A stretch of DNA of 64,000 nt from Thermosediminibacter oceani DSM 16646 (GTDB taxonomy: Bacteria; Bacillota; Thermosediminibacteria; Thermosediminibacterales; Thermosediminibacteraceae): NCBI RefSeq assembly GCF_000144645.1, contig NC_014377.1, forward strand, positions 558,001 through 622,000, given 5' to 3'. The notes beneath the pieces were generated by a model, which saw nothing but the letters and a program-made list of their open reading frames with translations, had not been told where the DNA came from and made no database searches. Of the stretch, positions 1 to 64,000 are shown one piece after another (position 1 is the first letter of the stretch; every line of letters starts with the position of its first letter). Both the position numbers and the translations under genes were made by a program.

Positions 1-208
1 GATCGATCATTTCCAGCAAAGTAATCAAGTTATGAGTTTTCGGCGGGAACTCCTTATGTAAAAAAATTATGAGCGCCTTTAAAAGTTTTTCAACCGCCTG
101 ATGGCACATAAAGATGCAATAATTGTATCTTCCGGCTTTAAACATAGCTTTTGCGGTTTCAAAGTCGTATTCGGAACTTTCTACCCAATCTAAGACTTCC
201 TGGCGCAA
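1..208 (-). CDS. HEPN domain protein, 3' end cut by window edge
   Basis: On the minus strand an open frame of 69 codons starts at a TTG (206-208) and runs off the left edge of the window. An AGGG lies 9 nt upstream of that TTG, which is why I prefer it over the in-frame TTG at 215-217. The visible protein has the HEPN fold signature: an N-terminal helix with SSEYDFETAKAMF, then RYNYCIFMCHQAVEKLLKAL and a PPKTHNL turn. HEPN proteins of this type usually pair with an MNT nucleotidyltransferase as a toxin-antitoxin or RNase-like module. The partner is not visible here and would have to lie beyond the window edge. The family call is firm; the function is only inferred. Confidence 0.75.
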   Translation of the reverse strand, partial: MRQEVLDWVESSEYDFETAKAMFKAGRYNYCIFMCHQAVEKLLKALIIFLHKEFPPKTHNLITLLEMID

Positions 209-242
209 TAAAAACAACCCCTATTAATTATAATCCATTCTT

Positions 243-251
243 ATTATATCA
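243..251 (-). promoter_or_regulatory. Extended -10 promoter for the HEPN gene
   Basis: Read on the minus strand the bases are TGATATAAT, a perfect extended -10 (TGnTATAAT), about 35 nt upstream of the HEPN start. No good -35 is visible, as is common with extended -10 promoters. Confidence 0.4.
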
Positions 252-298
252 TAAAATCGTAAAAAACTTATTGGCGAGTTAAATCTTAAGTTACTAAG

Positions 299-1573
299 TC
301 ATCTAAGAAAAGCAACGGGTACCACTGTATTTCTAAGTAATTCCCATTCATCCTTCGAAATCAGTCCCAGCCTCCAGAGAGCGATACCCGCCAACCGGTG
401 TCGCTTTGCAATACCTATTTTTGCGATCATGCTTTGTGCAGTCTCGTTGGGTATGGAAATACCGAGTATTAATTTGCCGGGTGGAACTTCGGCTTTAGCT
501 TTCTCTACTGCCTGAAGTACCAGATTCACCGGCTCCGGAGAGGTTCCGTAGTCGTACGCCATTATTATGATACGGTCCGCGATCTCACCCAGGGCTCTGT
601 AATCATACCCTTTATAGGCGCTGTTTGGAGCGTGCAGGGTCAGGGTAAGGGTTTTCGAGGGATCAAGCCTTTCGGAAAGTATCCGGACAAAGTAGGTAAA
701 GTTTTGTCGGGTCTGCAAAAGGACCTCCTGGCTTTCATTGAGGCCCAGGCCTTCCAAATCCAGGTTGACCCCTGAATAAAGTTTTGACTCCTCGGCGATG
801 GCTGCTGCCAGCTTTTCCATGGCCTCTTTTGAAGAAAAAAGGCCAGTTATGTCCCCACCGCTATCGGTGGCGTGGATTACCATTTCCGTTCGCAGGTTAT
901 AAAGCGATGCGGCTTGCAGCACGTTTTCCCAGCCGGGAGGCCTTTGCCATCCCGTGGTGCTCATAGTAAGAAGGTTCCCGTTTTTGTCCAGGCTGTACCA
1001 GCCGAGAGCCAGCTCGTTTATCGCACCCGTATTTCCGGCTGAGTGTTCCGGATAGGGTTTGCCAAAAAGGTTGGTCCAGCTGCTGGTTTTGCTGTCGCCT
1101 AGGGCGTAAAACCCGATAACCGTCATTTCTTTAGGACCGGAAGTAATTTTTACCGTGGATGCGGCAGCATCCCATTCTACTTTACATCCGAAGGCTTCGC
1201 TGAAAAAGCGAAGGGGTATTAGCGTCCTTCCGTTTACAATCAGCGGCGGAACGTCCAGTTTAACGGGTGTGTTGTTCCGGTAGGCTGTCTTATCGCCTAT
1301 ACGAAGGCGAAGGTTTATATGGCCATCGCTGGCGGTAATCGTCTTTGTTTTTTGGTTCCAGACCACCGGAACGTTTAGAGCTTCGGATATGGCGCGGAAG
1401 GGGACCAGGGTGCGCCCATCTTTGATAATCGGAGAAACGTCAAAATATACCGGCAGCCCATCGATCAGGACCGAGATGCCTTTTTCCTGGGCTAAAGCCG
1501 GTGTGCTGATGCTTCCGGTCAGGGTTTCAAACAGTAAAAGGGTTAGAAAAAGCAGGCGCATTAGTTTTTGCAA
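299..1573 (-). CDS. Secreted copper-amine-oxidase-N domain / GH18-type glycosidase
   Basis: The 424-residue product starts at TTG 1571-1573, preceded by GGGGGG with a 6-nt gap; an ATG four codons later (1559-1561) is less well placed. Residues 1-28 are a signal peptide ending in TPALA. Residues about 33-145 form a copper-amine-oxidase N-terminal-like domain, recognisable by ISVLIDGLPVYF, DGRTLVPFRAISEAL and NGRTLIPLRFFSEAF. This wall-associated domain is common in thermophilic Firmicutes. Residues about 150-420 form a GH18 fold like that of spore-cortex and cell-wall hydrolases such as YaaH/SleL. The acidic motif is GVNLDLEG, so the catalytic DxE is kept while the two upstream Asp positions of DxxDxDxE are Ser and Asn. 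Activity on peptidoglycan or chitin-like glycan is likely but not proven. Confidence 0.8.
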   Translation of the reverse strand: MQKLMRLLFLTLLLFETLTGSISTPALAQEKGISVLIDGLPVYFDVSPIIKDGRTLVPFRAISEALNVPVVWNQKTKTITASDGHINLRLRIGDKTAYRNNTPVKLDVPPLIVNGRTLIPLRFFSEAFGCKVEWDAAASTVKITSGPKEMTVIGFYALGDSKTSSWTNLFGKPYPEHSAGNTGAINELALGWYSLDKNGNLLTMSTTGWQRPPGWENVLQAASLYNLRTEMVIHATDSGGDITGLFSSKEAMEKLAAAIAEESKLYSGVNLDLEGLGLNESQEVLLQTRQNFTYFVRILSERLDPSKTLTLTLHAPNSAYKGYDYRALGEIADRIIIMAYDYGTSPEPVNLVLQAVEKAKAEVPPGKLILGISIPNETAQSMIAKIGIAKRHRLAGIALWRLGLISKDEWELLRNTVVPVAFLR

Positions 1574-1756
1574 TTTAAGCCCCCCAATATGTTCTTTTTT
1601 CTAGGTTACGTCCTGTCTGTGAATTCATAAAAATTCTATCAAAGTGAGCAGCTGAATACAAGTCCATGAAAAACTCGGCAGGAATTTTAAAAATATTATA
1701 GAATTAAGTATCTAAATTTAAAATTTATAAAACAAGTAAAAAAGAGGGTGTCCACC

Positions 1757-2983
1757 TTGACCAGATACATGCTGAAGGACGTTATCGACAAGGAAAAACT
1801 CGAAGAAATACTGAAAAAATTTTCGGAAGCCACCGGCCTTGCTGCAATTATTGCCGACAGGAGCGGTGTGAATATCACAGAACCGAGCAATTTTACGAAG
1901 CACTGTAATCTGGTAAGAAGCACCGAAAAAGGGAGAAAATACTGCTATTTCTCCGACGCAAAACTCGGCCGGCTGTCTTTAAAAAAAGGGGGACCGGCCA
2001 CATCCTTGTGCTATTGCGAGATTGTGGATCTTGCGGCACCCCTGGTCGTGGAGGGCCACTGCCTGGGATATATACTGTGCGGCCAGGTGTTTTTAAGGCC
2101 GCCCGACGAAGAAAAAATAGAAAGGGCGCGGAAGAGGGCTCTCGATTTCGGCCTGGACCCCGACCTTTATGTCAAGGCCTTTCTCGAGATAGAGACGGTT
2201 CCGAAAAAACATATTTATACCACCGGAGAGATGCTCCACATAATTTCAAACTACATCATCGAGCTCGGAGTGAATTCTCTTTATCAAAAGCGGCTCCTGG
2301 AAGAGACAAAAAGGCGTTCGGAATACGAAAACGCCATTAAAACGCTGGAATTAAAGGCCCTTCAGTCCCAGGTAAACCCCCATTTTCTCTTTAACACTTT
2401 AAATACGGCGGCAAGGCTGGCTTACCTTGAGAACGCCGAAAAGACCGCGGAGATAATCTATTCCCTGGCGAATCTTTTACGGTATTCGCTGAAAAATTTG
2501 GACCAACTGGTACCATTAAAAGAAGAAATCTCGTGTATAGGGTATTACCTTTATATTCAGCAGTTCAGGTATAAAGACCATATCAGAGCCGAGATCGAGT
2601 TTCCAAAAGAGCTGGAAAAGTACCTTATTCCGGTGTTGAGCCTGCAGCCCCTCGTGGAAAACGCAATAGTGCACGGGTTGGAAAAGAAGAAGGAGGGGGG
2701 TCAGGTGAGGGTAGTCGGATATGAGAAGGATACGTGCGTATTTATCGACATTATAGATGATGGCGTGGGCATTCAGGAGGAAGTGTTGAATAACATCAAT
2801 AAACCGAAAATTGCGCTGGAAGGCCATACCACAGGACTGGGTATTCATAATGTAGATTTGCGGATAAAAAAGTATTTTGGCGATAATTACGGCTTAAAGA
2901 TAGAGAGCAAAGTTGGAGTCGGGACAAAGGTAACGTTGAAAATCCCGAAAGTCGTCAACAGGGGGATTGGTCATGAGTTATAA
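1757..2983 (+). CDS. PocR-domain LytS/YesM-type sensor histidine kinase
   Basis: The start TTG at 1757 sits 8 nt after GAGGG (1744-1748); the upstream in-frame GTG at 1748 overlaps that ribosome site. Residues about 5-170 are a cysteine-rich PocR ligand-binding domain, with CNLVRSTEKGRKYCYFSD and LAAPLVVEGHCLGYILCG. In Salmonella this domain senses 1,2-propanediol. A short coiled linker leads to a His_kinase (LytS/YehU) domain with NPHFLFN, where His208 is the predicted phosphorylation site, and a HATPase domain with the N-box PLVENAIVHG near 298 and DDGVG near 335. No membrane segment is visible, so it is a cytoplasmic kinase. It overlaps the response regulator gene by 11 nt and lies directly upstream of the pdu operon, so it very likely controls that operon. 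Confidence 0.88.
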   Translation: MTRYMLKDVIDKEKLEEILKKFSEATGLAAIIADRSGVNITEPSNFTKHCNLVRSTEKGRKYCYFSDAKLGRLSLKKGGPATSLCYCEIVDLAAPLVVEGHCLGYILCGQVFLRPPDEEKIERARKRALDFGLDPDLYVKAFLEIETVPKKHIYTTGEMLHIISNYIIELGVNSLYQKRLLEETKRRSEYENAIKTLELKALQSQVNPHFLFNTLNTAARLAYLENAEKTAEIIYSLANLLRYSLKNLDQLVPLKEEISCIGYYLYIQQFRYKDHIRAEIEFPKELEKYLIPVLSLQPLVENAIVHGLEKKKEGGQVRVVGYEKDTCVFIDIIDDGVGIQEEVLNNINKPKIALEGHTTGLGIHNVDLRIKKYFGDNYGLKIESKVGVGTKVTLKIPKVVNRGIGHEL

Positions 2984-4571
2984 GGTTCTGGTATGCGACG
3001 ATGAAGCGCTGGAAAGAGAAGTGATTTCCCTGATAATTCAAAAGTCGGGGCTCCCCTTTCTTACGGTGGGTGAAGCTAGAAACGGCTACGAAGCGGTGGA
3101 AAAGGCGAGGGAATTAAAACCCGATGTGATCTTTATGGATATAAAAATGCCGGGGAAGGACGGGCTGACGGCCACCGCGGAGATAAAGGATATCCTGCCT
3201 CAGATGAAGGTGATAATAACGACGGCCTACGATGATTTCGAATTTGCCAAAGAGGCGCTGAGGCTGGGGAGCATAGACTATTTACTGAAACCTATAAGGC
3301 CCGAGGAATTTATAGCCGTCTTAAATAAACTATTGAATCTATTTGAAAGAGAAATGATGAGCAGGAAGCAGGAGGAAGAGCTGAAGAAGGCCATTAAAAA
3401 AGCGGAAAAGATGATAAAAGGCGGCATCCTCGCAAGTCTCATCATGGGAGAGGCGGAGAAAGACGAGGAAAGGGATATATTGCTAAAGCAGGCCCAATTG
3501 CTGGATATCACTTCCCTCCCCAATGCCCTTTTGATAGTAGAGCCCAATATCGATGAATTGAACACCGGTGCGGTATATGAAAGGTATAAAGTATTTAAAA
3601 TTGCGGAGGAACTGATCGGCGATCTGAACGATGTGTTTTTACTGAATTTGGGGGAGAGCCTCGTCATCGGCATACAAAAGGATAACATCGATCCTCAGGT
3701 GCTGGCTTCCGCTATACAAAAAAAGGTCGAAGAGAATACGGACTTTTGCGTCACCATTAGCATAGGCGAAGCTTCGGATATCATAAACAAGACCATTTAT
3801 GAGGAGACAAAAGCCAACGCCCGCCTGGGGAGGTTCTTCTTCGGAGGAAAAGTGGTTAATAAACAGGAAATGGATGAGTTAATGAAGTCTTCGGAAAAAG
3901 CCGACGATGAAATGGAAAGCCGGTTGCTGGATTATGTTACGATGGCCAATTACCAGGAGGCTTTGAGATTATTCGAAGAAATAATAAATAATCTGGTCAT
4001 AAAGAGCAGGGGTTCGCTGCTTTTCTGTCAGACCCGGATCGCCGAGATAATGCTGCTCATCTGGAGGAGTGTGAGGAAGCTGGGGTGGGTCGACAACAAC
4101 AGTTCTCACCTTTATTTCAATTACCTGAAAAAATTGTCGAAGGCCCAATCCCTGTATGCGCTTACCGAATGCTGCAGGAATTACTTGAGCGACCTTTTTG
4201 TGCTGAACAAAAGGTTCAAAGAGAGAAACGGCATTGTCAATGCGGTGGTCAAGTATATCAATGAAAACTATGATAAGGATTTGAAGCTGAAGGATATAAC
4301 GAAGATGGTTTACCTGAATTCGGAATATTTCAGCCGCTTGTTTAAGAAAGAAGTGGGGTGCACCTATGCGGAATACCTCACGCGGGTTAGAGTCGAGGCT
4401 GCCAGGAAATACCTGTCAAATCCCGCACTCACGGTAGCCGATGTGGCAAGAAAAGTCGGCTATCATGACCCGAATTATTTCAGCAAAGTGTTTAAAAAGG
4501 CAGTTGGGGTAAGTCCCACAGAATATAGAGTAAGTTTAGGCATAACGCAAAACGAACAGTCCCTCGCTTAG
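2973..4571 (+). CDS. Response regulator, REC + AraC-type HTH (YesN family)
   Basis: The product has 532 residues. ATG 2973 lies 7 nt after GGGGG (2961-2965) and overlaps the end of the kinase gene. Residues 1-125 are a receiver domain: acidic pocket CDDEAL, phospho-acceptor Asp56 in VIFMDIKMPG, and the conserved lysine in YLLKPI. The middle (about 150-410) resembles the poorly conserved linker of YesN-type regulators. Residues about 425-525 form an AraC double helix-turn-helix, seen in LKLKDITKMVYLNSEYFSRL and VADVARKVGYHDPNYFSKVF. It is the cognate regulator of the PocR-domain kinase and the likely activator of the pdu promoter downstream. A terminator hairpin overlaps its stop codon. Confidence 0.9.
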   Translation: MSYKVLVCDDEALEREVISLIIQKSGLPFLTVGEARNGYEAVEKARELKPDVIFMDIKMPGKDGLTATAEIKDILPQMKVIITTAYDDFEFAKEALRLGSIDYLLKPIRPEEFIAVLNKLLNLFEREMMSRKQEEELKKAIKKAEKMIKGGILASLIMGEAEKDEERDILLKQAQLLDITSLPNALLIVEPNIDELNTGAVYERYKVFKIAEELIGDLNDVFLLNLGESLVIGIQKDNIDPQVLASAIQKKVEENTDFCVTISIGEASDIINKTIYEETKANARLGRFFFGGKVVNKQEMDELMKSSEKADDEMESRLLDYVTMANYQEALRLFEEIINNLVIKSRGSLLFCQTRIAEIMLLIWRSVRKLGWVDNNSSHLYFNYLKKLSKAQSLYALTECCRNYLSDLFVLNKRFKERNGIVNAVVKYINENYDKDLKLKDITKMVYLNSEYFSRLFKKEVGCTYAEYLTRVRVEAARKYLSNPALTVADVARKVGYHDPNYFSKVFKKAVGVSPTEYRVSLGITQNEQSLA

Positions 4572-4590
4572 CAGGGCTGTTCGTTTTTAT
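4551..4590 (+). terminator. Rho-independent terminator after the response regulator
   Basis: AACGAACAG-T-CCCT pairs with AGGG-CTGTTCGTT around a short loop, followed by TTTTTATTTT. The 5' arm begins inside the coding sequence and the TAG stop lies in the loop. It separates the two-component genes from the pdu operon. Confidence 0.85.
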
Positions 4591-4637
4591 TTTACTCAAA
4601 TTCCTCTGAAAAAATATGACTCATTTCATTGATTTTT

Positions 4638-4666
4638 TTGCACTAATTTTCAAAGAGAAATATCGC
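4638..4666 (+). promoter_or_regulatory. Possible activator-dependent pdu promoter
   Basis: TTGCAC (4638-4643) and TATCGC (4661-4666) are separated by 17 nt. The poor -10 would fit a promoter that needs the AraC-type regulator. No other promoter candidate stands out between the terminator and pduA. Low confidence. Confidence 0.3.
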
Positions 4667-4678
4667 GGTTCAAGAAAA

Positions 4679-4726
4679 TGCAGTCCTCAGGTCGACTTAA
4701 TCCAGAGGTATGAGGAGGGGACTGCA
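4679..4726 (+). promoter_or_regulatory. Leader hairpin upstream of pduA
   Basis: TGCAGTCCTC (4679-4688) pairs with GGGGACTGCA (4717-4726): 10 bp with one G-T wobble and a 28-nt loop. No U tract follows, so it is not a terminator. It may be a 5' mRNA stabiliser, a protein-bound leader or an operator. It matches no riboswitch class I recognise. Confidence 0.4.
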
Positions 4727-4773
4727 GAAGAATATCTTATAAAAAAATTTTAATTTCGGAGGTGTTTATTTCA

Positions 4774-5052
4774 ATGAACGGAGAAGCGCTGGGCATGGTA
4801 GAGACCAAAGGATTGATCCCCGCTATAGAGGCGGCGGACGCAATGGTGAAGGCTGCAAACGTCAAGCTCGTTGGGTATGAAAAGATAGGTTCCGGTCTGG
4901 TGACGGTGATGGTCCGGGGCGATGTGGGTGCGACCAAGGCGGCTACCGATGCAGGTGCGGCTGCGGCCAGAAAAGTAGGAGAGGTCGTCTCGGTCCATGT
5001 CATTCCGCGGCCTCACAGCGATGTGGAAAAAATCCTGCCGAAATCAGAGTAA
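4774..5052 (+). CDS. pduA: BMC shell hexamer protein PduA/PduJ type
   Basis: This 92-residue single BMC-domain protein forms hexameric tiles of the propanediol microcompartment shell. GGAGGTG (4758-4764) precedes ATG 4774 by 9 nt. The domain shows the family pattern: [20 protein letters not shown], then [20 protein letters not shown], then [20 protein letters not shown]. It is the first gene of the pdu operon, as in Salmonella. The short charged tail ([12 protein letters not shown]) is typical of PduA/PduJ. No second copy (pduJ) is present in the locus, so it is probably the main facet protein. Confidence 0.95.
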
Positions 5053-5084
5053 TAAAATAGTGCCGCATAAGGAGGTGGCATAAA

Positions 5085-5864
5085 GTGGATGAATTGACTA
5101 TAAAAAAGCTGGTCAAAGAGATAATCGGTAAGGTGGATGCGGAAGAGAAAAAGCCGGCATGTCCCGCTATAACGAATCCGGGAGTCACGGAATTTGTGGG
5201 CACGGCTATAGGCGACACCATAGGCCTTGTTATTGCAAACATTGATTCCAAGTTGCTGGAGAAAACGGGGTTAGATAAGAGGTTCCGCTCAATAGGCATT
5301 TTGGGAAGCAGGACCGGGGCGGGGCCGCAAATAATGGCCGCCGATGAAGCTGTAAAGGCCACGAATACCGAAATAGTTGCTGTTGAACTGGCCAGGGACA
5401 CAAAAGGCGGTGCCGGGCACGGTTCGCTCATAATTTTCGGCGCCGAAGAGGTGTCCGACGCGCGGAGAGCTGTGGAAGTGGCTTTAAAGGAATTGCCCAG
5501 GACCTTCGGTGACGTTTACGCCAATGACGCAGGGCACCTGGAATTTCAATATACCGCCAGGGCGAGTTATGCCGTTGAAAAGGCCTTCGGAGCCCCACTG
5601 GGCAAGGCCTTCGGGCTCATAGTCGGAGCGCCGGCGGCCATCGGCGTGGTGTGCTGCGACACAGCCGTAAAGGCAGCGGAAGTTGATATAGTCGGGTACG
5701 CCAGCCCGGCCAAGGGCACCAGTTTTACCAATGAGGCCATTCTATTTATCTCCGGCGATTCTGGGGCTGTAAGGCAGGCTTTGATAGCCGCCCGCGAAAT
5801 CGGCAAAAAACTGCTGGCCACGTTGGGCGAAGAGCCCAAGCCCTTGAGCACGCCGTACATCTAA
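5085..5864 (+). CDS. pduB: BMC shell trimer protein PduB (tandem BMC domains)
   Basis: The product has 259 residues and starts at GTG 5085, 8 nt after GGAGGT. It contains two permuted BMC domains, about 45-145 and 150-250, that form a pseudohexameric trimer tile with a gated pore. Recognisable stretches are GLVIANIDSKLLEKTG, GSRTGAGPQIMAADEAVKA and GLIVGAPAAIGVVCCDTAVK. The first about 22 residues (DELTIKKLVKEIIGKVDAE) are an amphipathic helix resembling the tails of the cargo enzymes in this operon. In Salmonella the PduB N-terminus links shell to cargo. Length and position after pduA match the family. Confidence 0.95.
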   Translation: MDELTIKKLVKEIIGKVDAEEKKPACPAITNPGVTEFVGTAIGDTIGLVIANIDSKLLEKTGLDKRFRSIGILGSRTGAGPQIMAADEAVKATNTEIVAVELARDTKGGAGHGSLIIFGAEEVSDARRAVEVALKELPRTFGDVYANDAGHLEFQYTARASYAVEKAFGAPLGKAFGLIVGAPAAIGVVCCDTAVKAAEVDIVGYASPAKGTSFTNEAILFISGDSGAVRQALIAAREIGKKLLATLGEEPKPLSTPYI

Positions 5865-5888
5865 TCCGGGAAAGGGGGGAAACCGAGG

Positions 5889-7556
5889 ATGAAGTCAAAA
5901 CGCTTCCAGGTACTGGCCGAAAGACCGGTAAACAAAGACGGTTTTGTCGCTGAATGGCCGGAAGTTGGGCTAGTAGCTGTAGACAGCCCCAACGATCCCA
6001 AGCCCGGCATTAAAATTGAAAACGGTAAAATCGTCGAGATGGACGGCAAAAAAAGAGAAGATTTCGATATGATAGAACAGTTCATAGCGGACTACGCCAT
6101 AGATGTCGAAATGGCCGAAAAGGCCATGAAAATGGATAGCCTGGAAATAGCCAGAATGCTGGTGGATATAAATGTCCCCAGGGAACAAGTGGTAAAGATA
6201 GCCAGCGGCCTCACGCCCGCCAAGATCGTTGAAGTTGTTAAAATGCTCAACGTTGTAGAAATTATGATGGCAATTCAAAAGATGCGGGCCAGGAAAAGGC
6301 CGGGCAACCAGTGCCATGTGACAAACCTGAGGGACAACCCTGTATTGATAGCAGCCGACGCCGCAGAAGCGGCGCTGAGGGGTTTTGACGAAGAAGAGAC
6401 CACCGTGGGTATCACCAGGTATGCGCCTTTCAACGCGCTGGCTCTTCTCATCGGCTCTCAGACCGGGCGGGGAGGCGTGCTGACCCAGTGCGCACTGGAG
6501 GAAGCCTTCGAGCTCACCATCGGCATGAGGGGATTTACGTCCTACGCCGAGACCATCTCCGTCTACGGCACGGAACAGGTTTTTGTGGACGGGGACGACA
6601 CGCCATGGTCCAAGGCTTTTCTCGCTTCCGCCTACGCCTCAAGGGGTTTGAAGATGAGGTTTACGTCGGGCACGGGGTCCGAAGTTCAGATGGGTTACGC
6701 CGAAGGGAAATCGATGCTTTATCTGGAAACCCGCTGTGCTATGATCGCGAAGGGCGCAGGAGTGCAGGGACTGCAAAACGGCTCTATAAGCTGTATAGGT
6801 GTCCCGGGAGCCGTGCCTTCCGGCATAAGGATAGTGGCAGGCGAAAACCTGATAACGACCATGCTCGATCTGGAGGTGGCTTCGGGCAGCGATCAGACCT
6901 TCTCCCACTCCGACATAAGGCGTACGGCCAGGACCCTGCTCCTGATGCTGCCGGGTACGGACCTCATTTTCTCCGGCTACAGCGCCGTTCCCAACTACGA
7001 CAATATGTTTGCGGGTTCCAATTTTGATATTGAGGACGTGGACGACTATCTTGCCCTCCAAAGGGATTTGATGGTGGATGGCGGCCTGAGGCCGGTCACC
7101 GAAGAGGAAGTCATAGCGGTGAGGAATAAAGCGGCCAGGGCTTTACAGGCTGTGTTTAAGAAGCTGGGGCTGCCGCCCATAACCGACGAGGAAGTGGAAG
7201 CCGCGACGTATGCCCACGGCTCCAAGGATATGCCTTTGAGGGACGTAAACGAAGATTTAAAGGCTGCAACGGAAATTATGAACAGGGGAATACACGGCCT
7301 TGACATCGTAAAAGCCCTTGCAGAAAGCGGTTTTACGGACGTGGCACAAAACATATTTAACATGCTGAAACAGAGGGTTGCCGGCGACTATTTGCATACT
7401 TCCGCGGTCCTCGACGAAGACTTCAACATCGATTCTGCCGTGAATAACCCCAATGACTATATGGGTCCCGGCACGGGCTACAGGCTGTCTGCGGAAAGAT
7501 GGGAAGAAATAAAGAATATCCCGCAGGCGTTAAGACCGGAAGACTTCAACAAATAA
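5889..7556 (+). CDS. pduC: AdoCbl-dependent propanediol dehydratase large subunit
   Basis: The 555-residue product matches the length of Klebsiella and Salmonella diol dehydratase large subunits (about 554). With PduD and PduE it converts 1,2-propanediol to propionaldehyde (and possibly glycerol to 3-hydroxypropionaldehyde) by a cobalamin radical mechanism inside the microcompartment. Diagnostic stretches are MKSKRFQVLAERPVNKDGF at the N-terminus, TRYAPFNALALLIGSQTGRG, MRFTSGTGSEVQMGYAEGKS, and LEVASGSDQTFSHSDIRRT near the substrate and cobalamin sites. ATG 5889 is preceded by GGGGGGAAACC. It has no targeting tail, as usual; PduD and PduE carry it. Confidence 0.97.
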   Translation: MKSKRFQVLAERPVNKDGFVAEWPEVGLVAVDSPNDPKPGIKIENGKIVEMDGKKREDFDMIEQFIADYAIDVEMAEKAMKMDSLEIARMLVDINVPREQVVKIASGLTPAKIVEVVKMLNVVEIMMAIQKMRARKRPGNQCHVTNLRDNPVLIAADAAEAALRGFDEEETTVGITRYAPFNALALLIGSQTGRGGVLTQCALEEAFELTIGMRGFTSYAETISVYGTEQVFVDGDDTPWSKAFLASAYASRGLKMRFTSGTGSEVQMGYAEGKSMLYLETRCAMIAKGAGVQGLQNGSISCIGVPGAVPSGIRIVAGENLITTMLDLEVASGSDQTFSHSDIRRTARTLLLMLPGTDLIFSGYSAVPNYDNMFAGSNFDIEDVDDYLALQRDLMVDGGLRPVTEEEVIAVRNKAARALQAVFKKLGLPPITDEEVEAATYAHGSKDMPLRDVNEDLKAATEIMNRGIHGLDIVKALAESGFTDVAQNIFNMLKQRVAGDYLHTSAVLDEDFNIDSAVNNPNDYMGPGTGYRLSAERWEEIKNIPQALRPEDFNK

Positions 7557-7586
7557 TACCGGACTGGGAAAGGAGGGTATGATGTT

Positions 7587-8261
7587 ATGATAAATACGGA
7601 AATGGTCGTCGAGGAAGTAGTTAAAGAGGTCCTGAAGAGGCTGGCCGGAGAAAGGGAAAAAGTCGCGGAAGATTATGCGGTTGGAAACCCCGCGGGCAAG
7701 GAACTCCTTCTGGAGGAAATGGGAGAAGCAAAGCCGGGGGCCAGGGAAGAAGAAGTGGTAATAGGTGTTTCCCCTGCCTTTGGGGTTAAATTTAAGGAAA
7801 ACATCAACGGCATTCCTCTGGCGGACATATTGAGGGAAATAATGGCGGGCATTGCTGAAGAGGGCCTGAATTCAAGGGTGATCCGCGTAAGACACACTGC
7901 TGATGTGGCTTTTATAGGCCATACTGCGGCAAAACTTTCCGGTTCGGGTGTGGGGATAGGGATACAGTCAAGAGGGACCGCCGTTATACACCACAAAGAC
8001 CTGCAGCCGTTAAATAACCTTGAGCTTTTCCCGCAGTGCCCCGTGATGACGCTCGATACCTACAGGGCCATAGGGAAGAATGCGGCCCTGTATGCCAAAG
8101 GAGAATCTCCCACGCCGGTGCCGGTGATGAACGACCAGATGGCCAGGCCCAAGTTTCAGGCCAAAGCCGCCGTCATGCATAATTTCGAGACCCAGTACGT
8201 GAAACCCGGCTTAAAGCCAGTGGAGCTGAAAGTTTGCTTCAGCAAAGGAGGTACCAGCTGA
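7587..8261 (+). CDS. pduD: Propanediol dehydratase medium subunit
   Basis: This 224-residue beta subunit of the diol dehydratase starts at ATG 7587, 9 nt after AGGAGGG. Residues 1-20 (MINTEMVVEEVVKEVLKRLA) form an amphipathic helix of the kind that targets PduD and the whole dehydratase into the shell. The core contains EVVIGVSPAFGVKFKENING, SRVIRVRHTADVAFIGHTAA and SGSGVGIGIQSRGTAVIHHK, which help build the cobalamin site. The gene overlaps pduE by one base (TGATG). Confidence 0.96.
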   Translation: MINTEMVVEEVVKEVLKRLAGEREKVAEDYAVGNPAGKELLLEEMGEAKPGAREEEVVIGVSPAFGVKFKENINGIPLADILREIMAGIAEEGLNSRVIRVRHTADVAFIGHTAAKLSGSGVGIGIQSRGTAVIHHKDLQPLNNLELFPQCPVMTLDTYRAIGKNAALYAKGESPTPVPVMNDQMARPKFQAKAAVMHNFETQYVKPGLKPVELKVCFSKGGTS

Positions 8262-8776
8262 TGATAGACGAAAAGGCGCTGGAGGAAATAGTCCGGCAGG
8301 TTCTGGAGGAGCTCGGCAGCCATAAAAAGCAAGTAAAGGCTGAAATAAAAAAGGATGAAGGCCTGGACCCCAAGCTCGACTTTCCGCTGTCTAAAAAGAG
8401 GCCGGAGCTTCTGAAATCGGCAACGGGGAAGAAGTTCACGGAAATAACCTTTGAGGAAGCCCTCAGAGGAAATGTCCGGGCGGAGGATTTTAGAATATCG
8501 CCTGATACCCTTTTGATACAGGCCGAGATCGCGGAAAGGGTCGGCAGAAAACAGTTCGCCAATAATTTGAGGAGGGCAGCGGAGCTCACTCGGGTGCCCG
8601 ACGAGAGGATACTGGAGATATATAACGCCCTGAGACCTTACAGGTCGACGAAAGAAGAACTTCTGGCCATTGCCGATGAACTGCAGCAAAAGTATGATGC
8701 CCCCATATGTGCCGCCTTTGTGAGGGAAGCGGCCGAAGTGTACGAGCGCAGGAGAAGGTTAAAGGGGATGGAGTAA
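8261..8776 (+). CDS. pduE: Propanediol dehydratase small subunit
   Basis: The 171-residue gamma subunit (about 173 in Klebsiella) starts at ATG 8261, which overlaps the pduD stop and follows AAAGGAGGT by 8 nt. An upstream in-frame extension to 8234 has no ribosome site. Residues 1-18 (MIDEKALEEIVRQVLEEL) look like an encapsulation helix. Characteristic motifs are LSKKRPELLKSATGKKFTEI, LIQAEIAERVGRKQFANNLR and ELTRVPDERILEIYNALRPY. Confidence 0.96.
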   Translation: MIDEKALEEIVRQVLEELGSHKKQVKAEIKKDEGLDPKLDFPLSKKRPELLKSATGKKFTEITFEEALRGNVRAEDFRISPDTLLIQAEIAERVGRKQFANNLRRAAELTRVPDERILEIYNALRPYRSTKEELLAIADELQQKYDAPICAAFVREAAEVYERRRRLKGME

Positions 8777-8810
8777 TATTGCAATAAGGTAAGATAATGG
8801 AGGCAGTGCC

Positions 8811-10628
8811 ATGATTATCGCAGGTGTCGACATCGGCAACAGCACCACGGAAATAGCCCTGGCGAGGATAGTAAATAACAGGCCGGAATTTATAGCCAGC
8901 GGCATCGCAAAGACCACCGGGATTAAAGGTACGGAAGACAACATCCTGGGGATCAGGCTCGCCCTGGAAAGCGCCGTCAAAAAGGCCGGGATAGATATGA
9001 AAGAAGTAAAACTGCTGCGGTTGAACGAGGCTACGCCGGTGATATCCGATGTCGCCATGGAGGCCATCACCGAAACGGTGATTACCGAATCGACCATGAT
9101 AGGGCATAATCCGTCGACACCGGGGGGAGTTGGGGTGGGGGTAGGTATCACTACCCCCATATTCGGTCTGAACTCCAGGCACCCCGGCGAAAAGGTGATC
9201 CCGGTAATCCCTAAAAACGTGGATTTCGAGGATGCTGCAAAAATGATAAACGATGCCCTTTTGAGAGGCGTCGATGTCCAGGGCGCTATTGTTCAAAAGG
9301 ACGACGGTGTATTGATATCCAACAGGCTGACCAAAAAAATCCCTATCGTCGATGAAGTATCGCTCATCGAAAAGGTTCCTCTGAATATGCCGGCCTGCAT
9401 CGAAGTGGCCGAACCGGGATTTACTATCAAGACCCTCTCGAACCCTTACGGAATAGCCTCGGTGTTCAACTTAACCCCTGAAGAGACCAAAAATATAATC
9501 CCCATCGCCAGGGCGCTGATAGGCAATCGCTCGGCTGTGGTCATAAAGACACCCCGGGGCGACGTAAAGGAGAGGAAGATCCCTGCAGGCCAGATAAAGT
9601 TGAAAGGCAGAAACGGCACACTGGTGGTCGATCTGGAAGAAGGCGCCGACAAAGTCATGCAGGCTTTGGAGCAGGTCTGGCCTTTGGTCGATGTGGAAGG
9701 GACTCCCTCCACCAATGTGGGCGGCCTTATAGCCCGGGTTAAAGAAGTGATGGGGCAGGTCACCTACCAGGATATGAGGAAAATCAAAATTCAGGACATA
9801 CTGGCGGTGGATGTGCTGGTGCCCCAGAGGGTGACGGGTGGGATAGCCGAGGAGTTTTTCACCGAGGATGCGGTGGCCGTGGCGGCCATGGTGAAAAGCT
9901 CGAAACTACCCATGGAGAAGATAGCTGAAAAAGTGGAAAGAGAATTGAATATTCCTGTAGAAATAGCAGGCGTCGAAGCCAATATGGCCGTATTGGGGGC
10001 CCTGACTACGCCCGGGACCGATGTTCCTGTAGCTGTTCTGGACCTCGGTGGAGGATCTACCGATGCGGCCTTCATGAACAGGAAAAAGGAAGTAGTCAGC
10101 ATCCACATGGCGGGGGCCGGGGAAATGGTGAATATGATAATAGCCGCGGAACTGGGACTTTCCGACAGGCAATTGGCGGAAGACATCAAGCGCTACCCGG
10201 TGGCCAAGGTGGAGAGCCTGTTTTCCATAAGGATGGAAGACGGCACCGTCCGCTTTTTCGAAAAACCCCTGGACCCGCAGACTTTTGCGAGAGTATGCCT
10301 GCTGAAGGAGGGAAGTCTGGTCCCGCTTCCTCCGGACTTGCAGCTGGAGAAAGTGAGGCAAGTCAGGAGGAAGGCAAAGCAGAAGGTTTTTGTGTCCAAT
10401 GCGGTGCGGGCTCTTTCAAAAGTGGCGCCTTCGGGCAATCTCCGGCTGATCGATTTCGTAATAATGGTAGGGGGTTCCGCCCTGGACTTTGAGATCCCCG
10501 AGATGATTTCGGAAGCCCTGGCCGGTTACGGTATCGTTGCCGGCAGGGGAGAGATAAGAGGCAGTGAAGGGCCGAGGAATGCGGTGGCGACCGGATTGGT
10601 GCTCTCGGGGTGGGAAGGGAAGCCATGA
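8811..10628 (+). CDS. pduG: Diol dehydratase reactivase large subunit (DdrA/PduG)
   Basis: The 605-residue product is an actin/Hsp70-like ATPase that, with PduH, releases damaged cobalamin from inactivated dehydratase. It opens with AGVDIGNSTTEIALA, a phosphate-binding motif, and later has DLGGGSTDAAFM and VMVGGSALDFEIPEMISEAL. Length matches DdrA (about 610). ATG 8811 follows GGAGGCAG. It overlaps pduH by 4 nt (ATGA), pointing to translational coupling. The operon therefore makes and repairs its own radical enzyme. Confidence 0.96.
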   Translation: MIIAGVDIGNSTTEIALARIVNNRPEFIASGIAKTTGIKGTEDNILGIRLALESAVKKAGIDMKEVKLLRLNEATPVISDVAMEAITETVITESTMIGHNPSTPGGVGVGVGITTPIFGLNSRHPGEKVIPVIPKNVDFEDAAKMINDALLRGVDVQGAIVQKDDGVLISNRLTKKIPIVDEVSLIEKVPLNMPACIEVAEPGFTIKTLSNPYGIASVFNLTPEETKNIIPIARALIGNRSAVVIKTPRGDVKERKIPAGQIKLKGRNGTLVVDLEEGADKVMQALEQVWPLVDVEGTPSTNVGGLIARVKEVMGQVTYQDMRKIKIQDILAVDVLVPQRVTGGIAEEFFTEDAVAVAAMVKSSKLPMEKIAEKVERELNIPVEIAGVEANMAVLGALTTPGTDVPVAVLDLGGGSTDAAFMNRKKEVVSIHMAGAGEMVNMIIAAELGLSDRQLAEDIKRYPVAKVESLFSIRMEDGTVRFFEKPLDPQTFARVCLLKEGSLVPLPPDLQLEKVRQVRRKAKQKVFVSNAVRALSKVAPSGNLRLIDFVIMVGGSALDFEIPEMISEALAGYGIVAGRGEIRGSEGPRNAVATGLVLSGWEGKP

Positions 10629-10981
10629 GAGCTTACGAAGAGATAAAGCCCGCGGTGGTCATATACTGCGAGGACGAAAACGCCGGCAGTGCATACTTGA
10701 ACCGGATATGCGAAGGTCTGGAGGAAGAAGGAGTTCCCTTTGAAGTAGTAATAAAATCCGGGGATGAGCCGGAGTTTATGGCCCAGAACGCTGCCAGGGA
10801 CTCCAGGATAGGGATAGGCATTTTTCTCGGCAGGGACGGAACCTGCCTTCTGCAGCATACAAAAATGCCCTACAACATGCCCGTAATGAAAATTCACGGG
10901 AGATTGGCATCAGCCGGCGATTACAGGCGGTTGGGGGCGAATGCAGCGCGGCTCGCCAAGAACGTGCCGTTAAGCTTTTAA
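10625..10981 (+). CDS. pduH: Diol dehydratase reactivase small subunit (DdrB/PduH)
   Basis: The 118-residue partner of PduG starts at ATG 10625, which overlaps the pduG stop; GGAAGGGAAG gives the ribosome site. Its fold resembles the dehydratase medium subunit, allowing subunit swapping during reactivation. Supporting stretches are KPAVVIYCEDENAGSAYLNR, SRIGIGIFLGRDGTCLLQHT and SAGDYRRLGANAARLAKNVP. Length and order match the family. Confidence 0.93.
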   Translation: MRAYEEIKPAVVIYCEDENAGSAYLNRICEGLEEEGVPFEVVIKSGDEPEFMAQNAARDSRIGIGIFLGRDGTCLLQHTKMPYNMPVMKIHGRLASAGDYRRLGANAARLAKNVPLSF

Positions 10982-11001
10982 TCGGCGAGGGAGGGGAGAG
11001 C

Positions 11002-11457
11002 TTGAAAGGAGACGGAGCTTTTGGTCTGGTGGAAACCGTGGGGCTTGTAGCCGCGATAGAGGCGGCGGATGCGGGCTCGAAGGCTGCCGATGTGAAAATA
11101 ATAGGTTATGAAATGGCCCGGGGTGGGGGCTTGACTACAATCAAGTTCGCCGGCGATGTGGCGGCGGTGAAAGCGGCGGTGGACGCGGCAAAAGCGGCGG
11201 CCGAGAGAGTGGGGCGCGTCTACGCCGTCCACGTCATATCGAGGCCCGCGGACCAGATCAGGCCGTTATTCGGGGGAAATATAGAAAAAGAAAAAGAGGG
11301 CGGGGAGCCGGGAGAGACGGCTGGATCGAGTGAGCGGGAATCCCATGAAGATATTCCGGGCTCCAGCGAATCCAGCTGCAATATTTGCAAAGACCCCGCC
11401 TGCCCCAGGAAAAAAGGGGAACCCCGCAGCTACTGCATCCACTATAAAAAAAGATGA
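11002..11457 (+). CDS. pduK: BMC shell protein with Fe-S-type C-terminal tail (PduK)
   Basis: The 151-residue product starts at TTG 11002 after GAGGGGAG. Residues 1-95 are a BMC domain (FGLVETVGLVAAIEAADAGS, then GGGLTTIKFAGDVAAVKAAV). A charged linker leads to a cysteine-rich tail, CNICKDPACPRKKGEPRSYC, with spacing C-x2-C-x4-C-x10-C, as in Salmonella PduK, where a metal or Fe-S site is suspected. It sits between the reactivase genes and pduL. A redox or assembly role at the shell is inferred. Confidence 0.9.
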   Translation: MKGDGAFGLVETVGLVAAIEAADAGSKAADVKIIGYEMARGGGLTTIKFAGDVAAVKAAVDAAKAAAERVGRVYAVHVISRPADQIRPLFGGNIEKEKEGGEPGETAGSSERESHEDIPGSSESSCNICKDPACPRKKGEPRSYCIHYKKR

Positions 11458-11493
11458 GATTCCGGCTAAACTCTTGCCGGTGAGGTGAAAGGC

Positions 11494-12135
11494 GTGCTGG
11501 ACGATTTGGACCTAAAGGAAATAGTGCAAAAGGTCAAGGAAAAGTTATCGGAGATGAGCGGATATCCAAAAGTCACCATCAATGTTTCGGCAAGGCATGT
11601 GCACCTTTCGAGTGAGCACCTGGAAATACTGTTCGGCAAAAATTATAGGCTTTCCCCCTTGAGGGAACTGATGCAGCCCGGGGAATTCGCTGCCAAAGAG
11701 ACGGTCATAATAGTAGGCCCCAAGGGGATTATTCAGAACGTGAGGGTTTTGGGCCCCGTTAGAAAAAAGACCCAGGTGGAGATTTCAAAAACCGATGGTT
11801 TTGTCCTGGGGATCGACCCTGTCGTGAGGGATTCGGGAAATCATGAGGGTTCTTCGGGGTGCGTCCTGGTGGGGCCCGCCGGCGGTGTCAGGATCGAGGA
11901 AGGAGTCATAGCAGCCATGAGGCACATACACATGCCGGTTCAGTTTGCGGAAAAGTACGGGATTAAGGACAGGAGTTTTTTAAAGGTTCTGGTGGAGGGC
12001 GAAAGGAAGGTGGTCTTCGACAGGGTGCTTGCCAGGGTTTCCGACAATTTCGCCCTCGAGATGCACATCGATACCGACGAAGCCAACGCTGCCGGAGTCA
12101 GGAGCGGGGACAAGGGTTTTATACTTCTGGAATGA
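11494..12135 (+). CDS. pduL: Phosphate propanoyltransferase
   Basis: PduL converts propionyl-CoA and phosphate into propionyl-phosphate, recycling CoA inside the microcompartment. I chose GTG 11494, 6 nt after GAGGTG; the GTG at 11485 overlaps that site. The protein has 213 residues. Residues 1-20 (a helix around LDDLDLKEIVQKVKEKLSEM) resemble an encapsulation peptide. Two tandem PduL barrels follow, with zinc ligands in VSARHVHLSSEH and AAMRHIHMP. No propionate kinase gene (pduW) follows, so ATP formation must use a kinase encoded elsewhere. Confidence 0.95.
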   Translation: MLDDLDLKEIVQKVKEKLSEMSGYPKVTINVSARHVHLSSEHLEILFGKNYRLSPLRELMQPGEFAAKETVIIVGPKGIIQNVRVLGPVRKKTQVEISKTDGFVLGIDPVVRDSGNHEGSSGCVLVGPAGGVRIEEGVIAAMRHIHMPVQFAEKYGIKDRSFLKVLVEGERKVVFDRVLARVSDNFALEMHIDTDEANAAGVRSGDKGFILLE

Positions 12136-12174
12136 TTCCACCCGGTGCGCGATGGGACGGAAGGAGATATTCTT

Positions 12175-12987
12175 ATGGACCTGACCGGTGAAAAGCTCTG
12201 CGAAAAATTTGCTTCCTGCGTGAATTCAAGGCCCCTGAAAAGGGCTGCAAGGTACAGGGTGGGAGTTGACCTGGGTACAGCCAACGTGGTGGTGGCGGTC
12301 GTGGATGAGGATGGCAGGCCGGTGGCCGGAAAATTAAAGAGGGCCCAGGTGGTAAGAGATGGCCTCGTGGTGGATTTCGTGGGGGCGAGGGACATACTCA
12401 CCAAGATGGTACGGGAGCTTTGTGAGGAATTGGGGGAGGAGCTGGTTGATGCTGCGTGTGCGGTTCCCCCCGGAACGGGAGCGGCGGATTCAAAGGCGAC
12501 CATGTACGTGGTCGAAGCAAGCGGCCTGGAAGTCAGAAACATAGTCGACGAGCCCTCGGCTGCAGCGAAAGTCCTGGGGATAACCGACGGGGCGGTAGTG
12601 GACATAGGCGGCGGCACCACGGGGATATCGGTCTTAAGAGGGGGTAAGGTGGTATACACCGCCGACGAGCCGACGGGAGGCACCCATTTCACCCTGGTTT
12701 TGGCGGGACATTTTAATTTGCCTTTCGATGAGGCCGAAAATATTAAGCTGGATGAAAAAAATCAGAAAAGGCTGTTTCCCGTACTCAAGCCTACAATGGA
12801 GAAGGTTACGGATATAACCGGGAGGCATATACGGGGTTTTGACGTAAAAGCAGTTTATCTGGTGGGCGGTGCCAGCGCCCTGTACGGCCTCAAGGACGTG
12901 ATGGCCGATGCCCTCGGCCTTGAGGTGGTCGTCCCCAGGTACCCGCTTTACGTTACTCCGCTGGGCATTGCCCTTTCATGCCCGTAA
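12175..12987 (+). CDS. eutJ: EutJ-like Hsp70/actin-fold chaperone
   Basis: The 270-residue protein starts at ATG 12175, 7 nt after AAGGAGAT. It has the actin/Hsp70 fold: phosphate-1 YRVGVDLGTANVVVAVVDED, phosphate-2 GAVVDIGGGTTGISVL, the adenosine motif VYLVGGASALYGL, and a connecting motif around VDEPSAAAKVLG. Its closest known relative is EutJ (about 279 residues) of ethanolamine operons, a presumed chaperone for cobalamin lyase. Here it sits in a propanediol operon between pduL and pduN. A role in enzyme assembly or reactivation besides PduGH is possible. Confidence 0.88.
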   Translation: MDLTGEKLCEKFASCVNSRPLKRAARYRVGVDLGTANVVVAVVDEDGRPVAGKLKRAQVVRDGLVVDFVGARDILTKMVRELCEELGEELVDAACAVPPGTGAADSKATMYVVEASGLEVRNIVDEPSAAAKVLGITDGAVVDIGGGTTGISVLRGGKVVYTADEPTGGTHFTLVLAGHFNLPFDEAENIKLDEKNQKRLFPVLKPTMEKVTDITGRHIRGFDVKAVYLVGGASALYGLKDVMADALGLEVVVPRYPLYVTPLGIALSCP

Positions 12988-12999
12988 GGAGGGGTGAAC

Positions 13000-13782
13000 T
13001 TGGAAGACCTGAAGGAAAAAATAAGGGAAATCGTGATGGAAGTCGTAAAAAAATATTATTCCGAGAAAGTCCTGGTTGTCGTCACAGGGGGCATCGTAAA
13101 CTTCGATGTATCGCTGAGGGAATTGGCTGCACTGAAAAGAGAGCGGGAGATATCTTATACTCTGCTCTTCAGCCGGAATGCCGCTAAGATCCACGATGTG
13201 AAGGCGGTCACGCGGCAGCTTGAGCCGGAGAGGGTAGTAATCGACGGAGAAGAAATAAAGTGCATAAGGAAGTTTCTAAAACCCTTTAAAGCCGTAGTCG
13301 TGGCGGCCTTAAGCAGAAACACCGCATCCAAAATAGCAAACCTTTTTTCGGAAAACCTCACCGCCGAAGTAATTATCGATGCTCTGATGCTGGGCATCCC
13401 GGTGATAGCCGCAAGGGATGCAGCGGACCCCTGTTCGGAAGTGTGGCGGGACCTGGGCTTTATCTGGATGGGGACCGCTCTGCGGAAGGCCTACGAAGAC
13501 GTTTTGAAAAAGGTAGAGGAATACGGCGTGGTTTTGTGCGATTCGGATGAGTTAAAACAAAAGCTTGAAGCGGTCTTATGGCAGCCGAAGGCAAAAGCCC
13601 CTGACGGCGTGCGGGGCGTGGCTTCATCCGGGGCGTATATAGAAAAAAATATAGTCACCGTTCAGGACCTGATACCTTTCCGCGGAAAAAGCGATGAAAT
13701 ATGTATCCCGCAAAATGCGATCCTTACCCCGCTCGCTGTGGACTTTATCAGGGAAAACGGCGTTAAAGTCTATAGAAAATGA
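13000..13782 (+). CDS. BMC-associated flavoprotein-like protein, unknown function
   Basis: TTG 13000 lies about 7 nt after AGGAGGG; GTG 12994 is too close to that site. The 260-residue product begins with an amphipathic helix (EDLKEKIREIVMEVVKKYYS) like the cargo peptides of PduD, PduE and PduP. The body resembles the flavoprotein fold of PPC decarboxylase and dipicolinate synthase B: KVLVVVTGGIV near residue 24, then AVVVAALSRNTASKIANLF and ALMLGIPVIAARDAADP. The C-terminus, ILTPLAVDFIRENGVKVYR, is a tail seen in several microcompartment-locus proteins. It occupies roughly the pduM position of Salmonella. I infer a lumenal FMN-binding protein, perhaps in cobalamin redox chemistry; no function is established. 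Confidence 0.6.
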   Translation: MEDLKEKIREIVMEVVKKYYSEKVLVVVTGGIVNFDVSLRELAALKREREISYTLLFSRNAAKIHDVKAVTRQLEPERVVIDGEEIKCIRKFLKPFKAVVVAALSRNTASKIANLFSENLTAEVIIDALMLGIPVIAARDAADPCSEVWRDLGFIWMGTALRKAYEDVLKKVEEYGVVLCDSDELKQKLEAVLWQPKAKAPDGVRGVASSGAYIEKNIVTVQDLIPFRGKSDEICIPQNAILTPLAVDFIRENGVKVYRK

Positions 13783-13791
13783 GGTGGGAAA

Positions 13792-14076
13792 TTGATAATA
13801 GCAAAAGTGGTGGGAAACGTGGTGGCGACAAAAAAAAACGAAGGCCTCGTTGGAGAAAAACTCCTGATAGTAAACCCCATCAAGAGGAAGGACAAGAACG
13901 GCTGGTCACTAATTGAAGAGGAAAACCTGATCGTGGCTGTGGACAGCGTGGGGGCGGGGATAGGCGAAACGGTGCTTCTGGTGACGGGGAGCACTGCTTC
14001 TAAAATTATAGAACACAAAAACGCCCCGGTGGACGCCGCGATAATTGGCATTATCGATGAAATCGAAATGCATTGA
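13792..14076 (+). CDS. pduN: BMC vertex pentamer protein (PduN/EutN/CcmL)
   Basis: This 94-residue EutN/CcmL-domain protein forms pentamers that close the shell vertices. It starts at TTG 13792 after GAGGTGGG, 10 nt past the preceding stop. The pattern IIAKVVGNVVATKKNEGLVG, KLLIVNP, VAVDSVGAGIGETVLLVTGS, then AIIGIIDEIEM is diagnostic. It is the only pentamer gene in the locus. Confidence 0.95.
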   Translation: MIIAKVVGNVVATKKNEGLVGEKLLIVNPIKRKDKNGWSLIEEENLIVAVDSVGAGIGETVLLVTGSTASKIIEHKNAPVDAAIIGIIDEIEMH

Positions 14077-14092
14077 AAAAGAGGGAATTTAC

Positions 14093-15088
14093 ATGAGAAT
14101 TTACTCGAAAACGGGAGACGGCGGAAAGACCGGCCTTCTGGGGGGCGGAAGGGTTGCAAAACATAACATCAGGGTAGAAGCCTACGGGACCGTTGACGAA
14201 GCGGTAGCTTTCATCGCTTTCGCCCGCTGCAACGCCCGCACTCAAAGGACCAGGGATTTGCTGTTGAAAGTCGAAGGGGAACTCTTCAAATTGGCGGCTG
14301 AACTGGCCTGCCCCCAGCCGGAGGAGATTTTGAAAGAGACCATCTCAGATGATGACGTAGCGTGGCTGGAGAGGACCATCGATGAAATTTCGGGGGAAAT
14401 CAGCTTTAAAAACGACTTTGTACTGCCCGGGCCATACGCGTCTTCGTCGTCGCTGCATATGGCGAGAACGGTGGTCAGAAGGGCCGAAAGGCAGGTTGTC
14501 GGGCTTTCGGCGCAAGAAAGAATAAGGCCTGTGATTTTAAGGTACCTGAACAGGCTGTCCGATTTTCTCTACATCCTCTCCCTGTACGAAGAGATGGGAG
14601 AGGTGATCCGAAGGTCTGTGGAAGAATTGAAAGACAGGCTGGCGGGCGGGGAGTTTTGCAGCGCGGGAAAGGTGGGGAGTATGGACCTGGAGACATCCCT
14701 TAAAATGATCGAGAAAGCCGAAAAGAAGGCAAAAGAAATAGGAAGGCCGGTGTGCGTGGCTGTTGTGGATGCGGGGGGCGGATTGGTAGCCTTCCACAGG
14801 ATGGACGGTGCCCTGCCCGTAAGCGCGGAACTCGCTGTAAACAAAGCTTTTACGGCCGTCATGCTCAGGATGGAGACATCCCGGCTCTCGAAGCTTGCCC
14901 GGCCTGAAGGAGAATTGTACGGGATTAACACAGCCTGCGGCGGGAGAATAGTGACCTTCGGTGGAGGCATTCCCGTTTTTTACGGCAAAATACTGGCCGG
15001 AGGCATCGGCGTAAGCGGTGGGACGGTAGAGGAGGACGAAATTATAGCCAAAGCCGGCCTCGCGGCGGTAACCAACCTTGGGAGGTGA
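14093..15088 (+). CDS. pduO: ATP:cob(I)alamin adenosyltransferase with GlcG/HbpS domain
   Basis: The 331-residue product starts at ATG 14093 after GAGGGAA. Residues 1-190 are a PduO-type adenosyltransferase: MRIYSKTGDGGKTGLLGGGR (ATP loop), VEAYGTVDEAVAF, and LPGPYASSSSLHMARTVVRR ending in RYLNRLSDFLYILS. Residues about 205-331 are a GlcG/HbpS (DUF336) domain: CVAVVDAGGGLVAFHRMDGA through GGRIVTFGGGIPV. The two-domain layout matches Salmonella PduO. It regenerates AdoCbl for the dehydratase and probably takes cob(I)alamin from PduS. Confidence 0.94.
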   Translation: MRIYSKTGDGGKTGLLGGGRVAKHNIRVEAYGTVDEAVAFIAFARCNARTQRTRDLLLKVEGELFKLAAELACPQPEEILKETISDDDVAWLERTIDEISGEISFKNDFVLPGPYASSSSLHMARTVVRRAERQVVGLSAQERIRPVILRYLNRLSDFLYILSLYEEMGEVIRRSVEELKDRLAGGEFCSAGKVGSMDLETSLKMIEKAEKKAKEIGRPVCVAVVDAGGGLVAFHRMDGALPVSAELAVNKAFTAVMLRMETSRLSKLARPEGELYGINTACGGRIVTFGGGIPVFYGKILAGGIGVSGGTVEEDEIIAKAGLAAVTNLGR

Positions 15089-15093
15089 CATCA

Positions 15094-16497
15094 ATGGTCG
15101 ACGAAAAGGTTGTGGAGGCCATAGCAAAGAGAATCATAGAGGAATTGAATTTGTGCGAATCCGGCTCTTCTGGAGGAGAATCAAGAGAAGAGCTTGGGAT
15201 CTTCGATAACCTGGACGATGCGGTAGAGGCGGCGTCTCAGGCTCAAAAGAGGTTCGCTGCCCTGGACCTTGAAAAGAGGGAGGAGATTATTCAGGCCATA
15301 AGGGAAGCGTGCCTGAACAACGCCAGGTACCTTGCCGAGCTGACTGTGAATGAGACGGGGATAGGGCGTGTCGAGGATAAAATTGTAAAAAATATTTTGG
15401 CCGCGAAAAAGACCCCGGGGACGGAAGACCTAAGACCCTCCTGCTGGACGGGGGACCACGGGCTAACCCTTGTCGAGATGGCCCCTGTAGGAGTCATTGG
15501 CTCTATAACTCCCGTTACGAATCCGGTGGCCACGGTAATCAATAACTCGATCAGCATGCTGGCGGCGGGGAACGCTGTGGTGTTCAATCCGCACCCCTCG
15601 GCCAAGCGCAGTTCCAACAAGGCCGTGGAGATAATAAACGAGGCCATCATGAAAGTGGGAGGCCCGAGGCACCTCGTCAATTCCGTCGCCGAGCCGACGA
15701 TAGAGACCGCAAAAGCCCTGATGGCTCACCCCAAGGTCAATCTCGTCAGCGTGACCGGGGGCAAGGCGGTGGTGAGCGAGGCTTTGAGGTCCGGCAAGAA
15801 GGTCATAGGAGCCGGTGCGGGCAATCCCCCCGTCGTCGTCGACGAGACGGCGGATATCGTAAAGGCCGCCCATGATATTTACTGCGGCGCCAGCTTTGAC
15901 AATAACCTCCCCTGCATAGCCGAGAAAGAACTGATAGCGGTGGAGGCCGTGGCCGACATGCTTCTGGAGCGGCTGGCCAGGGAAGGAGCATATATACTCA
16001 GGGGGAAGGATGTAGAAAAAATAACGGAAGTTGTGTTCGATGAAAATCATAGGATAAACAAAAAGCTGGTGGGTAAAGATGCCTCGTTTATCCTGGAGCA
16101 GATCGGCATCCAGGTCGGTAAGGATGTGAGGCTGGTAGTGGTTCCCGTGAATCCGGAGCACCCGCTGGTTCATCACGAACAGCTTATGCCGGTACTGCCC
16201 TTCGTCCGGGTCCCCAATATCCAGGAGGCGGTAGAGTTGGCCGTCAGGGCTGAGGGCGGAAACAGGCATACGGCCGTAATGCATTCCAAAAATGTGGATA
16301 ATATGACAAATTTCGCCAGAGCCATACAGACCACGATCTTTGTGAAAAATGCGCCTTCATACGCGGGGATAGGTTTCGGCGGGGAGGGATATGCGACCTT
16401 TACCATAGCAGGACCTACCGGCGAAGGGCTGACTTCCGCCAGAACCTTCACGCGGCAGAGAAGGTGCGTGCTGGTCGATGCCTTCCGAATCATATAG
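15094..16497 (+). CDS. pduP: CoA-acylating propionaldehyde dehydrogenase
   Basis: The 467-residue enzyme oxidises propionaldehyde to propionyl-CoA with NAD+. ATG 15094 lies 7 nt after GGAGGTGAC. Residues 1-18 (MVDEKVVEAIAKRIIEEL) are the classic PduP encapsulation helix. The dehydrogenase core follows: GVIGSITPVTNPVATVINNS, VSVTGGKAVVSEALRSGKKV, and the catalytic Cys near 273 in NNLPCIAEKE. The end, SARTFTRQRRCVLVDAF, is typical of PduP/EutE. No alcohol dehydrogenase gene (pduQ) follows, so internal NAD+ recycling must be achieved otherwise. Confidence 0.96.
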   Translation: MVDEKVVEAIAKRIIEELNLCESGSSGGESREELGIFDNLDDAVEAASQAQKRFAALDLEKREEIIQAIREACLNNARYLAELTVNETGIGRVEDKIVKNILAAKKTPGTEDLRPSCWTGDHGLTLVEMAPVGVIGSITPVTNPVATVINNSISMLAAGNAVVFNPHPSAKRSSNKAVEIINEAIMKVGGPRHLVNSVAEPTIETAKALMAHPKVNLVSVTGGKAVVSEALRSGKKVIGAGAGNPPVVVDETADIVKAAHDIYCGASFDNNLPCIAEKELIAVEAVADMLLERLAREGAYILRGKDVEKITEVVFDENHRINKKLVGKDASFILEQIGIQVGKDVRLVVVPVNPEHPLVHHEQLMPVLPFVRVPNIQEAVELAVRAEGGNRHTAVMHSKNVDNMTNFARAIQTTIFVKNAPSYAGIGFGGEGYATFTIAGPTGEGLTSARTFTRQRRCVLVDAFRII

Positions 16498-16507
16498 GGG
16501 AAGAGGA

Positions 16508-17842
16508 ATGATTGCTATGGATGTCTCGAAAAAAATAATTGAAGCGGTAAAGGATGCAGGAGTAGTGGGGGCCGGAGGAGCCGGGTTTCCGGCCCATATA
16601 AAGTTAAATGCAAAGTGTGAAGTAGTAATAGCGAATATGGCCGAGTGCGAACCGTTGCTTTTTACGAATCAGGCGCTGATACAGCATCACCCCGATGAAG
16701 TGCTGCAGGGGCTGCAGATAGCAATGCAGGCTACAGGGGCGAAAAAAGGTGTGATTGCCCTAAAAAAGAAATACGAAGCCTGCAGAAAATCCCTGGAAGG
16801 GAAAATAGGGTATTACGAAAATATCGTAATTCACGAACTGGAGGATTTCTACCCCGCCGGTGATGAGCATGTTATGGTAAAAGAAGTTTTGAAAAGGACC
16901 ATACCCATGAGCGGCATACCTTCCGATGTGGGGGCGGTGGTCCATAATGTAGAAACCCTTTACAACATTAAAAGAGCCTACCGCGATGGAAAGCCCGTCA
17001 CCGAAAAATTCGTGACCGTTGCCGGTGCCGTAAGGCATCCCCTGGTGGTTAAAGTCCCAATAGGCCTCAGGTTTTCCGAGCTTCTTGATCTTGCCGGAGG
17101 GCCTGCTGTAAAAGATTATATTTTGGTCCACGGCGGGCCCATGATGGGCAGTGAAGTAGACGCCGGCGACACGGTGACCAAGACCACTTCAGCCCTTTTG
17201 GTAATCCCGGATGGCGCTTTTCCGCATATTTCGAGGAGAGCCAGGATGGAGGTGCTGCTGAAGAGGGCCAAGGCTGCCTGCTGCCAGTGCAGGATTTGCA
17301 CCGACATGTGCCCCCGGTATCTTCTGGGGCACAGCCTGGAGCCCCACAGGATAATGCGCACCGTCTCCTACGGTCTACCGGATACTGAAGCGGTCAAGAA
17401 CTCTTTGCTGTGTTCGGAATGCGGGCTGTGTGAAATTACGTGTCCGATGGGCCTCAGCCCAAGGAGGATAAATTCCAGGTTAAAAAGGCTTCTGCAGGAA
17501 AAAAGGATAAGGTTTCCCAAGTCGAATGTAGAAAGGGAAAGGCCCGAGAGGGAAAGCAGGAAGTATCCCACAAAAAAGCTCATCGCGAGGCTTGGCCTGT
17601 ACAATTATTCCCACCAAATACAATACGCCAATGTAAGGATTGACGCAAAAGAAGTGAAATTGATGCTGCGGCAGTACGCCGGCCTCGAGCTCGTCCCGCT
17701 GGTGAAGGAAAAAGACGAAGTCAAAGCTGGGGAATTGATAGCAAAGGCTCCGGAGGGAAAACCCGGCATAAATCTTCACGCCAGCATTGACGGGGTAGTC
17801 GCAGGTATTGACGGATCATCGATCGTGATAAGAAGAGGATGA
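16508..17842 (+). CDS. pduS: Cobalamin reductase / RnfC-like flavin-FeS protein PduS
   Basis: The product is about 444 residues from ATG 16508; ATG 16517 is an equal alternative start. The N-terminal RnfC/NuoF-like region has VVGAGGAGFPAHIKL (a glycine-rich flavin/nucleotide loop) and NMAECEPLL. Two 4Fe-4S motifs follow, CCQCRICTDMCP near 257 and CSECGLCEITCP near 302. A C-terminal barrel sandwich domain (KVKAGELIAKAPEGKPGINL) resembles RnfC. In Salmonella it reduces cob(III)alamin for PduO. It overlaps pduT's upstream region and is probably part of an electron path with PduT. Confidence 0.92.
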   Translation: MIAMDVSKKIIEAVKDAGVVGAGGAGFPAHIKLNAKCEVVIANMAECEPLLFTNQALIQHHPDEVLQGLQIAMQATGAKKGVIALKKKYEACRKSLEGKIGYYENIVIHELEDFYPAGDEHVMVKEVLKRTIPMSGIPSDVGAVVHNVETLYNIKRAYRDGKPVTEKFVTVAGAVRHPLVVKVPIGLRFSELLDLAGGPAVKDYILVHGGPMMGSEVDAGDTVTKTTSALLVIPDGAFPHISRRARMEVLLKRAKAACCQCRICTDMCPRYLLGHSLEPHRIMRTVSYGLPDTEAVKNSLLCSECGLCEITCPMGLSPRRINSRLKRLLQEKRIRFPKSNVERERPERESRKYPTKKLIARLGLYNYSHQIQYANVRIDAKEVKLMLRQYAGLELVPLVKEKDEVKAGELIAKAPEGKPGINLHASIDGVVAGIDGSSIVIRRG

Positions 17843-17853
17843 GGGGGGTCGAC

Positions 17854-18399
17854 ATGAAAGCACTCGGACTGTTGGAGTTCTGCGAGATAACCAGGGGGCT
17901 GGTGGCTTCGGACAGCATGCTGAAATCGGCTCCGGTAGAACTGATTACCGCCACCAGTGTGTGCCCCGGCAAATTCATCGTTTTGATTACCGGCGAGGTA
18001 GGCGCCGTCAAGAGCGCCTTAAAGACGGGAAGGGAGTCTTTCAACGAAGGAGTTATCGACGAACTGCTTATACCCAATCCCGATGAATCATTACTTTCCG
18101 CCCTGTGGGGTACTGCGGACGTGAATATGGAAAGACAATCCCTCGGCCTGATTGAAACTTTCAGCGTAGCTTCGGCGATAAAGGCTGCGGATGCGGCGGC
18201 CAAGGGTGCCAACGTGGTGGTCGCGGAGGTAAGGCTGGCAAGAGGAATGGGTGGAAAATCGGTCGTTGTAATTCTGGGTGAAGTTAGTGCCGTAAAGACC
18301 GCCGTGGAAAACGGTGTAAGGGTTGTGGAAGAAGGGCTTTTGGTCAGCCATGCGGTAATAAGCAATGTAAATCAACAGCTGTTGAGAGAATGGATTTAA
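17854..18399 (+). CDS. pduT: BMC shell trimer protein PduT (pore Fe-S type)
   Basis: The 181-residue tandem BMC protein starts at ATG 17854, 6 nt after AGGGGGG; the ATG at 17839 lacks a site. The first domain has LLEFCEITRGLVASDSML and TSVCPGKFIVLITGEVGAV; the second has LGLIETFSVASAIKAADAAA. The single Cys in SVCPGKF matches PduT's pore Cys38, which holds a shared 4Fe-4S cluster at the trimer axis. It is the last gene of the operon and probably carries electrons across the shell to PduS. PduU, PduV, PduW and PduX genes are absent. Confidence 0.93.
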   Translation: MKALGLLEFCEITRGLVASDSMLKSAPVELITATSVCPGKFIVLITGEVGAVKSALKTGRESFNEGVIDELLIPNPDESLLSALWGTADVNMERQSLGLIETFSVASAIKAADAAAKGANVVVAEVRLARGMGGKSVVVILGEVSAVKTAVENGVRVVEEGLLVSHAVISNVNQQLLREWI

Positions 18400-18432
18400 A
18401 ATACCTTCCTCTTCGGCAGGTATTCATTCTTC
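18400..18432 (+). terminator. Probable terminator of the pdu operon
   Basis: AATACCT-t-CC pairs with GG-c-AGGTATT over a 5-nt loop, right after the pduT stop. The following tract, cattcttca, is only moderately T-rich, so termination may be leaky. Confidence 0.5.
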
Positions 18433-18545
18433 ATAAATAAATACTTCCTCTAAATTTATCAAAACAACTGTTGTAGTCTTGAAGCAGGAGATTTGTGGTA
18501 AGCAGGGTTTCCGCAAAGTAGCATTGGAATTTAAACAATATTAAC

Positions 18546-18565
18546 CCGCTGATCGTCACCAGCGG
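18546..18565 (-). terminator. Hairpin after the XRE repressor gene
   Basis: CCGCTG and CAGCGG form a 6-bp stem with an 8-nt loop, 6 nt beyond the repressor stop on the minus strand. Flanking T tracts are weak on both sides. It could end transcription from either direction. Confidence 0.4.
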
Positions 18566-18570
18566 CTTTG

Positions 18571-18939
18571 TTATGTTTTTTCCTTCCGCGCCTTTTCTAC
18601 AGCTTCTATGAAAAGCTTCAGGCTGGAAGGAGGAATTTTTTTATCTTTGGCTTTTTTGAAGACCTCTTGATACTCGTATGGGATCTCCTCATTTTCCTTT
18701 ACCAAAAAGTTTCCGGAGATTTCTTGGTCTTCGTCTTCCAGAAACCAGCTGACCGGTTTACCCGTATAGGCGGAAAGCACCCTGAGCACCTTTTTGGAAG
18801 GTTCGCGCTTCCCGGTGGCGTACTTTTGCAGGGTCGTATAGTGAATTTTGTAGCCCGTTTTTTCATAAATTTTATCGGCCAGCTCCGCATAGGACAGGTT
18901 TCCCTTAATCAAGCCTATTTTTTTACTCATTTCAGACAT
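18571..18939 (-). CDS. XRE-family HTH transcriptional regulator
   Basis: The 122-residue protein starts at ATG 18939, 5 nt after GGAGAG. The N-terminal 70 residues form a Cro/C1-type HTH: SYAELADKIYEKTGYKIHYT, then LQKYATGKREPSKKVLRVLS. The rest is a charged helical region with no family I recognise. It is transcribed away from a region rich in TTTGTCTA-like repeats that includes a perfect palindrome over a strong opposing promoter, so it probably represses that promoter and itself. Confidence 0.85.
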   Translation of the reverse strand: MSEMSKKIGLIKGNLSYAELADKIYEKTGYKIHYTTLQKYATGKREPSKKVLRVLSAYTGKPVSWFLEDEDQEISGNFLVKENEEIPYEYQEVFKKAKDKKIPPSSLKLFIEAVEKARKEKT

Positions 18940-18967
18940 AGGATCTCTCCATTAATCAGAATTAGGA

Positions 18968-19093
18968 TAATGACAAAAAGTCTAAAATCGTCGAAAAAAA
19001 GATATAAACCGAGGTATTTTGTCTAAATTGCTTAAAATAAGCTGATTTTACCCTAAACGACAAATTGACTAAAATAGACAATTTGTCTATAAT
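18968..19093 (+). promoter_or_regulatory. Divergent control region with GACAA/TTGTC operators and a consensus promoter
   Basis: A near-consensus promoter reads TTGACT (19065-19070), 17-nt spacer, TATAAT (19088-19093), directed toward the EIIA gene. A perfect palindrome AGACAA-T-TTGTCT (19076-19088) lies in its spacer. Related half sites occur nearby: GACAAAAAGTCTA (about 18972), TTTTGTCTAAATT (about 19018) and CGACAAATTGACT (about 19058). The divergent XRE protein is the obvious ligand. Confidence 0.7.
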
Positions 19094-19198
19094 TAAAATG
19101 TTGCCTATTTAATTTTAAATCCTCTTCAGAATATGTTACAAATTTCTCAGGTACATGTCAAGGTTTCTTGAATAATACCGCCACGGAGTTGGTCGTCG

Positions 19199-19609
19199 AT
19201 GGTCGGAATCGTCATGGTATCCCATTGCAATCTTGCTCCAGAACTACATAAGACCCTGGAAACGGTGATGGGGGTTCAGCAGAACCTTGAGTCCGTTGGG
19301 CTGCACCCGGGAGAAAGCAAGGAAAATTTTAAACTCAGAGTGGCGGAGGCTGTATCCAGGGTGAATAGCGGAAACGGTGTGCTCATCCTGGCCGACCTGT
19401 TTGGGGGGACGCCCTGCAACGCCTGCTTTGAACTTATGGGGTCGGAGTTTAAGAATGCGAAGATAGACGTTATCACGGGTTTGAACCTGCCCATGGCGGT
19501 GCAGGCCTGCCGGGAGAGCTGCGCAAAAAATCTGAAGGAACTGGTCGATATCGTAAAAAAAGCCGCCAGGGACAGCGTAATGAGCTATTCGGATATGCTG
19601 ATGAAGTGA
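19199..19609 (+). CDS. Orphan PTS EIIA component, mannose/fructose family
   Basis: The 136-residue protein starts at ATG 19199. It has the EIIA-Man fold: VGIVMVSHCNLAPEL with the phosphorylatable His9, and GVLILADLFGGTPCNACFEL. No EIIB, EIIC or EIID gene is nearby, so it is either a regulatory EIIA, as in DhaM-like or PTS-regulated systems, or it serves a transporter encoded elsewhere. It is expressed from the promoter overlapped by the XRE operator and is followed by a terminator, so it is monocistronic. Confidence 0.85.
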   Translation: MVGIVMVSHCNLAPELHKTLETVMGVQQNLESVGLHPGESKENFKLRVAEAVSRVNSGNGVLILADLFGGTPCNACFELMGSEFKNAKIDVITGLNLPMAVQACRESCAKNLKELVDIVKKAARDSVMSYSDMLMK

Positions 19610-19611
19610 AG

Positions 19612-19642
19612 CCACCTGCCGTAAAAGCGGGTGTTTTTATTT
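19612..19642 (+). terminator. Terminator after the EIIA gene
   Basis: CACCTGC (19613-19619) pairs with GCGGGTG (19627-19633), one wobble, followed by TTTTTATTTT. Confidence 0.8.
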
Positions 19643-19680
19643 TACCCCATTTATATTACAATAAATTTGGGTGATGGTGA

Positions 19681-20577
19681 ATGATAATATCTGCGAGTAG
19701 AAGGACCGACATTCCGGCCTTTTATGCCGGCTGGTTCATGGATAAAGTGCGAAAGGGCAGGGTTGTGGTCTATAATCCGTTCAACGGCGTAGGGTGGGAA
19801 GTGTCGCTCAAGTCCGAAGACGTGGACGCTGTAGTGTTCTGGAGCAAAAACTTCGGGCCCCTCCTTCCAGCCCTTGATGAGCTGAAAGAAAAATACCGCC
19901 TTTATTTTTTATTCACCATCACGGGGCTGCACGGCATACTGGAGGATAACGTTATACCCGCCGATGAAGCTGTAGAACAGTTTATCGAAATATCCCGTAA
20001 GTTTTCGCCCGGCCACATCCAGTGGAGGTTCGATCCGATAGTCATTACCAATGTCACCGGAGAGGATTTTTACCTGGAGAAGTTTGAATCCATCGCCCGC
20101 AAGCTCAAGGGCTATACCCGGCGCTGTTATATCAGCTTTGCGACAATATACGACAAGGTGAAGAGAAACTTTGCCGTGCTCGAGCGGGAAAGGGGTATCC
20201 GCCTGACGGAATGGGACGAGGACAAAAAGAGGGATTTTGCCAACCGCCTGGGAAGCATCGCCCGCGATTACGGCATCAGGGTTTACAGCTGCTGCAACGA
20301 ATTTCTCATTGGTGAATACGTGGAGCGGGGAAGCTGTGTGGATGTGAACTTGATAAATGAGCTTTATTCCGCCGAGATAAAATCGCCGCTACATCCCACA
20401 AGACCCGGGTGCGGCTGTTACAAGAGCGTGGACATAGGCGTATACAACACTTGCCCCCACGGCTGCCGCTACTGCTACGCAAATCACGACGCGAAGAAAG
20501 CCCTTGAAAATTACAGGTCCCACAACCCCTGTTCGGACTTTCTGGTAAACCGGGAGCTAAAAATGGCAAACAAATAA
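19681..20577 (+). CDS. DUF1848 family protein
   Basis: The 298-residue protein starts at ATG 19681 with GGGTGATGGTGA upstream. It matches the DUF1848 family: MIISASRRTDIPAFYAGWFM at the start, AVVFWSKNF, PGHIQWRFDPIV, and a C-terminal CGCYKSVDIGVYNTCPHGCR with four or more cysteines (GCGC, CPHGCRYCYA). The family resembles radical-SAM and spore photoproduct lyase folds with a C-terminal CxxxCxxC cluster motif. Its reaction is unknown. It stands alone between two terminator or promoter features. Confidence 0.85.
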   Translation: MIISASRRTDIPAFYAGWFMDKVRKGRVVVYNPFNGVGWEVSLKSEDVDAVVFWSKNFGPLLPALDELKEKYRLYFLFTITGLHGILEDNVIPADEAVEQFIEISRKFSPGHIQWRFDPIVITNVTGEDFYLEKFESIARKLKGYTRRCYISFATIYDKVKRNFAVLERERGIRLTEWDEDKKRDFANRLGSIARDYGIRVYSCCNEFLIGEYVERGSCVDVNLINELYSAEIKSPLHPTRPGCGCYKSVDIGVYNTCPHGCRYCYANHDAKKALENYRSHNPCSDFLVNRELKMANK

Positions 20578-20594
20578 GGTACTCCCAGATTATT

Positions 20595-20623
20595 TTGACA
20601 AAAAATTTCAAACTTGGTATGAT
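20595..20623 (+). promoter_or_regulatory. Sigma-A promoter of the MNT/HEPN pair
   Basis: TTGACA (20595-20600), 17-nt spacer, TATGAT (20618-20623). The start codon lies only about 12 nt past the expected transcription start, so the leader is very short. Confidence 0.7.
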
Positions 20624-20641
20624 TTATTCGAGGTGGAAAAA

Positions 20642-21025
20642 GTGGCGAGGACAGCCAAAGACATGACCTCTGAAGAACGTCAAATATACAAAAAATTTTT
20701 ACGACAAAAATCCATTTTGGAAAAGAAGGCTCTCGAAGAAAGGTATGAAGAGGCCTGGAATTCGGCCAAAAAAGCAGCCGAATTATTATACACGAAATTC
20801 AGAGCAGAAAGGGTTTTAGTCTTCGGTTCCCTTACCGACCGATCAAGGTTTAACAAATGGTCGGACATAGATATAGCCGTTTCAGGCCTTGCCGATGAAA
20901 TATTTTTTAAAGCCGTTGCCGAGGTTACTTCTCTGGATAGCAAATTCAAAATAGATTTAATAGATCTCGATAACTGTGCTGCTTCGCTGAAAGAAAGAAT
21001 TGATCGGGAGGGGGTGCGGATGTGA
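20642..21025 (+). CDS. MNT-type nucleotidyltransferase antitoxin
   Basis: The 127-residue protein starts at GTG 20642, 5 nt after GAGGTGG; the earlier GTG 20633 overlaps that site. The minimal nucleotidyltransferase motif is VLVFGSLTDRSRFNKWSDID: GS, then 11 residues, then DID. The N-terminal 55 residues form a charged helix, longer than in the smallest MNT proteins. It overlaps the HEPN gene by 4 nt (GTGA). In characterised pairs the MNT protein AMPylates and neutralises the HEPN RNase. Confidence 0.85.
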   Translation: MARTAKDMTSEERQIYKKFLRQKSILEKKALEERYEEAWNSAKKAAELLYTKFRAERVLVFGSLTDRSRFNKWSDIDIAVSGLADEIFFKAVAEVTSLDSKFKIDLIDLDNCAASLKERIDREGVRM

Positions 21026-21456
21026 ACAGTAAATACCTCACACTTTCGGGACGTATAAAACAGGAACTGTCGGAAATTAAAATTAGCATAGAGAGGGCCC
21101 GGATAGCCTGGGCCAGGGCTCAGGAATCTTCAGATCCCCTTTACCTGGATAGTGTAGCTTTAAACCTTCACGATTTTTACAGCGGCCTTGAAAGGATATT
21201 TGAGCTTATTGCGGAGAATGTTGATGAAACCAAGCCTTCGGGGAGCAGCTGGCATCAGGAATTGTTGAGGCAGATGGCCACTGAAATACCTAAGATACGA
21301 CCTGCGATTATATCACAGGAATTAAGACAGAGACTTGATGAGTACAGAGCTTTCAGGCATATTGTGAGAAATGTTTACGCTCATAACTTCAAGGCAGACA
21401 GGATAAGAATGCTTTTAGAGGATATTGAGGAAGTTTTTTCCAAAACAGAAAACTAG
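21022..21456 (+). CDS. HEPN (HepT-like) toxin, RNase-type motif
   Basis: The 144-residue product starts at GTG 21022, overlapping the MNT stop. It is helical, with LNLHDFYSGLERIFELIAEN and AFRHIVRNVYAHNF. The HEPN active-site pattern R-x4-H is present as R116 to H121. The position of the AMPylated tyrosine in RX4HXY is Phe123. In characterised MntA-HepT pairs that tyrosine is the modification target, so this pair may be neutralised differently, possibly through Tyr119 inside the motif. Confidence 0.82.
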   Translation: MNSKYLTLSGRIKQELSEIKISIERARIAWARAQESSDPLYLDSVALNLHDFYSGLERIFELIAENVDETKPSGSSWHQELLRQMATEIPKIRPAIISQELRQRLDEYRAFRHIVRNVYAHNFKADRIRMLLEDIEEVFSKTEN

Positions 21457-21491
21457 CATTCTGCAATTTTCTAGAAGAACTTTAACCGTAA

Positions 21492-22493
<1,002 letters not shown>

Positions 22494-22518
22494 ACCTTAT
22501 ATTGACGATGAAAGTTAA

Positions 22519-22545
22519 AGCCGCCTGGAGGCGGTTTTTTATTTT
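22519..22545 (+). terminator. Terminator after galE
   Basis: CCGCCT-gg-AGGCGG followed by TTTTTTATTTT. Confidence 0.9.
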
Positions 22546-22567
22546 GATGCGGTGAAAAAATAAGACT

Positions 22568-22984
22568 ATGAAGGCAAAGATTCGTCACTTTCTGATATAC
22601 GGTGCGGCGGGGTGGATAATGGAGATCGCCTTTACGGGAATAGGGTCCATCCTGAGGGGGGATCCTAGGCTTACGGGATGGACGTACCTCTGGATGTTTC
22701 CGATATACGGTTCTGCGGTAATGCTAGAACCCGTGCACGATATGATAAGGCATGTGCCCCTCTGGATTAGGGGAATATTCTGGGCCGGCGTCATAATTGC
22801 TGTCGAGTATCTGAGCGGTTTTACCATAAGAACGCTTGTGGGTGTATGCCCCTGGGATTACGGGAAAAGTGCTTTTGCAGTGGACGGCCTCATAAGGCTG
22901 GATTACGTGCCGTTTTGGTACGTAGTTGGCTTGTTGTTTGAAAGGCTGCATGACCTATTGGATAGAGTGGAGGCTAGAAAATAA
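22568..22984 (+). CDS. Small multipass membrane protein, putative ABC-transporter permease family (PF06541-like)
   Basis: The 138-residue protein starts at ATG 22568; the ribosome site (GGTGA) is weak. It has about four membrane segments and the family pattern IYGAAGWIMEIAFTGIGSIL, TYLWMFPIYGSAVMLEPVHD, GVIIAVEYLSGFTIRTLVGV and PWDY. This matches the family annotated as putative ABC transporter permease (CmpB-like), although proteins of this size have no demonstrated transport role. It precedes the folate operon promoter and is probably independent of it. Confidence 0.7.
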   Translation: MKAKIRHFLIYGAAGWIMEIAFTGIGSILRGDPRLTGWTYLWMFPIYGSAVMLEPVHDMIRHVPLWIRGIFWAGVIIAVEYLSGFTIRTLVGVCPWDYGKSAFAVDGLIRLDYVPFWYVVGLLFERLHDLLDRVEARK

Positions 22985-22990
22985 ATTAAA

Positions 22991-23020
22991 TTGACAAAAA
23001 TAGGATTTAAGAGTTATGAT
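22991..23020 (+). promoter_or_regulatory. Promoter of the folate operon
   Basis: TTGACA (22991-22996), 18-nt spacer, TATGAT (23015-23020), about 35 nt upstream of the first start codon. Confidence 0.65.
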
Positions 23021-23053
23021 AGAACAAACACCGGTATATATGAGGTGGTAATT

Positions 23054-23431
23054 TTGTTTTTGATAAAGGAATTCAAGTTCGATGCGGCCCATAACCTGGT
23101 AAAGTATAAAGGCAAATGCGAGAAACTGCACGGCCATACTTACAGGCTGGTGGTAGTGCTGGAAGGAACCCCCGACGCTGAGGGCATGATAATGGACTTT
23201 CTGGAGCTCAAAAACATTGTCGAGGAAAACGTGCTGAAATTCCTCGACCACTCGTACATCAATGATTACATCGAACAACCTTCCGCGGAAAACATAGCGG
23301 TGTGGGTATGGAGGCGGTTGGAGGAAAGGGTAAAGAGGGAAAATTGCAGGCTTTACGAGGTGCAGGTCTGGGAGACCGCCACCAGCGGGGCCGTCTACAG
23401 GGGTGAAGCGCTTGAAGGACGTTCAGAGTGA
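23054..23431 (+). CDS. queD: 6-pyruvoyltetrahydropterin synthase family protein (QueD / PTPS-III type)
   Basis: The product has about 125 residues. TTG 23054 follows GAGGTGG by 5 nt; TTG 23060 is the alternative. Zinc ligands are His13 (FDAAHNL) and His26/His28 in CEKLHGHTY. The motif CExxHGH carries both the QueD catalytic Cys (Cys22) and the Glu (Glu23) characteristic of PTPS-III enzymes that make 6-hydroxymethyl-dihydropterin directly. It heads an operon with folE2, folP and folK and no folB. A folate role bypassing FolB is therefore likely, with queuosine synthesis also possible. Confidence 0.85.
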   Translation: MFLIKEFKFDAAHNLVKYKGKCEKLHGHTYRLVVVLEGTPDAEGMIMDFLELKNIVEENVLKFLDHSYINDYIEQPSAENIAVWVWRRLEERVKRENCRLYEVQVWETATSGAVYRGEALEGRSE

Positions 23432-24197
23432 ACGGGATGAAAGAAGGGTGCCGCTGAAAAAGGTCGGTGTGAAAAATATCGAATGGCCCCTCAAGGTGCT
23501 GGACAAAAGTAAGGGTTACCAGCATACCGTCGCCAGGATGAGCCTTTCGGTGGATTTAAAGCATTATATAAGAGGAACCCACATGAGCAGATTCGTTGAA
23601 GTGCTGAACGACCTTGAGATGCTGAGCCCGAAAGCGCTGGATGACATCCTCACAGACATCAAGGAAAGGTTGAAGGCCGAGAACAGCCACCTGGAGATTT
23701 CTTTTCCATATTTTATATGGAAGGTTTCGCCGGTGTCCGGGCTGGAGTCCCCGCTTAAGATCGAAGCAATGATCGAAGCCGAAAAACGTGTCGAGCCTGT
23801 CATAACGATGGGGGTTAGGGTGCCGGTTCATACCCTCTGTCCGTGCTCCAAGGAGATAAGCGAAAACGGAGCCCATAACCAGAGAGCGGTAGTGGAAATA
23901 TACGTAAGGTCCCGCGAAATGATATGGTTTGAGGACCTCGTTGAAATCGCCGAAAAAAACGCCAGCTGTCCCATATATACACTGCTCAAGAGGCCGGATG
24001 AAAAATTCGTGACGGAAATGGCGTATAAAAACGCCAAGTTTGTGGAGGATGTAACCAGAGACGTAGCCCTGGAACTGGAAAGGGACGAGAGGATAGAGTG
24101 GTATAGGGTCCAGGTGACCAGTTTCGAGAGCATACACAACCATGACGCATTTGCATGCGTTGAAAAGGGGTGGATTGAGGATGTTGCTCGAGATTAG
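23412..24197 (+). CDS. folE2: GTP cyclohydrolase FolE2 (type IB)
   Basis: The product has about 261 residues from TTG 23412, 6 nt after AGGGGTG, overlapping queD; GTG 23403 is possible. It converts GTP to dihydroneopterin triphosphate. Family markers are LKKVGVKNIEWPLKVLDKSK, TVARMSLSVDL, RGTHMSRFVEVLN, VPVHTLCPCSKEISENGAHN (metal-binding Cys and His) and FESIHNHDAFA. It supplies substrate to the PTPS-like enzyme encoded upstream. Confidence 0.95.
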   Translation: MKDVQSERDERRVPLKKVGVKNIEWPLKVLDKSKGYQHTVARMSLSVDLKHYIRGTHMSRFVEVLNDLEMLSPKALDDILTDIKERLKAENSHLEISFPYFIWKVSPVSGLESPLKIEAMIEAEKRVEPVITMGVRVPVHTLCPCSKEISENGAHNQRAVVEIYVRSREMIWFEDLVEIAEKNASCPIYTLLKRPDEKFVTEMAYKNAKFVEDVTRDVALELERDERIEWYRVQVTSFESIHNHDAFACVEKGWIEDVARD

Positions 24198-25377
24198 TCC
24201 CGAGTTTTTTCGGGCGGAGATGGAAAGGGTAAAAGCCCATCCCGCGTCGTTTCCTATTTTTGAAAGAAAATCAAGGATTATCCTTTTAAAAATCTACGGC
24301 GTCCCTTCACCGGGAGCAAACATATTGAAGCAGGAGATGCTCTCGCTGGGCGGGGATGCGGTGGTCCATAAAAATGCGGTGGAATGTAAGGTGCCCGAGT
24401 CGGATGTGATACTCCTTGGCACGAGAAAGCACTATGAAGCTCTGATCAAAAAATTGGAAATTGCCAATTATTTCGGTCTGACGCGGGTAAGAAAAGCACT
24501 TAAGGATTACCTGGAAAGGCGAAAAGCAGAATATATTGACAGCCCCTGGGGCAGGAGAATAGCCTTCGGGCGTACCCTGGTCATGGGGATAATAAACGTG
24601 ACGCCGGACTCGTTTTATTCCGGCTCGAGAAAGCAGGACCTGAAGGAGATCCTAAAAACCGCTTCGTATATGGTGGAAAGCGGCGCCGACATCATCGACG
24701 TCGGAGGGCTATCAACCCGCCCTGGTTCCGACCCAGTCACGGAAGAAGAAGAGCTGGCCCGGGTCCTTCCTGCAGTAAAAGCTATACGGGAGAGCTTTCC
24801 ACAGATTCCCATATCGGTAGATACATACAGGGCCGAGGTGGCCCGAAGGTCGCTGCAGGCCGGGGCCGATATAATTAACGACATAAGCGGATTCATGTTT
24901 GATGAAAACCTGGTTAAGGTGGCCGCCGAGTTCAGGGCTCCCCTGGTGCTGATGCACATAAAGGGCACACCAAAGGATATGCAGAAGGACCCGCATTACG
25001 ACGATGTGGTGAGGGAGATAGCCGAATACTTCCTGGAAAGGATGGAATTTGCCGAAGCTGCCGGCGTGGACCCAGATAAGATCATCCTGGACCCGGGGAT
25101 TGGCTTCGGCAAGCAATACCAGCACAACCTGGAGATCATGGTGCGGCTGGAAGAGTTCAAAAGCCTTAAAAAACCGCTGCTCATAGGAGCGTCCAGGAAG
25201 ACATTTATAGGGAAGGCCCTGGGCGATGTACCACCCGAAGAAAGGCTGGAAGGCACCCTTGCCGTCACGGCTCTTTGCGTCATGAAAGGCGTTGATATAG
25301 TAAGGGTGCACGATGTAAAGGAAAACAGACGAGTGGTAGACCTACTGGAGGCGGTAAAATGCCAAGGGCGTTCATAG
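24181..25377 (+). CDS. folP: Dihydropteroate synthase with N-terminal extension
   Basis: The 398-residue product starts at ATG 24181, overlapping folE2. Residues about 130-395 are a classic DHPS TIM barrel that joins hydroxymethyl-dihydropterin diphosphate and p-aminobenzoate: LVMGIINVTPDSFYSGSRK, GADIIDVGGLSTRPGSDPV, ISVDTYRAEVA, ADIINDISGF and LLIGASRKTFIGKALG. Residues 1-128 are an extra domain absent from E. coli FolP (about 280 residues), containing a DVILLGTRKHYEALIKKL helix. This longer form is common in clostridia-like bacteria; its purpose is unknown. Confidence 0.93.
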   Translation: MLLEISPEFFRAEMERVKAHPASFPIFERKSRIILLKIYGVPSPGANILKQEMLSLGGDAVVHKNAVECKVPESDVILLGTRKHYEALIKKLEIANYFGLTRVRKALKDYLERRKAEYIDSPWGRRIAFGRTLVMGIINVTPDSFYSGSRKQDLKEILKTASYMVESGADIIDVGGLSTRPGSDPVTEEEELARVLPAVKAIRESFPQIPISVDTYRAEVARRSLQAGADIINDISGFMFDENLVKVAAEFRAPLVLMHIKGTPKDMQKDPHYDDVVREIAEYFLERMEFAEAAGVDPDKIILDPGIGFGKQYQHNLEIMVRLEEFKSLKKPLLIGASRKTFIGKALGDVPPEERLEGTLAVTALCVMKGVDIVRVHDVKENRRVVDLLEAVKCQGRS

Positions 25378-25814
25378 CCCTGGGCAGCAACCTGGGGAAC
25401 CGGGAAAAGAACATCGTGGAAGCCATCGAGCGGATGAAGCGGCGGGGGATAAAAATCCTGAAGATGTCCGGGATAATTGAAACGGAGCCTTACGGGTATA
25501 CAAAACAGGATAAATTCTTGAACGCTGCCTGCCTCGTTGAAACGGAACTCAACCCCCGGGATCTGATGGACGCCCTGCTGGAAATAGAGAACGACATGGG
25601 CCGGGAAAGAAAAATCCGCTGGGGGCCCAGGAACATAGACCTGGACCTGATATTTTACGAGGACCTGGTGATAAGGGAAGAAGGCCTCACAATACCGCAC
25701 CCCGATGCTCACAACAGGCCGTTCGTAATGGGGCCGATTGCCGAAATAGACCCCGATTACCGGCACCCCGTCTTGAAAAAAAGCGTAGGGGAAATATACA
25801 GGACGTTGCTGTAA
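25359..25814 (+). CDS. folK: 2-amino-4-hydroxy-6-hydroxymethyldihydropteridine diphosphokinase
   Basis: The 151-residue HPPK starts at ATG 25359 after GAGGCGG and overlaps folP by 19 nt. It pyrophosphorylates hydroxymethyl-dihydropterin for FolP. Diagnostic motifs are ALGSNLGNREKNI, ETEPYGYTKQDKFLNAACLV, and RKIRWGPRNIDLDLIFYED followed by IPHPDAHNRPFVMGP. It is the last gene of the operon. Confidence 0.95.
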   Translation: MPRAFIALGSNLGNREKNIVEAIERMKRRGIKILKMSGIIETEPYGYTKQDKFLNAACLVETELNPRDLMDALLEIENDMGRERKIRWGPRNIDLDLIFYEDLVIREEGLTIPHPDAHNRPFVMGPIAEIDPDYRHPVLKKSVGEIYRTLL

Positions 25815-25847
25815 TAATATTGTAATAAAATTATAAAGATAATATTA

Positions 25848-25876
25848 TTTACAAAAACACCCGTAACTGATATGAT
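25848..25876 (+). promoter_or_regulatory. Promoter of the polysaccharide deacetylase gene
   Basis: TTTACA (25848-25853), 17-nt spacer, TATGAT (25871-25876). Confidence 0.6.
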
Positions 25877-25917
25877 GAATCCAAAGTAAAAGAAATTATA
25901 GAGAGAAGCTGATTTTG

Positions 25918-26838
25918 ATGGGGTCAAAAAGCGAAAGGGGTCTTGTCGTTATCCTTGTCCTCGTAACGATGGTATTTGGGATGGTTTTTGGGTTAATGCT
26001 GGCTCTCCTGACGGAGGGTTACCTCCCCTGGGTAATGGGAGCGGTATATGGTTCCGGCACCGGAGAAACGAAACAGGTCATTTCTGAAAGCACCGATGTC
26101 ACCGGCGAGGAGTATTATACCGGCGAGCTAAACACGCTGCTCGCGAGAAGGTATTTCGGGGTGGAAAGTTCTAATTTACGGGGATCGAAAAAAAGGAAGA
26201 TAGCATACCTTACCTTTGACGACGGTCCCAGCGCCAATACCGATGCAATACTGGAAGTGCTGGACAGGTACGGGGTAAAGGCTACCTTTTTCGTAAACGG
26301 CTGGATGAAGAAAGATTACGCAAAAATGTACAGGAAGATCTACGCGGCGGGCCACGGGCTTGGCAATCACACCTACAGCCACCGGTATGAATTGATCTAC
26401 TCGTCGGTGGAAAACTTCATGGCGGACCTTAAAAAAGAGGAGGAGCTGATCTACGAGGCGGTGGGAATAAGGCCGCGGATCATCCGCTTTCCCGGCGGTT
26501 CGGACAACAGGGTGAGCATAAGGTTTGGCGGGCCGGAAATTATGAAAAAAATCATAGATCGGATCACGAAAGAGGGGTATACCTACGTGGACTGGAACGC
26601 CATTACCGGCGACGCCCTAAAGCCGCCACCTTCGAAGGAAGAGATGATGAACTACGTTAAGCAAACGACCAAAGGCAAAGACACGGTGGTGCTGCTCATG
26701 CACGACATGGACTCAAAGAAAAGCACCCTCGAAATACTGCCCTGGATAATCGAATACCTGAGAAAAGAAGGTTATGAATTCGGGGTAATAGATGAAAATA
26801 TGGCAAATATCGATGCGATCAACAGGACCAAACTGTGA
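25918..26838 (+). CDS. Membrane-anchored polysaccharide deacetylase (NodB domain)
   Basis: The 306-residue protein starts at ATG 25918 after GAGAGAAG; TTG 25915 is less likely. Residues about 8-42 are a membrane anchor. Residues about 90-290 are a NodB domain of CE4 enzymes, which remove acetyl groups from peptidoglycan or other glycans. The metal triad is visible: TFDDGPS with Asp101/Asp102, and His151 and His155 in NHTYSH. RFPGG and DWNAITGDAL continue the conserved core. A role in wall or spore modification is likely. Confidence 0.9.
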   Translation: MGSKSERGLVVILVLVTMVFGMVFGLMLALLTEGYLPWVMGAVYGSGTGETKQVISESTDVTGEEYYTGELNTLLARRYFGVESSNLRGSKKRKIAYLTFDDGPSANTDAILEVLDRYGVKATFFVNGWMKKDYAKMYRKIYAAGHGLGNHTYSHRYELIYSSVENFMADLKKEEELIYEAVGIRPRIIRFPGGSDNRVSIRFGGPEIMKKIIDRITKEGYTYVDWNAITGDALKPPPSKEEMMNYVKQTTKGKDTVVLLMHDMDSKKSTLEILPWIIEYLRKEGYEFGVIDENMANIDAINRTKL

Positions 26839-26890
26839 TAAAATTAAATTATAACGGTAAAAACCTGAAAAAGGACAGGGAGTGCTTATA

Positions 26891-27310
26891 TTGAAAAAAA
26901 TCGGGTTCATCTGTACGGGAAATTCGGCACGAAGCCAGATGGCGGAAGGCTTCGGCAGGTACTTTGCAGCAAAATTGGGTAAGCAGGTAGAAGTTTACTC
27001 GGCGGGGTCAAACCCGGCGGGTTTCGTTCATCCTCTGGCAGTAAGATGCATGGAGGAAGTGGGAATAGACATTTCCGGCTACAGGTCCAAATCCCTGGAC
27101 GACGTACCTTACCAAGACCTCGATATAATAATCACCCTTTGCGGGAATGCGGCAGAAAACTGCCCGCACGTACCCGGAAAGGACGTAAGGCACTGGGGGC
27201 TCCCGGACCCCGCCGGAGCCGAAGGTAGCGAGGAACAGAGGCTGGATGCGTTTAGAAAGGTAAGGGATGAGATAAAAATCAGAGTAAAGGATCTAATAGA
27301 ATCTGTTTAG
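26891..27310 (+). CDS. arsC: Thioredoxin-type arsenate reductase / LMW phosphatase family
   Basis: The 139-residue protein starts at TTG 26891, about 8 nt after GGACAGGGAG. It has the low-molecular-weight phosphatase loop FICTGNSARSQMAE with nucleophile Cys8, plus Cys84 (TLCGNAAENCP) and Cys91. This three-cysteine relay matches S. aureus pI258 ArsC (Cys10, Cys82, Cys89), which uses thioredoxin. The DP motif is LPDPAGAEG. Arsenate reduction is the best call. It is not next to other ars genes, but arsM lies about 26 kb away in the same window. Confidence 0.87.
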   Translation: MKKIGFICTGNSARSQMAEGFGRYFAAKLGKQVEVYSAGSNPAGFVHPLAVRCMEEVGIDISGYRSKSLDDVPYQDLDIIITLCGNAAENCPHVPGKDVRHWGLPDPAGAEGSEEQRLDAFRKVRDEIKIRVKDLIESV

Positions 27311-27324
27311 GGAGGAAGTGTAAA

Positions 27325-28173
27325 TTGGCGAGTGCTGTTATAATTACCGATACCTCCAGCGACCTTCCGGAGGATATCATAAAAGGCCTGCCGGTAAAGG
27401 TGCTTTCTATGCCGGTGGCCTTAAAAGACAATCCTGAAAAAGACATCTCTCATCTTTCTATAAAGGAATTTTACGACCTCATGCAAAAGGGCGAAATCAT
27501 GCCCACCACTTCCCAGGTCAACGCGGCGAGATTCATAGAATGTTTTAAAGAGTGCCTGGAACAGGGACAAACCCCCATAGTTATAGGGCTTTCCTCCAAA
27601 CTGACGAAAAGCTTCGAAGCCGCTCTTGTAGCCAGAAACAGCATGCCGGATGGGGATAAGATAAAAATCATCGACTCCAAATGCGCAAGCCTGGGTCTGG
27701 GACTTGTGGTGCTCAAAGCTGCCCGGATGGCCGCGGAAGGCCGGGAAGCCGATGAGATCGTTAGAGTCGTCGAGCCTTACGCCCACCACATGGAGCACAT
27801 ATTTACGGTGGATTCTCTGGACCACCTGAAAAGGGGAGGAAGGATATCGGCGGCCCAAGCCTTTGTGGGCGGTTTGCTTAACATAAAGCCGATCCTGCAC
27901 TTTGTGGACGGGGCGATTCATCCCCTGGAAAAGGTGAGGGGCAGGAAGAACGCCGTTCGCCGGATGCTGGAGATAATGGAAGAGAGGGCAAAGGATGTGG
28001 AAAATCAGGTGGTGGGTATAAGCCACGCGGATGACGAGGAAATGGCTTTAGAGCTGGCGGAAGCCGTAAGGCAGAGGTTCAATCCGCGGGAAATCGTAAT
28101 TTCCTGGATCGGGCCGGTAATCGGGGCCCATGCAGGCCCGGGGACGCTGGCCCTGTTTTTCCAGAATGCTTAA
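27325..28173 (+). CDS. DegV family fatty-acid-binding protein
   Basis: The 282-residue protein starts at TTG 27325, about 7 nt after GGGAGGAAG. DegV proteins (FakB-like) bind a fatty acid and present it to a kinase. Family markers are VIITDTSSDLPEDIIKGLPV, PTTSQVNAARFIECF, VIGLSSKLTKSFEAALVA, DSKCASLGLGLVV, and LDHLKRGGRISAAQAFVGGL, then GPVIGAHAGPGTLALFF. No fakA-like kinase is nearby. The gene follows arsC closely and ends in a strong bidirectional terminator. Confidence 0.92.
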   Translation: MASAVIITDTSSDLPEDIIKGLPVKVLSMPVALKDNPEKDISHLSIKEFYDLMQKGEIMPTTSQVNAARFIECFKECLEQGQTPIVIGLSSKLTKSFEAALVARNSMPDGDKIKIIDSKCASLGLGLVVLKAARMAAEGREADEIVRVVEPYAHHMEHIFTVDSLDHLKRGGRISAAQAFVGGLLNIKPILHFVDGAIHPLEKVRGRKNAVRRMLEIMEERAKDVENQVVGISHADDEEMALELAEAVRQRFNPREIVISWIGPVIGAHAGPGTLALFFQNA

Positions 28174-28213
28174 TAAAACAAGCTGCCCTTTATAAGGCGC
28201 AGCTTGTTTTATT
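28172..28213. terminator. Bidirectional terminator between convergent degV and DUF438 genes
   Basis: AATAAAACAAGCTG pairs with CAGCTTGTTTTATT through a small interior section (cCC/GGcG), with A and T tracts on both sides. It can stop transcription in both directions. Confidence 0.92.
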
Positions 28214-29443
28214 TCAGTCTTCCAGCAGTCGTTTTTCTCCCTGAAGTTCCTTTATACGGCTGATTTCCTGGGTGACTTCGATAGTACCCATGTAGTTTCC
28301 GGCCTCGTCCCTGACGGCAAAGTAGCGGATGTAAACCAGCTTTCCATGGAGGTTTATCCAGAATTCCTCCACGTCCTTTTTACCCTCTTTGAAGTTCCGG
28401 AGGATCTTTTCCACGATGTGGAAGCTGGCGGGCGGATGGCAGTTCTGCACCTTCCTGCCTATTATGGTCTTTGGCCTTGTAAAGATGCGTTCCTTGCTGG
28501 CCGAGAAGTACCTGACGGTGTCGTCCTTGTCCACAAAGGTTATATCTACCGGCAGGTGGTTGAAAATGAGCTCGATTTCTTTTGGAGTCAGCATGCCTGT
28601 GGGAAACTTAACGAACCCTTTTGTAGTGTCATCGGCGATGGTGTCGCCCATTTTATCGAGGTCCACCCTCTGGGGTTTCCATTCGGCTTCGGGCTCCACC
28701 AGGCAATAGCCGATCTCGTCCTCGGACCTATATATTTCGTACCATTCGTCCTCGGTCAGCTTCTGTTCGGCCGTGGGCAGGAGGATTTTCTCCTCTTTAA
28801 AGATCATTTCTTTGATCTTATTTGTGAGGGCCGTTACCTTTTCCACTACCTCGGCCTTCGAGCCCGGGCGGTAGTTGTAAAGCATATCCCTTACCTGTTT
28901 GAGGTCGTTTCTGATTTCGTCGTCCACACCCCACATTACCTTGGACGGTCCGTAAATGCCGTATTTCTCCAGGTAAGGAAAAAGGAGTTCTTCCTTCCGC
29001 TTGTAGTGCTTTTCAACGTCAAAAAGAAGGTTTACCTTTTCCAGAAGTGACAGGGCGGCTTCTCTTTCGCTTTCGGCCGGAGCGTTATTAAATTCTTCGA
29101 GACGCGGGTTTATCTCGGCGTCGATCAGCTTTTCGATAGCCCGGTTTTCCTTAAAGAAAGTATTGAGCGGGTGCCCTGGGATGGCGTGGGGCTCGGGCTT
29201 TTGCTCCAGGACGTCCTTGAAAATGGCCGCGTGCACGTCGCAGAGCCGCTGGACCTCTTCCACCGGCATGCCTTCCTGTATGAGCGCCTGCTCCATGGCA
29301 GAGACTTCTTCGGCGGATACATCCTTAATGATCTCTTTAAACCTCTGCTTCACCTCATCCGCGCTTTTTCCCCTGTGAAGGTCCATTATAAGTTCCTTCA
29401 GGGCTTTAATGCGGTATTCCCGGTTATGTATAAGTTCCGACAC
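28214..29443 (-). CDS. DUF438 / hemerythrin-like / PAS protein
   Basis: The 409-residue protein starts at GTG 29443, 7 nt after GGAGGT; the frame opens further upstream at TTG 29461 without a site. Residues about 12-80 are a DUF438 domain (KALKELIMDLHRGKSADEVK). Residues about 85-235 are hemerythrin-like, with H and E residues in PGHPLNTFFKENRAIEKLI, FDVEKHYKRKEELLFPYLEK and MIFKEEKILLPTAEQ that would bind a di-iron centre. Residues about 290-400 are a PAS domain (DITFVDKDDTVRYFSASKER, then CHPPASFHIVEKIL). A redox, oxygen or NO sensing role is inferred from the domains. Confidence 0.88.
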   Translation of the reverse strand: MSELIHNREYRIKALKELIMDLHRGKSADEVKQRFKEIIKDVSAEEVSAMEQALIQEGMPVEEVQRLCDVHAAIFKDVLEQKPEPHAIPGHPLNTFFKENRAIEKLIDAEINPRLEEFNNAPAESEREAALSLLEKVNLLFDVEKHYKRKEELLFPYLEKYGIYGPSKVMWGVDDEIRNDLKQVRDMLYNYRPGSKAEVVEKVTALTNKIKEMIFKEEKILLPTAEQKLTEDEWYEIYRSEDEIGYCLVEPEAEWKPQRVDLDKMGDTIADDTTKGFVKFPTGMLTPKEIELIFNHLPVDITFVDKDDTVRYFSASKERIFTRPKTIIGRKVQNCHPPASFHIVEKILRNFKEGKKDVEEFWINLHGKLVYIRYFAVRDEAGNYMGTIEVTQEISRIKELQGEKRLLED

Positions 29444-29483
29444 ACAGATCACCTCCTGCAATCGCTGTTAAAGTCTGGTTCCC

Positions 29484-29831
29484 TTAAGGGTTAAATACCA
29501 CCGCAAGGAACATCTTAAATCTTTCCACCGCATAAAGGGCATGGGGAATGCCTGCGGGCATCACTATCATCTGGCCGGCCTTCAGGCGGAACTTTCTGTC
29601 TCCTACGGTTATTTCGGCCTCGCCGTCCAGGATCTGAACCAGGGCGTCACCGGGAGAGGAGTGAGCGCTGATTTCTTCTCCTTTGTCGAAAGCGAACAGG
29701 GTGAGAGTCACATTTTTGCCCTGAGCCAGGGTGCGGCTTTCGACCCTGCCCTCCCTATAATCGACAAGGTCCCCGATATCATGCACTTCGGCATGGGTTA
29801 TGTTTTTGATAAGGTTTTTGGCGTTTTCCAT
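29484..29831 (-). CDS. Cupin domain protein
   Basis: The 115-residue protein starts at ATG 29831, after CCGGAGG. It has a single conserved double-stranded beta-helix: GKNVTLTLFAFDKGEEISAH, then GDALVQILDGEAEITVGDRK, then GQMIVMPAGIPHALYAVERF. Metal-binding His are in SAHSSPGDA and PHAL. Its substrate is unknown. It lies downstream of a palindromic site shared with the divergent Uma2 gene and upstream of the DUF438 gene, which may be cotranscribed. Confidence 0.87.
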   Translation of the reverse strand: MENAKNLIKNITHAEVHDIGDLVDYREGRVESRTLAQGKNVTLTLFAFDKGEEISAHSSPGDALVQILDGEAEITVGDRKFRLKAGQMIVMPAGIPHALYAVERFKMFLAVVFNP

Positions 29832-29879
29832 TTTATATACCTCCGGATAATCCGATTTCTTTTCTATATTCTATCAATT

Positions 29880-29909
29880 TGTGATAAAATATGTATGACA
29901 TTTATCACA
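29880..29909. promoter_or_regulatory. Palindromic operator between cupin and Uma2 genes
   Basis: TGTGATAAA (29880-29888) and TTTATCACA (29901-29909) are perfect inverted 9-mers separated by 12 nt. The left arm includes an extended -10-like TGATAAAAT on the plus strand. The TGTGA/TCACA halves recall CRP/FNR-family sites, but the spacing is much wider than usual. Confidence 0.5.
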
Positions 29910-29934
29910 TTTTACAGGACGGAGGGGTGTTTTT

Positions 29935-30510
29935 ATGAAACCCGCCGGCGATAGAAAGGGGAAATACACCTATAAGGATTACCTTACCTGGACCGGGGAC
30001 GGCAGGTGGCAGTTGATAGACGGGATTGCCTACGATATGAGCCCTTCCGCTTCGCTGGAGCATCAGAGAGTTTTGAGGAAGATGCTTGTAAGACTTGATC
30101 TTTTTCTTACGGGCAAAAACTGCGTAGTATTCAGCGCGCCTTTTGATGTAAGGTTGCCGGAAGGAGATGAAGAAGACGAAGACGTAAGGACGGTAGTCCA
30201 GCCCGATATACTGGTAGTCTGCGATAGATCAAAACTAGATAAAAAAGGATGCAGAGGGGCGCCGGATCTGATAATCGAAATAGTATCACATTCATCCGCA
30301 TCGATGGATTACATTAAAAAACTGAATTTATACGAAAGGCATGGTGTAAAGGAATACTGGATAGCCAATCCGGAAAACAGGACCGTAATGGTATACAGGC
30401 TCAACAGCGAGGGAGAATACGGGGTACCGGAAATTTGCCCCGACCGGGGTGAGATCAGGTCTGCTGTCCTAGAAGGGTTTTCAGTGAATTTAGGAGAAAT
30501 ATTCGATTAA
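29935..30510 (+). CDS. Uma2 family (DUF820) restriction-endonuclease-fold protein
   Basis: The 191-residue protein starts at ATG 29935 after GGAGGGG. Uma2 markers are YTYKDYLTWTGDGRWQLIDG, ASLEHQRVLRKMLVRL, VVQPDILVVCDRSKLDKKG, and APDLIIEIVSHSSASMDYIK followed by KLNLYERHGVKEYWIANPEN. The PD-(D/E)xK-like residues are D in QPDILVV, E in IIEIVS and K in KKLNLY. The family is often multicopy, and its biological role is unsettled. Confidence 0.9.
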   Translation: MKPAGDRKGKYTYKDYLTWTGDGRWQLIDGIAYDMSPSASLEHQRVLRKMLVRLDLFLTGKNCVVFSAPFDVRLPEGDEEDEDVRTVVQPDILVVCDRSKLDKKGCRGAPDLIIEIVSHSSASMDYIKKLNLYERHGVKEYWIANPENRTVMVYRLNSEGEYGVPEICPDRGEIRSAVLEGFSVNLGEIFD

Positions 30511-30539
30511 AAAACAAGAGTTAAGGGGGATTTTCAAAG

Positions 30540-31046
30540 GTGATACAAGACTTCAAAGGGAAAAGACCCGATATCCATCAAAGCTGTTTTATTGCGCCCA
30601 CCGCCGACATCATAGGGGATGTTACGGTGGGGGAGAACTCCAGCGTTTGGCACCGGGCGGTGCTGAGGGGAGACATCAACAGCATAAAGATAGGGGCCAA
30701 TTCCAATATCCAGGACGGCACTGTAATCCACGTCGCCGAAGAGCACCCGGTGACGATCGGAGACTACGTGACGGTCGGGCACAGTGCCATTCTTCACGGG
30801 TGCACCATTAAGGACAACGCCCTCATCGGCATGGGCGCCATCGTGCTTGACGGTGCCGTCGTAGGCGAGGGAGCCCTGGTAGGGGCCGGCTCGTTGGTGC
30901 CCGAGGGCAAGGAAATCCCTCCTTACAGCCTGGCCATAGGGATACCGGCGAAAGTAGTAAGGCAGCTCACCCGGGAACAGATAGAAAAGATAAAAAAGAA
31001 CGCCGAAGACTACGTGGAATGGGCGAAAGAATTCATGCAGGAATGA
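30540..31046 (+). CDS. Gamma-carbonic anhydrase-like hexapeptide protein
   Basis: The 168-residue protein starts at GTG 30540 after AAGGGGGA. It is a left-handed beta-helix with hexapeptide repeats (DVTVGENSSVWHRAVLRGDI, SNIQDGTVIHVAEEHPVTIG) and the zinc ligands of gamma-type enzymes in VWHRAV, VIHVAEE and VGHSAILHGC. Length matches YrdA/PaaY (about 175). Whether it hydrates CO2 or is a related acyltransferase-fold protein cannot be told from sequence. Confidence 0.9.
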   Translation: MIQDFKGKRPDIHQSCFIAPTADIIGDVTVGENSSVWHRAVLRGDINSIKIGANSNIQDGTVIHVAEEHPVTIGDYVTVGHSAILHGCTIKDNALIGMGAIVLDGAVVGEGALVGAGSLVPEGKEIPPYSLAIGIPAKVVRQLTREQIEKIKKNAEDYVEWAKEFMQE

Positions 31047-31103
31047 GATTTAATTTCTTACGAAAAAGCAGGATTTTTCATACAAATGTCGAATAATATT
31101 TTA

Positions 31104-31220
31104 ATAAACGGCCATCGGAGGCCGTTAAGTATCCGACCGTGAGGAGGTCACCAGACGGAAAATAGGCCGGCAATGGATGCTGTAGCCATATAAATAAGGC
31201 AATAGTTTTTGGGGGAGATG
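31104..31220 (+). promoter_or_regulatory. Structured 5' leader upstream of the Ni/Co uptake operon
   Basis: Two hairpins are visible in the roughly 175-nt untranslated stretch: ACGGCC-atcgga-GGCCGT (31108-31125), and CCG-acc-GTGA-ggagg-TCAC-caga-CGG (31133-31158), with an alternative GACC/GGTC pairing. No intrinsic terminator follows. It does not match the NiCo, cobalamin or other riboswitch consensus sequences I know. Leader function is inferred from position only. Confidence 0.35.
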
Positions 31221-31223
31221 TTT

Positions 31224-31664
31224 TTGCTTATCGCTGTGATTGATGGGCAGGGGGGCGGTATCGGAAAACATATTACTGCCAAGATACGCAAGGAATTGCC
31301 CCCGGAGGTGGAAATCCTGGCTTTAGGCACTAACGCTATGGCCACGGCGGCCATGCTTAAAGCCGGGGCCAATGAAGGGGCTACGGGAGAAAACGCTATT
31401 GTGAGGAATGTTCCCCGCGTGGATGTGATCGTAGGCCCGCTGGCTATTGTGCTGGCGGAGAGCATGCTCGGCGAAGTTACGCCTCGAATGGCGGCCAGTA
31501 TAGCAGCCAGTCCTGCCTTAAAATTGCTCCTTCCCATCAACCGCTCGGGGGTAGAAGTGATCGGGGTTGCCAATGAGCCCTTGCCTCACCTAATAGATTC
31601 CCTTGTAGACCGGCTAAAGGAGTTGGTCGAGGCGAAAGACAGGGTAGATGGCCGGGGCGAGTAG
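31224..31664 (+). CDS. DUF3842 family protein
   Basis: The 146-residue protein starts at TTG 31224, 6 nt after GGGGGAG, giving the usual family start IAVIDGQGGGIGKHI. Further markers are EILALGTNAMATAAMLKAGA, GENAIVRNVPRVDVIVGPLA, and LGEVTPRMAASIAASPALKL then LPINRSGVEVIGV. The glycine-rich start suggests a nucleotide- or cofactor-binding fold. It is the first gene of an operon with CooT and the CbiMNQO-type transporter, so a role in Ni or Co handling is plausible. Function is not established. Confidence 0.88.
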   Translation: MLIAVIDGQGGGIGKHITAKIRKELPPEVEILALGTNAMATAAMLKAGANEGATGENAIVRNVPRVDVIVGPLAIVLAESMLGEVTPRMAASIAASPALKLLLPINRSGVEVIGVANEPLPHLIDSLVDRLKELVEAKDRVDGRGE

Positions 31665-31679
31665 CAAGGAGGAGTCGGT

Positions 31680-31871
31680 ATGTGCGAAGCCAATGTTTAT
31701 ATTTTAAAGGACGACAGGGAAGAATTGGTTTTAGAGAGCGTGGATAAGGTAATTCCTCAAGAAGAGGGTATTCTGCTGGAAGACATTTTTGGCAAAAGAA
31801 AATTAGTGCGGGCTCGGATTAAAGAGATGGCTTTAGTGAATCATAGAATAATCCTGGAAGAAATTAAATGA
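31680..31871 (+). CDS. cooT: CooT family nickel-binding protein
   Basis: The 63-residue protein starts at ATG 31680 after AGGAGGAG. It begins MCEANVYI with Cys2, the nickel ligand of CooT homodimers, and continues DDREELVLESVDKVIPQEEG and LEDIFGKRKLVRARIKEMAL. CooT delivers nickel to carbon monoxide dehydrogenase in Rhodospirillum; relatives occur widely in anaerobes. Its place next to the ECF metal transporter argues that the transported ion is nickel, or nickel and cobalt. Confidence 0.85.
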   Translation: MCEANVYILKDDREELVLESVDKVIPQEEGILLEDIFGKRKLVRARIKEMALVNHRIILEEIK

Positions 31872-31906
31872 GAGCGTGAAAACCTTACCATGGAGGTATG
31901 AAAAAG

Positions 31907-31948
31907 CCACGGAGGCTTTTGTAAAAGCTTCTCGTGGATTATTTTTTT
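31907..31948 (+). terminator. Terminator or attenuator between cooT and cbiM
   Basis: CCACG-g-A-g-GCTTTT pairs with AAAAGC-t-T-c-t-CGTGG across a 2-nt loop, followed by ATTATTTTTTT. It lies inside the presumed operon. A TACC/GGTA pairing just upstream (about 31885-31899) could compete with it. It may set a lower level of transporter mRNA or respond to metal. Confidence 0.75.
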
Positions 31949-31962
31949 AAAGAGGTGGTAAT

Positions 31963-32598
31963 ATGCATATTCCGGACGGTTTTCTAGATGCAAAAACCTG
32001 GATGAGCGCTGCGGCTTTAAGCAGCGTTGCCGTGGGTTACAGCATTAAAAAAACTCGGGATTCCCTCGGGGATCGGCAAGCGCCGGCTCTGGGGGTAATG
32101 GCTGCCTTTATTTTTGCCGCTCAGATGGTTAACTTCCCGGTGGGGGGAGGGACTTCCGGGCACCTTTTAGGTGCTGCCCTGGCTACAGCTCTGCTGGGTC
32201 CCTGGGGAGCCTGCCTTGTCTTAGCCACGGTAGTTATTATTCAAGCTCTTTTCTTTGCCGACGGCGGCATTACGGTACTGGGAGCAAATATATTAAATAT
32301 GGCGGTGATAGCACCTTTGGTGTCTCATTTGATTTATAAATTCCTCGGTGCCGGACGGCCGCTGGCTATTTTCCTCGGCAGCTGGTGTTCTATCTTCTTA
32401 TCTGCTATAGCTGTTGCGCTGCAACTGGCCCTCTCGGGTACAATTCCCCTTTCGGTGGTGCTGCCGGCTATGGCAGGGTGGCACGCGTTAATCGGTATAG
32501 GTGAAGGTTTAATAACCTGTGCGGTATACGCTTTTATTACCCGCAACGGTTTGCTGGAACCTGCGGTTAGATACTACGGAGCGGAGGCGAAAAGATGA
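31963..32598 (+). CDS. cbiM: ECF-type Ni/Co transporter substrate-binding component CbiM/NikM
   Basis: The 211-residue membrane protein starts at ATG 31963 after AGAGGTGG. The N-terminus MHIPDGFLD provides the amino-terminal and His2 metal ligands of the family. Later come [20 protein letters not shown] (third His ligand), [20 protein letters not shown] and [20 protein letters not shown]. About six membrane segments are visible. It overlaps the next gene by 4 nt. Cobalt and nickel versions are hard to tell apart; the CooT neighbour favours nickel, while the cobalamin-dependent pdu locus would need cobalt. Confidence 0.92.
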
Positions 32599-32900
32599 TG
32601 GCGGCCAAAATGAAAGGCAACATCTCAGTCATTTTACTTATTGCTCTGGCGATAGGGGCTTTTTTGTCACCTTTAGCTTCTCCCGACCCCGACGGGTTGG
32701 AACGCGTGGCAGAAGATCAAGGGTTTATACATCTGGCGGAAGGTAAAGAAGTGATTGCCGGCTTAATGCCGGACTACATATTTCCGGGAATCGGGAACGA
32801 AGCACTGGCCACCGCCCTGGCGGGGGTAACCGGTACCATCTTTACCTTTGGGGTTATGTTTTTGTTGAGCAGGTCTTTTGTTAAAACGAGACAAGAATAG
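32595..32900 (+). CDS. PDGLE-domain CbiN/NikN-like transporter component
   Basis: The 101-residue protein starts at ATG 32595, overlapping the cbiM stop, with GGAGG upstream. Two membrane segments flank an outer loop containing [16 protein letters not shown], the PDGLE motif of the small auxiliary subunit that replaces CbiN in many nickel and cobalt ECF systems. The C-terminal helix is [16 protein letters not shown]. Confidence 0.88.
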
Positions 32901-32913
32901 GTAGGTGCCTCCT

Positions 32914-33747
32914 GTGTACGAGATGAATCTACATCGAGCAGAAAGCCGGTTTTCGCTCCGGCAGGATAATGGCCTTTCCCCCCTACATAAAATGGAACCC
33001 AGAGCCAAATTAATAGCTATAATTGGATTTATATGTCTGGTGACCGGTCTTTCTTCCTTTTCGCTCCTTATTATAGGTGCCGCTTTTCTGGGAATATTAA
33101 TAACCCTGTCCGGCTTATCGTGGAGGTGGTTGGCCGGACGTTTGGCATGGGTGGTACCCACGGCCGCCTGCTTAATCCTGCTGCTGCCGGTTGTAACCCC
33201 CGGCGAGCTGTGGATGCAGGTGACTTTAGGGCCCTGGGCGGTTATATTGACAAGGCAGGGAGTGCAGCGGGCCTTTCTGCTAATCTTGCGGCTGATTATC
33301 GCTCTTCTAGCCGTTATTTTGCTTGTAGGTACCACTCCTTTTAGCGAAATAATGCTGGCTTTAAAGAGTTTGCGAGTACCACCGGTGCTTGTACAACTGA
33401 TAGAATTGGCCGTTAGATATTTATTCGTCATCGGCGATGAATTGAATCGCATGTATATTGCCCGCAGGGCCCGTTGTTTTAAAGCCGGCCGTAGCCTGGC
33501 GGCAACATACACTTTTTATACTTTAGGCCAGCTTATAGGAACCCTTTTCCTGCGTTCCTGGCAGCGGAGCGAACGTATATACCTTGCCATGCTGGCCCGG
33601 GGCTTTACGGGGAGCTATCGTGTGCCCGGCCATTCCACCCGGCCGGCTGGGCGCGATCTCGCGTGGAGCTTGGGCATCCTCGGTACCGCTTTGGGCTTAC
33701 GGCTGTTAGAACTGGGGGGATTGACGTGGATCATATCATACAGGTAG
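32914..33747 (+). CDS. cbiQ: ECF transporter transmembrane component CbiQ
   Basis: The product has about 277 residues from GTG 32914, 6 nt after TAGGTG; GTG 32905 and ATG 32923 are alternatives. It is a hydrophobic T-component with MEPRAKLIAIIGFICLVTGL, then VILLVGTTPFSEIMLALKSL, and the coupling helix region ELNRMYIARRARCF and RIYLAMLARGFTG, whose Ala-Arg-Gly motifs contact the ATPase. It overlaps cbiO by 22 nt. Confidence 0.92.
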   Translation: MYEMNLHRAESRFSLRQDNGLSPLHKMEPRAKLIAIIGFICLVTGLSSFSLLIIGAAFLGILITLSGLSWRWLAGRLAWVVPTAACLILLLPVVTPGELWMQVTLGPWAVILTRQGVQRAFLLILRLIIALLAVILLVGTTPFSEIMLALKSLRVPPVLVQLIELAVRYLFVIGDELNRMYIARRARCFKAGRSLAATYTFYTLGQLIGTLFLRSWQRSERIYLAMLARGFTGSYRVPGHSTRPAGRDLAWSLGILGTALGLRLLELGGLTWIISYR

Positions 33748-34559
33748 AAGACCTGCACTACAGGTATAAAGACGGTACAGAAGCCCTGCGGGGCCTTTCA
33801 TTATTTATCGAGCGCGGAAGGAAGGTAGCGTTGCTCGGGCCTAACGGAGCGGGTAAGTCCACTCTACTGCTGCATTTTAACGGTATCTACCTCCCGCAGC
33901 GGGGCAGAGTATATGTGGCGGGCCGCGAAGTTACTGCGGAAACAGAGTACTGGGTGCGCTCGCGGGTAGGTTTGGTATTTCAGGACCCGGATGATCAGGT
34001 CTTTTCTTCAACCGTGGAGGAAGATGTGGCCTTCGGTCCGCGAAATCTAGGCCTTGCGCCCGCCGAGATCGAGGAGCGGGTGCGGGCTGCTCTGGATGCA
34101 GTGGGCATGCAGGCCTACAGGCATAAACCTCCGTATCACCTCAGTTACGGCCAGAAAAAGCGGGTGGCTATCGCCGGGGTTTTGGCAATGGTTCCCGAAA
34201 TTATTGTAATGGATGAACCTATGGCGTATCTTGACCCTGCAGGACAGGCCGGTGTTAGGACAATCCTGGACGAATTGCACCGGCAGGGCAAGACCCTCAT
34301 TGTGGCTACCCACGATGTGGATTTTGCGGCTTCATGGGCTGAGGTAATAATTATTTTGAAGGAAGGTCGAGTGCTAGCCTATGGCGGGCCCGAGCTCTTG
34401 CTGGATGAAAACGTGGTAGCCGCCGCCGGACTGCGTTTGCCTCTGATAGCCCAGGTCTTCCATGGCTTTATTCCGGAGCAAAGCAGGTTACCCCGTGATG
34501 TCCAGAGCGCCAGGATGCTTTTAAATTCACTCTTGACACATTCTGCTGAAAATTGCTAA
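33726..34559 (+). CDS. cbiO: ECF transporter ATPase CbiO
   Basis: The 277-residue ATPase starts at GTG 33726, 6 nt after GGGGGG inside cbiQ. It has Walker A LLGPNGAGKSTLLLHF, Q-loop VGLVFQDPDDQVFS (DPDDQ is typical of CbiO/EcfA), signature HLSYGQKKRVAIAG, Walker B IIVMDEPMAYLDP and switch His in VATHDVDFA. It powers metal uptake with CbiM, the PDGLE protein and CbiQ. The promoter of the nucleoside operon starts within its last codons. Confidence 0.94.
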   Translation: MDHIIQVEDLHYRYKDGTEALRGLSLFIERGRKVALLGPNGAGKSTLLLHFNGIYLPQRGRVYVAGREVTAETEYWVRSRVGLVFQDPDDQVFSSTVEEDVAFGPRNLGLAPAEIEERVRAALDAVGMQAYRHKPPYHLSYGQKKRVAIAGVLAMVPEIIVMDEPMAYLDPAGQAGVRTILDELHRQGKTLIVATHDVDFAASWAEVIIILKEGRVLAYGGPELLLDENVVAAAGLRLPLIAQVFHGFIPEQSRLPRDVQSARMLLNSLLTHSAENC

Positions 34560-34586
34560 AATAACAAATGTAGGATGTCAGACATC
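34533..34586 (+). promoter_or_regulatory. Promoter and palindromic operator of the nucleoside operon
   Basis: TTGACA (34533-34538), 18-nt spacer, TAAAAT (34557-34562). The perfect palindrome GATGTC-A-GACATC (34574-34586) begins about 5 nt past the expected start site, where a bound repressor would block transcription. The GntR/UTRA regulator encoded in this operon is the likely ligand. Confidence 0.65.
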
Positions 34587-34682
34587 TGGGCAACCGGAGG
34601 GAGAGGGGGGACGGGGTGGATTAAAACCTGCATCCGGTGTTTGGAAGTTTAAACCACTAAATCTTTAGGAGGGATTTTTTTC

Positions 34683-35786
34683 ATGAAGGTCCGTAAAATT
34701 TTAGCGTTGGGCCTGATTTTTATGCTGGTGGCAGCTTTGCTTGTGGGATGTTCCAAGCAGGAGCAGCCGGCCCAGCAACAACAGCAGGGGCAGCAGGAAC
34801 AGGGGAAGGAGAAAATAAAGGTCGGCCTGGTATTTGACGTGGGCGGACGCGGCGACCTTTCCTTCAACGACAGCGCTTACGCAGGCCTTGAAAAGGCCAA
34901 GAAGGATTTTGGCGATAAGATTGAAGTGGAGTACAGAGAGCCCTCGGGAGGCGGCCAGGACAGGGAGCAGCTTTTGAGACTTCTCGCCGAGAACGGTTTT
35001 GACCTCATTTTCGGCGTGGGCTTCCTCTTCACGGATCACATCCAGAAAGTTGCCCAGGAGTTCCCGGATGTGAAATTCGCGCTTATCGACGGTGCTATAG
35101 ACGGGCTTGACGAGAATTCCAACGTGACCTGCCTGCTCTTCAAAGAGCACGAAGGGTCTTTCCTGGTCGGAGCCGCCGCAGCCATGAAGTCCAAGACCGG
35201 TAAGATAGGGTTTGTGGGCGGAATGAAGACACCTCTCATAGAGAGGTTTGAAGCCGGCTATATGGCGGGCGCCAAGTACGTCAACCCGAATATTGAGATC
35301 CTCTCGGACTACATAGGTACCACCAGTGAAGCTTTCAAAGACCCGGTGAGGGGTAAGGAACTGGCTCTGAAACAGTTTAAAGACGGTGCCGATGTGATCT
35401 ATCACGCTTCCGGCGCTTCCGGTATAGGTGTCATTGAAGCCGCCACAGCAGAAAAGAAGTTTGCAATAGGAGTGGATTCCGATCAGTCCCTGACTGCCAA
35501 AGAAGACCAGAGGCCGTACATACTCACCAGTATGGTTAAAAGTGTCGATGTGGCCGTTTACGAGACCATCAAAGCCCTGATAGAGGGCAACTTCAAGGGC
35601 GGATACTCGATATTCGGCCTTGCCGAGAACGGCGTAAGCTATGCCGTGAACGACTACAACAAAGAGCTGATTTCGGACATACAGCCCAAGCTCGACGAAA
35701 TCAAGGACAAGATAATAAAGGGCGAAATAAAAGTGCCGGTTGACAAAAAGGAATACAATGAATATCTAAAGAGCTACTTTAAGTAA
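34683..35786 (+). CDS. BMP family nucleoside-binding lipoprotein
   Basis: The 367-residue protein starts at ATG 34683 after TAGGAGGG. It has a lipoprotein signal with lipobox LLVGCSKQ, then a low-complexity Gln/Glu linker. The body matches PnrA/BmpA/YufN nucleoside receptors: KVGLVFDVGGRGDLSFNDSA, GVGFLFTDHIQKVAQEFPDV, KTGKIGFVGGMKTPLIERFE, VIYHASGASGIGVIEAATAE and AIGVDSDQSLTAKEDQRPY. It feeds the ABC transporter genes downstream. A partial terminator follows, allowing excess receptor over transporter. Confidence 0.93.
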   Translation: MKVRKILALGLIFMLVAALLVGCSKQEQPAQQQQQGQQEQGKEKIKVGLVFDVGGRGDLSFNDSAYAGLEKAKKDFGDKIEVEYREPSGGGQDREQLLRLLAENGFDLIFGVGFLFTDHIQKVAQEFPDVKFALIDGAIDGLDENSNVTCLLFKEHEGSFLVGAAAAMKSKTGKIGFVGGMKTPLIERFEAGYMAGAKYVNPNIEILSDYIGTTSEAFKDPVRGKELALKQFKDGADVIYHASGASGIGVIEAATAEKKFAIGVDSDQSLTAKEDQRPYILTSMVKSVDVAVYETIKALIEGNFKGGYSIFGLAENGVSYAVNDYNKELISDIQPKLDEIKDKIIKGEIKVPVDKKEYNEYLKSYFK

Positions 35787-35792
35787 CAGCTT

Positions 35793-35826
35793 CGGGGGTG
35801 GCGTTAACCTTGTCACCCCCGTTTTT
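35793..35826 (+). terminator. Partial terminator between receptor and ATPase genes
   Basis: CGGGGGTG (35793-35800) pairs with CACCCCCG (35814-35821), followed by TTTTTAC. Such hairpins after receptor genes usually lower expression of the transporter genes. Confidence 0.8.
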
Positions 35827-35851
35827 ACAATCCCCGAACGGAGGTGTGACC

Positions 35852-37378
35852 TTGGATAAAGCCGTTGTCTTGAGGGGAATTACCAAACGATTTCCCGGAA
35901 TAGTGGCCAATGACGGTATAAGCCTGGAAATAGAAAAGGGAGAAGTCCACGCTATTGTGGGTGAAAACGGGGCCGGTAAGAGCACTCTTATGAAGATTCT
36001 CGCCGGCATTTACCAGCCCGATGAAGGCGAGATACATATTTTCGGGAAGAAGGAGAGGATAACTTCTCCCGGCAGGGCAATTGAACTTAAAATTGGAATG
36101 GTTCACCAGCACTTCATGCTGGTCAACAGGTTTACGGTGCTGGAAAATATAATCCTGGGCGCGGAAAAGAGAGCCGGTATGGCCATCGACGAGCAGAAGT
36201 GCCGCAAGGTCATCGGTGAGCTCCTTTCCCTTTATAATTTTTCCCTGGACCCGGACGCCCGCGTAGAAGAGATATCGGTGGGCCAGGCCCAGAGGGTGGA
36301 AATACTGAAAGTGCTGTACAGAGGAGCCGAAATTCTCGTGCTGGACGAGCCCACGGCGGTACTGGCGCCCCAGGAAGTTAAGGAGCTTTTTGCCAACCTG
36401 CGGAGGTTGAAAGAAGAGGGCAAGACAATAATTTTTATCAGCCACAAGTTGGACGAAGTTCTGGAAATCGCTGACCGTATAACCGTGCTGAGGCGCGGCA
36501 GGGTGGTTGGCACCGTGTTGCCGTCACAGGTTACTAAGGAAGAATTGGCCAGGATGATGGTGGGCAAGCCCGTTTTTATGAAGCTGGAAAAAACACCGGT
36601 TCCCACCGGGGAAATACTCCTTTCTGTAAAGGACCTGGTGGTGAGGGAGAATTCCGGTAAGGCGGCGGTCAACGGTGTTTCCCTTGAAATCAGAGGCGGT
36701 GAAATTTACGGCATCGCCGGGATCGAAGGAAACGGCCAGAAGGAGCTGGCCGAAGCGATAATAGGCCTCAGAAGGGCCTCAGCGGGGCAGGTGACGATAT
36801 GCGGCAGGACGGCGACCGGGCTTTCCATTAGGGAGATCAGGGATCTCGGTGTGGCCTTTATTCCTGAAGACAGGCACCGCCAGGGGCTCGTGCTGTCCAT
36901 GAAAGTGTGGGAGAATATGATCCTGGGCTATCACAGGAAAAAAGAGTTTTCGAAAAAGCCATCCCTGAATCTCAAGGCTGTGCGGGAATTCACGGAAAAG
37001 AGGGCGAAGGAATATTCGGTGAGGCTCTCCTCCATCGACCAGCCGATTGAAGGGCTGTCCGGCGGTAATCAGCAGAAGGTAATACTGGGCAGGGAACTTT
37101 CCCGCGATCCCAGGGTTATAATAGCCTCCCAGCCCACCAGGGGGCTCGACGTAGGGGCTGCGGAATTCGTGCATAAAGAGCTGCTGAAAAAGAGGGAAGA
37201 AGGGAAAGCGATCCTCCTAATATCCGCCGACCTGGAGGAGGTGCTTTCGCTTTCCGACAGGGTTGGTGTTATGTACAACGGGAGGATAACGGCGGAATTC
37301 AGGCCCGAAGAAGTGACCCCCGAAGAAGTGGGAGTGTACATGCTCGGAGGCGGAGTAAAGGCGGGTGAAGGAGCATGA
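35852..37378 (+). CDS. nupO: Nucleoside ABC transporter ATPase (double ABC domain)
   Basis: The 508-residue protein starts at TTG 35852, 7 nt after GGAGG. Two ABC domains are present. The first has Walker A HAIVGENGAGKSTLMKIL, signature EISVGQAQRVEILK and Walker B ILVLDEPTAVLAP. The second has a degenerate Walker A (IAGIEGNGQKELAEAI), signature GLSGGNQQKVILGREL and Walker B VIIASQPTRGLDVG, as usual for RbsA/YufO-type ATPases. It overlaps the first permease gene by 4 nt. Confidence 0.93.
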   Translation: MDKAVVLRGITKRFPGIVANDGISLEIEKGEVHAIVGENGAGKSTLMKILAGIYQPDEGEIHIFGKKERITSPGRAIELKIGMVHQHFMLVNRFTVLENIILGAEKRAGMAIDEQKCRKVIGELLSLYNFSLDPDARVEEISVGQAQRVEILKVLYRGAEILVLDEPTAVLAPQEVKELFANLRRLKEEGKTIIFISHKLDEVLEIADRITVLRRGRVVGTVLPSQVTKEELARMMVGKPVFMKLEKTPVPTGEILLSVKDLVVRENSGKAAVNGVSLEIRGGEIYGIAGIEGNGQKELAEAIIGLRRASAGQVTICGRTATGLSIREIRDLGVAFIPEDRHRQGLVLSMKVWENMILGYHRKKEFSKKPSLNLKAVREFTEKRAKEYSVRLSSIDQPIEGLSGGNQQKVILGRELSRDPRVIIASQPTRGLDVGAAEFVHKELLKKREEGKAILLISADLEEVLSLSDRVGVMYNGRITAEFRPEEVTPEEVGVYMLGGGVKAGEGA

Positions 37379-38523
37379 AGAGAAAATACCTTATAACGGT
37401 GCTGAGGGTTCTGGCACCGGTTCTGGCCATCGTACTTTCGGTCCTTATAAGTTCTATTGTGATTCTGGCCATAGGCAAGAGCCCCTTACAGGTGTTTTAT
37501 ACCATCTTCCAGTTCAGCTTCAGCAGGCTCGACAGCGTGGCCATCATCCTTTATAACGCGACGCCGCTTATCTTTTCCGGTCTTGCCGTTTCACTGGGAT
37601 TCCGCATGGGGCTGTTCAATATAGGCGTGGAGGGCCAGTATCTCATGGGGGCGTTTTTTGCGGCCCTGGCCGGATTTAGTTTGAAGGGATTGCCGGCTGT
37701 CATTCACCTTCCCCTTGTTATACTGTGCGGCGCCCTGGGAGGAATGTTATGGTCTTTTATACCCATATATCTAAAAGTAAAAAGAGGCGTTCATGAGGTA
37801 ATAAGCACCATAATGCTGAACTACATATCCTTTTCCCTCATTCATTACCTCATCGCCGACGTATTTATGGACAGATCCCAGAAGCTGTTAGAAGGCCTGG
37901 GCAGCATGCTCGCAAGGACGCCGAAACTGCCCCCGTCGGCACTGATGCCGAAACTGCACGGATTTTTAGGCCTTTTCGGCATAGAACTGCCGAGGCACGT
38001 TTACCTGAACTGGTTTTTCCCGCTGGGCCTGCTGCTGGCCGGCCTCACGTATTACCTTTTAATGTATACACCCTTCGGCTTTGAATTGAGGGCGGTAGGC
38101 CAAAACCAGGAGGCGGCTAGGACCGCGGGTATAAAACCGGAGCGGGTATATATGGTTGGATTTTTGCTGAGCGGTGCCGTGGCCGGACTGGTGGGGCTCT
38201 CGGACCTTTTGGGGTATTTCGGTTACATGGACCTGGATTTTCCAAGGAACTACGGCTTTGACGGTATAGCCGTAGCTCTGATCGGTCAGAACAACCCCTT
38301 CGGCATAATCGTTTCGGCGATGCTCTTCGGCTTCCTGAGAAGGGGCGCGGAGGGCATTCAGACACTGCTCGGTGTGCCGATGGATACAATAGTCATCCTC
38401 CAGGCCGTCATGATATTATCTATCGTAGTAATTACAAAGGTCATGAACGATTATATTAAGCGCCTGGAGAAAAAGGAGGATGTGCGCGTATGTTCCTCAC
38501 AGAGCTCATCGCTTCAAGCTTGA
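37375..38523 (+). CDS. nupP: Nucleoside ABC transporter permease 1
   Basis: The 382-residue membrane protein starts at ATG 37375, overlapping the ATPase stop. It belongs to the BPD_transp_2 family, with LIFSGLAVSLGFRMGLFNIG, VEGQYLMGAFFAALAG, GGMLWSFIPIYLKVKRGVHE (the EAA-like coupling segment), FELRAVGQNQEAARTAGI and YGFDGIAVALIGQNNPFG. Eight to ten membrane spans are visible. Order and size match B. subtilis YufP (NupP). Confidence 0.92.
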   Translation: MKRKYLITVLRVLAPVLAIVLSVLISSIVILAIGKSPLQVFYTIFQFSFSRLDSVAIILYNATPLIFSGLAVSLGFRMGLFNIGVEGQYLMGAFFAALAGFSLKGLPAVIHLPLVILCGALGGMLWSFIPIYLKVKRGVHEVISTIMLNYISFSLIHYLIADVFMDRSQKLLEGLGSMLARTPKLPPSALMPKLHGFLGLFGIELPRHVYLNWFFPLGLLLAGLTYYLLMYTPFGFELRAVGQNQEAARTAGIKPERVYMVGFLLSGAVAGLVGLSDLLGYFGYMDLDFPRNYGFDGIAVALIGQNNPFGIIVSAMLFGFLRRGAEGIQTLLGVPMDTIVILQAVMILSIVVITKVMNDYIKRLEKKEDVRVCSSQSSSLQA

Positions 38524-39404
38524 GGATGGCCGTTCCAATACTTCTTACAGCCCTGGGAGCCGTGTTCACCGAGAGAGCGGGAGTTGTAAACATAGGCCTC
38601 GAGGGCATGATGATGGTAGGATCCTTCTGGGGAGCGCTGGGATCGTATTATTACGGGCCGTATTTCGGACTGCTCCTTGCTATGGCGGCGGGCATGTTCA
38701 TGGCTCTGATTCACGCGGCCGCTACGGTTACGTTCAGAGTTGACCAGATCGTCAGCGGCGTCGCCATAAACATTCTTGCGTACGGAAGCTGCCGTTTCTT
38801 GAGCCAGGCTATTTTCAAGATGGCCACCACCAGCCCCCACGTAGCGGGCCTCCCCAAAATCGATATTCCGGTGCTCGCAGGTCTAGATTTTTTAAAGCCC
38901 GTGGTTTCGGGCCTGTCCCCGATTATAATTCTGGCGCTGCTGCTGGTTCCTCTCACGAGGTTCGTCATTAACCGTACGGTCTTCGGACTGCGGCTCCGGT
39001 CGGTGGGGGAAAATCCCCTGGCGGCGGATACACTGGGCATAAACGTATTCAGGATGAAATACGCCGGCGTGCTCCTGAGCGGCATGCTGGCGGGGCTTTC
39101 GGGTGCTTATCTTGCCCTGGAACACACCGGTATGTACGTGGAAGGCATGACCCAGGGTAAAGGCTTCATTGCACTGGCAGCCATGATTTTCGGGAACTGG
39201 GAACCCGTCGGTGCACTGTGGGCATCGCTCCTGTTCGGCTTTTCCGAAGCCCTGAGCTTCAGGGTGGTAGAAGGGAGCGCGATACCCTACCAGTTCATCA
39301 AGATGATCCCCTATGTGCTCACCCTGGCGGTGCTGGCCGGAGTGGTTAGAAAGTCCACGCCTCCCGCCGCGGACGGCGTACCGTACGAGAGAGGGATGAA
39401 CTGA
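38490..39404 (+). CDS. nupQ: Nucleoside ABC transporter permease 2
   Basis: The 304-residue membrane protein starts at ATG 38490 and overlaps nupP by 34 nt. It has ALGAVFTERAGVVNIGLEGM, VDQIVSGVAINILAYGSCRF, LRSVGENPLAADTLGINVFR, and GKGFIALAAMIFGNWEPVGA. It pairs with NupP to form the channel. Size matches YufQ (NupQ). Confidence 0.92.
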   Translation: MFLTELIASSLRMAVPILLTALGAVFTERAGVVNIGLEGMMMVGSFWGALGSYYYGPYFGLLLAMAAGMFMALIHAAATVTFRVDQIVSGVAINILAYGSCRFLSQAIFKMATTSPHVAGLPKIDIPVLAGLDFLKPVVSGLSPIIILALLLVPLTRFVINRTVFGLRLRSVGENPLAADTLGINVFRMKYAGVLLSGMLAGLSGAYLALEHTGMYVEGMTQGKGFIALAAMIFGNWEPVGALWASLLFGFSEALSFRVVEGSAIPYQFIKMIPYVLTLAVLAGVVRKSTPPAADGVPYERGMN

Positions 39405-39442
39405 TATATAAAGCTACATTCCGCCGAAGGAGTTGCTCGCCG

Positions 39443-40162
39443 ATGCTTTTTCGCACGAGATACGAAATTGTCGTTCAAAGAATCAAGGAAATGGTAATGA
39501 ACGGGGAACTGAAGGAGGGCGATAAACTGCCCTCCGAAATAGAATTCTCGAAAAAGCTCGGCGTGAGCCGGGCCACACTTCGGGAAGCCTTCAGGATTCT
39601 GGAGGACGAGGGGCTCATAAAGAGATACCACGGTGTGGGCACCTTTGTATCGAAAATACCGGTTATAAAAAGCGGGATGGAAGAGCTCGCAAGCATAACC
39701 AAGCTCATCGAAAATCAGGGCATGAAGCCGGGGACCAAAGACGTGGTAATAACCAGGGTTCGCCCCAGCGAGCGGGAAGCATCCATGATGGGACTTTTCC
39801 AGGACGAGGAGATTTACAGGGTCGAGAGGGTTAGGACCGCCGATGGAATCCCGGTGCTCTTTTGTATAGACCGGATACCCGCAAGATTCGTGAAAAAGGA
39901 GTTCAAGCTGGATAAAGAGTCGCTGTTCGACTACCTGCAGGACGACCTGGGCATCTACATCTCCTATGCAGTATCGGATGTAATACCGGTAAAGGCGGAA
40001 GTTGCGGGTGTGTACAAAAAGCTGAATTTAAGGTCCAAATCCGGCGTGGTGCTGCTTTTAGAGCAGCTCCACTACGATGAAAAAGATAAACCGATTTTCT
40101 ATTCCTCAAATTTCTTTTCTCCCGAGAAGTTCAGATTCTATATAGTGCGCAGGAGGATTTAG
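39443..40162 (+). CDS. GntR-family regulator with UTRA domain
   Basis: The 239-residue protein starts at ATG 39443 after GAAGGAG. Residues 1-72 are a winged HTH: IVVQRIKEMVMNGELKEGDK, LPSEIEFSKKLGVSRATLRE and LIKRYHGVGTFVS. Residues about 90-239 are a UTRA ligand-binding domain (EIYRVERVRTADGIPVLFCI, VLLLEQLHYDEKDKPIFYSS). It lies inside the nucleoside uptake/salvage operon and probably represses it until a nucleoside or sugar phosphate binds. Confidence 0.92.
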   Translation: MLFRTRYEIVVQRIKEMVMNGELKEGDKLPSEIEFSKKLGVSRATLREAFRILEDEGLIKRYHGVGTFVSKIPVIKSGMEELASITKLIENQGMKPGTKDVVITRVRPSEREASMMGLFQDEEIYRVERVRTADGIPVLFCIDRIPARFVKKEFKLDKESLFDYLQDDLGIYISYAVSDVIPVKAEVAGVYKKLNLRSKSGVVLLLEQLHYDEKDKPIFYSSNFFSPEKFRFYIVRRRI

Positions 40163-40174
40163 GGAGGGGATCGA

Positions 40175-40561
40175 ATGATTGACGAAAAAAGGCTGGTTGA
40201 AAAAGCCGTGGCGGCCATGAAGAACGCCTACGTCCCCTACTCCCGGTTCAGGGTGGGAGCTTGTGCGCTGGCTTCCGACGGCAGCGAATTTACCGGCTGC
40301 AATATAGAAAACGCGTCTTACGGACTCACCATCTGCGCCGAGAGGGTGGCGCTTTACAAAGCATATTCGGAGGGGAAAAGGGATATAGTCGCTCTGGCGG
40401 TAGCCGCCGAGGTCGAGGAACCGGTTTCCCCGTGCGGTGCGTGCCGGCAGGTTATTCTTGAGCTGGCGGGTAATGCCGTGGTGATTCTTTCCAACAGGGA
40501 CGGTTCCCGGGTCATGCGGACGACTCCCGGGGAACTATTACCGTACGGGTTTAAACTCTGA
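40175..40561 (+). CDS. cdd: Cytidine deaminase
   Basis: The 128-residue tetrameric-type enzyme starts at ATG 40175 after AGGGAGGGG. It deaminates cytidine and deoxycytidine. Zinc and catalytic motifs are ENASYGLTICAERVALYKA (C-A-E form) and SPCGACRQVILELA; FRVGACALASDGSEFTGCNI binds substrate. It feeds uridine to the phosphorylase encoded next. Confidence 0.95.
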   Translation: MIDEKRLVEKAVAAMKNAYVPYSRFRVGACALASDGSEFTGCNIENASYGLTICAERVALYKAYSEGKRDIVALAVAAEVEEPVSPCGACRQVILELAGNAVVILSNRDGSRVMRTTPGELLPYGFKL

Positions 40562-40585
40562 TGCAGCGAAGGGAGGCGAGTTTAG

Positions 40586-41914
40586 ATGTTTTTCGTCCCC
40601 GAAATCATAGAGAAAAAGCGAAACGGCGGAAGGCTCTCCGGTGAGGAGATCCACTACTTAATAGACGGCTATGTGAGGGGAGAAATTCCCGACTACCAGA
40701 TTTCGGCCTTCTTAATGGCCGTGTACTTCAGGGGTATGGACGAAGCGGAGACAACGGAGCTCACCATGGCAATGGCCCGGTCGGGAGAAATGGTGGACCT
40801 TTCGGCGATCGAGGGCGTGAAGGTCGACAAGCACTCCAGCGGCGGAATAGCCGACACCACCACCCTGGTGCTGCTGCCCCTTGCCGCTTCGGCGGGGGTA
40901 AAAATAGCCAAGATGTCCGGCCGGGGTCTCGGCCACACGGGCGGAACGATAGATAAGCTGGAGTCGATTCCGGGTTTTTCCACCGAACTTTCAAAAGACG
41001 AGTTTATAAAGATCGTCAACGAGGTGGGCGCGGCCATCACCGGCCAGTCAAAAGACCTGGTGCCGGCGGACAAAAAACTTTACGCGCTCAGGGACGTGAC
41101 CGCCACCGTTGACTCGATTCCGCTCATCGCCGCCTCCATCATGAGCAAAAAGATAGCGGGCGGAGCCGACAGGATCGTGCTGGATGTAAAATTCGGAGGC
41201 GGCGCCTTCATGAAGAGGTATGAAGATGCCCTGGAACTTGCGAGAATAATGGTCAACATCGGCAAACTGGCCGGCAGGCGGACTGTGGCTTACGTGACCG
41301 ATATGGATCAGCCGCTGGGCCTTGCCGTAGGCAATGCTATGGAAATTATCGAAGCGGCGGAGGCGTTGAAAGGAAGGGGCCATGAAGACCTGCTGAACCT
41401 TTGCCTGGAACTCGGGTGCGAGATGATGGTGCTGGCAGGTTTAGAGAAGGACAAACAAAAGGCCCGGGAAAAACTCCTCGAAAACATAAAGAGCGGTAAA
41501 GCCCTCGAAAAGTTCAAGGAAATCGTCAGGCGCCAGGGGGGTAACCCCGATGCCCTCGAAGATTATTCCCTGCTGCCCAGAGCCCGCTTCAGCCGGGAAG
41601 TTGAGGCGTGGGAGGACGGCTTCATAGAGATGATCGACGCTCTGAGGCTGGGCCTTACCGCCATGAAGCTGGGTGCCGGCAGGCAGAAAAAGGACGACCG
41701 TATAGACCATTCCGTGGGCATATGGCTCTGCGGCAAGGTCGGGGACCGGGTGGAAAAGGGCAAACCGCTGGCCATTGTACACGCCAACGATGAAGGGAAA
41801 CTTTCGTGGGCGGTTGAAGAAGTCAAAGGGTCTTTCCGGATTGCGCGGGAAAAGGTGGAAAAAAGAAAGCTGATAAGGGCAAGGGTAACTGCAGAAAATA
41901 TAGAAGAGTTTTGA
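40586..41914 (+). CDS. pdp: Pyrimidine-nucleoside phosphorylase
   Basis: The 442-residue enzyme starts at ATG 40586 after GGGAGGCGAG. It cleaves uridine, thymidine and deoxyuridine to base and (deoxy)ribose-1-phosphate. Markers are VDKHSSGGIADTTTLVLLPL (family signature K-x-S-x-GG), KMSGRGLGHTGGTIDKLESI, KKIAGGADRIVLDVKFGGGA, and a C-terminal domain with DHSVGIWLCGKVGDRVEKG. Length matches B. subtilis Pdp (about 433). Confidence 0.95.
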   Translation: MFFVPEIIEKKRNGGRLSGEEIHYLIDGYVRGEIPDYQISAFLMAVYFRGMDEAETTELTMAMARSGEMVDLSAIEGVKVDKHSSGGIADTTTLVLLPLAASAGVKIAKMSGRGLGHTGGTIDKLESIPGFSTELSKDEFIKIVNEVGAAITGQSKDLVPADKKLYALRDVTATVDSIPLIAASIMSKKIAGGADRIVLDVKFGGGAFMKRYEDALELARIMVNIGKLAGRRTVAYVTDMDQPLGLAVGNAMEIIEAAEALKGRGHEDLLNLCLELGCEMMVLAGLEKDKQKAREKLLENIKSGKALEKFKEIVRRQGGNPDALEDYSLLPRARFSREVEAWEDGFIEMIDALRLGLTAMKLGAGRQKKDDRIDHSVGIWLCGKVGDRVEKGKPLAIVHANDEGKLSWAVEEVKGSFRIAREKVEKRKLIRARVTAENIEEF

Positions 41915-41932
41915 AGAGCGAGGTAGGTAAAT

Positions 41933-43108
41933 ATGGTAGAAAGGACAATAATCGTAGTTCTCGACAGCGTCGGCATAGGGGAACTCCCCGACGCGGCCCT
42001 CTACGGCGACGAAGGCAGCAATACCCTGGCCAACACGGCAAAAGCGGTTGGAGGCCTTAACCTGCCCAACCTCCGGAAGCTGGGCCTGGGGAATATAATA
42101 AAAATCCAGGGCGTGCCGCCGGTCCCGGAGCCCGAAGCTGCGTACGGCATGGCAGCGGAAAGGTCCGCCGGGAAGGATACGACAACCGGCCACTGGGAGA
42201 TAGCCGGTATAATCCTGGAAAAGCCCTTTCCGGTTTACCCGGAAGGCTTTCCGCCTGAGGTAATAGAAGAATTCGAAAGGAAGATAGGGACAAAAACGCT
42301 GGGGAACCGGCCCGCTTCCGGCACCCGGATCATAGAAGAGCTCGGAGAAGAGCACATGAGGACCGGCTACCCTATAGTTTACACGTCGGCGGATTCGGTT
42401 TTCCAGATAGCCGCCCATGAGGAGGTCATACCGCTCGAACGGCTCTACGAGATGTGCATGATTGCCCGGGAAATACTGCAGGGCGACCATGCGGTGTCAA
42501 GGGTCATAGCAAGGCCCTTTGTCGGTACTCCCGGAAACTTCGTGAGAACTTACAACCGCAAGGATTTTTCCCTGAAACCGCCGCAGGAGACCCTGCTGGA
42601 CAAGGTAAAAAAAGCCGGCATGGATGTATACGCCGTAGGGAAGATATGGGACATCTTTGCCGGGCAGGGAATAACCAGGGAATACCATACCGAAGGGAAT
42701 ATGGACGGGGTCGACAAGGTCCTCCTTGCCATGCAGCAGATGGAACGGGGGCTCATCATGGCAAACCTGGTGGATTACGACATGCTCTACGGCCACAGGA
42801 ACGACCCGGCAGGGTACGCAAGGGCACTGGAGGATTTCGACGGCCGGGTGCCGGAGATTATGGCGGAACTTAAAAGTGACGATGTGCTTATTATAACCGC
42901 GGACCACGGGTGCGATCCCACCACCCCGAGTACCGATCATTCGCGGGAGTACGTGCCGGTGCTCGTCACGGGTAAAAAGGTGAGGAAGGGTACGAATCTT
43001 GGCGTGCTTTCCACGTTTTCGGATATAGGCCAGACGGTGGCGGACCTTCTGGGGTGCGAGGAACTCCCCAACGGGAAGAGCTTTAAGTCCAAAATAATGG
43101 AGGTTTAA
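41933..43108 (+). CDS. deoB: Phosphopentomutase
   Basis: The 391-residue alkaline-phosphatase-superfamily enzyme starts at ATG 41933. It converts (deoxy)ribose-1-phosphate to the 5-phosphate. Metal and phospho-residue motifs are [34 protein letters not shown] with the active Thr, [19 protein letters not shown] and [20 protein letters not shown]. No deoC follows, so further breakdown depends on genes elsewhere. Confidence 0.96.
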
Positions 43109-43163
43109 AGGGGAAGATAAGGTCTCACCGGCTCCAATAGAAGCTTTCCGGGAGGTGTCGAAC

Positions 43164-43985
43164 TTGAGTTATTACGATGAACTCAAAAAAGCCGTGGAAT
43201 ATATAAAATCCCGCCGGGTACCGGGGCCGGAAATCGGAATAATTCTGGGCAGCGGCCTGGGGGATTTTGCCGACGGGCTGGAGGACAGGATCGGGATACC
43301 CTATGCCGAAATTCCTGGATTTCCGGTGTCAACGGTAAAGGGGCACAGGGGAAATCTGGTCTTCGGCAGGGCTGGTGGCAGAAAAGTAGCGGTGATGCAG
43401 GGCAGGTTTCACCTTTACGAGGGGTATCCCATACAGAAGGTGGTCTTCGGCACCAGAGTACTGGGACTATTGGGCATAAAGGCGCTGATAGTGACCAATG
43501 CCGCAGGTGGAATTAACGAAAACTTCAGTCCGGGAGACCTTATGGTCATAAAGGACCATATCAATATGACTGGGGAAAACCCCGCAGCGGGGGAAGAAAT
43601 CCCCGAGCTGGGGCCCAGGTTTTTCGATATGACCTTCGCTTACGACGCGGAACTTAGAAAAAAAGCAAAGCAGGTTTTCGAAGAGGCCGGACTGGAATAT
43701 AAGGATGGGGTGTACGCCTTCCTGAAAGGCCCGTCCTACGAGACTCCGGCGGAGATAAGGATGCTGAAAACAATCGGGGCCGATGCGGTGGGCATGTCCA
43801 CGGTTCCGGAGGTGATCGCCGCCAGGCAGATGGGAATAAAGGTACTCGGGATTTCCTGCATCACCAATATGGCGGCAGGAATTCTGGATAAACCTCTGTC
43901 CCACGCCGAAGTCCTGGAAGTATCCGAGAAAGTGAAGGAGAAATTCGTGAGGGTCCTCTGCAGTATTATCGAAAAGATTGATTAA
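43164..43985 (+). CDS. punA: Purine-nucleoside phosphorylase (trimeric type)
   Basis: The 273-residue enzyme starts at TTG 43164, about 7 nt after GGGAGGTG; GTG 43155 overlaps that site. It splits inosine and guanosine with phosphate. Motifs are IGIILGSGLGDFADGLEDRI, FPVSTVKGHRGNLVFGRAGG (phosphate-binding His), VTNAAGGINENFSPGDLMVI, GPSYETPAEIRMLKTIGADA and VGMSTVPEVIAARQMGIKVL. It is the last gene of the operon and is followed by a strong terminator. Confidence 0.95.
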   Translation: MSYYDELKKAVEYIKSRRVPGPEIGIILGSGLGDFADGLEDRIGIPYAEIPGFPVSTVKGHRGNLVFGRAGGRKVAVMQGRFHLYEGYPIQKVVFGTRVLGLLGIKALIVTNAAGGINENFSPGDLMVIKDHINMTGENPAAGEEIPELGPRFFDMTFAYDAELRKKAKQVFEEAGLEYKDGVYAFLKGPSYETPAEIRMLKTIGADAVGMSTVPEVIAARQMGIKVLGISCITNMAAGILDKPLSHAEVLEVSEKVKEKFVRVLCSIIEKID

Positions 43986-43993
43986 CTACTAGC

Positions 43994-44032
43994 CGTAAAC
44001 ACCCCTCTGTGAAGGGGTGTTACGCATTTTTA
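43994..44032 (+). terminator. Terminator of the nucleoside operon
   Basis: CGTAA(a)CACCCCT pairs with AGGGGTGTTACG (one bulged A), followed by CATTTTTAAC. Confidence 0.85.
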
Positions 44033-44231
44033 ACTGAGCTTAATCCTGGCTGAGATATTAAAAAATTTTGTTCTTGAGGGAACCTTTTGGCAATCTAAAA
44101 CGAATATATTAGAGAGAGGGGAATTCAAGTTCAGGAAGGGAGATCGGTTTTTATGGTAAATGTAGATGGGCTATGGGAATACCTGCGGGTTTTGAAGATT
44201 GGAAGGAGTTCGAAATGAGGGTGATTGCTTT
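44033..44231 (+). other. Intergenic stretch with a doubtful 21-codon frame
   Basis: Nothing firm is visible. A short frame 44153-44218 (MVNVDGLWEYLRVLKIGRSS and one more residue) follows GGAAGGGAG, and its stop overlaps the presumed ribosome site of the next gene. It could be a leader peptide, a gene remnant or chance. Confidence 0.2.
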
Positions 44232-44801
44232 ATGATAAAGAAAAGGACGGTTTTATCTGGTATTGCAATAGTTGCATTTGTTATCTTATTCTTTTTTATT
44301 ATTCATTTTCCCTTGAAGTCGAATATAGACAACGCCTTTGATATGACAATAGAAAGCGGCGTTAAATGGATAAAATTAGAGGAAAGTAAACGCTTTAAAG
44401 TTACGCCCAAAATTATGATAAAGCCGTCAGAAAAAGTTGAATCACCATATTTGATTTTCGATCTATATATAGAAAATAAGACCGATCAACCGATTTATAA
44501 TATAGTAGTAACGGCATTTTTATCCGATAAAATAAGAAAATATTTGTCAACTCCTTTTAATATTTTTGGTAATGTAAAAGACAATCCAGTTAATTTGATT
44601 CCGGGCAAAATTCCCTATGCTTTATATGTCACGAAAATTACCAATATACCAAATTACAATGCGTTTACTGAAGAACAAAAAGAAGAGATGATGGAAATAT
44701 TGAAAGAACCCATAAAAGTGAAAATTTCTTATGATAGCGGGGTGGAATATTTATTAATAGATTCTTCTGAAATAATTATTGAAAACTATGTGGATAAATA
44801 A
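44232..44801 (+). CDS. Membrane-anchored hypothetical protein
   Basis: The 189-residue protein starts at ATG 44232, about 8 nt after GAGGGTGA. Residues 7-27 are one membrane span (VLSGIAIVAFVILFFFIIHF); the rest is predicted outside the membrane and rich in Lys, Glu and Ile. A beta-rich segment reads SPYLIFDLYIENKTDQPIYN, which recalls FxLyD-like or DUF4352-like beta-sandwich domains, but I cannot assign a family. The A+T content is clearly higher than in the neighbouring nucleoside operon, suggesting a different origin. Confidence 0.6.
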   Translation: MIKKRTVLSGIAIVAFVILFFFIIHFPLKSNIDNAFDMTIESGVKWIKLEESKRFKVTPKIMIKPSEKVESPYLIFDLYIENKTDQPIYNIVVTAFLSDKIRKYLSTPFNIFGNVKDNPVNLIPGKIPYALYVTKITNIPNYNAFTEEQKEEMMEILKEPIKVKISYDSGVEYLLIDSSEIIIENYVDK

Positions 44802-44919
44802 TTTAACTCAGTTTTTTAAAAATAAGAACCGGCTTGTCTTAAAGAAGGTTTCATAATAAGGGTTTAATATGCTATAATTTTATAGAGGACAGTAAAATCA
44901 TATGTTTAGGGAGGTTTAA

Positions 44920-45282
44920 ATGCCGTTAAAGGTTAGAAGGTATATAGCGGCGAGTTTATTCATAATATTTTTAATATTTCAATTAATACCTGCCGACTTT
45001 TCAGACCTGAATCCCCCGGATGCTCATCCTCATAAATACCTTTTTATTTTTTCCATCGACTCTGCGTACACGTCCGTTGCTCTTACCTTCGCAGATAACC
45101 GGAAAATAGATTGTCCTTTGGTGCCGGGGGAATTTCATATCGGTTTTACAGTTCAGATGGACTCTAAACTTTCGCAAACCAACCCTTTTCTTACCGCAGC
45201 CTTTTATGATTCTCGTAAATACATTCGAAAAATCATTCCTAACTATTTCCACGGGAGCAAATATAAAGAAACCACGGTATAA
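44920..45282 (+). CDS. Small exported or membrane-anchored hypothetical protein
   Basis: The 120-residue protein starts at ATG 44920 after GGGAGG. Residues about 9-25 are hydrophobic (IAASLFIIFLIFQLIP), either a signal or an anchor. The remainder has HPHKYLFIFSIDSAYTSVAL and no family I recognise. A TATAAT (44872-44877) lies about 40 nt upstream without a clear -35. It is followed by the DUF1538 gene with a 58-nt gap, so cotranscription is possible but unproven. Confidence 0.5.
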   Translation: MPLKVRRYIAASLFIIFLIFQLIPADFSDLNPPDAHPHKYLFIFSIDSAYTSVALTFADNRKIDCPLVPGEFHIGFTVQMDSKLSQTNPFLTAAFYDSRKYIRKIIPNYFHGSKYKETTV

Positions 45283-45340
45283 CGGATCTTATAATCATTC
45301 ATCGCAAACGTCATGATCGTCTATTAAGGGAGGGGTCCAT

Positions 45341-45629
45341 TTGAACGTTAAAGAAACGGTAGTAGAAGTTATTAGCGCAGTCGTCCCGATTGCCGTATTG
45401 GTGACGATATTGCAGCTTACGGTAGCCAAACTTCCGACCGAGGTTTTTGTGAATTTCATCGGCGGTGCCGTTTTGGTCATGCTGGGGCTTATCCTTTTTC
45501 TGATCGGAGCTAAGGTGGGTTTTTTGCCCGTAGGAGAAATGATAGGTTCTTCGCTGGTCACGAAGGGCAAACTGTGGCTCATATTGTTTTTCGGGTTTTT
45601 AATAGGTTTTGCCGTGACCATTGCTGAGC
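45341..45629 (+). pseudogene. DUF1538 membrane protein, 5' part, split by IS21 element
   Basis: From TTG 45341 (after AGGGAGGGG) the frame encodes VVPIAVLVTILQLTVAKLPT, GAKVGFLPVGEMIGSS and FGFLIGFAVTIAE. It is then broken at 45629 by the IS; the reading frame continues 13 codons at most into the element. Joining 45629 to 48112, with one copy of the 7-bp duplication removed, gives 690 nt, exactly 230 codons with AEPDVQVLAAQVD across the join. The intact gene thus encoded a 229-residue DUF1538 protein with about six membrane spans, the partner of the second DUF1538 gene downstream. Confidence 0.9.
45623..45629 (+). repeat. IS target-site duplication, left copy
   Basis: GCTGAGC at 45623-45629 is repeated exactly at 48105-48111 on the other side of the element. 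Removing one copy restores the DUF1538 frame. Confidence 0.92.
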
Positions 45630-45784
45630 TGTTTATTGCATAATTAAAATGGACAGAGTTGCAAAATAAAATCCCCACTTTTGCAACTCAAAAATCCCCA
45701 AATTTGCAAAGGTCATTGCAGGCACCCCTAAAAACCTTTACCCTTGTAGTTAGGGAAATCTTAACTGCAAGGGAGGATTGGAGG

Positions 45785-47308
45785 ATGCTCACAATGACCC
45801 ATATTGATAATATCAGAAAAGCGTTCTTTATGAAAGGGCAAAATATCAGCGAGATAGCCCGGGAATTCCAAAAAGACCGAAAAACTATACGCAAGTATAT
45901 TTATCAAGAAGACTGGAACACCAGGGTTAAAGTTGAAGAAGTTAAACATACCTTCCCAAAACTCGACCCTTTCAAGGCGGATATAGATCAGTGGCTTGAA
46001 GAAGATAAAAAAGCTCGCAAAAAGCAGAGGCATACCGCCAAAAGGATTTATGACAGGCTCTGTGAAAAATACCAAGATAAGTTTAACTGTTCTTACCGCA
46101 CCGTAGCAGGCTACGTAGCCATGAGAAAAAAAGAATTGTACCAGGACAACTCATGTCGTCTGCCGCTGGAACATATCCCGGGTGAAGCGCAGGTGGATTT
46201 CGGTGAGGCAGACTTTTACGAAAACGGGACGCTGCATCACGGATTTTATCTGAACCTGTCGTTTCCCTACAGTAACGTAGGATATACCCAGCTTTTCAAG
46301 GGAGAAAACCAGGAATGCCTGTTTCAGGGACTTAAGGACATATTTGAACACTTGGGGGGAGTACCCCGTAAGCTATGGTTTGATAACGCCAGCACTATCG
46401 TGAAACTCTCGAAAAATGGAGAGCGCAAACTAACCGACGCCTTCCTGAGGTTCAAGCAGCACTATGGTTTTGAAGCGGTATTCTGTAACCCTGCTTCCGG
46501 CCATGAAAAGGGTAATGTGGAAAACAAGGTGGGATACCACCGGCGCAACTTCCTTGTCCCGGTCCCCAGGTTTGAAAAGCTGGAGGATTTTAACCGCGAA
46601 CTTTTACGATTGTGCGACCGGGACATGCACCGCGAACACTACCGGAAGGAGGCATCCATAGCCGAACTTTTTAATGAAGACCGTAAGGCTCTGCTTGAGC
46701 TGCCTACCGTTCCTTACGAGGTAGCCGGTTACATAACAGTCAAAACCAACGCCTACGCCAAATTCAGCTTGAACGGTGGAAAGCACCTATACTCTACCGC
46801 CCCCAAATACGCCAACAGCCGGGTGCTTGTAAAGATAACAGCCCATGAGGTCATACCGCTGGATGAGAGCCACCGGGAAATCGTGCGCCACCGGCGGCTT
46901 TACGGGGACAACAAGCAAGAAAGCATGGACTGGCTGCCATATCTTACCCAGCTTTCCCGCTGTCCGGGAGCCCTTAAGTATTCGGGAATATACAGCATGC
47001 TGCCGGACCCACTCCGGGAATACCTCGACGGCTTAAGCAAAAGTGAGCGCGGCAAAGCGCTCAAGGCTTTGGCTGTGCTTTGTACCAAAAGCAGTTTTGA
47101 ACAGGCTGTGAACGCTGTAGCCGAGGCTCTCCTTTACGGAGTGCAGGATTTAGACAGCCTCGTAGCCATCCATAACAGGATAACGGGTATAACCCCGCAG
47201 TTGGAGCCGGTAAAGATTCCGGAAGGGGTTCCTGAACTCACTGCATTCCGCTTCAATGCAGAAGACTATGACAAAGCCTTTCTGAAAGGCGGTGCCAATT
47301 TATGCTGA
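45785..47308 (+). CDS. istA: IS21-family transposase IstA
   Basis: The 507-residue transposase starts at ATG 45785, 8 nt after GGGAGG; the frame is open further upstream but without a site. The N-terminus has an HTH (QNISEIAREFQKDRKTIRKY). The integrase core has the DDE triad: Asp near 138 (EAQVDFGEADF), Asp near 199 (KLWFDNASTIV) and Glu near 245 (GHEKGNVENKVG). The C-terminal region contains YSTAPKYANSRVLVKITAHE. It overlaps istB by 7 nt. Confidence 0.95.
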   Translation: MLTMTHIDNIRKAFFMKGQNISEIAREFQKDRKTIRKYIYQEDWNTRVKVEEVKHTFPKLDPFKADIDQWLEEDKKARKKQRHTAKRIYDRLCEKYQDKFNCSYRTVAGYVAMRKKELYQDNSCRLPLEHIPGEAQVDFGEADFYENGTLHHGFYLNLSFPYSNVGYTQLFKGENQECLFQGLKDIFEHLGGVPRKLWFDNASTIVKLSKNGERKLTDAFLRFKQHYGFEAVFCNPASGHEKGNVENKVGYHRRNFLVPVPRFEKLEDFNRELLRLCDRDMHREHYRKEASIAELFNEDRKALLELPTVPYEVAGYITVKTNAYAKFSLNGGKHLYSTAPKYANSRVLVKITAHEVIPLDESHREIVRHRRLYGDNKQESMDWLPYLTQLSRCPGALKYSGIYSMLPDPLREYLDGLSKSERGKALKALAVLCTKSSFEQAVNAVAEALLYGVQDLDSLVAIHNRITGITPQLEPVKIPEGVPELTAFRFNAEDYDKAFLKGGANLC

Positions 47309-48033
47309 AGGACGAAATCGCCGCCTGCTGTAAAGCATTAAAACTCAGCCGCAATCTAGTGGAAAACTGCGACAAGATCGAGGCTCAAAGCCATGAAGAA
47401 TACCTGCTGAAGCTGCTAAGATTAGAACTGGAGCACAGAGACGCAAGCCGAAAGGACAGGCTTTTGAAAAATGCGGGCTTTTACACGATAAAGACCTTTG
47501 CCGGCTACATATTCGATGAAATCAAACTCCCGCAGGGGCTTACACCGCAGGACCTAAAAGATTGCAAATTTCTCGAAGAAAAGAAAAACCTGATCCTTTA
47601 CGGCAACGTGGGAACCGGCAAAACCCATCTTGCCACCGCCATCGGTGTGGAGGCCTGTAAAAAAGGCTACAACGTAAAGTTTTTCCGCACTGCAGCGCTG
47701 GTAAACCGGCTGGTGGAAGCCCGGAAGGGAGGTGAACTTTCCGGGTTACTGAAACAGCTTTCCAAACCAGATCTTCTGATCTGCGACGAATGGGGCTATG
47801 TTCCTTTGGACCGCGAAGGAGCGCAGCTACTTTTTCAGGTGATTTCGGACTGCTATGAACGTCGCAGTGTAGTAATTACCACTAACCTGGAATTCAGCCG
47901 CTGGGCGAGCATTTTCTACGATGAGCAGATGACAGCAGCAATGATTGACCGGCTAATACACCACAGTTACCTATTGATCTTTGATGGTCAAAGCTACCGG
48001 ATGAGGCAATCACTCATGAGGCAATTAAGTTAA
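47302..48033 (+). CDS. istB: IS21-family helper ATPase IstB
   Basis: The 243-residue AAA+ ATPase starts at ATG 47302 inside the end of istA. It has Walker A NLILYGNVGTGKTHLATAIG, Walker B PDLLICDEWGYVPLDREGAQ and sensor VVITTNLEFSRW. A DnaC-like fold clamps target DNA and activates IstA. Length is slightly below the E. coli IstB (about 265). Confidence 0.95.
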   Translation: MLKDEIAACCKALKLSRNLVENCDKIEAQSHEEYLLKLLRLELEHRDASRKDRLLKNAGFYTIKTFAGYIFDEIKLPQGLTPQDLKDCKFLEEKKNLILYGNVGTGKTHLATAIGVEACKKGYNVKFFRTAALVNRLVEARKGGELSGLLKQLSKPDLLICDEWGYVPLDREGAQLLFQVISDCYERRSVVITTNLEFSRWASIFYDEQMTAAMIDRLIHHSYLLIFDGQSYRMRQSLMRQLS

Positions 48034-48104
48034 CATAAAAATTCCCCACCGGTGCCTGGGGAAAAACCTTTGCAAAAATGGGGAATTTCCTCTTGCAAAA
48101 AACA

Positions 48105-48111
48105 GCTGAGC
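48105..48111 (+). repeat. IS target-site duplication, right copy
   Basis: GCTGAGC, identical to 45623-45629. Confidence 0.92.
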
Positions 48112-48512
48112 CCGATGTTCAGGTATTGGCAGCACAGGTTGATGCGGTCTCGGACGGAGCCATAAATAAGTTCATCATCGTAACGGCGGTGGCGTGTGGA
48201 GTGGGCATTTTCGTCTCTTTAGCCCTGCTTCGCATATTCTTAAGAATCCCAATCAATTATTTGCTGGTTATCGGATACGCTTTAGTATTTTTGCTGGCGC
48301 TGGTTACTGCACCGGAATTCGTAGCCGTATCCTTCGATGCCGGAGGAGTAACCACAGGTCCCATGACGGTGCCGTTTATACTCGCCCTCGGGGTGGGTGT
48401 GGCTTCGGTCACCGGGAAAAGGACATCGTCCAGCGATAGCTTTGGATTGATCGCCTTGGCATCCATAGGGCCGATTTTGGCAGTTTTATTATTGGGGGTG
48501 TTTTACAAATGA
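48112..48512 (+). pseudogene. DUF1538 membrane protein, 3' part, split by IS21 element
   Basis: This is the remainder of the interrupted gene: PDVQVLAAQVDAVSDGAINK, GYALVFLLALVTAPEFVAVS, FDAGGVTTGPMTVPFILALG and IGPILAVLLLGVFYK. The FDAGGxxTGPMTVxFIL motif is the family hallmark and is also in the second copy. The frame is open back into the IS, so an out-of-context start could make a shortened product, but a normal protein cannot be made while the IS is present. Confidence 0.9.
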
Positions 48513-49267
48513 TAAGCGCACTGTTTGAAGGTTTTTCCGCTGTATTGAGGGATGTTGCCGTCGCATTGACCCCCCTCGTCGTCGTGTTTGTCTTTTTTCA
48601 AATTTTTTTGTTAAAACTGCCGAAACGGCATTTAATAAAAATAGTCAAAGGGATCATACTGACGTTTGCGGGGCTTGCTCTATTCCTGCAGGGAGTGCAC
48701 GTTGGTTTCTTACCCGTAGGCGAATTGATGGGTATGACTATAGGCTCGTTAGATTATAACTGGATTTTAATCCCTATTGGGTTTCTGATGGGATTCGCAG
48801 TTATTATGGCCGAGCCTGCAGTACAGGTTCTAGCCATAGAAGTTGAAAAAGCTTCCAGCGGGCATATTAATAAAAAAATAATGATTTATACCTTATGTAT
48901 TGGCGTAGCATTTTCCGTTGCGCTGTCGATGATTAGAGTCCTTACAGGAATTTCACTCTGGTATTTTATCGTACCGGGATATATAATAGCATTGTTGATG
49001 ACAAAATATGTCTCTTCCGAGTTTGTAGCTATCGCCTTTGATGCGGGAGGCGCGGCAACGGGGCCGATGACGGTCACGTTTATATTGTCGATGACCGTTG
49101 GAGTGGCAAAGCAGCTCGAAGGCAGAAATCCTCTGATGGATGGGTTCGGAATGGTTTCCCTTGTGGCTTTGACACCGATACTTTCAATTCTTATCCTTGG
49201 GGTTTTATACAGCAGGAAGGAGAAGCTCGGTGATGAAAGGCGGACTTACAGTGGACGAGAGTTTTAA
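48509..49267 (+). CDS. DUF1538 membrane protein, intact second copy
   Basis: The 252-residue protein starts at ATG 48509, overlapping the previous stop (ATGA). It has about six membrane spans and the family pattern: HVGFLPVGELMGMTIGS, GFAVIMAEPAVQVLAIEVEK, ASSGHINKKIMIYTLCIGVA, VAIAFDAGGAATGPMTVTFI and LVALTPILSILILGVLYS. In many bacteria two DUF1538 halves are fused in one protein of about 500 residues; here they are separate genes. Function is unknown; the shape and conserved Glu, Asp and Gly-rich motifs suggest a transporter or channel. The next gene, a PII-like regulator, overlaps it. Confidence 0.9.
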   Translation: MISALFEGFSAVLRDVAVALTPLVVVFVFFQIFLLKLPKRHLIKIVKGIILTFAGLALFLQGVHVGFLPVGELMGMTIGSLDYNWILIPIGFLMGFAVIMAEPAVQVLAIEVEKASSGHINKKIMIYTLCIGVAFSVALSMIRVLTGISLWYFIVPGYIIALLMTKYVSSEFVAIAFDAGGAATGPMTVTFILSMTVGVAKQLEGRNPLMDGFGMVSLVALTPILSILILGVLYSRKEKLGDERRTYSGREF

Positions 49268-49604
49268 ACTCATCGTAACAATTGTAAATAAGGGTAAAGC
49301 AAGCAAGGTGGTTGGAGCCAGCAAAAGGGCTGGAGCTGAAGGTGGGACGATCCTTTTTGGAAGGGGGACCGCCAAAAGGTCTTTTCTTGATTTTCTGGGG
49401 ATAAATTTTGCGCCGGAAAAGGAAATCATACTTACCCTTGTCAAAGAGGATAAGGTGAAAGATGTCCTGCAAGCGATTACGGATGAGGTAAAGCTGAATA
49501 AGCCTGGAAACGGGATAGGCTTTGTTATAAATATTAAAGAACTCCTAGGGGTTATTCATTTGTTGAAAAATGCAGGAGGGAATTTAAATGATAGAGGATT
49601 GTAA
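49233..49604 (+). CDS. PII-like signalling protein, copy 1
   Basis: The 123-residue protein starts at ATG 49233, about 9 nt after AGGAGAAG, overlapping the DUF1538 gene by 35 nt. It has a PII fold: FKLIVTIVNKGKASKVVGAS, then AGAEGGTILFGRGTAKR, then EKEIILTLVKEDKVKDVLQA and PGNGIGFVINIKELLGVIHL. The T-loop between FGRGT and APEKE is short and has no Tyr51-type modification site. The B-loop-like NKPGNGIGF is present. The genomic link indicates control of the DUF1538 membrane proteins by a small ligand. Confidence 0.88.
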   Translation: MKGGLTVDESFKLIVTIVNKGKASKVVGASKRAGAEGGTILFGRGTAKRSFLDFLGINFAPEKEIILTLVKEDKVKDVLQAITDEVKLNKPGNGIGFVINIKELLGVIHLLKNAGGNLNDRGL

Positions 49605-49926
49605 TATTAAATTTGACCTAATTGTAACGATTGTAAATAAAGGCTTTGCGGAAGAAGTGGTTGAAGCCGCAAAAAAGGCCGGAGCCGAGGGCGGTACAAT
49701 CATAGACGGGCGTGGAACGGGAATACATGAAAATGCAAAGCTGTTCGGCATACCGATCGAGCCGGAAAAAGAAATAGTTTTAACCTTGATTGACAGGACA
49801 AAAACGGAAAAGGTTTTGGAAGCTATTTCAAACGCTGCAGAGCTTGACAAGCCGGGCAAGGGTATAGCATTTGTTCTGGAAGTCGAAAAAACAGTAGGAA
49901 TATACCATCTGATAAATAAAGGTTAG
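49588..49926 (+). CDS. PII-like signalling protein, copy 2
   Basis: The 112-residue protein starts at ATG 49588, overlapping the previous gene by 17 nt, with GGAGGGAA upstream. It is a paralogue of copy 1: FDLIVTIVNKGFAEEVVEAA, GAEGGTIIDGRGTGIHENAK, PEKEIVLTLIDRTKTEKVLE and KPGKGIAFVLEVEKTVGIYH. The two may form homotrimers or heterotrimers. Two PII-like proteins matching two DUF1538 subunits suggest a paired design. Confidence 0.88.
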   Translation: MIEDCNIKFDLIVTIVNKGFAEEVVEAAKKAGAEGGTIIDGRGTGIHENAKLFGIPIEPEKEIVLTLIDRTKTEKVLEAISNAAELDKPGKGIAFVLEVEKTVGIYHLINKG

Positions 49927-49934
49927 AACGTTAT

Positions 49935-49963
49935 TTGACATTAGATTCTTTTGCTGTTATAAT
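49935..49963 (+). promoter_or_regulatory. Consensus sigma-A promoter upstream of the riboswitch
   Basis: TTGACA (49935-49940), 17-nt spacer, TATAAT (49958-49963). The expected start at about 49970 lies just before the riboswitch P1 stem. Confidence 0.85.
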
Positions 49964-49985
49964 ATAAGGCAAATTAAATAAAGTT

Positions 49986-50169
49986 GCTATAATCTAAATC
50001 GCTGAGTTCTTTCTATGGCCTAGCCATAGAAAGAAGCGGGGGACCCAACTTTATGGGGTGAATCTCCTTCTTAAGAGGGGCAAAACCCGTATTAAGAAGG
50101 GGTAGGGTTACCTCTTCAACCCGAACCCGTCAGCTAACCTCGTAAGCGTACCGAGAGGAGATTTATAGC
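49986..50169 (+). promoter_or_regulatory. c-di-AMP riboswitch (ydaO-yuaA class)
   Basis: The conserved core is clear: AATCGCTGA...AAGCGGGGGACCCA with GGGGTGAATCTCC, and CCCGAACCCGTCAGCTAACC followed by TCGTAAGCG and GAGAGGAG. P1 pairs GCTATAATCT (49986-49995) with AGATTTATAGC (50159-50169). The 3' side of P1 contains ATAGCTT (50165-50171), which can also pair with AAGCTAT (50188-50194), the 5' arm of the terminator. Ligand-stabilised P1 therefore frees the terminator, and expression should be off at high c-di-AMP. It controls the asparagine-synthase-like gene. Confidence 0.93.
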
Positions 50170-50184
50170 TTAAATACTATTGCT

Positions 50185-50219
50185 AAAAAGCTATGAGTCT
50201 TCATAGCTTTTTATTTTTC
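50185..50219 (+). terminator. Riboswitch expression-platform terminator
   Basis: AAAAAGCTATG (50185-50195) pairs with CATAGCTTTTT (50202-50212) over a 6-nt loop, followed by ATTTTT. It ends 16 nt before the start codon of the controlled gene. Confidence 0.92.
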
Positions 50220-50235
50220 TTCCGGAGGTGGTGTC

Positions 50236-51732
50236 ATGTACAGGATAGCCGGGTGTCTGGGTGGTTGCGATACCGAAAAAGTGGACAATATGCTGGAAGG
50301 AATGTTAAAAGAGGGTTCTAATCAAAAAAAGTTATATACATCGAATAATGTTACTTTGGGCTGCAATAAATCAGCAATGAAAGATTTAGGCGACTTTAAT
50401 CAACCCTTGTTCAACGAAGATCATACTATAGCCTTAGTTTTTGACGGAGAAATATATAATTACGATGAACTGAAAGCGTGGCTTTTGAGCAGAGGCCATG
50501 AATTTAAAACGGATTACGACGGTGAAGTATTGATCCATCTTTATGAAGAATTGGGCTCCGATATGGTGTCCAAACTTGATGGTGTATTTGCTTTTGCGAT
50601 ATCGGGTCCGGAGGGTTTTTTTGCAGCCAGAGATGTGTTGGGAGCTAGGCCCTTGTATTACAGTGAAGACAAGAGTGGAAAAATGTATTTTGCTTCTGAA
50701 ATAAAAGCCTTATTGAATATAGCTGAAAATATAAGGGAATTTCCGAATGGTTATTATTATACCGATAAAGAGGGCTTTTTTCAGTATGATAGGATTTGTG
50801 CCGCAGAAGTAAAAGAATCGAATTTAGAAAAACTGGTGGATGATTTAGACAGGAGATTAAATGAAGCCGTGAAGAAAAGGCTGATGTCGGACAAACCCGT
50901 AGGTGTGTTTCTAAGCGGCGGCCTTGATTCCAGCCTTATCGCTGCAATTACAAGACAATACGTCAAAGGAGAGCTTCACTCTTTTGCGGTGGGCGTAAAA
51001 GGTTCCGATGATCTATATTATTCGCAAATGGTTTCCGATTTCTTGGGTACAACTCACCATGTTGAAGAATATAGTAAAGAAGATGTCATAGATATTTTGC
51101 CGGACGTGATCTACCATTTAGAGTCCTTTGATCCCGCCCTGGTAAGGGGCTCGGTGGCGACGTATTTTGCCGCCCGCCTTGCCAGCCGGTACGTGCAGGT
51201 AGTTTTAATCGGCGAGGGCGCCGATGAACTTTTTGGCGGATACGAATATCTAAAGGCGCCTTCAGTTACTAATTTAACGGAGGAACTCCTTACTTTGATA
51301 AACAGCCTGCATAATACGGGGTTTCAAAGAGTAGAACGCATCACCGCAGCCCACTCGATTAAAGCAAGGGCGCCGTTCCTCGACAGGGAAGTTATAAATT
51401 ACGCTTTTTCTCTAGATGAAAAGTATAAGATATATGGAGAAGAAAAGATTGAAAAGTGGATTGTGCGCAAAGTTGCTGAAAGGTACCTGCCTAAAGAGAT
51501 AGCATGGAGAAAGAAGGCCAAATTTGCACACGGAACGGGAACCAGCGGAATATTATCCGAATGGGTAAAAAACGATGAAGTCGTGAAAGAGGCGATAGAT
51601 ACTGATTTAGCCAAAATACCCAGCCGGGAAGAAAGGGTTTACTTCAGCATCTTTAAAAAGCATTTCCCTAATTTGAAAAACTTGGAGTTAATAGGAAGGA
51701 CAAGAAGTATAGTTCCTAAAGAAATAGTCTAG
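50236..51732 (+). CDS. Asparagine-synthase-like protein lacking the Cys2 nucleophile
   Basis: The 498-residue protein starts at ATG 50236, after CCGGAGGTGGTG. Residues 1-190 form the class II glutaminase-like domain (PLFNEDHTIALVFDGEIYNY, ALVFDGEIYNYDELKAWLLS, LDGVFAFAISG, FFAARDVLGARPLYY). Normal AsnB starts MCGI, with Cys2 as nucleophile; here the start is MYRIAGCLGG, so glutamine hydrolysis should fail. The synthase domain has the PP-loop VFLSGGLDSSLIAA near 226, LIGEGADELFGGYEYL and RAPFLDREVINYAFSL. It may use free ammonia or amidate something other than aspartate. It is under c-di-AMP riboswitch control. Confidence 0.9.
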   Translation: MYRIAGCLGGCDTEKVDNMLEGMLKEGSNQKKLYTSNNVTLGCNKSAMKDLGDFNQPLFNEDHTIALVFDGEIYNYDELKAWLLSRGHEFKTDYDGEVLIHLYEELGSDMVSKLDGVFAFAISGPEGFFAARDVLGARPLYYSEDKSGKMYFASEIKALLNIAENIREFPNGYYYTDKEGFFQYDRICAAEVKESNLEKLVDDLDRRLNEAVKKRLMSDKPVGVFLSGGLDSSLIAAITRQYVKGELHSFAVGVKGSDDLYYSQMVSDFLGTTHHVEEYSKEDVIDILPDVIYHLESFDPALVRGSVATYFAARLASRYVQVVLIGEGADELFGGYEYLKAPSVTNLTEELLTLINSLHNTGFQRVERITAAHSIKARAPFLDREVINYAFSLDEKYKIYGEEKIEKWIVRKVAERYLPKEIAWRKKAKFAHGTGTSGILSEWVKNDEVVKEAIDTDLAKIPSREERVYFSIFKKHFPNLKNLELIGRTRSIVPKEIV

Positions 51733-51740
51733 GTAAATGG

Positions 51741-51764
51741 AGTGGGAGCAGGCATGCTCCCACT
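51741..51764 (+). terminator. Hairpin after the asparagine-synthase-like gene
   Basis: AGTGGGAGCA-ggca-TGCTCCCACT is a perfect 10-bp stem. The following bases (tagtgtttgttgg) are only partly T-rich. Confidence 0.65.
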
Positions 51765-51828
51765 TAGTGTTTGTTGGAGTATATCATAAACAGAGGTCCG
51801 ATTCTTGGGTAAATTACATAGCTATATT

Positions 51829-51910
51829 TATAGATACCGCAGACCTTTAATCATGTTATAATAATTAAGGAAATTTAAACAATAAAGCCATTACGGCCTT
51901 TATCATTAGC
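51829..51910 (+). repeat. Duplicated upstream block, copy 1, with extended -10 promoter
   Basis: The block runs from TATAGATACCGCA through ATGTTATAATAATTAAGG to a GGCC-attac-GGCC hairpin. It recurs with changes at 54188-54262, and the hairpin part recurs again at about 54344-54366. TGTTATAAT is a perfect extended -10. It lies immediately upstream of the membrane protein at 51952. Confidence 0.75.
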
Positions 51911-51951
51911 TAAATTTTCTTTTAGCGCTTTAAAAAAAAGGGTGATTCGCC

Positions 51952-52401
51952 TTGGAACGTTTTGCGGAGAGATTTTTACCTTTTTTAGCTCTCCTATATT
52001 TAGCAATCCTACTCTTGGTTCTAATTATCGGAAGGTCGTATTTTAATGTGTTAGTAACTCCGGAACATGAATATGAGAGATTCTCCTTTCTGCTGAACCT
52101 TGAGTATAAAGATTTTCTCTTAATGGCTGGCGGAATCCTGGCAGTAATTACTATCTTATTAGGTTTTTTTATCTCAGAATTTAATGTCCTTTGTGGTGTT
52201 GTAATGCTCGTGGTTTTGTTTATGATTAATTTTCTGGTTCTTTACTTTTTGCCGGTTTATTACTTTCCCGGAGGGGATATGCATGCAGTAGGGATAGCGG
52301 TACTTCTTTATTGGCCGTTGTATTTGGTTGGAGAAGGTATTATAATTATCAAAAGCTTAGTTAAAAGCTTAGTTGTATGGTATTACAAAAGTCGCTCATA
52401 G
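51952..52401 (+). CDS. Four-span membrane protein, unknown
   Basis: The 149-residue protein starts at TTG 51952, 6 nt after GGTGA. Hydrophobic segments are FLALLYLAILLLVLIIG, FLLMAGGILAVITILLGFFI, CGVVMLVVLFMINFLVLYFL and VGIAVLLYWPLYLVGEGIII. The end repeats KSLVKSLVVWYYKSRS, from a tandem DNA repeat aaaagcttagtt. I do not recognise a family. A decayed second copy of its 3' end and upstream region is present about 2.3 kb downstream. Confidence 0.65.
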   Translation: MERFAERFLPFLALLYLAILLLVLIIGRSYFNVLVTPEHEYERFSFLLNLEYKDFLLMAGGILAVITILLGFFISEFNVLCGVVMLVVLFMINFLVLYFLPVYYFPGGDMHAVGIAVLLYWPLYLVGEGIIIIKSLVKSLVVWYYKSRS

Positions 52402-52477
52402 GAGTCTTTGCTGCGTCGTCACGCTTATAGTTACGAAGATCGAACCTCTCGAAAGGAATTGAGAAACATGCGGGTGT

Positions 52478-52627
52478 ATGACGGATGGTGCTCAAGTTTC
52501 CAGAAATCGGGCAGTTGTACAGGTTAAAGTGCTGCCGGCCGGCGATGATCGCTATCATATCGAGCAGCTGACACTCGAGAAGGTGGATGGGCGCTGGCTG
52601 GTGAGTTCGATCGGGCGGGATCGTTAG
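52478..52627 (+). pseudogene. C-terminal remnant of an unidentified protein
   Basis: An ATG-to-TAG frame of 49 codons reads MTDGAQVSRNRAVVQVKVLP, then GDDRYHIEQLTLEKVDGRWL and VSSIGRDR. The pattern of VQVKV, LEKVDGRWLVSSI resembles the C-terminal strands of NTF2-like or conjugal-lipoprotein domains. It has no ribosome site and a G+C-rich codon use unlike its surroundings. It is probably the tail of a lost gene. Confidence 0.4.
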
Positions 52628-52736
52628 TGCATCCGATGCAGTAGAAAAAGGGTTAGCTTACAACGCTTATATATGGTTATTAAAAAATGCTGAGCCTTCC
52701 TGGGTGTCTACCTATATTATTTTTTTTAATAGATAG

Positions 52737-52766
52737 TTGCAATATACAATTATTTTATTATACAAT
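52737..52766 (+). promoter_or_regulatory. Promoter of the arsM-arsN pair
   Basis: TTGCAA (52737-52742) with TATACA (52759-52764, 16-nt spacer) or TACAAT (52761-52766, 18-nt spacer). TATACAAT occurs twice as part of an A+T-rich dyad (ATACAATTATTTTATTATAC) that could bind an ArsR-type repressor, although none is encoded nearby. Confidence 0.55.
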
Positions 52767-52823
52767 AATAATGTAAAGTCAAGGGGATAGGGTGTTAAAA
52801 TTTCAAAGAAAGGGGTTTAGAAA

Positions 52824-53642
52824 ATGGAATTTAATGTAAAGGAGAAGGTGAAGGAATATTATAGTAATATAGCTAAAAAAGCGGAGAAGGGTTCGAAGTC
52901 TAGCTGTTGTTCCTGCGGTTCATCTTGCTGCGGAGATGTAGATGATATTACCTTTTATAATGAAGAGGATTTAAAAGGATTACCCGAAGAAGCGGTTAAT
53001 CTTTCATTGGGGTGTGCAAATCCCATAGTTTTAGCCGATCTAAAGGAAGGCGAGACGGTTCTTGACTTAGGTAGCGGAGGAGGAATAGACGTCCTAATTG
53101 CCTCAAAATATGTTGGCGATACCGGAAAAGTATACGGGCTCGATATGACCGATGAAATGTTAGCTCTTGCAAATAAGAACAAGGAGAAGATGGGAGTAAC
53201 CAACGTAGAATTTATAAAGGGATATATAGAAGATATTCCCTTGGGTGACGAAACGGTAGATGTTATAATATCCAACTGCGTTATCAACCTCTGCGAAGAT
53301 AAGGAAAAGGCATTGAAGGAGGCCTACAGGGTATTAAAGAAAGGCGGAAGGCTGGCTATAGCTGACATCGTCGCTTTGAAGGATGTTCCCGAAGATATAA
53401 AAAAGCAGGTGGAACTTTGGGCCGGATGCATAGCCGGAACAATTAAAATTGAAGAGTATAGAGAAATACTGCAAAAGGTAGGATTTAAGAATATAGAGAT
53501 TGATCCCGTCCATATATATACAAAGGATATAATCAAAGAATTATTGATTGATAAAAAAGGAATTATGGAATTAGTGAAGGAAATAGATTTGAATTCAGTG
53601 GACGGTGCTTTCGCCGGTGCCTATATAAAGGCCTTCAAATAG
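52824..53642 (+). CDS. arsM: Arsenite S-adenosylmethionine methyltransferase
   Basis: The 272-residue protein starts at ATG 52824 after AAAGGGG. It methylates As(III) with SAM. Markers are an N-terminal Cys cluster (SSCCSCGSSCCGD), LGCANPIVLADLKEGETVLD, the SAM loop LDLGSGGGIDVLIASKYVG, YGLDMTDEMLALANKNK, and the arsenic-binding cysteines in NCVINLCEDK and WAGCIAGTI. The Cys-rich N-terminus is typical of ArsM. It is followed by an ArsN-type acetyltransferase gene with a 12-nt gap. Confidence 0.93.
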   Translation: MEFNVKEKVKEYYSNIAKKAEKGSKSSCCSCGSSCCGDVDDITFYNEEDLKGLPEEAVNLSLGCANPIVLADLKEGETVLDLGSGGGIDVLIASKYVGDTGKVYGLDMTDEMLALANKNKEKMGVTNVEFIKGYIEDIPLGDETVDVIISNCVINLCEDKEKALKEAYRVLKKGGRLAIADIVALKDVPEDIKKQVELWAGCIAGTIKIEEYREILQKVGFKNIEIDPVHIYTKDIIKELLIDKKGIMELVKEIDLNSVDGAFAGAYIKAFK

Positions 53643-53654
53643 GAGGAATGACCA

Positions 53655-54149
53655 GTGGAATATGGGGTAAGGGAAGCCACTCTGGAGGACATCCCGTCAA
53701 TAACAAAAATATATAATCAGGGGATAGAAGATAGGATTGCAACCCTGGAGACAAGGCCAAGGACCGAAGACGAAATGAGAAAATGGCTTCTGGAAAGAGG
53801 CGAAAGATATAAGGTTCTGGTAATAGAAGATGATGCTGGTAAAGTTCACGGATGGGCTTCATTGAACGTATTTAATGCCAGATGCTGCTACAGCGGTGTG
53901 TCGGATATATCCATTTATATAGAAAGAGAGATGAGAGGAAAAGGACTGGGGAAGGTTCTTCTAGGTTCGCTTATAGAAACGGCGAGAAAGCAGGGGTTTC
54001 ATAAGATGGTATTAAGCGTGTTTAAGGAAAATAGAATAGCCAAGGGTTTGTACAGGTCTTTAGGTTTCAGGGAAGTCGGAACTTATGAAAAGCACGGTCT
54101 TTTAGACGGGAAATGGGTTGATATAACTATAATGGAAAGGCTTTTATAA
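53655..54149 (+). CDS. arsN1: GNAT acetyltransferase, ArsN1/PAT-like
   Basis: The 164-residue protein starts at GTG 53655, 8 nt after AGGAGG. It has a GNAT fold close to phosphinothricin and arsinothricin N-acetyltransferases: VREATLEDIPSITKIYNQGI, LVIEDDAGKVHGWASLNVFN, YIEREMRGKGLGKVLLGSLI (acetyl-CoA loop) and LYRSLGFREVGTYEKHGLLD then KWVDITIMERLL. The arsM neighbour favours the arsinothricin-resistance role of ArsN1. Confidence 0.83.
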   Translation: MEYGVREATLEDIPSITKIYNQGIEDRIATLETRPRTEDEMRKWLLERGERYKVLVIEDDAGKVHGWASLNVFNARCCYSGVSDISIYIEREMRGKGLGKVLLGSLIETARKQGFHKMVLSVFKENRIAKGLYRSLGFREVGTYEKHGLLDGKWVDITIMERLL

Positions 54150-54187
54150 AAATTTTTAAAAGCTGCTGTGTCAAAAAGGTTAAAAGT

Positions 54188-54310
54188 TATAGATACCGCA
54201 TACCTTCAACTTATGTTATAATAATTAAGGAAATTGAAAAAGTAAGGCCATACGACCTTTAAAGAATGTCTAGTATTATAATTGTTAAAAGATTAGTTGC
54301 ATGGTATTAC
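54188..54310 (+). repeat. Decayed copy 2 of the 51.8-52.4 kb locus
   Basis: 54188-54262 resembles 51829-51901 (TATAGATACCGCA, ATGTTATAATAATTAAGGAAATT, GGCC hairpin). 54273-54310 then resembles the 3' end of the membrane-protein gene (about 52338-52387: tattataatt, aaaagnttagttg, atggtattaca). The roughly 430 nt between these parts in copy 1 are missing. The copy is a duplication with an internal deletion and encodes nothing. Confidence 0.65.
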
Positions 54311-54354
54311 AGGGAATCAAGCTGAAGGACGTGCGGTGTAAATAAATAAGGCCA

Positions 54355-54763
54355 TTACGGCCTATCATGAATACCTAGATGTTCTTTTAGAGCTGCTTGA
54401 AGTAATTGGGAAAAGTTGACTTTCTTTTCTTCAGCCAATCTGTTTAGCCATTGTGGGATAGTTAAGGTCTTTTTTACCGACTGATTTTCGATGGCTTCTC
54501 TGTAAACAGGCATATAAACTTCGATCAGCATTATGGCTTGATTTTCTTTAACATAAATTTTATCTACACGAAGGTTCGGGTATAGGATCTCCGTCTTTTT
54601 CCATGCCCCAAAGGTGTAAAGCCATTGCTTCCTTAGCATTTTTAATAGCTTCTTCTGTTGTTTTAGCGCACGGTAAGCAGCCGGGCAGGTCGGGGAACTC
54701 GATGGAAATTCCGTCTTCCGCATAAGTAAAGATAGCGGGATAAACATAAACGTCTTTTTTCAC
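54355..54763 (-). pseudogene. hicB-type antitoxin gene, frameshifted, no hicA
   Basis: From ATG 54763 the minus-strand frame encodes a HicB N-terminal domain, DVYVYPAIFTYAEDGISIEF then PDLPGCLPCAKTTEEAIKNA. It stops at 54560 after EPSCR. The neighbouring frame continues at about 54595 with VDKIYVKENQAIMLIEVYMP, KKTLTIPQWLNRLAEEKKVN and FSQLLQAALKEHLGI, the ribbon-helix-helix-like C-terminal part. A single frameshift at about 54570-54595 therefore breaks an otherwise complete protein of about 135 residues. No hicA toxin frame is visible next to it. A sequencing error cannot be excluded. Confidence 0.8.
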
Positions 54764-54832
54764 TATATCACCCCATTCTAAGAAGTAAAGCGGGGGTTTG
54801 ATTTCATCTTATTACTTCCCCTTTGTAATTAT

Positions 54833-54861
54833 ATCATAGCGCGTATTGAAATACGTGACAA
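54833..54861 (-). promoter_or_regulatory. Promoter of hicB with overlapping palindrome
   Basis: On the minus strand TTGTCA (54856-54861) is followed by a 17-nt spacer and TATGAT (54833-54838). The spacer holds a GTATT-tc-AATAC palindrome next to the -35, a suitable self-control operator for HicB. Confidence 0.65.
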
Positions 54862-54883
54862 TGATGGAAGGATGAAACTAGGT

Positions 54884-55564
54884 ATGAAAGCCTTATTGCT
54901 AAAACAGGGCCTTGTGCCGTATCTAAAAGGCAAGGAGCTTCAGCTCAAAGCCGTCAAGGCCGTAAAGTCAGGGCTTGCCGACATGATCCTGATAACCCTT
55001 CAGCACCCGCCGGTTTACACCATAGGCAGGGCCGGCGGTTACGAAAACCTGCTGGTGCCGCTGGAGGAGCTTAAGAAGGTCGCTGAAGTGCACGAAGTGG
55101 AGCGGGGCGGCAATATCACCTTTCACGGGCCGGGCCAGATCGTGGCCTATCCGGTGGTGAACCTGAACAGGTGGGAGAGGGATGTCCACCTTTTTGTGGA
55201 CAGGCTGGAAGAGGCCGTGATAAGGCTGCTGGCCGATTACGGCGTAATGGCAGGCAGGAAGCCGGAGTACACCGGCGTCTGGGTGGGTGACGAGAAGATA
55301 TGCGCGATAGGCATCGCCGTTAGACGCTGGGTAACCTGGCACGGCATCGCCTTCAACGTTAACACCGACCTTACGTATTTCGGCAGGATATTCCCATGCG
55401 GAATAAGGGAATTCGGCGTCACCTCCCTTGAGAAACTGGGGATTAAAGAAGACCCGGAGAGGGTGAGGGAGAGACTCATAGGAAAATTCGAGGAAGTGTT
55501 CGGCGTCAGGTTTGAAGAAATCGACGAGAACAGGCTTGAATCGATGGCGGGAGGATCGGCATGA
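54884..55564 (+). CDS. lipB: Octanoyltransferase
   Basis: The product has about 226 residues from ATG 54884, giving the usual start [23 protein letters not shown] 54872 lies directly against the GGAAGG site. It transfers octanoyl groups from acyl carrier protein to lipoyl domains. Markers are [37 protein letters not shown], catalytic Lys in [15 protein letters not shown] and catalytic Cys in [13 protein letters not shown]. It overlaps lipA by 4 nt. Confidence 0.94.
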
Positions 55565-56424
55565 TGAACAAACCCGAATGGCTGAAGGTCAAGATAAACC
55601 CGGTGGAATTGAAGCACATGGAGGAATTTTTAAAAAGGGTGAAACTGAACACCGTATGCCAGAGCGCCCACTGTCCCAATATTGGAGAGTGCTTTTCCCG
55701 CAAAACCGCCACTTTCATGATAATGGGGAATATCTGCACGAGAAACTGCAGGTTCTGCGCGGTTGAAAAGGGGCATCCGGCGCCCCTGGATGAGGATGAA
55801 CCCAGAAGGGTGGCCGAAGCCGCCAGGGCACTGAACTTAAGACATGCGGTGATAACCTGCGTGACCAGGGACGACCTACCCGACGGCGGCGCATCGCATT
55901 TCGCCAGGACCGTGAGGGAGCTTAAGAAAATCCCCGGCCTCACCGTGGAAGTGCTGGTATCGGACTTCCGGGGCGATGAGGAAGCCATAAGGGTTGTAGT
56001 TGAATCCAGGCCCGACGTTATAAACCACAACCTGGAGACCGTTCCGAGGCTTTACCCGGCGGTAAGGCCGATGGCCGATTACGACAGGTCTCTTTCCCTT
56101 TTGAAAAAGATAAAGGAACTCGACCCGGCCATCTACACCAAATCGGGGATCATGGTGGGCCTGGGTGAGAGCGAAGAAGAGGTGGTCGACCTCATGAAAG
56201 ACCTGGTCGGGGTCGGCTGCGATATGATGACGATAGGCCAGTACCTCAGGCCTTCCTCGAGCCACATAGAGGTGGTGGAATACGTTACCCCACAGCAGTT
56301 CGAGAGGTACCGAAAGATCGGCTACGATCTAGGATTCAAATACGTGGCATCGGGCCCGCTGGTCCGCAGCTCTTACAATGCGGTAGAGGGGATGGATACG
56401 GTAAACGAATCGGGCTTCCGTTAA
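55561..56424 (+). CDS. lipA: Lipoyl synthase (radical SAM)
   Basis: The 287-residue enzyme starts at ATG 55561, overlapping the lipB stop. It inserts two sulfurs into octanoyl-lipoyl domains. Both clusters are visible: auxiliary CX4CX5C in [17 protein letters not shown] and radical-SAM CX3CX2C in [67 protein letters not shown] and the C-terminal SGPLVRSSY serine follow the family order. Confidence 0.96.
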
Positions 56425-56437
56425 AAGCGGAAGCCCG
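56411..56437. terminator. Hairpin between convergent lipA and the QueG-like gene
   Basis: CGGGCTTCCG (56411-56420) pairs with CGGAAGCCCG (56428-56437), a perfect 10-bp stem. The left arm overlaps the end of lipA. T tracts are short on both strands; it probably serves both genes. Confidence 0.7.
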
Positions 56438-56441
56438 ATTA

Positions 56442-57122
56442 TTATCGCTTATGAATCCTTCCCCTGGGGCATCGGGAGGCACATATGCCGCAAACCTTGC
56501 CCGGGCTTATGTGGCCGAATTTTTCCTTCATACAAGCACTGCACGCCTCATGGTCGAAGAGCCTCGACCTTTCTATGCCCGGGAACCAGTTCTCGCCTTT
56601 AATGGCCCCGGCCGGGCAACTTTTTACGCATACCATACAGCTGCCGCACCCGCTCTCTTCAACGGGCGTTCCTTCGGGAAGAGGCATATCGGTGAGGATC
56701 GTCGCAAGCCTCACCCTGGGTCCAAACTTTTTGGTTACGAGTAGGGCGCTCTTTCCTATCCATCCCAATCCGGCCCTGGTGGCCGCCGTCTTGTGCTGGA
56801 AAAATCCTATCGACTCCTTACTGTCTATGATCTGAGACGCCGGGACCGGCATAGCCCTGTACCCCCATTCCTGGATGAGCGATGAAGCCCGCAGGGCTAT
56901 GTGGTCGAGCAGGGCGTTTGCGGTCTGGTAGTGGTGAAAATAGGCGAGGGTGGGACCGTCGGAAATATCGTCCATTATCTGGTCCGACAGGTGGAAAACA
57001 ACGGTGACGGCCCATTTCAGGTGTTTGTGGCTTTCGGGCAGAAAGTCTTCCACTCTGGAAAAACCCACGTCGGAACCGCCCCATTCGATTATTTTATTTT
57101 TTAATTCTTCCCATCTCTCCAT
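56442..57122 (-). CDS. QueG-like double 4Fe-4S protein
   Basis: The 226-residue protein starts at ATG 57122, 8 nt after GGGGG; the frame is open upstream without a site. It has DVGFSRVEDFLPESHKHLKW and AVTVVFHLSDQIMD, then TAATRAGLGWIGKSALLVTK, FGPRVRLATILTDMPLPEG and two cluster motifs, CGSCMVCVKSCPAGAI and CGICASRCPRG (with CSACMKEKFG before the second). Epoxyqueuosine reductase QueG has similar parts but is about 350-390 residues and has a C-terminal HEAT part missing here. Its reaction is unknown; it may be a reductive-activation type protein. Confidence 0.8.
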   Translation of the reverse strand: MERWEELKNKIIEWGGSDVGFSRVEDFLPESHKHLKWAVTVVFHLSDQIMDDISDGPTLAYFHHYQTANALLDHIALRASSLIQEWGYRAMPVPASQIIDSKESIGFFQHKTAATRAGLGWIGKSALLVTKKFGPRVRLATILTDMPLPEGTPVEESGCGSCMVCVKSCPAGAIKGENWFPGIERSRLFDHEACSACMKEKFGHISPGKVCGICASRCPRGRIHKR

Positions 57123-57229
57123 TTGATGACCCCCAGATAAGCAAATTGATGTGTAGGATTTCCTCCTGGAGTTAATTATTTCACATTTTTGTCCGGTGGT
57201 CAAACTTTGTTACCCCGTGAGGTGGCATG

Positions 57230-57272
57230 ATCCAGCCTGTACACTTTTTATCGTGTACGGCTGGATTTTTTT
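57230..57272 (+). terminator. Strong terminator without an upstream gene on the same strand
   Basis: ATCCAGCC-t-GTACAC pairs with GTGTAC-GGCTGGAT, followed by TTTTTTT. The only upstream gene points the other way, so this ends either an unannotated transcript (about 57130-57270) or an attenuated leader of the dpp operon. Confidence 0.8.
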
Positions 57273-57361
57273 GTTTCCTGGGAAGCGGAGCCCGGCATAC
57301 CGCGAATACGACAGGAATATTATTTAACAGATAAGCCGTTATTTCAGAAGGGGGTTCCGCT

Positions 57362-58966
57362 GTGGAAAAGCGAGTTTTGTCCGTTTTACTCGTCATGTTA
57401 ATAATAGCTTCGGTGCTTACCGGATGCTCTAGGTCCGCCGATAAGGCAGAGCCACCCGAGAGCAGTCAGATTAAAAAGGGCGGGGTTCTGAACGACTACC
57501 TGGAGGACGACCCCAACGGTTTTGACGTGCAGGAAAATACATTACTAGTCACGTACACACTGGCGCGCCACCTTTACAGCACACTCTTGAGGTATAAAGG
57601 CGACACCCTGGAACTGGAGCCCGAATTGCTGGCCAAAATGCCCGAAGTTTCTCCCGACGGCAGGACCTACACCTTCGAACTCAAAAAGGGCGTCAAGTTC
57701 CACGACGGCACCACCGAGCTCGTAGCCGACGACGTAAAGTTCACCATAGAGCGCATGCTCAACCCAAACGGCAGGGGAATGAGCACGTGGTTGTTCGAGC
57801 CGATTCTGGGTGCAAAGGAATTCATGGAGGGCAAGGCCACTTCTCTTGAGGGCTTTAAGAAAATAGACGATTACAGGTTTCAGATAATACTGGAAAAACC
57901 CTACGCGCCCTTCCTCCACAACCTGGCGGTTCCCGCCGCGTCCATATATTCCGAGAAACTGGTAAAAGCCGCCGGTGACAACTGGAGGCTCAACCCTATC
58001 GGCACCGGGCCTTTCAGGCTCAAGAGCTACGTGCCGAACACAGAAATAGTGCTGGAAAAGAACCCCTACTATTTTGAGCCCGGACTCCCCTACCTGGACG
58101 GCATCCACTACAGGATAGTGCCCGACGCTACTACGGCCCTGATGGAATTTGAAAACGGCACCCTGGATGTGTGCACTATACCGGTCAACGAATACCAGAG
58201 GATAAAGGATTCGGGTAAGTACGAAGTGCTTGAAGGGGTGGCCCTTAATACCTATTACTTCCTCATGAACATGAGCGATCCCATGTGGTCCGACGTGAGG
58301 CTCAGGAAGGCCGTGGCCATGGCCATAGATAAAGAAAAATTGGTGCAGGCGCTGTACGGCCCGCGGGGAACGGTAGCAAAGAGTTTCGTCACCCCGGGCA
58401 TACCCGGTGCTTACGAGGAGGGCACGGGTCCGGCTTATGATTACAACCCCGAAGAAGCCAAGAAACTCATCCGGGAACTGGGCAACATAGGCAAGCTTCA
58501 GGCCTGGCAGAGGGGTGGCGACCGCCTTTCCGACGCCAATGTGGCCATCCAGGCTATGCTTAAAGAAGTAGGCATTGACCTGGAGATAACCATCGTGGAA
58601 AAGGCCGCCTTCGGCGACGCCCGCAGCAAGGGCAAGATACCGGCCACCCACGGCAACTGGTGGGCGGATATCCCCGACCCGGACAACTACCTGCACACCT
58701 TCTTCGCAAGGACGAACCAGATGTCCTCCGGCTACAACAACAAAAAGGTACAGGACCTCCTTGAAAAGGCCAGGACGGAAGTGGATGCCGAGAAGAGAAA
58801 GGAGCTCTACAGAAGGATCGAAGACATCATTATCCGGGAAGACGTGGCGGTAATACCCCTTTTCCACATAAAGAGCCTGCTTGCCACTCAGAAAAACGTC
58901 AAGGGTATTATTATGCACCCGACGGGTATCAACATCTATACTTATGCGTATAAGGAAATTCAGTAA
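57362..58966 (+). CDS. dppA: Dipeptide/oligopeptide ABC transporter binding lipoprotein
   Basis: The 534-residue protein starts at GTG 57362, 8 nt after GGGGG. The lipobox is VLTGCSRS. It belongs to the SBP_bac_5 family: ARHLYSTLLRYKGDTLELEP, YTFELKKGVKFHDGTTELVA, DDVKFTIERMLNPN, IGTGPFRLKSYVPNTEIVLE, and DVRLRKAVAMAIDKEKLVQA. It captures peptides outside the membrane for the permeases encoded downstream. The NlpC/P60 gene in the operon suggests murein peptides. Confidence 0.93.
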   Translation: MEKRVLSVLLVMLIIASVLTGCSRSADKAEPPESSQIKKGGVLNDYLEDDPNGFDVQENTLLVTYTLARHLYSTLLRYKGDTLELEPELLAKMPEVSPDGRTYTFELKKGVKFHDGTTELVADDVKFTIERMLNPNGRGMSTWLFEPILGAKEFMEGKATSLEGFKKIDDYRFQIILEKPYAPFLHNLAVPAASIYSEKLVKAAGDNWRLNPIGTGPFRLKSYVPNTEIVLEKNPYYFEPGLPYLDGIHYRIVPDATTALMEFENGTLDVCTIPVNEYQRIKDSGKYEVLEGVALNTYYFLMNMSDPMWSDVRLRKAVAMAIDKEKLVQALYGPRGTVAKSFVTPGIPGAYEEGTGPAYDYNPEEAKKLIRELGNIGKLQAWQRGGDRLSDANVAIQAMLKEVGIDLEITIVEKAAFGDARSKGKIPATHGNWWADIPDPDNYLHTFFARTNQMSSGYNNKKVQDLLEKARTEVDAEKRKELYRRIEDIIIREDVAVIPLFHIKSLLATQKNVKGIIMHPTGINIYTYAYKEIQ

Positions 58967-58980
58967 CTCGAAGGTTGCAA

Positions 58981-59000
58981 GATGCGCCGCACGGCGCATC
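58981..59000 (+). other. Hairpin between dppA and dppB
   Basis: GATGCGCC-gcac-GGCGCATC, followed by TTCC, not a T tract. It probably protects the dppA mRNA or lowers readthrough into the permease genes. Confidence 0.6.
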
Positions 59001-59022
59001 TTCCGCCATTTGAGGAGGTGGA

Positions 59023-59946
59023 ATGTTGATAGACTACATAATACGCAGGCTTATTTTCGCCGTGCCGGTGCTTCTCGGAGTGTCTTTGATCACTTTCATA
59101 TTGCTAAACGTGGTGCCGGGGGACCCGGTGGTGGAAATGCTGGGAAAGCACGCGGACCCTGCTGCCGTAGAGAAGATCAGGAACCAGCTCGGGCTGAACG
59201 ACCCCCTTTACATCCAGTTCGGCAGATTTTTGTGGAACGCCTGTAGGGGAGACCTGGGCAAATCCTTCAAGACCGGGCAGCCCGTAACGAAGATGATTCT
59301 CGACACCTTCCCGACGACGGTAAAGCTTGCCCTGTCATCGGCCTTCGTGGCCATCGTGGTGGGCCTTACTGTTGGGATAATATCAGCGGTTAAACAGTAT
59401 TCATTCTTCGACCACGCTTCGATGATAGTCGCCCTGGCCGGGATAAGTGCGCCCATTTTCTGGGTTGCGGTGGTGGGCCAGCTGATTTTCGGCCTTCACC
59501 TTAAGTGGCTTCCGATATCCGGCTATTCTACGCCGAAACATATTATACTGCCGGCGGTAGTGCTGGGAATAAGATTCGCCGCTTCCATAGCCCGCTACAC
59601 CAGGAGCACCTTCCTGGACGTCATAAGGCAGGACTACATCAGGACGGCCAGGGCCAAGGGGCTGGCGGAAAGAGCGGTCATATTCGGCCACGCCCTGAAA
59701 AACGCCCTGATTCCGGTTGTAACCGTAATAGGCATGCAGATCAGCGGTCTTTTGACCGGCTCTATCCTTACCGAAACCATTTTCGCGATCCCCGGCCTGG
59801 GGCGGCTTTCGCTGTGGGCGCTTTCGAACAGGGATTTTCCGCTGGTGCAGGGGATCGTGCTTTTTACAGCGGTGATATTCGTGATCGGGAACCTGATAGT
59901 GGACATATCTTACGCCTTCCTGGACCCCAGGGTCAGGCTGCAGTGA
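59023..59946 (+). CDS. dppB: Dipeptide ABC transporter permease DppB
   Basis: The 307-residue membrane protein starts at ATG 59023 after GAGGAGGTGG. It has the DppB/OppB start (LIDYIIRRLIFAVPVLLGVS, then PGDPVVEMLG), the EAA coupling loop in YIRTARAKGLAERAVIFGHA, and ETIFAIPGLGRLSLWALSNR then FPLVQGIVLFTAVIFVIGNL. Six membrane spans are visible. The order dppA-B-C is conserved. Confidence 0.94.
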   Translation: MLIDYIIRRLIFAVPVLLGVSLITFILLNVVPGDPVVEMLGKHADPAAVEKIRNQLGLNDPLYIQFGRFLWNACRGDLGKSFKTGQPVTKMILDTFPTTVKLALSSAFVAIVVGLTVGIISAVKQYSFFDHASMIVALAGISAPIFWVAVVGQLIFGLHLKWLPISGYSTPKHIILPAVVLGIRFAASIARYTRSTFLDVIRQDYIRTARAKGLAERAVIFGHALKNALIPVVTVIGMQISGLLTGSILTETIFAIPGLGRLSLWALSNRDFPLVQGIVLFTAVIFVIGNLIVDISYAFLDPRVRLQ

Positions 59947-59952
59947 GGGGGT

Positions 59953-60849
59953 ATGAGCGTGGCGCAGGGTTTTGATTCCGGAGGGGCCTCGTTCTGGGCT
60001 GATGCGTGGCGCCGGCTTAAGAAAAATAAGCCCGCCATGTTCGGGCTCGCGGTGGTAATAATATTCAGCGCCGTTGCCGTAACCGCGCCGCTTTTGTCCC
60101 CCGCGGACCCCTTGAAGACCGACCTTTCCAACAGGTTGAAGCCCCCCGGTTCTCCTTCCGAAATATGCAGTAACGGCGTATATATCCTCGGATCCGACGA
60201 GTTCGGCAGGGACATACTTTCCAGGATCCTTTACGGCGCCAGGGTATCCCTCAGCGTCGGCATTATTTCCCAGCTCTTTGTCACAGTCATAGGCGTAACA
60301 ATGGGCGCACTCGCCGGTTATTACGGCGGGAAGGTCGACATGATTATAATGCGCATCGCCGACATCCTCTTCGCGTTTCCGGACCTTTTGTTTTATATCG
60401 GCGTCATGTTCGCCCTGGGGCCCAGTATTTACAACGTTTTCATAGCGCTGGCCCTGATAGGTTGGGCGGGCATGGCGAGACTGGTCCGGAGCCAGGTGCT
60501 TTACCTCAGGGAAATGGAGTACGTGGAAGCGGCCAGAGCTCAGGGTTTAACCGACGCCAGGATAATATTAAGGCACATCCTGCCCAACTGCATGGGGCCC
60601 ATCATCGTTTCAGTGACGATGGGGATACCCGGGGCCATACTGGCCGAGGCGACGCTTTCGTTCCTGGGCCTTGGAGTTCAGCCCCCGAGGCCGAGCTGGG
60701 GGAACATGATATACGCCGCCCGCAGTTACATGCTGACGAATCCGTGGTATTCGGTCTGGCCAGGCGTTGCCATAATGATAACCGTGTTTTCCTTTAACCT
60801 GCTTGGGGACGGCCTTCGCGACGCTCTGGACCCCAAGCTCAAACGCTGA
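59953..60849 (+). CDS. dppC: Dipeptide ABC transporter permease DppC
   Basis: The product is 298 residues from ATG 59953; GTG 59959 is better spaced from GAGGGGG and equally possible. It has an N-terminal OppC_N segment (WADAWRRLKKNKPAMFGLAV), the family LGSDEFGRDILSRILYGARV, the EAA loop EYVEAARAQGLTDARIILRH, and the end LSFLGLGVQPPRPSWGNMIY. Six membrane spans are visible. It pairs with DppB. Confidence 0.94.
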   Translation: MSVAQGFDSGGASFWADAWRRLKKNKPAMFGLAVVIIFSAVAVTAPLLSPADPLKTDLSNRLKPPGSPSEICSNGVYILGSDEFGRDILSRILYGARVSLSVGIISQLFVTVIGVTMGALAGYYGGKVDMIIMRIADILFAFPDLLFYIGVMFALGPSIYNVFIALALIGWAGMARLVRSQVLYLREMEYVEAARAQGLTDARIILRHILPNCMGPIIVSVTMGIPGAILAEATLSFLGLGVQPPRPSWGNMIYAARSYMLTNPWYSVWPGVAIMITVFSFNLLGDGLRDALDPKLKR

Positions 60850-60869
60850 AGACGCACGGGGTGGCTTTT

Positions 60870-62021
60870 ATGTATAAAAGGATCGCTCTTGCGCTCCTTT
60901 TTATTACAGTGGCGGCGGTGTCGATGTGGGGGTGTGGTGTAAAATTGAGCGGCGATCAAATAGTTCAGCGGGTGGAGGAAATCATAGCCGAATTTCAGAA
61001 AGAGTTCAAACTTGATCCCAGGGAAACGGTCTTTCAAGTGACGAGGACGGTAAGCGGCGGCAAACTGGTGCTGGAAGGCAGGGTAAGCGACGGACGCGTG
61101 AAGGATGAACTGATCTATAGGCTTTCCAAAATTAGGGGAGTGACCGTTGAGGATAAGATCGAACTTTTACCGTCCAAATCCTTGGGAGACAGGGTTTACG
61201 GCGTCGTGAAAGTGCCGGTGCTTAATCTGGGAATGGAGCCCGGAAAGGCCGAAGGTAAAGGCACGGTCACCCAGGCCAGGATGGGCGACGTGGTAGAGCT
61301 TTTTGAGGAAAAGCACGGCTGGTACCGGGTCCGGATGGAAGACGGTTACCTGGGATGGGCCGACGGGTCAAAATTGTGGATTGCCGATAAACCTTCCCTT
61401 TCCGGTTACCTTTCCGGGAGGTTTGCTCTGGTTGTTTCCAAAAAAACTGTACCTCTCTTGGGTATCGGAGGCGGGAGGGTTTTCGACGGGGACCTGGTGC
61501 AGGGTACAACACTCCCGCTGATTTCGATAGAGGGGGACTGGGCCCGGCTCATGCTGCCCGGCGGAGGTGAGGTCTACGTCAGGACCGAAGACATCAGGGA
61601 ATTTCCCTCGAGGGAAAGAATATTTTCCGAGAAAAAAGGCGCTTCTTATGTCATCGCCGTGGCAAAACAGTATATAGGCCTGCCGTACCTATGGGGCGGA
61701 ACCACCGCTTACGGTTACGACTGCTCCGGCTTTACGCAATTTTGCTTCAGGATGGGCGGGTATTTTTTGAAAAGAGACGCCGATATGCAGTTCGAGCAGG
61801 GAGAACCCGTCCGGTATAGAAAGGACCTTAAACCCCGAGACCTGGTATTCTTTGAGACCTACAAACCCGGCCCCTCCCACGTGGGGATTTATATAGGGGA
61901 TATGAAATTCATTCACGCGGGCAATTCCGGTGTTACAGTAAACAGCTTCGACCCCAAGGACCCTACGTATTCACCGGTTCTTGACAAAAAGTACCTGGGT
62001 GCGCGCAGGATTATCCCTTGA
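60870..62021 (+). CDS. NlpC/P60 endopeptidase with SH3-type domains, lipoprotein-like
   Basis: The 383-residue protein starts at ATG 60870, 7 nt after GGGGTGG. The signal ends in SMWGCGVK, a lipobox-like Cys. Residues about 30-95 form a small domain with GGKLVLEGRVSDGRVKDELI, BON-like. Two SH3b-type segments follow (GVVKVPVLNLGMEPGKAE; SKKTVPLLGIGGGRVFDG). The NlpC/P60 domain (about 255-383) has YDCSGFTQFCFRMGG with the catalytic Cys, PSHVGIYIGDMKFIHAGNSG with His and a third polar residue. It resembles YkfC/dipeptidyl-peptidase VI, which cleave murein peptides. Its place inside the dpp operon suggests it generates the transported peptides. Confidence 0.9.
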   Translation: MYKRIALALLFITVAAVSMWGCGVKLSGDQIVQRVEEIIAEFQKEFKLDPRETVFQVTRTVSGGKLVLEGRVSDGRVKDELIYRLSKIRGVTVEDKIELLPSKSLGDRVYGVVKVPVLNLGMEPGKAEGKGTVTQARMGDVVELFEEKHGWYRVRMEDGYLGWADGSKLWIADKPSLSGYLSGRFALVVSKKTVPLLGIGGGRVFDGDLVQGTTLPLISIEGDWARLMLPGGGEVYVRTEDIREFPSRERIFSEKKGASYVIAVAKQYIGLPYLWGGTTAYGYDCSGFTQFCFRMGGYFLKRDADMQFEQGEPVRYRKDLKPRDLVFFETYKPGPSHVGIYIGDMKFIHAGNSGVTVNSFDPKDPTYSPVLDKKYLGARRIIP

Positions 62022-62036
62022 CCGGGGGTGGCGTAT

Positions 62037-63026
62037 GTGGAAGGAAAGATTTTACTCGAAGTTAAGGACCTCACGGTGAAGTTCTTCACCGACGACGGGG
62101 TCGTGACGGCGGTGGACCGGGTGTCCTTTGACATAAAGATGGGTGAGACCCTGGGGATGGTCGGTGAGTCCGGCTGCGGCAAATCGGTGACGTCTCTCGC
62201 CATCATGCGCCTTTTGCCGTCTCCTCCGGCCAAAATCACCTCCGGAAAAATATTGTTTGAGGGCGAGGATCTTTTGGCAAAGTCCGAGGCGGAAATGAGG
62301 CGGATAAGGGGAAACCGGATTTCGATGATTTTTCAGGAGCCGATGACTTCCCTGAATCCGGTATTCACCGTCGGCAGGCAGATTTCCGAGGCGATAATGC
62401 TCCATCAGAGGCTGTCCGGAAAGGAGGCCGTAGAACGGGCCGTCGAGATGCTCAGGCTCGTTGGGATACCCAACCCCGAAAAAAGGTATCACGAGTATCC
62501 GCACCAGATGTCAGGAGGCATGCACCAGAGAGTGATGATAGCCATGGCCCTTTCGTGCAGTCCGAAACTATTGGTTGCCGACGAACCCACTACAGCCCTG
62601 GACGTGACAATTCAAGCCCAGATACTGGATCTGATAAACCGGCTTAAGGACCAGATAGGCATGAGCGTTCTTTTAATAACCCACGACCTGGGTGTCGTCG
62701 CGGAAACAGCCGAGAGGGTTGTGGTGATGTATGCGGGACAGGTGGTTGAAGAAGCTGCTTGCGAAGACCTCTTTGAAAGTCCGCTGCACCCTTACACTGC
62801 GGGGCTTTTGAAATCCATACCCAGCCTGGGAGGTGAAAAAGGCCGCCTCCACGTGATCGAAGGTACTGTGCCGAATCCCCTTAACATGCCCCCGGGCTGC
62901 AGGTTTAACCCCCGATGCCCCGAAGCCGCGGACGTATGCAGGAAAAAGTCCCCCGCCCTCCTGGAGATGGGAAACGGACGGAGGGTGAGGTGTTTTTTAA
63001 GGGGTTCCCACCCCGAGGAGGTGTAG
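62037..63026 (+). CDS. dppD: Dipeptide ABC transporter ATPase DppD
   Basis: The product has about 329 residues from GTG 62037, 9 nt after GGGGG; GTG 62028 is against that site. It has Walker [22 protein letters not shown]-loop [20 protein letters not shown], signature [20 protein letters not shown], Walker [21 protein letters not shown] and switch [11 protein letters not shown]. The oligopeptide-type C-terminal domain ends with [17 protein letters not shown], the four-Cys pattern of DppD/OppD. Confidence 0.95.
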
Positions 63027-63030
63027 GCGT

Positions 63031-64000
63031 TTGAACCTGCAGGACATAGTCGAAGTGCAGGGGCTTGTAAAGTGGTATCCGGTGAAAGCCGGAGTATTCC
63101 AAAAAGTGGTGGGTTACATCAAAGCCGTCGACGGCGTGAGCTTCAGCATAAAAAGAGGAGAAACCCTGGGACTGGTGGGGGAGAGCGGCTGCGGCAAGAC
63201 CACCACCGCCAGGTGCATGCTGAGGCTGATAGAACCCACAAAAGGCCGAATACTGTTTAACGGTAGGGATATAATGAGACTTAACCGTGAAGAGCTCAGG
63301 AAGTTACGGCCAAAGATGCAGGTGATATTCCAGGACCCATATAGTTCCCTCAACCCCAGGCTTACCGTTAAAGAAATAATAGGCGAAGCACTGGCCTTTC
63401 ACGGCATCGCCAGGGGAAAGGAACTGGAGGAAAGGGTAAAGCACCTGCTGGAGATGGTGGGCCTTGCTCCGCACCATATGAGGCGGTTCCCCCACGAATT
63501 TTCCGGGGGCCAGAGGCAGAGGATAGGTATCGCCAGGGCCCTAGCTACCAATCCGGACCTCGTAGTGTGCGACGAGCCGGTATCGGCCCTGGATGTTTCC
63601 ATACAGAGCCAGATTCTGAATCTCCTGGAGGACCTGCAGGCCCGCCTTGGGGTGTCCTATCTTTTCATAGCCCACGGGCTTAACGTGGTAAAACACATAT
63701 CCCACAGGGTGGGTGTAATGTACCTGGGGAAAATAATAGAGATAACCGAAAGCGACGAGATTTACCGAAACCCCCTCCACCCCTATACCCAGGCGCTCAT
63801 TTCGGCCATACCTTTACCGGAACCAAAAGTCAAGAGGCGAAAAATACTGTTGGAAGGGGATGTGCCCAGTCCCCTTAATCCGCCGGAGGGGTGCCGGTTC
63901 TGGACAAGGTGCCGACACGCAGTGAATATATGCAGGCGGGAGGAACCGGAACTATTTGAATGCGCTCCCGGCCATAAGGTGGCATGTCATCTTTATAGGC
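63031..64000 (+). CDS. dppF: Dipeptide ABC transporter ATPase DppF, 3' end cut by window edge
   Basis: Starts at TTG 63031, about 7 nt after GAGGAGGTG, and runs open to the right edge (323 codons visible, no stop). It has [20 protein letters not shown], Walker [22 protein letters not shown]-loop [20 protein letters not shown], signature [20 protein letters not shown], Walker [21 protein letters not shown], switch [14 protein letters not shown] and the C-terminal [20 protein letters not shown]. The family is usually about 320-330 residues, so only a few residues are missing. Confidence 0.94.

Follow-up and report, generated by a model that had tools for sequence, protein, structure and literature searches.

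Introduction

The locus described here raises the question of why a riboswitch for cyclic di-AMP (c-di-AMP) should stand in front of a gene for an asparagine-synthase-like protein. c-di-AMP is known for its control of the uptake of potassium and ready-made osmolytes, and of wall hydrolases. The window, by which we mean the whole 64,000-nucleotide stretch of DNA analysed, comes from Thermosediminibacter oceani DSM 16646 (contig NC_014377.1, positions 558,001 to 622,000), the genome of which is a single contig of 2,280,035 bp. The answer we lean towards is that the locus works by itself as an OFF switch, in a pathway repressed by c-di-AMP, and acts on the ligase of a probable three-enzyme osmolyte set. 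The riboswitch belongs to a known class; what appears to be new is its target and the conserved three-gene set.

The leader RNA

The features of the locus, in window coordinates, are as follows.

48509 to 49267, plus strand: DUF1538 gene for a UmpA/UmpB-like cation/proton antiporter subunit (context, outside the switched unit)
49197 to 49604: second PII-like open reading frame, upstream of the promoter
49588 to 49926, plus strand: PII-like protein, the upstream neighbour, ending just 5′ of the promoter and in synteny with the sister species
49935 to 49963, plus strand: sigma-70 promoter, TTGACA-17-TATAAT, matching 12/12 consensus positions, with TG before the -10
49986 to 49995, plus strand: 5′ strand of the P1 helix, GCTATAATCT, from the minimum-energy fold
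49990 to 50162, plus strand: ydaO (c-di-AMP riboswitch) aptamer, RF00379, 102.1 bits against a gathering threshold of 38, E 4e-23
50159 to 50169, plus strand: 3′ strand of P1, AGATTTATAGC, from the minimum-energy fold, overlapping the antiterminator 5′ strand
50163 to 50171, plus strand: antiterminator 5′ strand, TTATAGCTT, whose partner is the terminator 5′ arm at 50188-50196
50184 to 50213, plus strand: intrinsic terminator hairpin of 13 pairs followed by TTTTTCTT, about -14 kcal/mol at 37 C
50224 to 50228, plus strand: Shine-Dalgarno sequence GGAGG, 7 nt before the ATG
50236 to 51732, plus strand: AsnB-like protein of 498 aa with a lost glutaminase site and an intact synthetase site

The aptamer is the sole Rfam match within the 64 kb window and covers the full model (positions 1-134 of 134), which, with the hairpin at 50184-50213, bears out the original prediction of a complete ydaO aptamer and terminator. 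The interval given in that prediction opens at 49935, which is the first promoter base. The alternative pairing proposed at the same time, ATAGCTT (50165-50171) with AAGCTAT (50188-50194), is present and extends to 9 bp. The expression platform and P1 are mutually exclusive, since the P1 3′ strand is common to this 9-bp antiterminator; at the level of sequence, the overlap supports the terminator-type OFF switch that had been foreseen. Among aligned related leaders, the alternative helix carries one compensatory change: ATAGC/GCTAT in the window leader and in the operons of genomes G395 and G270 is exchanged for ATGG/CCGT in two orthologous asnB leaders.

We infer that this RNA binds c-di-AMP. 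At high c-di-AMP, the aptamer and P1 would be closed and the P1 3′ strand unavailable, so that the terminator would form and the AsnB-like gene would be off. When c-di-AMP is scarce, as expected at low K+ or as external osmolarity rises, the terminator arm would be free to pair with the P1 3′ strand, and transcription would run on into the gene. As isolated helices, the computed terminator is more stable than the antiterminator at each temperature tried (-13.8 versus -7.2 kcal/mol at 37 C, -5.5 versus about -1 kcal/mol at 68 C). Because the terminator is much the stronger in isolation, any switching would be kinetic and decided during transcription.

Like other ydaO/yuaA riboswitches, the window element has a full-length aptamer and a terminator-type platform, and it is one of a small set in its genome. 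The three ydaO elements there precede the window asnB, an opine dehydrogenase/B12-mutase-like gene pair, and a gene for an RlpA-like protein. The difference lies in the AsnB-family target and in the opine dehydrogenase/B12-mutase/AsnB operon of its relatives, as opposed to a transporter or wall hydrolase.

A hairpin resembling the window terminator is found 3′ of the aptamer in most ydaO units of the order that do not serve RlpA-like genes. In eight RlpA-like units of the same order (L046, L162, L138, L137, L153, L150, L141 and L157), the gene starts 2-3 nt past the aptamer match and no clear terminator is seen, which suggests that control is translational, not transcriptional.

The AsnB-like protein

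Both AsnB domains are matched in the window protein (PF00733 at 243 bits, GATase_7 at 118 bits), and it narrowly passes NF006949 (504 bits against a cut-off of 499). The predicted model has a mean pLDDT of 81, and its best fold match is E. coli AsnB (1CT9, TM 0.83). Profiles and predicted fold thus agree with the earlier call of an AsnB relative downstream of the switch. E. coli AsnB and human ASNS are the closest solved relatives and share with the window protein the two-domain fold, the PP-loop and the synthetase acid cluster.

The window protein differs from these relatives chiefly in its glutaminase half. Cys1 of E. coli AsnB is replaced by Tyr (Tyr2), Arg49 by Lys (Lys45) and Asn74 by Asp (Asp70); of the Cys1/Arg49/Asn74/Asp98 set, only the Asp98 equivalent is kept (Asp95). 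The RGPD loop reads EGSN. At the glutaminase interface, Glu398 is replaced by Lys; its human counterpart, Glu-414, is described as lying within 5 Å of the glutaminase pocket (PMC6748925). Ser346 is replaced by Ile. Since the glutaminase has lost both its nucleophile and the residues that bind substrate, glutamine-dependent amidation is unlikely for this copy.

The synthetase site is intact, with the PP-loop SGGLDSS and the equivalents of Glu348, Asp351, Glu352 and Lys449 all present. Human Glu-364, which corresponds to Glu348, is needed for activity even with ammonia (PMC6748925). A reading in which Lys376 occupied the Glu348 position, leaving the synthetase dead, was excluded by mapping to the E. 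coli sequence: Glu348 sits in the conserved GEGADE motif, and Lys376 is the interface residue at E. coli position 398.

A Thr-Thr pair that precedes a conserved Arg in the E. coli and human enzymes is missing in the entire clade of the window protein, and Ala-Leu takes its place in the window protein and its closest kin. From sequence, this suggests a substrate other than plain aspartate. The next best fold matches of the model are beta-lactam synthetase and carbapenam synthetase (TM 0.70-0.73). These enzymes are AsnB descendants without a working glutaminase and act on N-carboxyalkyl or related amino acids. The likeness has its bounds: identity is about 20%, and no antibiotic genes lie near the window gene.

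Loss of the glutaminase is also seen elsewhere. The AsnB-like protein of G361 has Ser at position 1, Thr74 and Ala76. A separate clade with a lost glutaminase includes the second, ydaO-linked AsnB copy of G012, with which the glutaminase-dead AsnB proteins of G022, G019 and G045 cluster in the tree; a search upstream of the latter three genes found no ydaO element. AsnB-like proteins of about 480 aa with dead glutaminase sites form a clade at L042, L044, L045 and L016, and the adjoining genes encode an H+-pyrophosphatase (G022) or the transhydrogenase PntAB (G019). Generic AsnB proteins of 33-43% identity were among the matches listed in a scan of the contigs for AsnB relatives; their use was confined to rooting the tree as outgroups and to the structure alignment.

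ydaO-linked gene sets in the order and the phylum

The closest orthologues of the window protein are found in G021 and G012 (59% identity), and in both genomes a ydaO element immediately precedes asnB. The cluster there runs asnB, ogt-like gene, ydaO, opine dehydrogenase, B12-mutase. The three AsnB proteins form one clade (support 100/99).

ydaO elements occur in 21 of the 22 genomes of the order, with 43 above the cut-off. Opine dehydrogenase genes are the most frequent target (20), followed by genes for RlpA-like proteins (8), OpuCA-like ATPases (4), D-Ala-D-Ala-ligase-like ATP-grasp proteins (4), AsnB-like proteins (4) and solute-binding proteins (2); one element lies at a contig end. The solute-binding proteins are of the peptide/nickel ABC-transporter type (L159 and L167, in G018 and G019). 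The ATP-grasp genes that adjoin ydaO (L128, L130, L135 and L145, in G005, G006, G004 and G007) all belong to one genus, which has no AsnB-like gene; the ATP-grasp gene may replace the AsnB step in that genus.

A search for ydaO upstream of AsnB homologues in other genomes had been proposed as a check on the original prediction, and it gave a positive answer. In a sample of 398 genomes drawn from the phylum, counting a ydaO element as linked if it lay within 6 kb upstream on the same strand, ydaO was found upstream of 7 of 42 AsnB-like loci, against about 0.1 expected. The binomial P is about 1e-11 at a generous background rate and is indicative only, as the loci are partly related. For the ydaO searches over 40 genomes, the filters were stricter.

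The B12-mutase-like gene occurs in 85 of the 398 genomes, and the B12 protein in 37 families of the sampled phylum. ydaO lies upstream of 39 of the 83 B12-mutase loci kept for the count (16 families), and the gap between the two mostly fits exactly one dehydrogenase gene. AsnB follows directly 3′ of the B12-mutase in six genomes. In four of them (G395, G270, G361 and G192, from families f69, f135 and f93) it is the third gene of an operon ydaO-opine dehydrogenase-B12-mutase-AsnB; in the other two (G325 and G347), the B12-mutase and AsnB genes are adjacent with no ydaO nearby. AsnB is missing from most genomes with the ydaO-linked dehydrogenase/mutase pair, so it is at best an optional step of that pathway.

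A proposed osmolyte pathway

The operon dehydrogenase matches PDB 1BG6, N-(1-D-carboxyethyl)-L-norvaline dehydrogenase, over its full length (E 2e-117). Going by sequence context, it appears to differ from that enzyme in its c-di-AMP control and its B12-mutase-like partner. At its N-terminus, the B12 protein carries a clear cobalamin-binding domain. The larger C-terminal part bears only a weak likeness to the glutamate-mutase E chain; the catalytic half scores 20 bits against MutE, below the cut-off. A dehydrogenase, a mutase and an ATP-dependent amide ligase under one switch are best read as osmolyte synthesis that is turned on at low c-di-AMP.

We propose that the AsnB-like protein descends from the amide-forming ligase of a conserved c-di-AMP-controlled set of three enzymes: an N-(1-carboxyethyl)-amino-acid (opine) dehydrogenase, a B12-dependent mutase-like enzyme and an AsnB-type ligase. 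The dehydrogenase would join an amino acid to a keto acid, the mutase would rearrange the precursor or the opine, and the ligase would activate a carboxylate with ATP and then amidate it. The product is probably an opine-derived organic osmolyte. In the window species, a ligase that no longer hydrolyses glutamine would draw on free ammonia or a different amine, or close a ring, or else it is fading.

There is a precedent for such a step in the NAGGN system, in which an AsnB-family enzyme (AsnO, TIGR03104) amidates an osmolyte under salt stress. Our proteins are distinct from it, with TIGR03104 scores of 233 and 329 bits against a cut-off of 570 and no dipeptide-forming partner seen. The ydaO targets around this gene include OpuCA-like transporters and RlpA-like proteins, in keeping with the part that c-di-AMP is established to play in the osmotic response (PMC7266159). 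The original prediction had offered a tie between nitrogen use and osmotic status; its osmotic part has indirect support, and the prediction as a whole is partly supported.

It is possible, and we put it forward tentatively, that the set forms an undescribed biosynthetic pathway under c-di-AMP riboswitches, through which Firmicutes that are anaerobic and often thermophilic make compatible solutes of a new class. If so, c-di-AMP would regulate the synthesis of osmolytes as well as their uptake. Conservation of the three-enzyme operon means that the product can be sought in cultured strains. The model also gives a testable role to the opine dehydrogenase/B12-mutase pair, and to AsnB-like ligases that annotation would call 'asparagine synthase' though Asn-tRNA is made another way.

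An AsnB-like target had been called unexpected for ydaO. This holds for the open full-text literature searched, which links neither ydaO nor c-di-AMP to asparagine synthase, opine dehydrogenase or octopine; the founding ydaO gene lists (Block 2010; Nelson 2013) lay outside its scope, and the silence is weak evidence of novelty.

Alternative explanations

The strongest rival is that the ydaO-asnB unit is a relic of a step lost in the genus, its enzyme still expressed, nearly or wholly useless, and encoded by a gene that a stop codon has yet to interrupt. We consider this unlikely, yet serious, given the loss in the sister species and the fast evolution of the window copy. In the sister species (G001), a ydaO relic (L165, G001:C9, 840-980) lies between the PII genes and the equivalent of window position 51934. 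What survives there is the -35, the end of the aptamer (from CTTCAACCCG on), the terminator and the Shine-Dalgarno sequence, together with the flanking PII genes. The -10, most of the aptamer (its 5′ part) and the whole asnB gene have been lost, and no Asn_synthase gene of this kind was found in that species. The relic indicates that the unit was present before the two species diverged and that it can be dispensed with.

The window copy has itself changed quickly, with a branch length of 0.61 against 0.07-0.11 in its sisters. At sites invariant among eleven relatives, it has changed at 13 of 56 in the glutaminase half (single control proteins, 0-5) and 11 of 93 in the synthetase half (controls, 0-13). 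The split of the neighbouring umpA gene by an IS21 element is a further point for decay. Against decay, 498 codons have stayed open despite only 59% identity to the sister proteins, and the predicted model folds well. The PP-loop and Glu348-region residues are all kept and the losses are concentrated on glutaminase function. As far as sequence can tell, the promoter, the aptamer and the terminator are each complete and able to work.

The protein could instead be an ordinary ammonia-dependent asparagine synthetase through which c-di-AMP sets the Asp/Asn balance, and hence the pool of anionic K+ counter-ions. In lactic acid bacteria, aspartate is an osmolyte linked to c-di-AMP. Sequence and fold both place the protein in the AsnB family, its synthetase residues are intact, and it stands alone in the genome, where neither AsnA nor a second comparable Asn_synthase gene was found. 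However, AsnRS is absent from this genome and from the other members of the order tested, and GatB is found. With no AsnRS, no AsnA and a GatB, Asn for translation is expected to be made on the tRNA by GatCAB-type transamidation, and protein synthesis seems not to need the AsnB-like gene. The missing Thr-Thr pair hints at another acid across the clade, and the conserved partners are an opine dehydrogenase and a B12-mutase. We regard this explanation as rather improbable, a little more so than decay.

Control of peptidoglycan amidation by c-di-AMP had been raised at the outset and finds no support. Some AsnB-family proteins do amidate wall precursors, as B. subtilis AsnB and Corynebacterium LtsA do, and one of the other ydaO elements in the genome serves the gene of an RlpA-like protein. 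The window protein, however, groups with AsnB of the E. coli/human type and is separated from the Firmicute AsnB proteins of roughly 620 residues (100/100), in a tree whose members include no biochemically proven wall amidase. A search for wall genes inside the ydaO-AsnB units found none in any; the partners are the dehydrogenase and the mutase, and the glutaminase of the window copy is dead. Wall amidation is therefore very improbable.

That ydaO merely happens to precede an AsnB gene, which might be argued from the many gene types it precedes and from AsnB following only 4 of the 43 elements in the order, is effectively refuted by the recurrence of the pair at seven loci of the phylum draw and in G021 (one clade of these by descent), and we give it almost no weight.

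A probable osmolyte pathway is the reading we retain.

Neighbouring genes

The DUF1538 (UmpA-like) gene upstream of the locus (window 45341-48512) is interrupted by an IS21-type element with istA/istB reading frames at 45659-48033, which leaves flanking pieces at 45341-45643 and 48078-48512. The upstream cation/proton antiporter pair is probably broken in this genome through the split. On the other side, an arsenite methyltransferase-like gene (NF008823, above cut-off) lies at 52824-53642, and its product has a Cys-rich N-terminus, SSCCSCGSSCCG.
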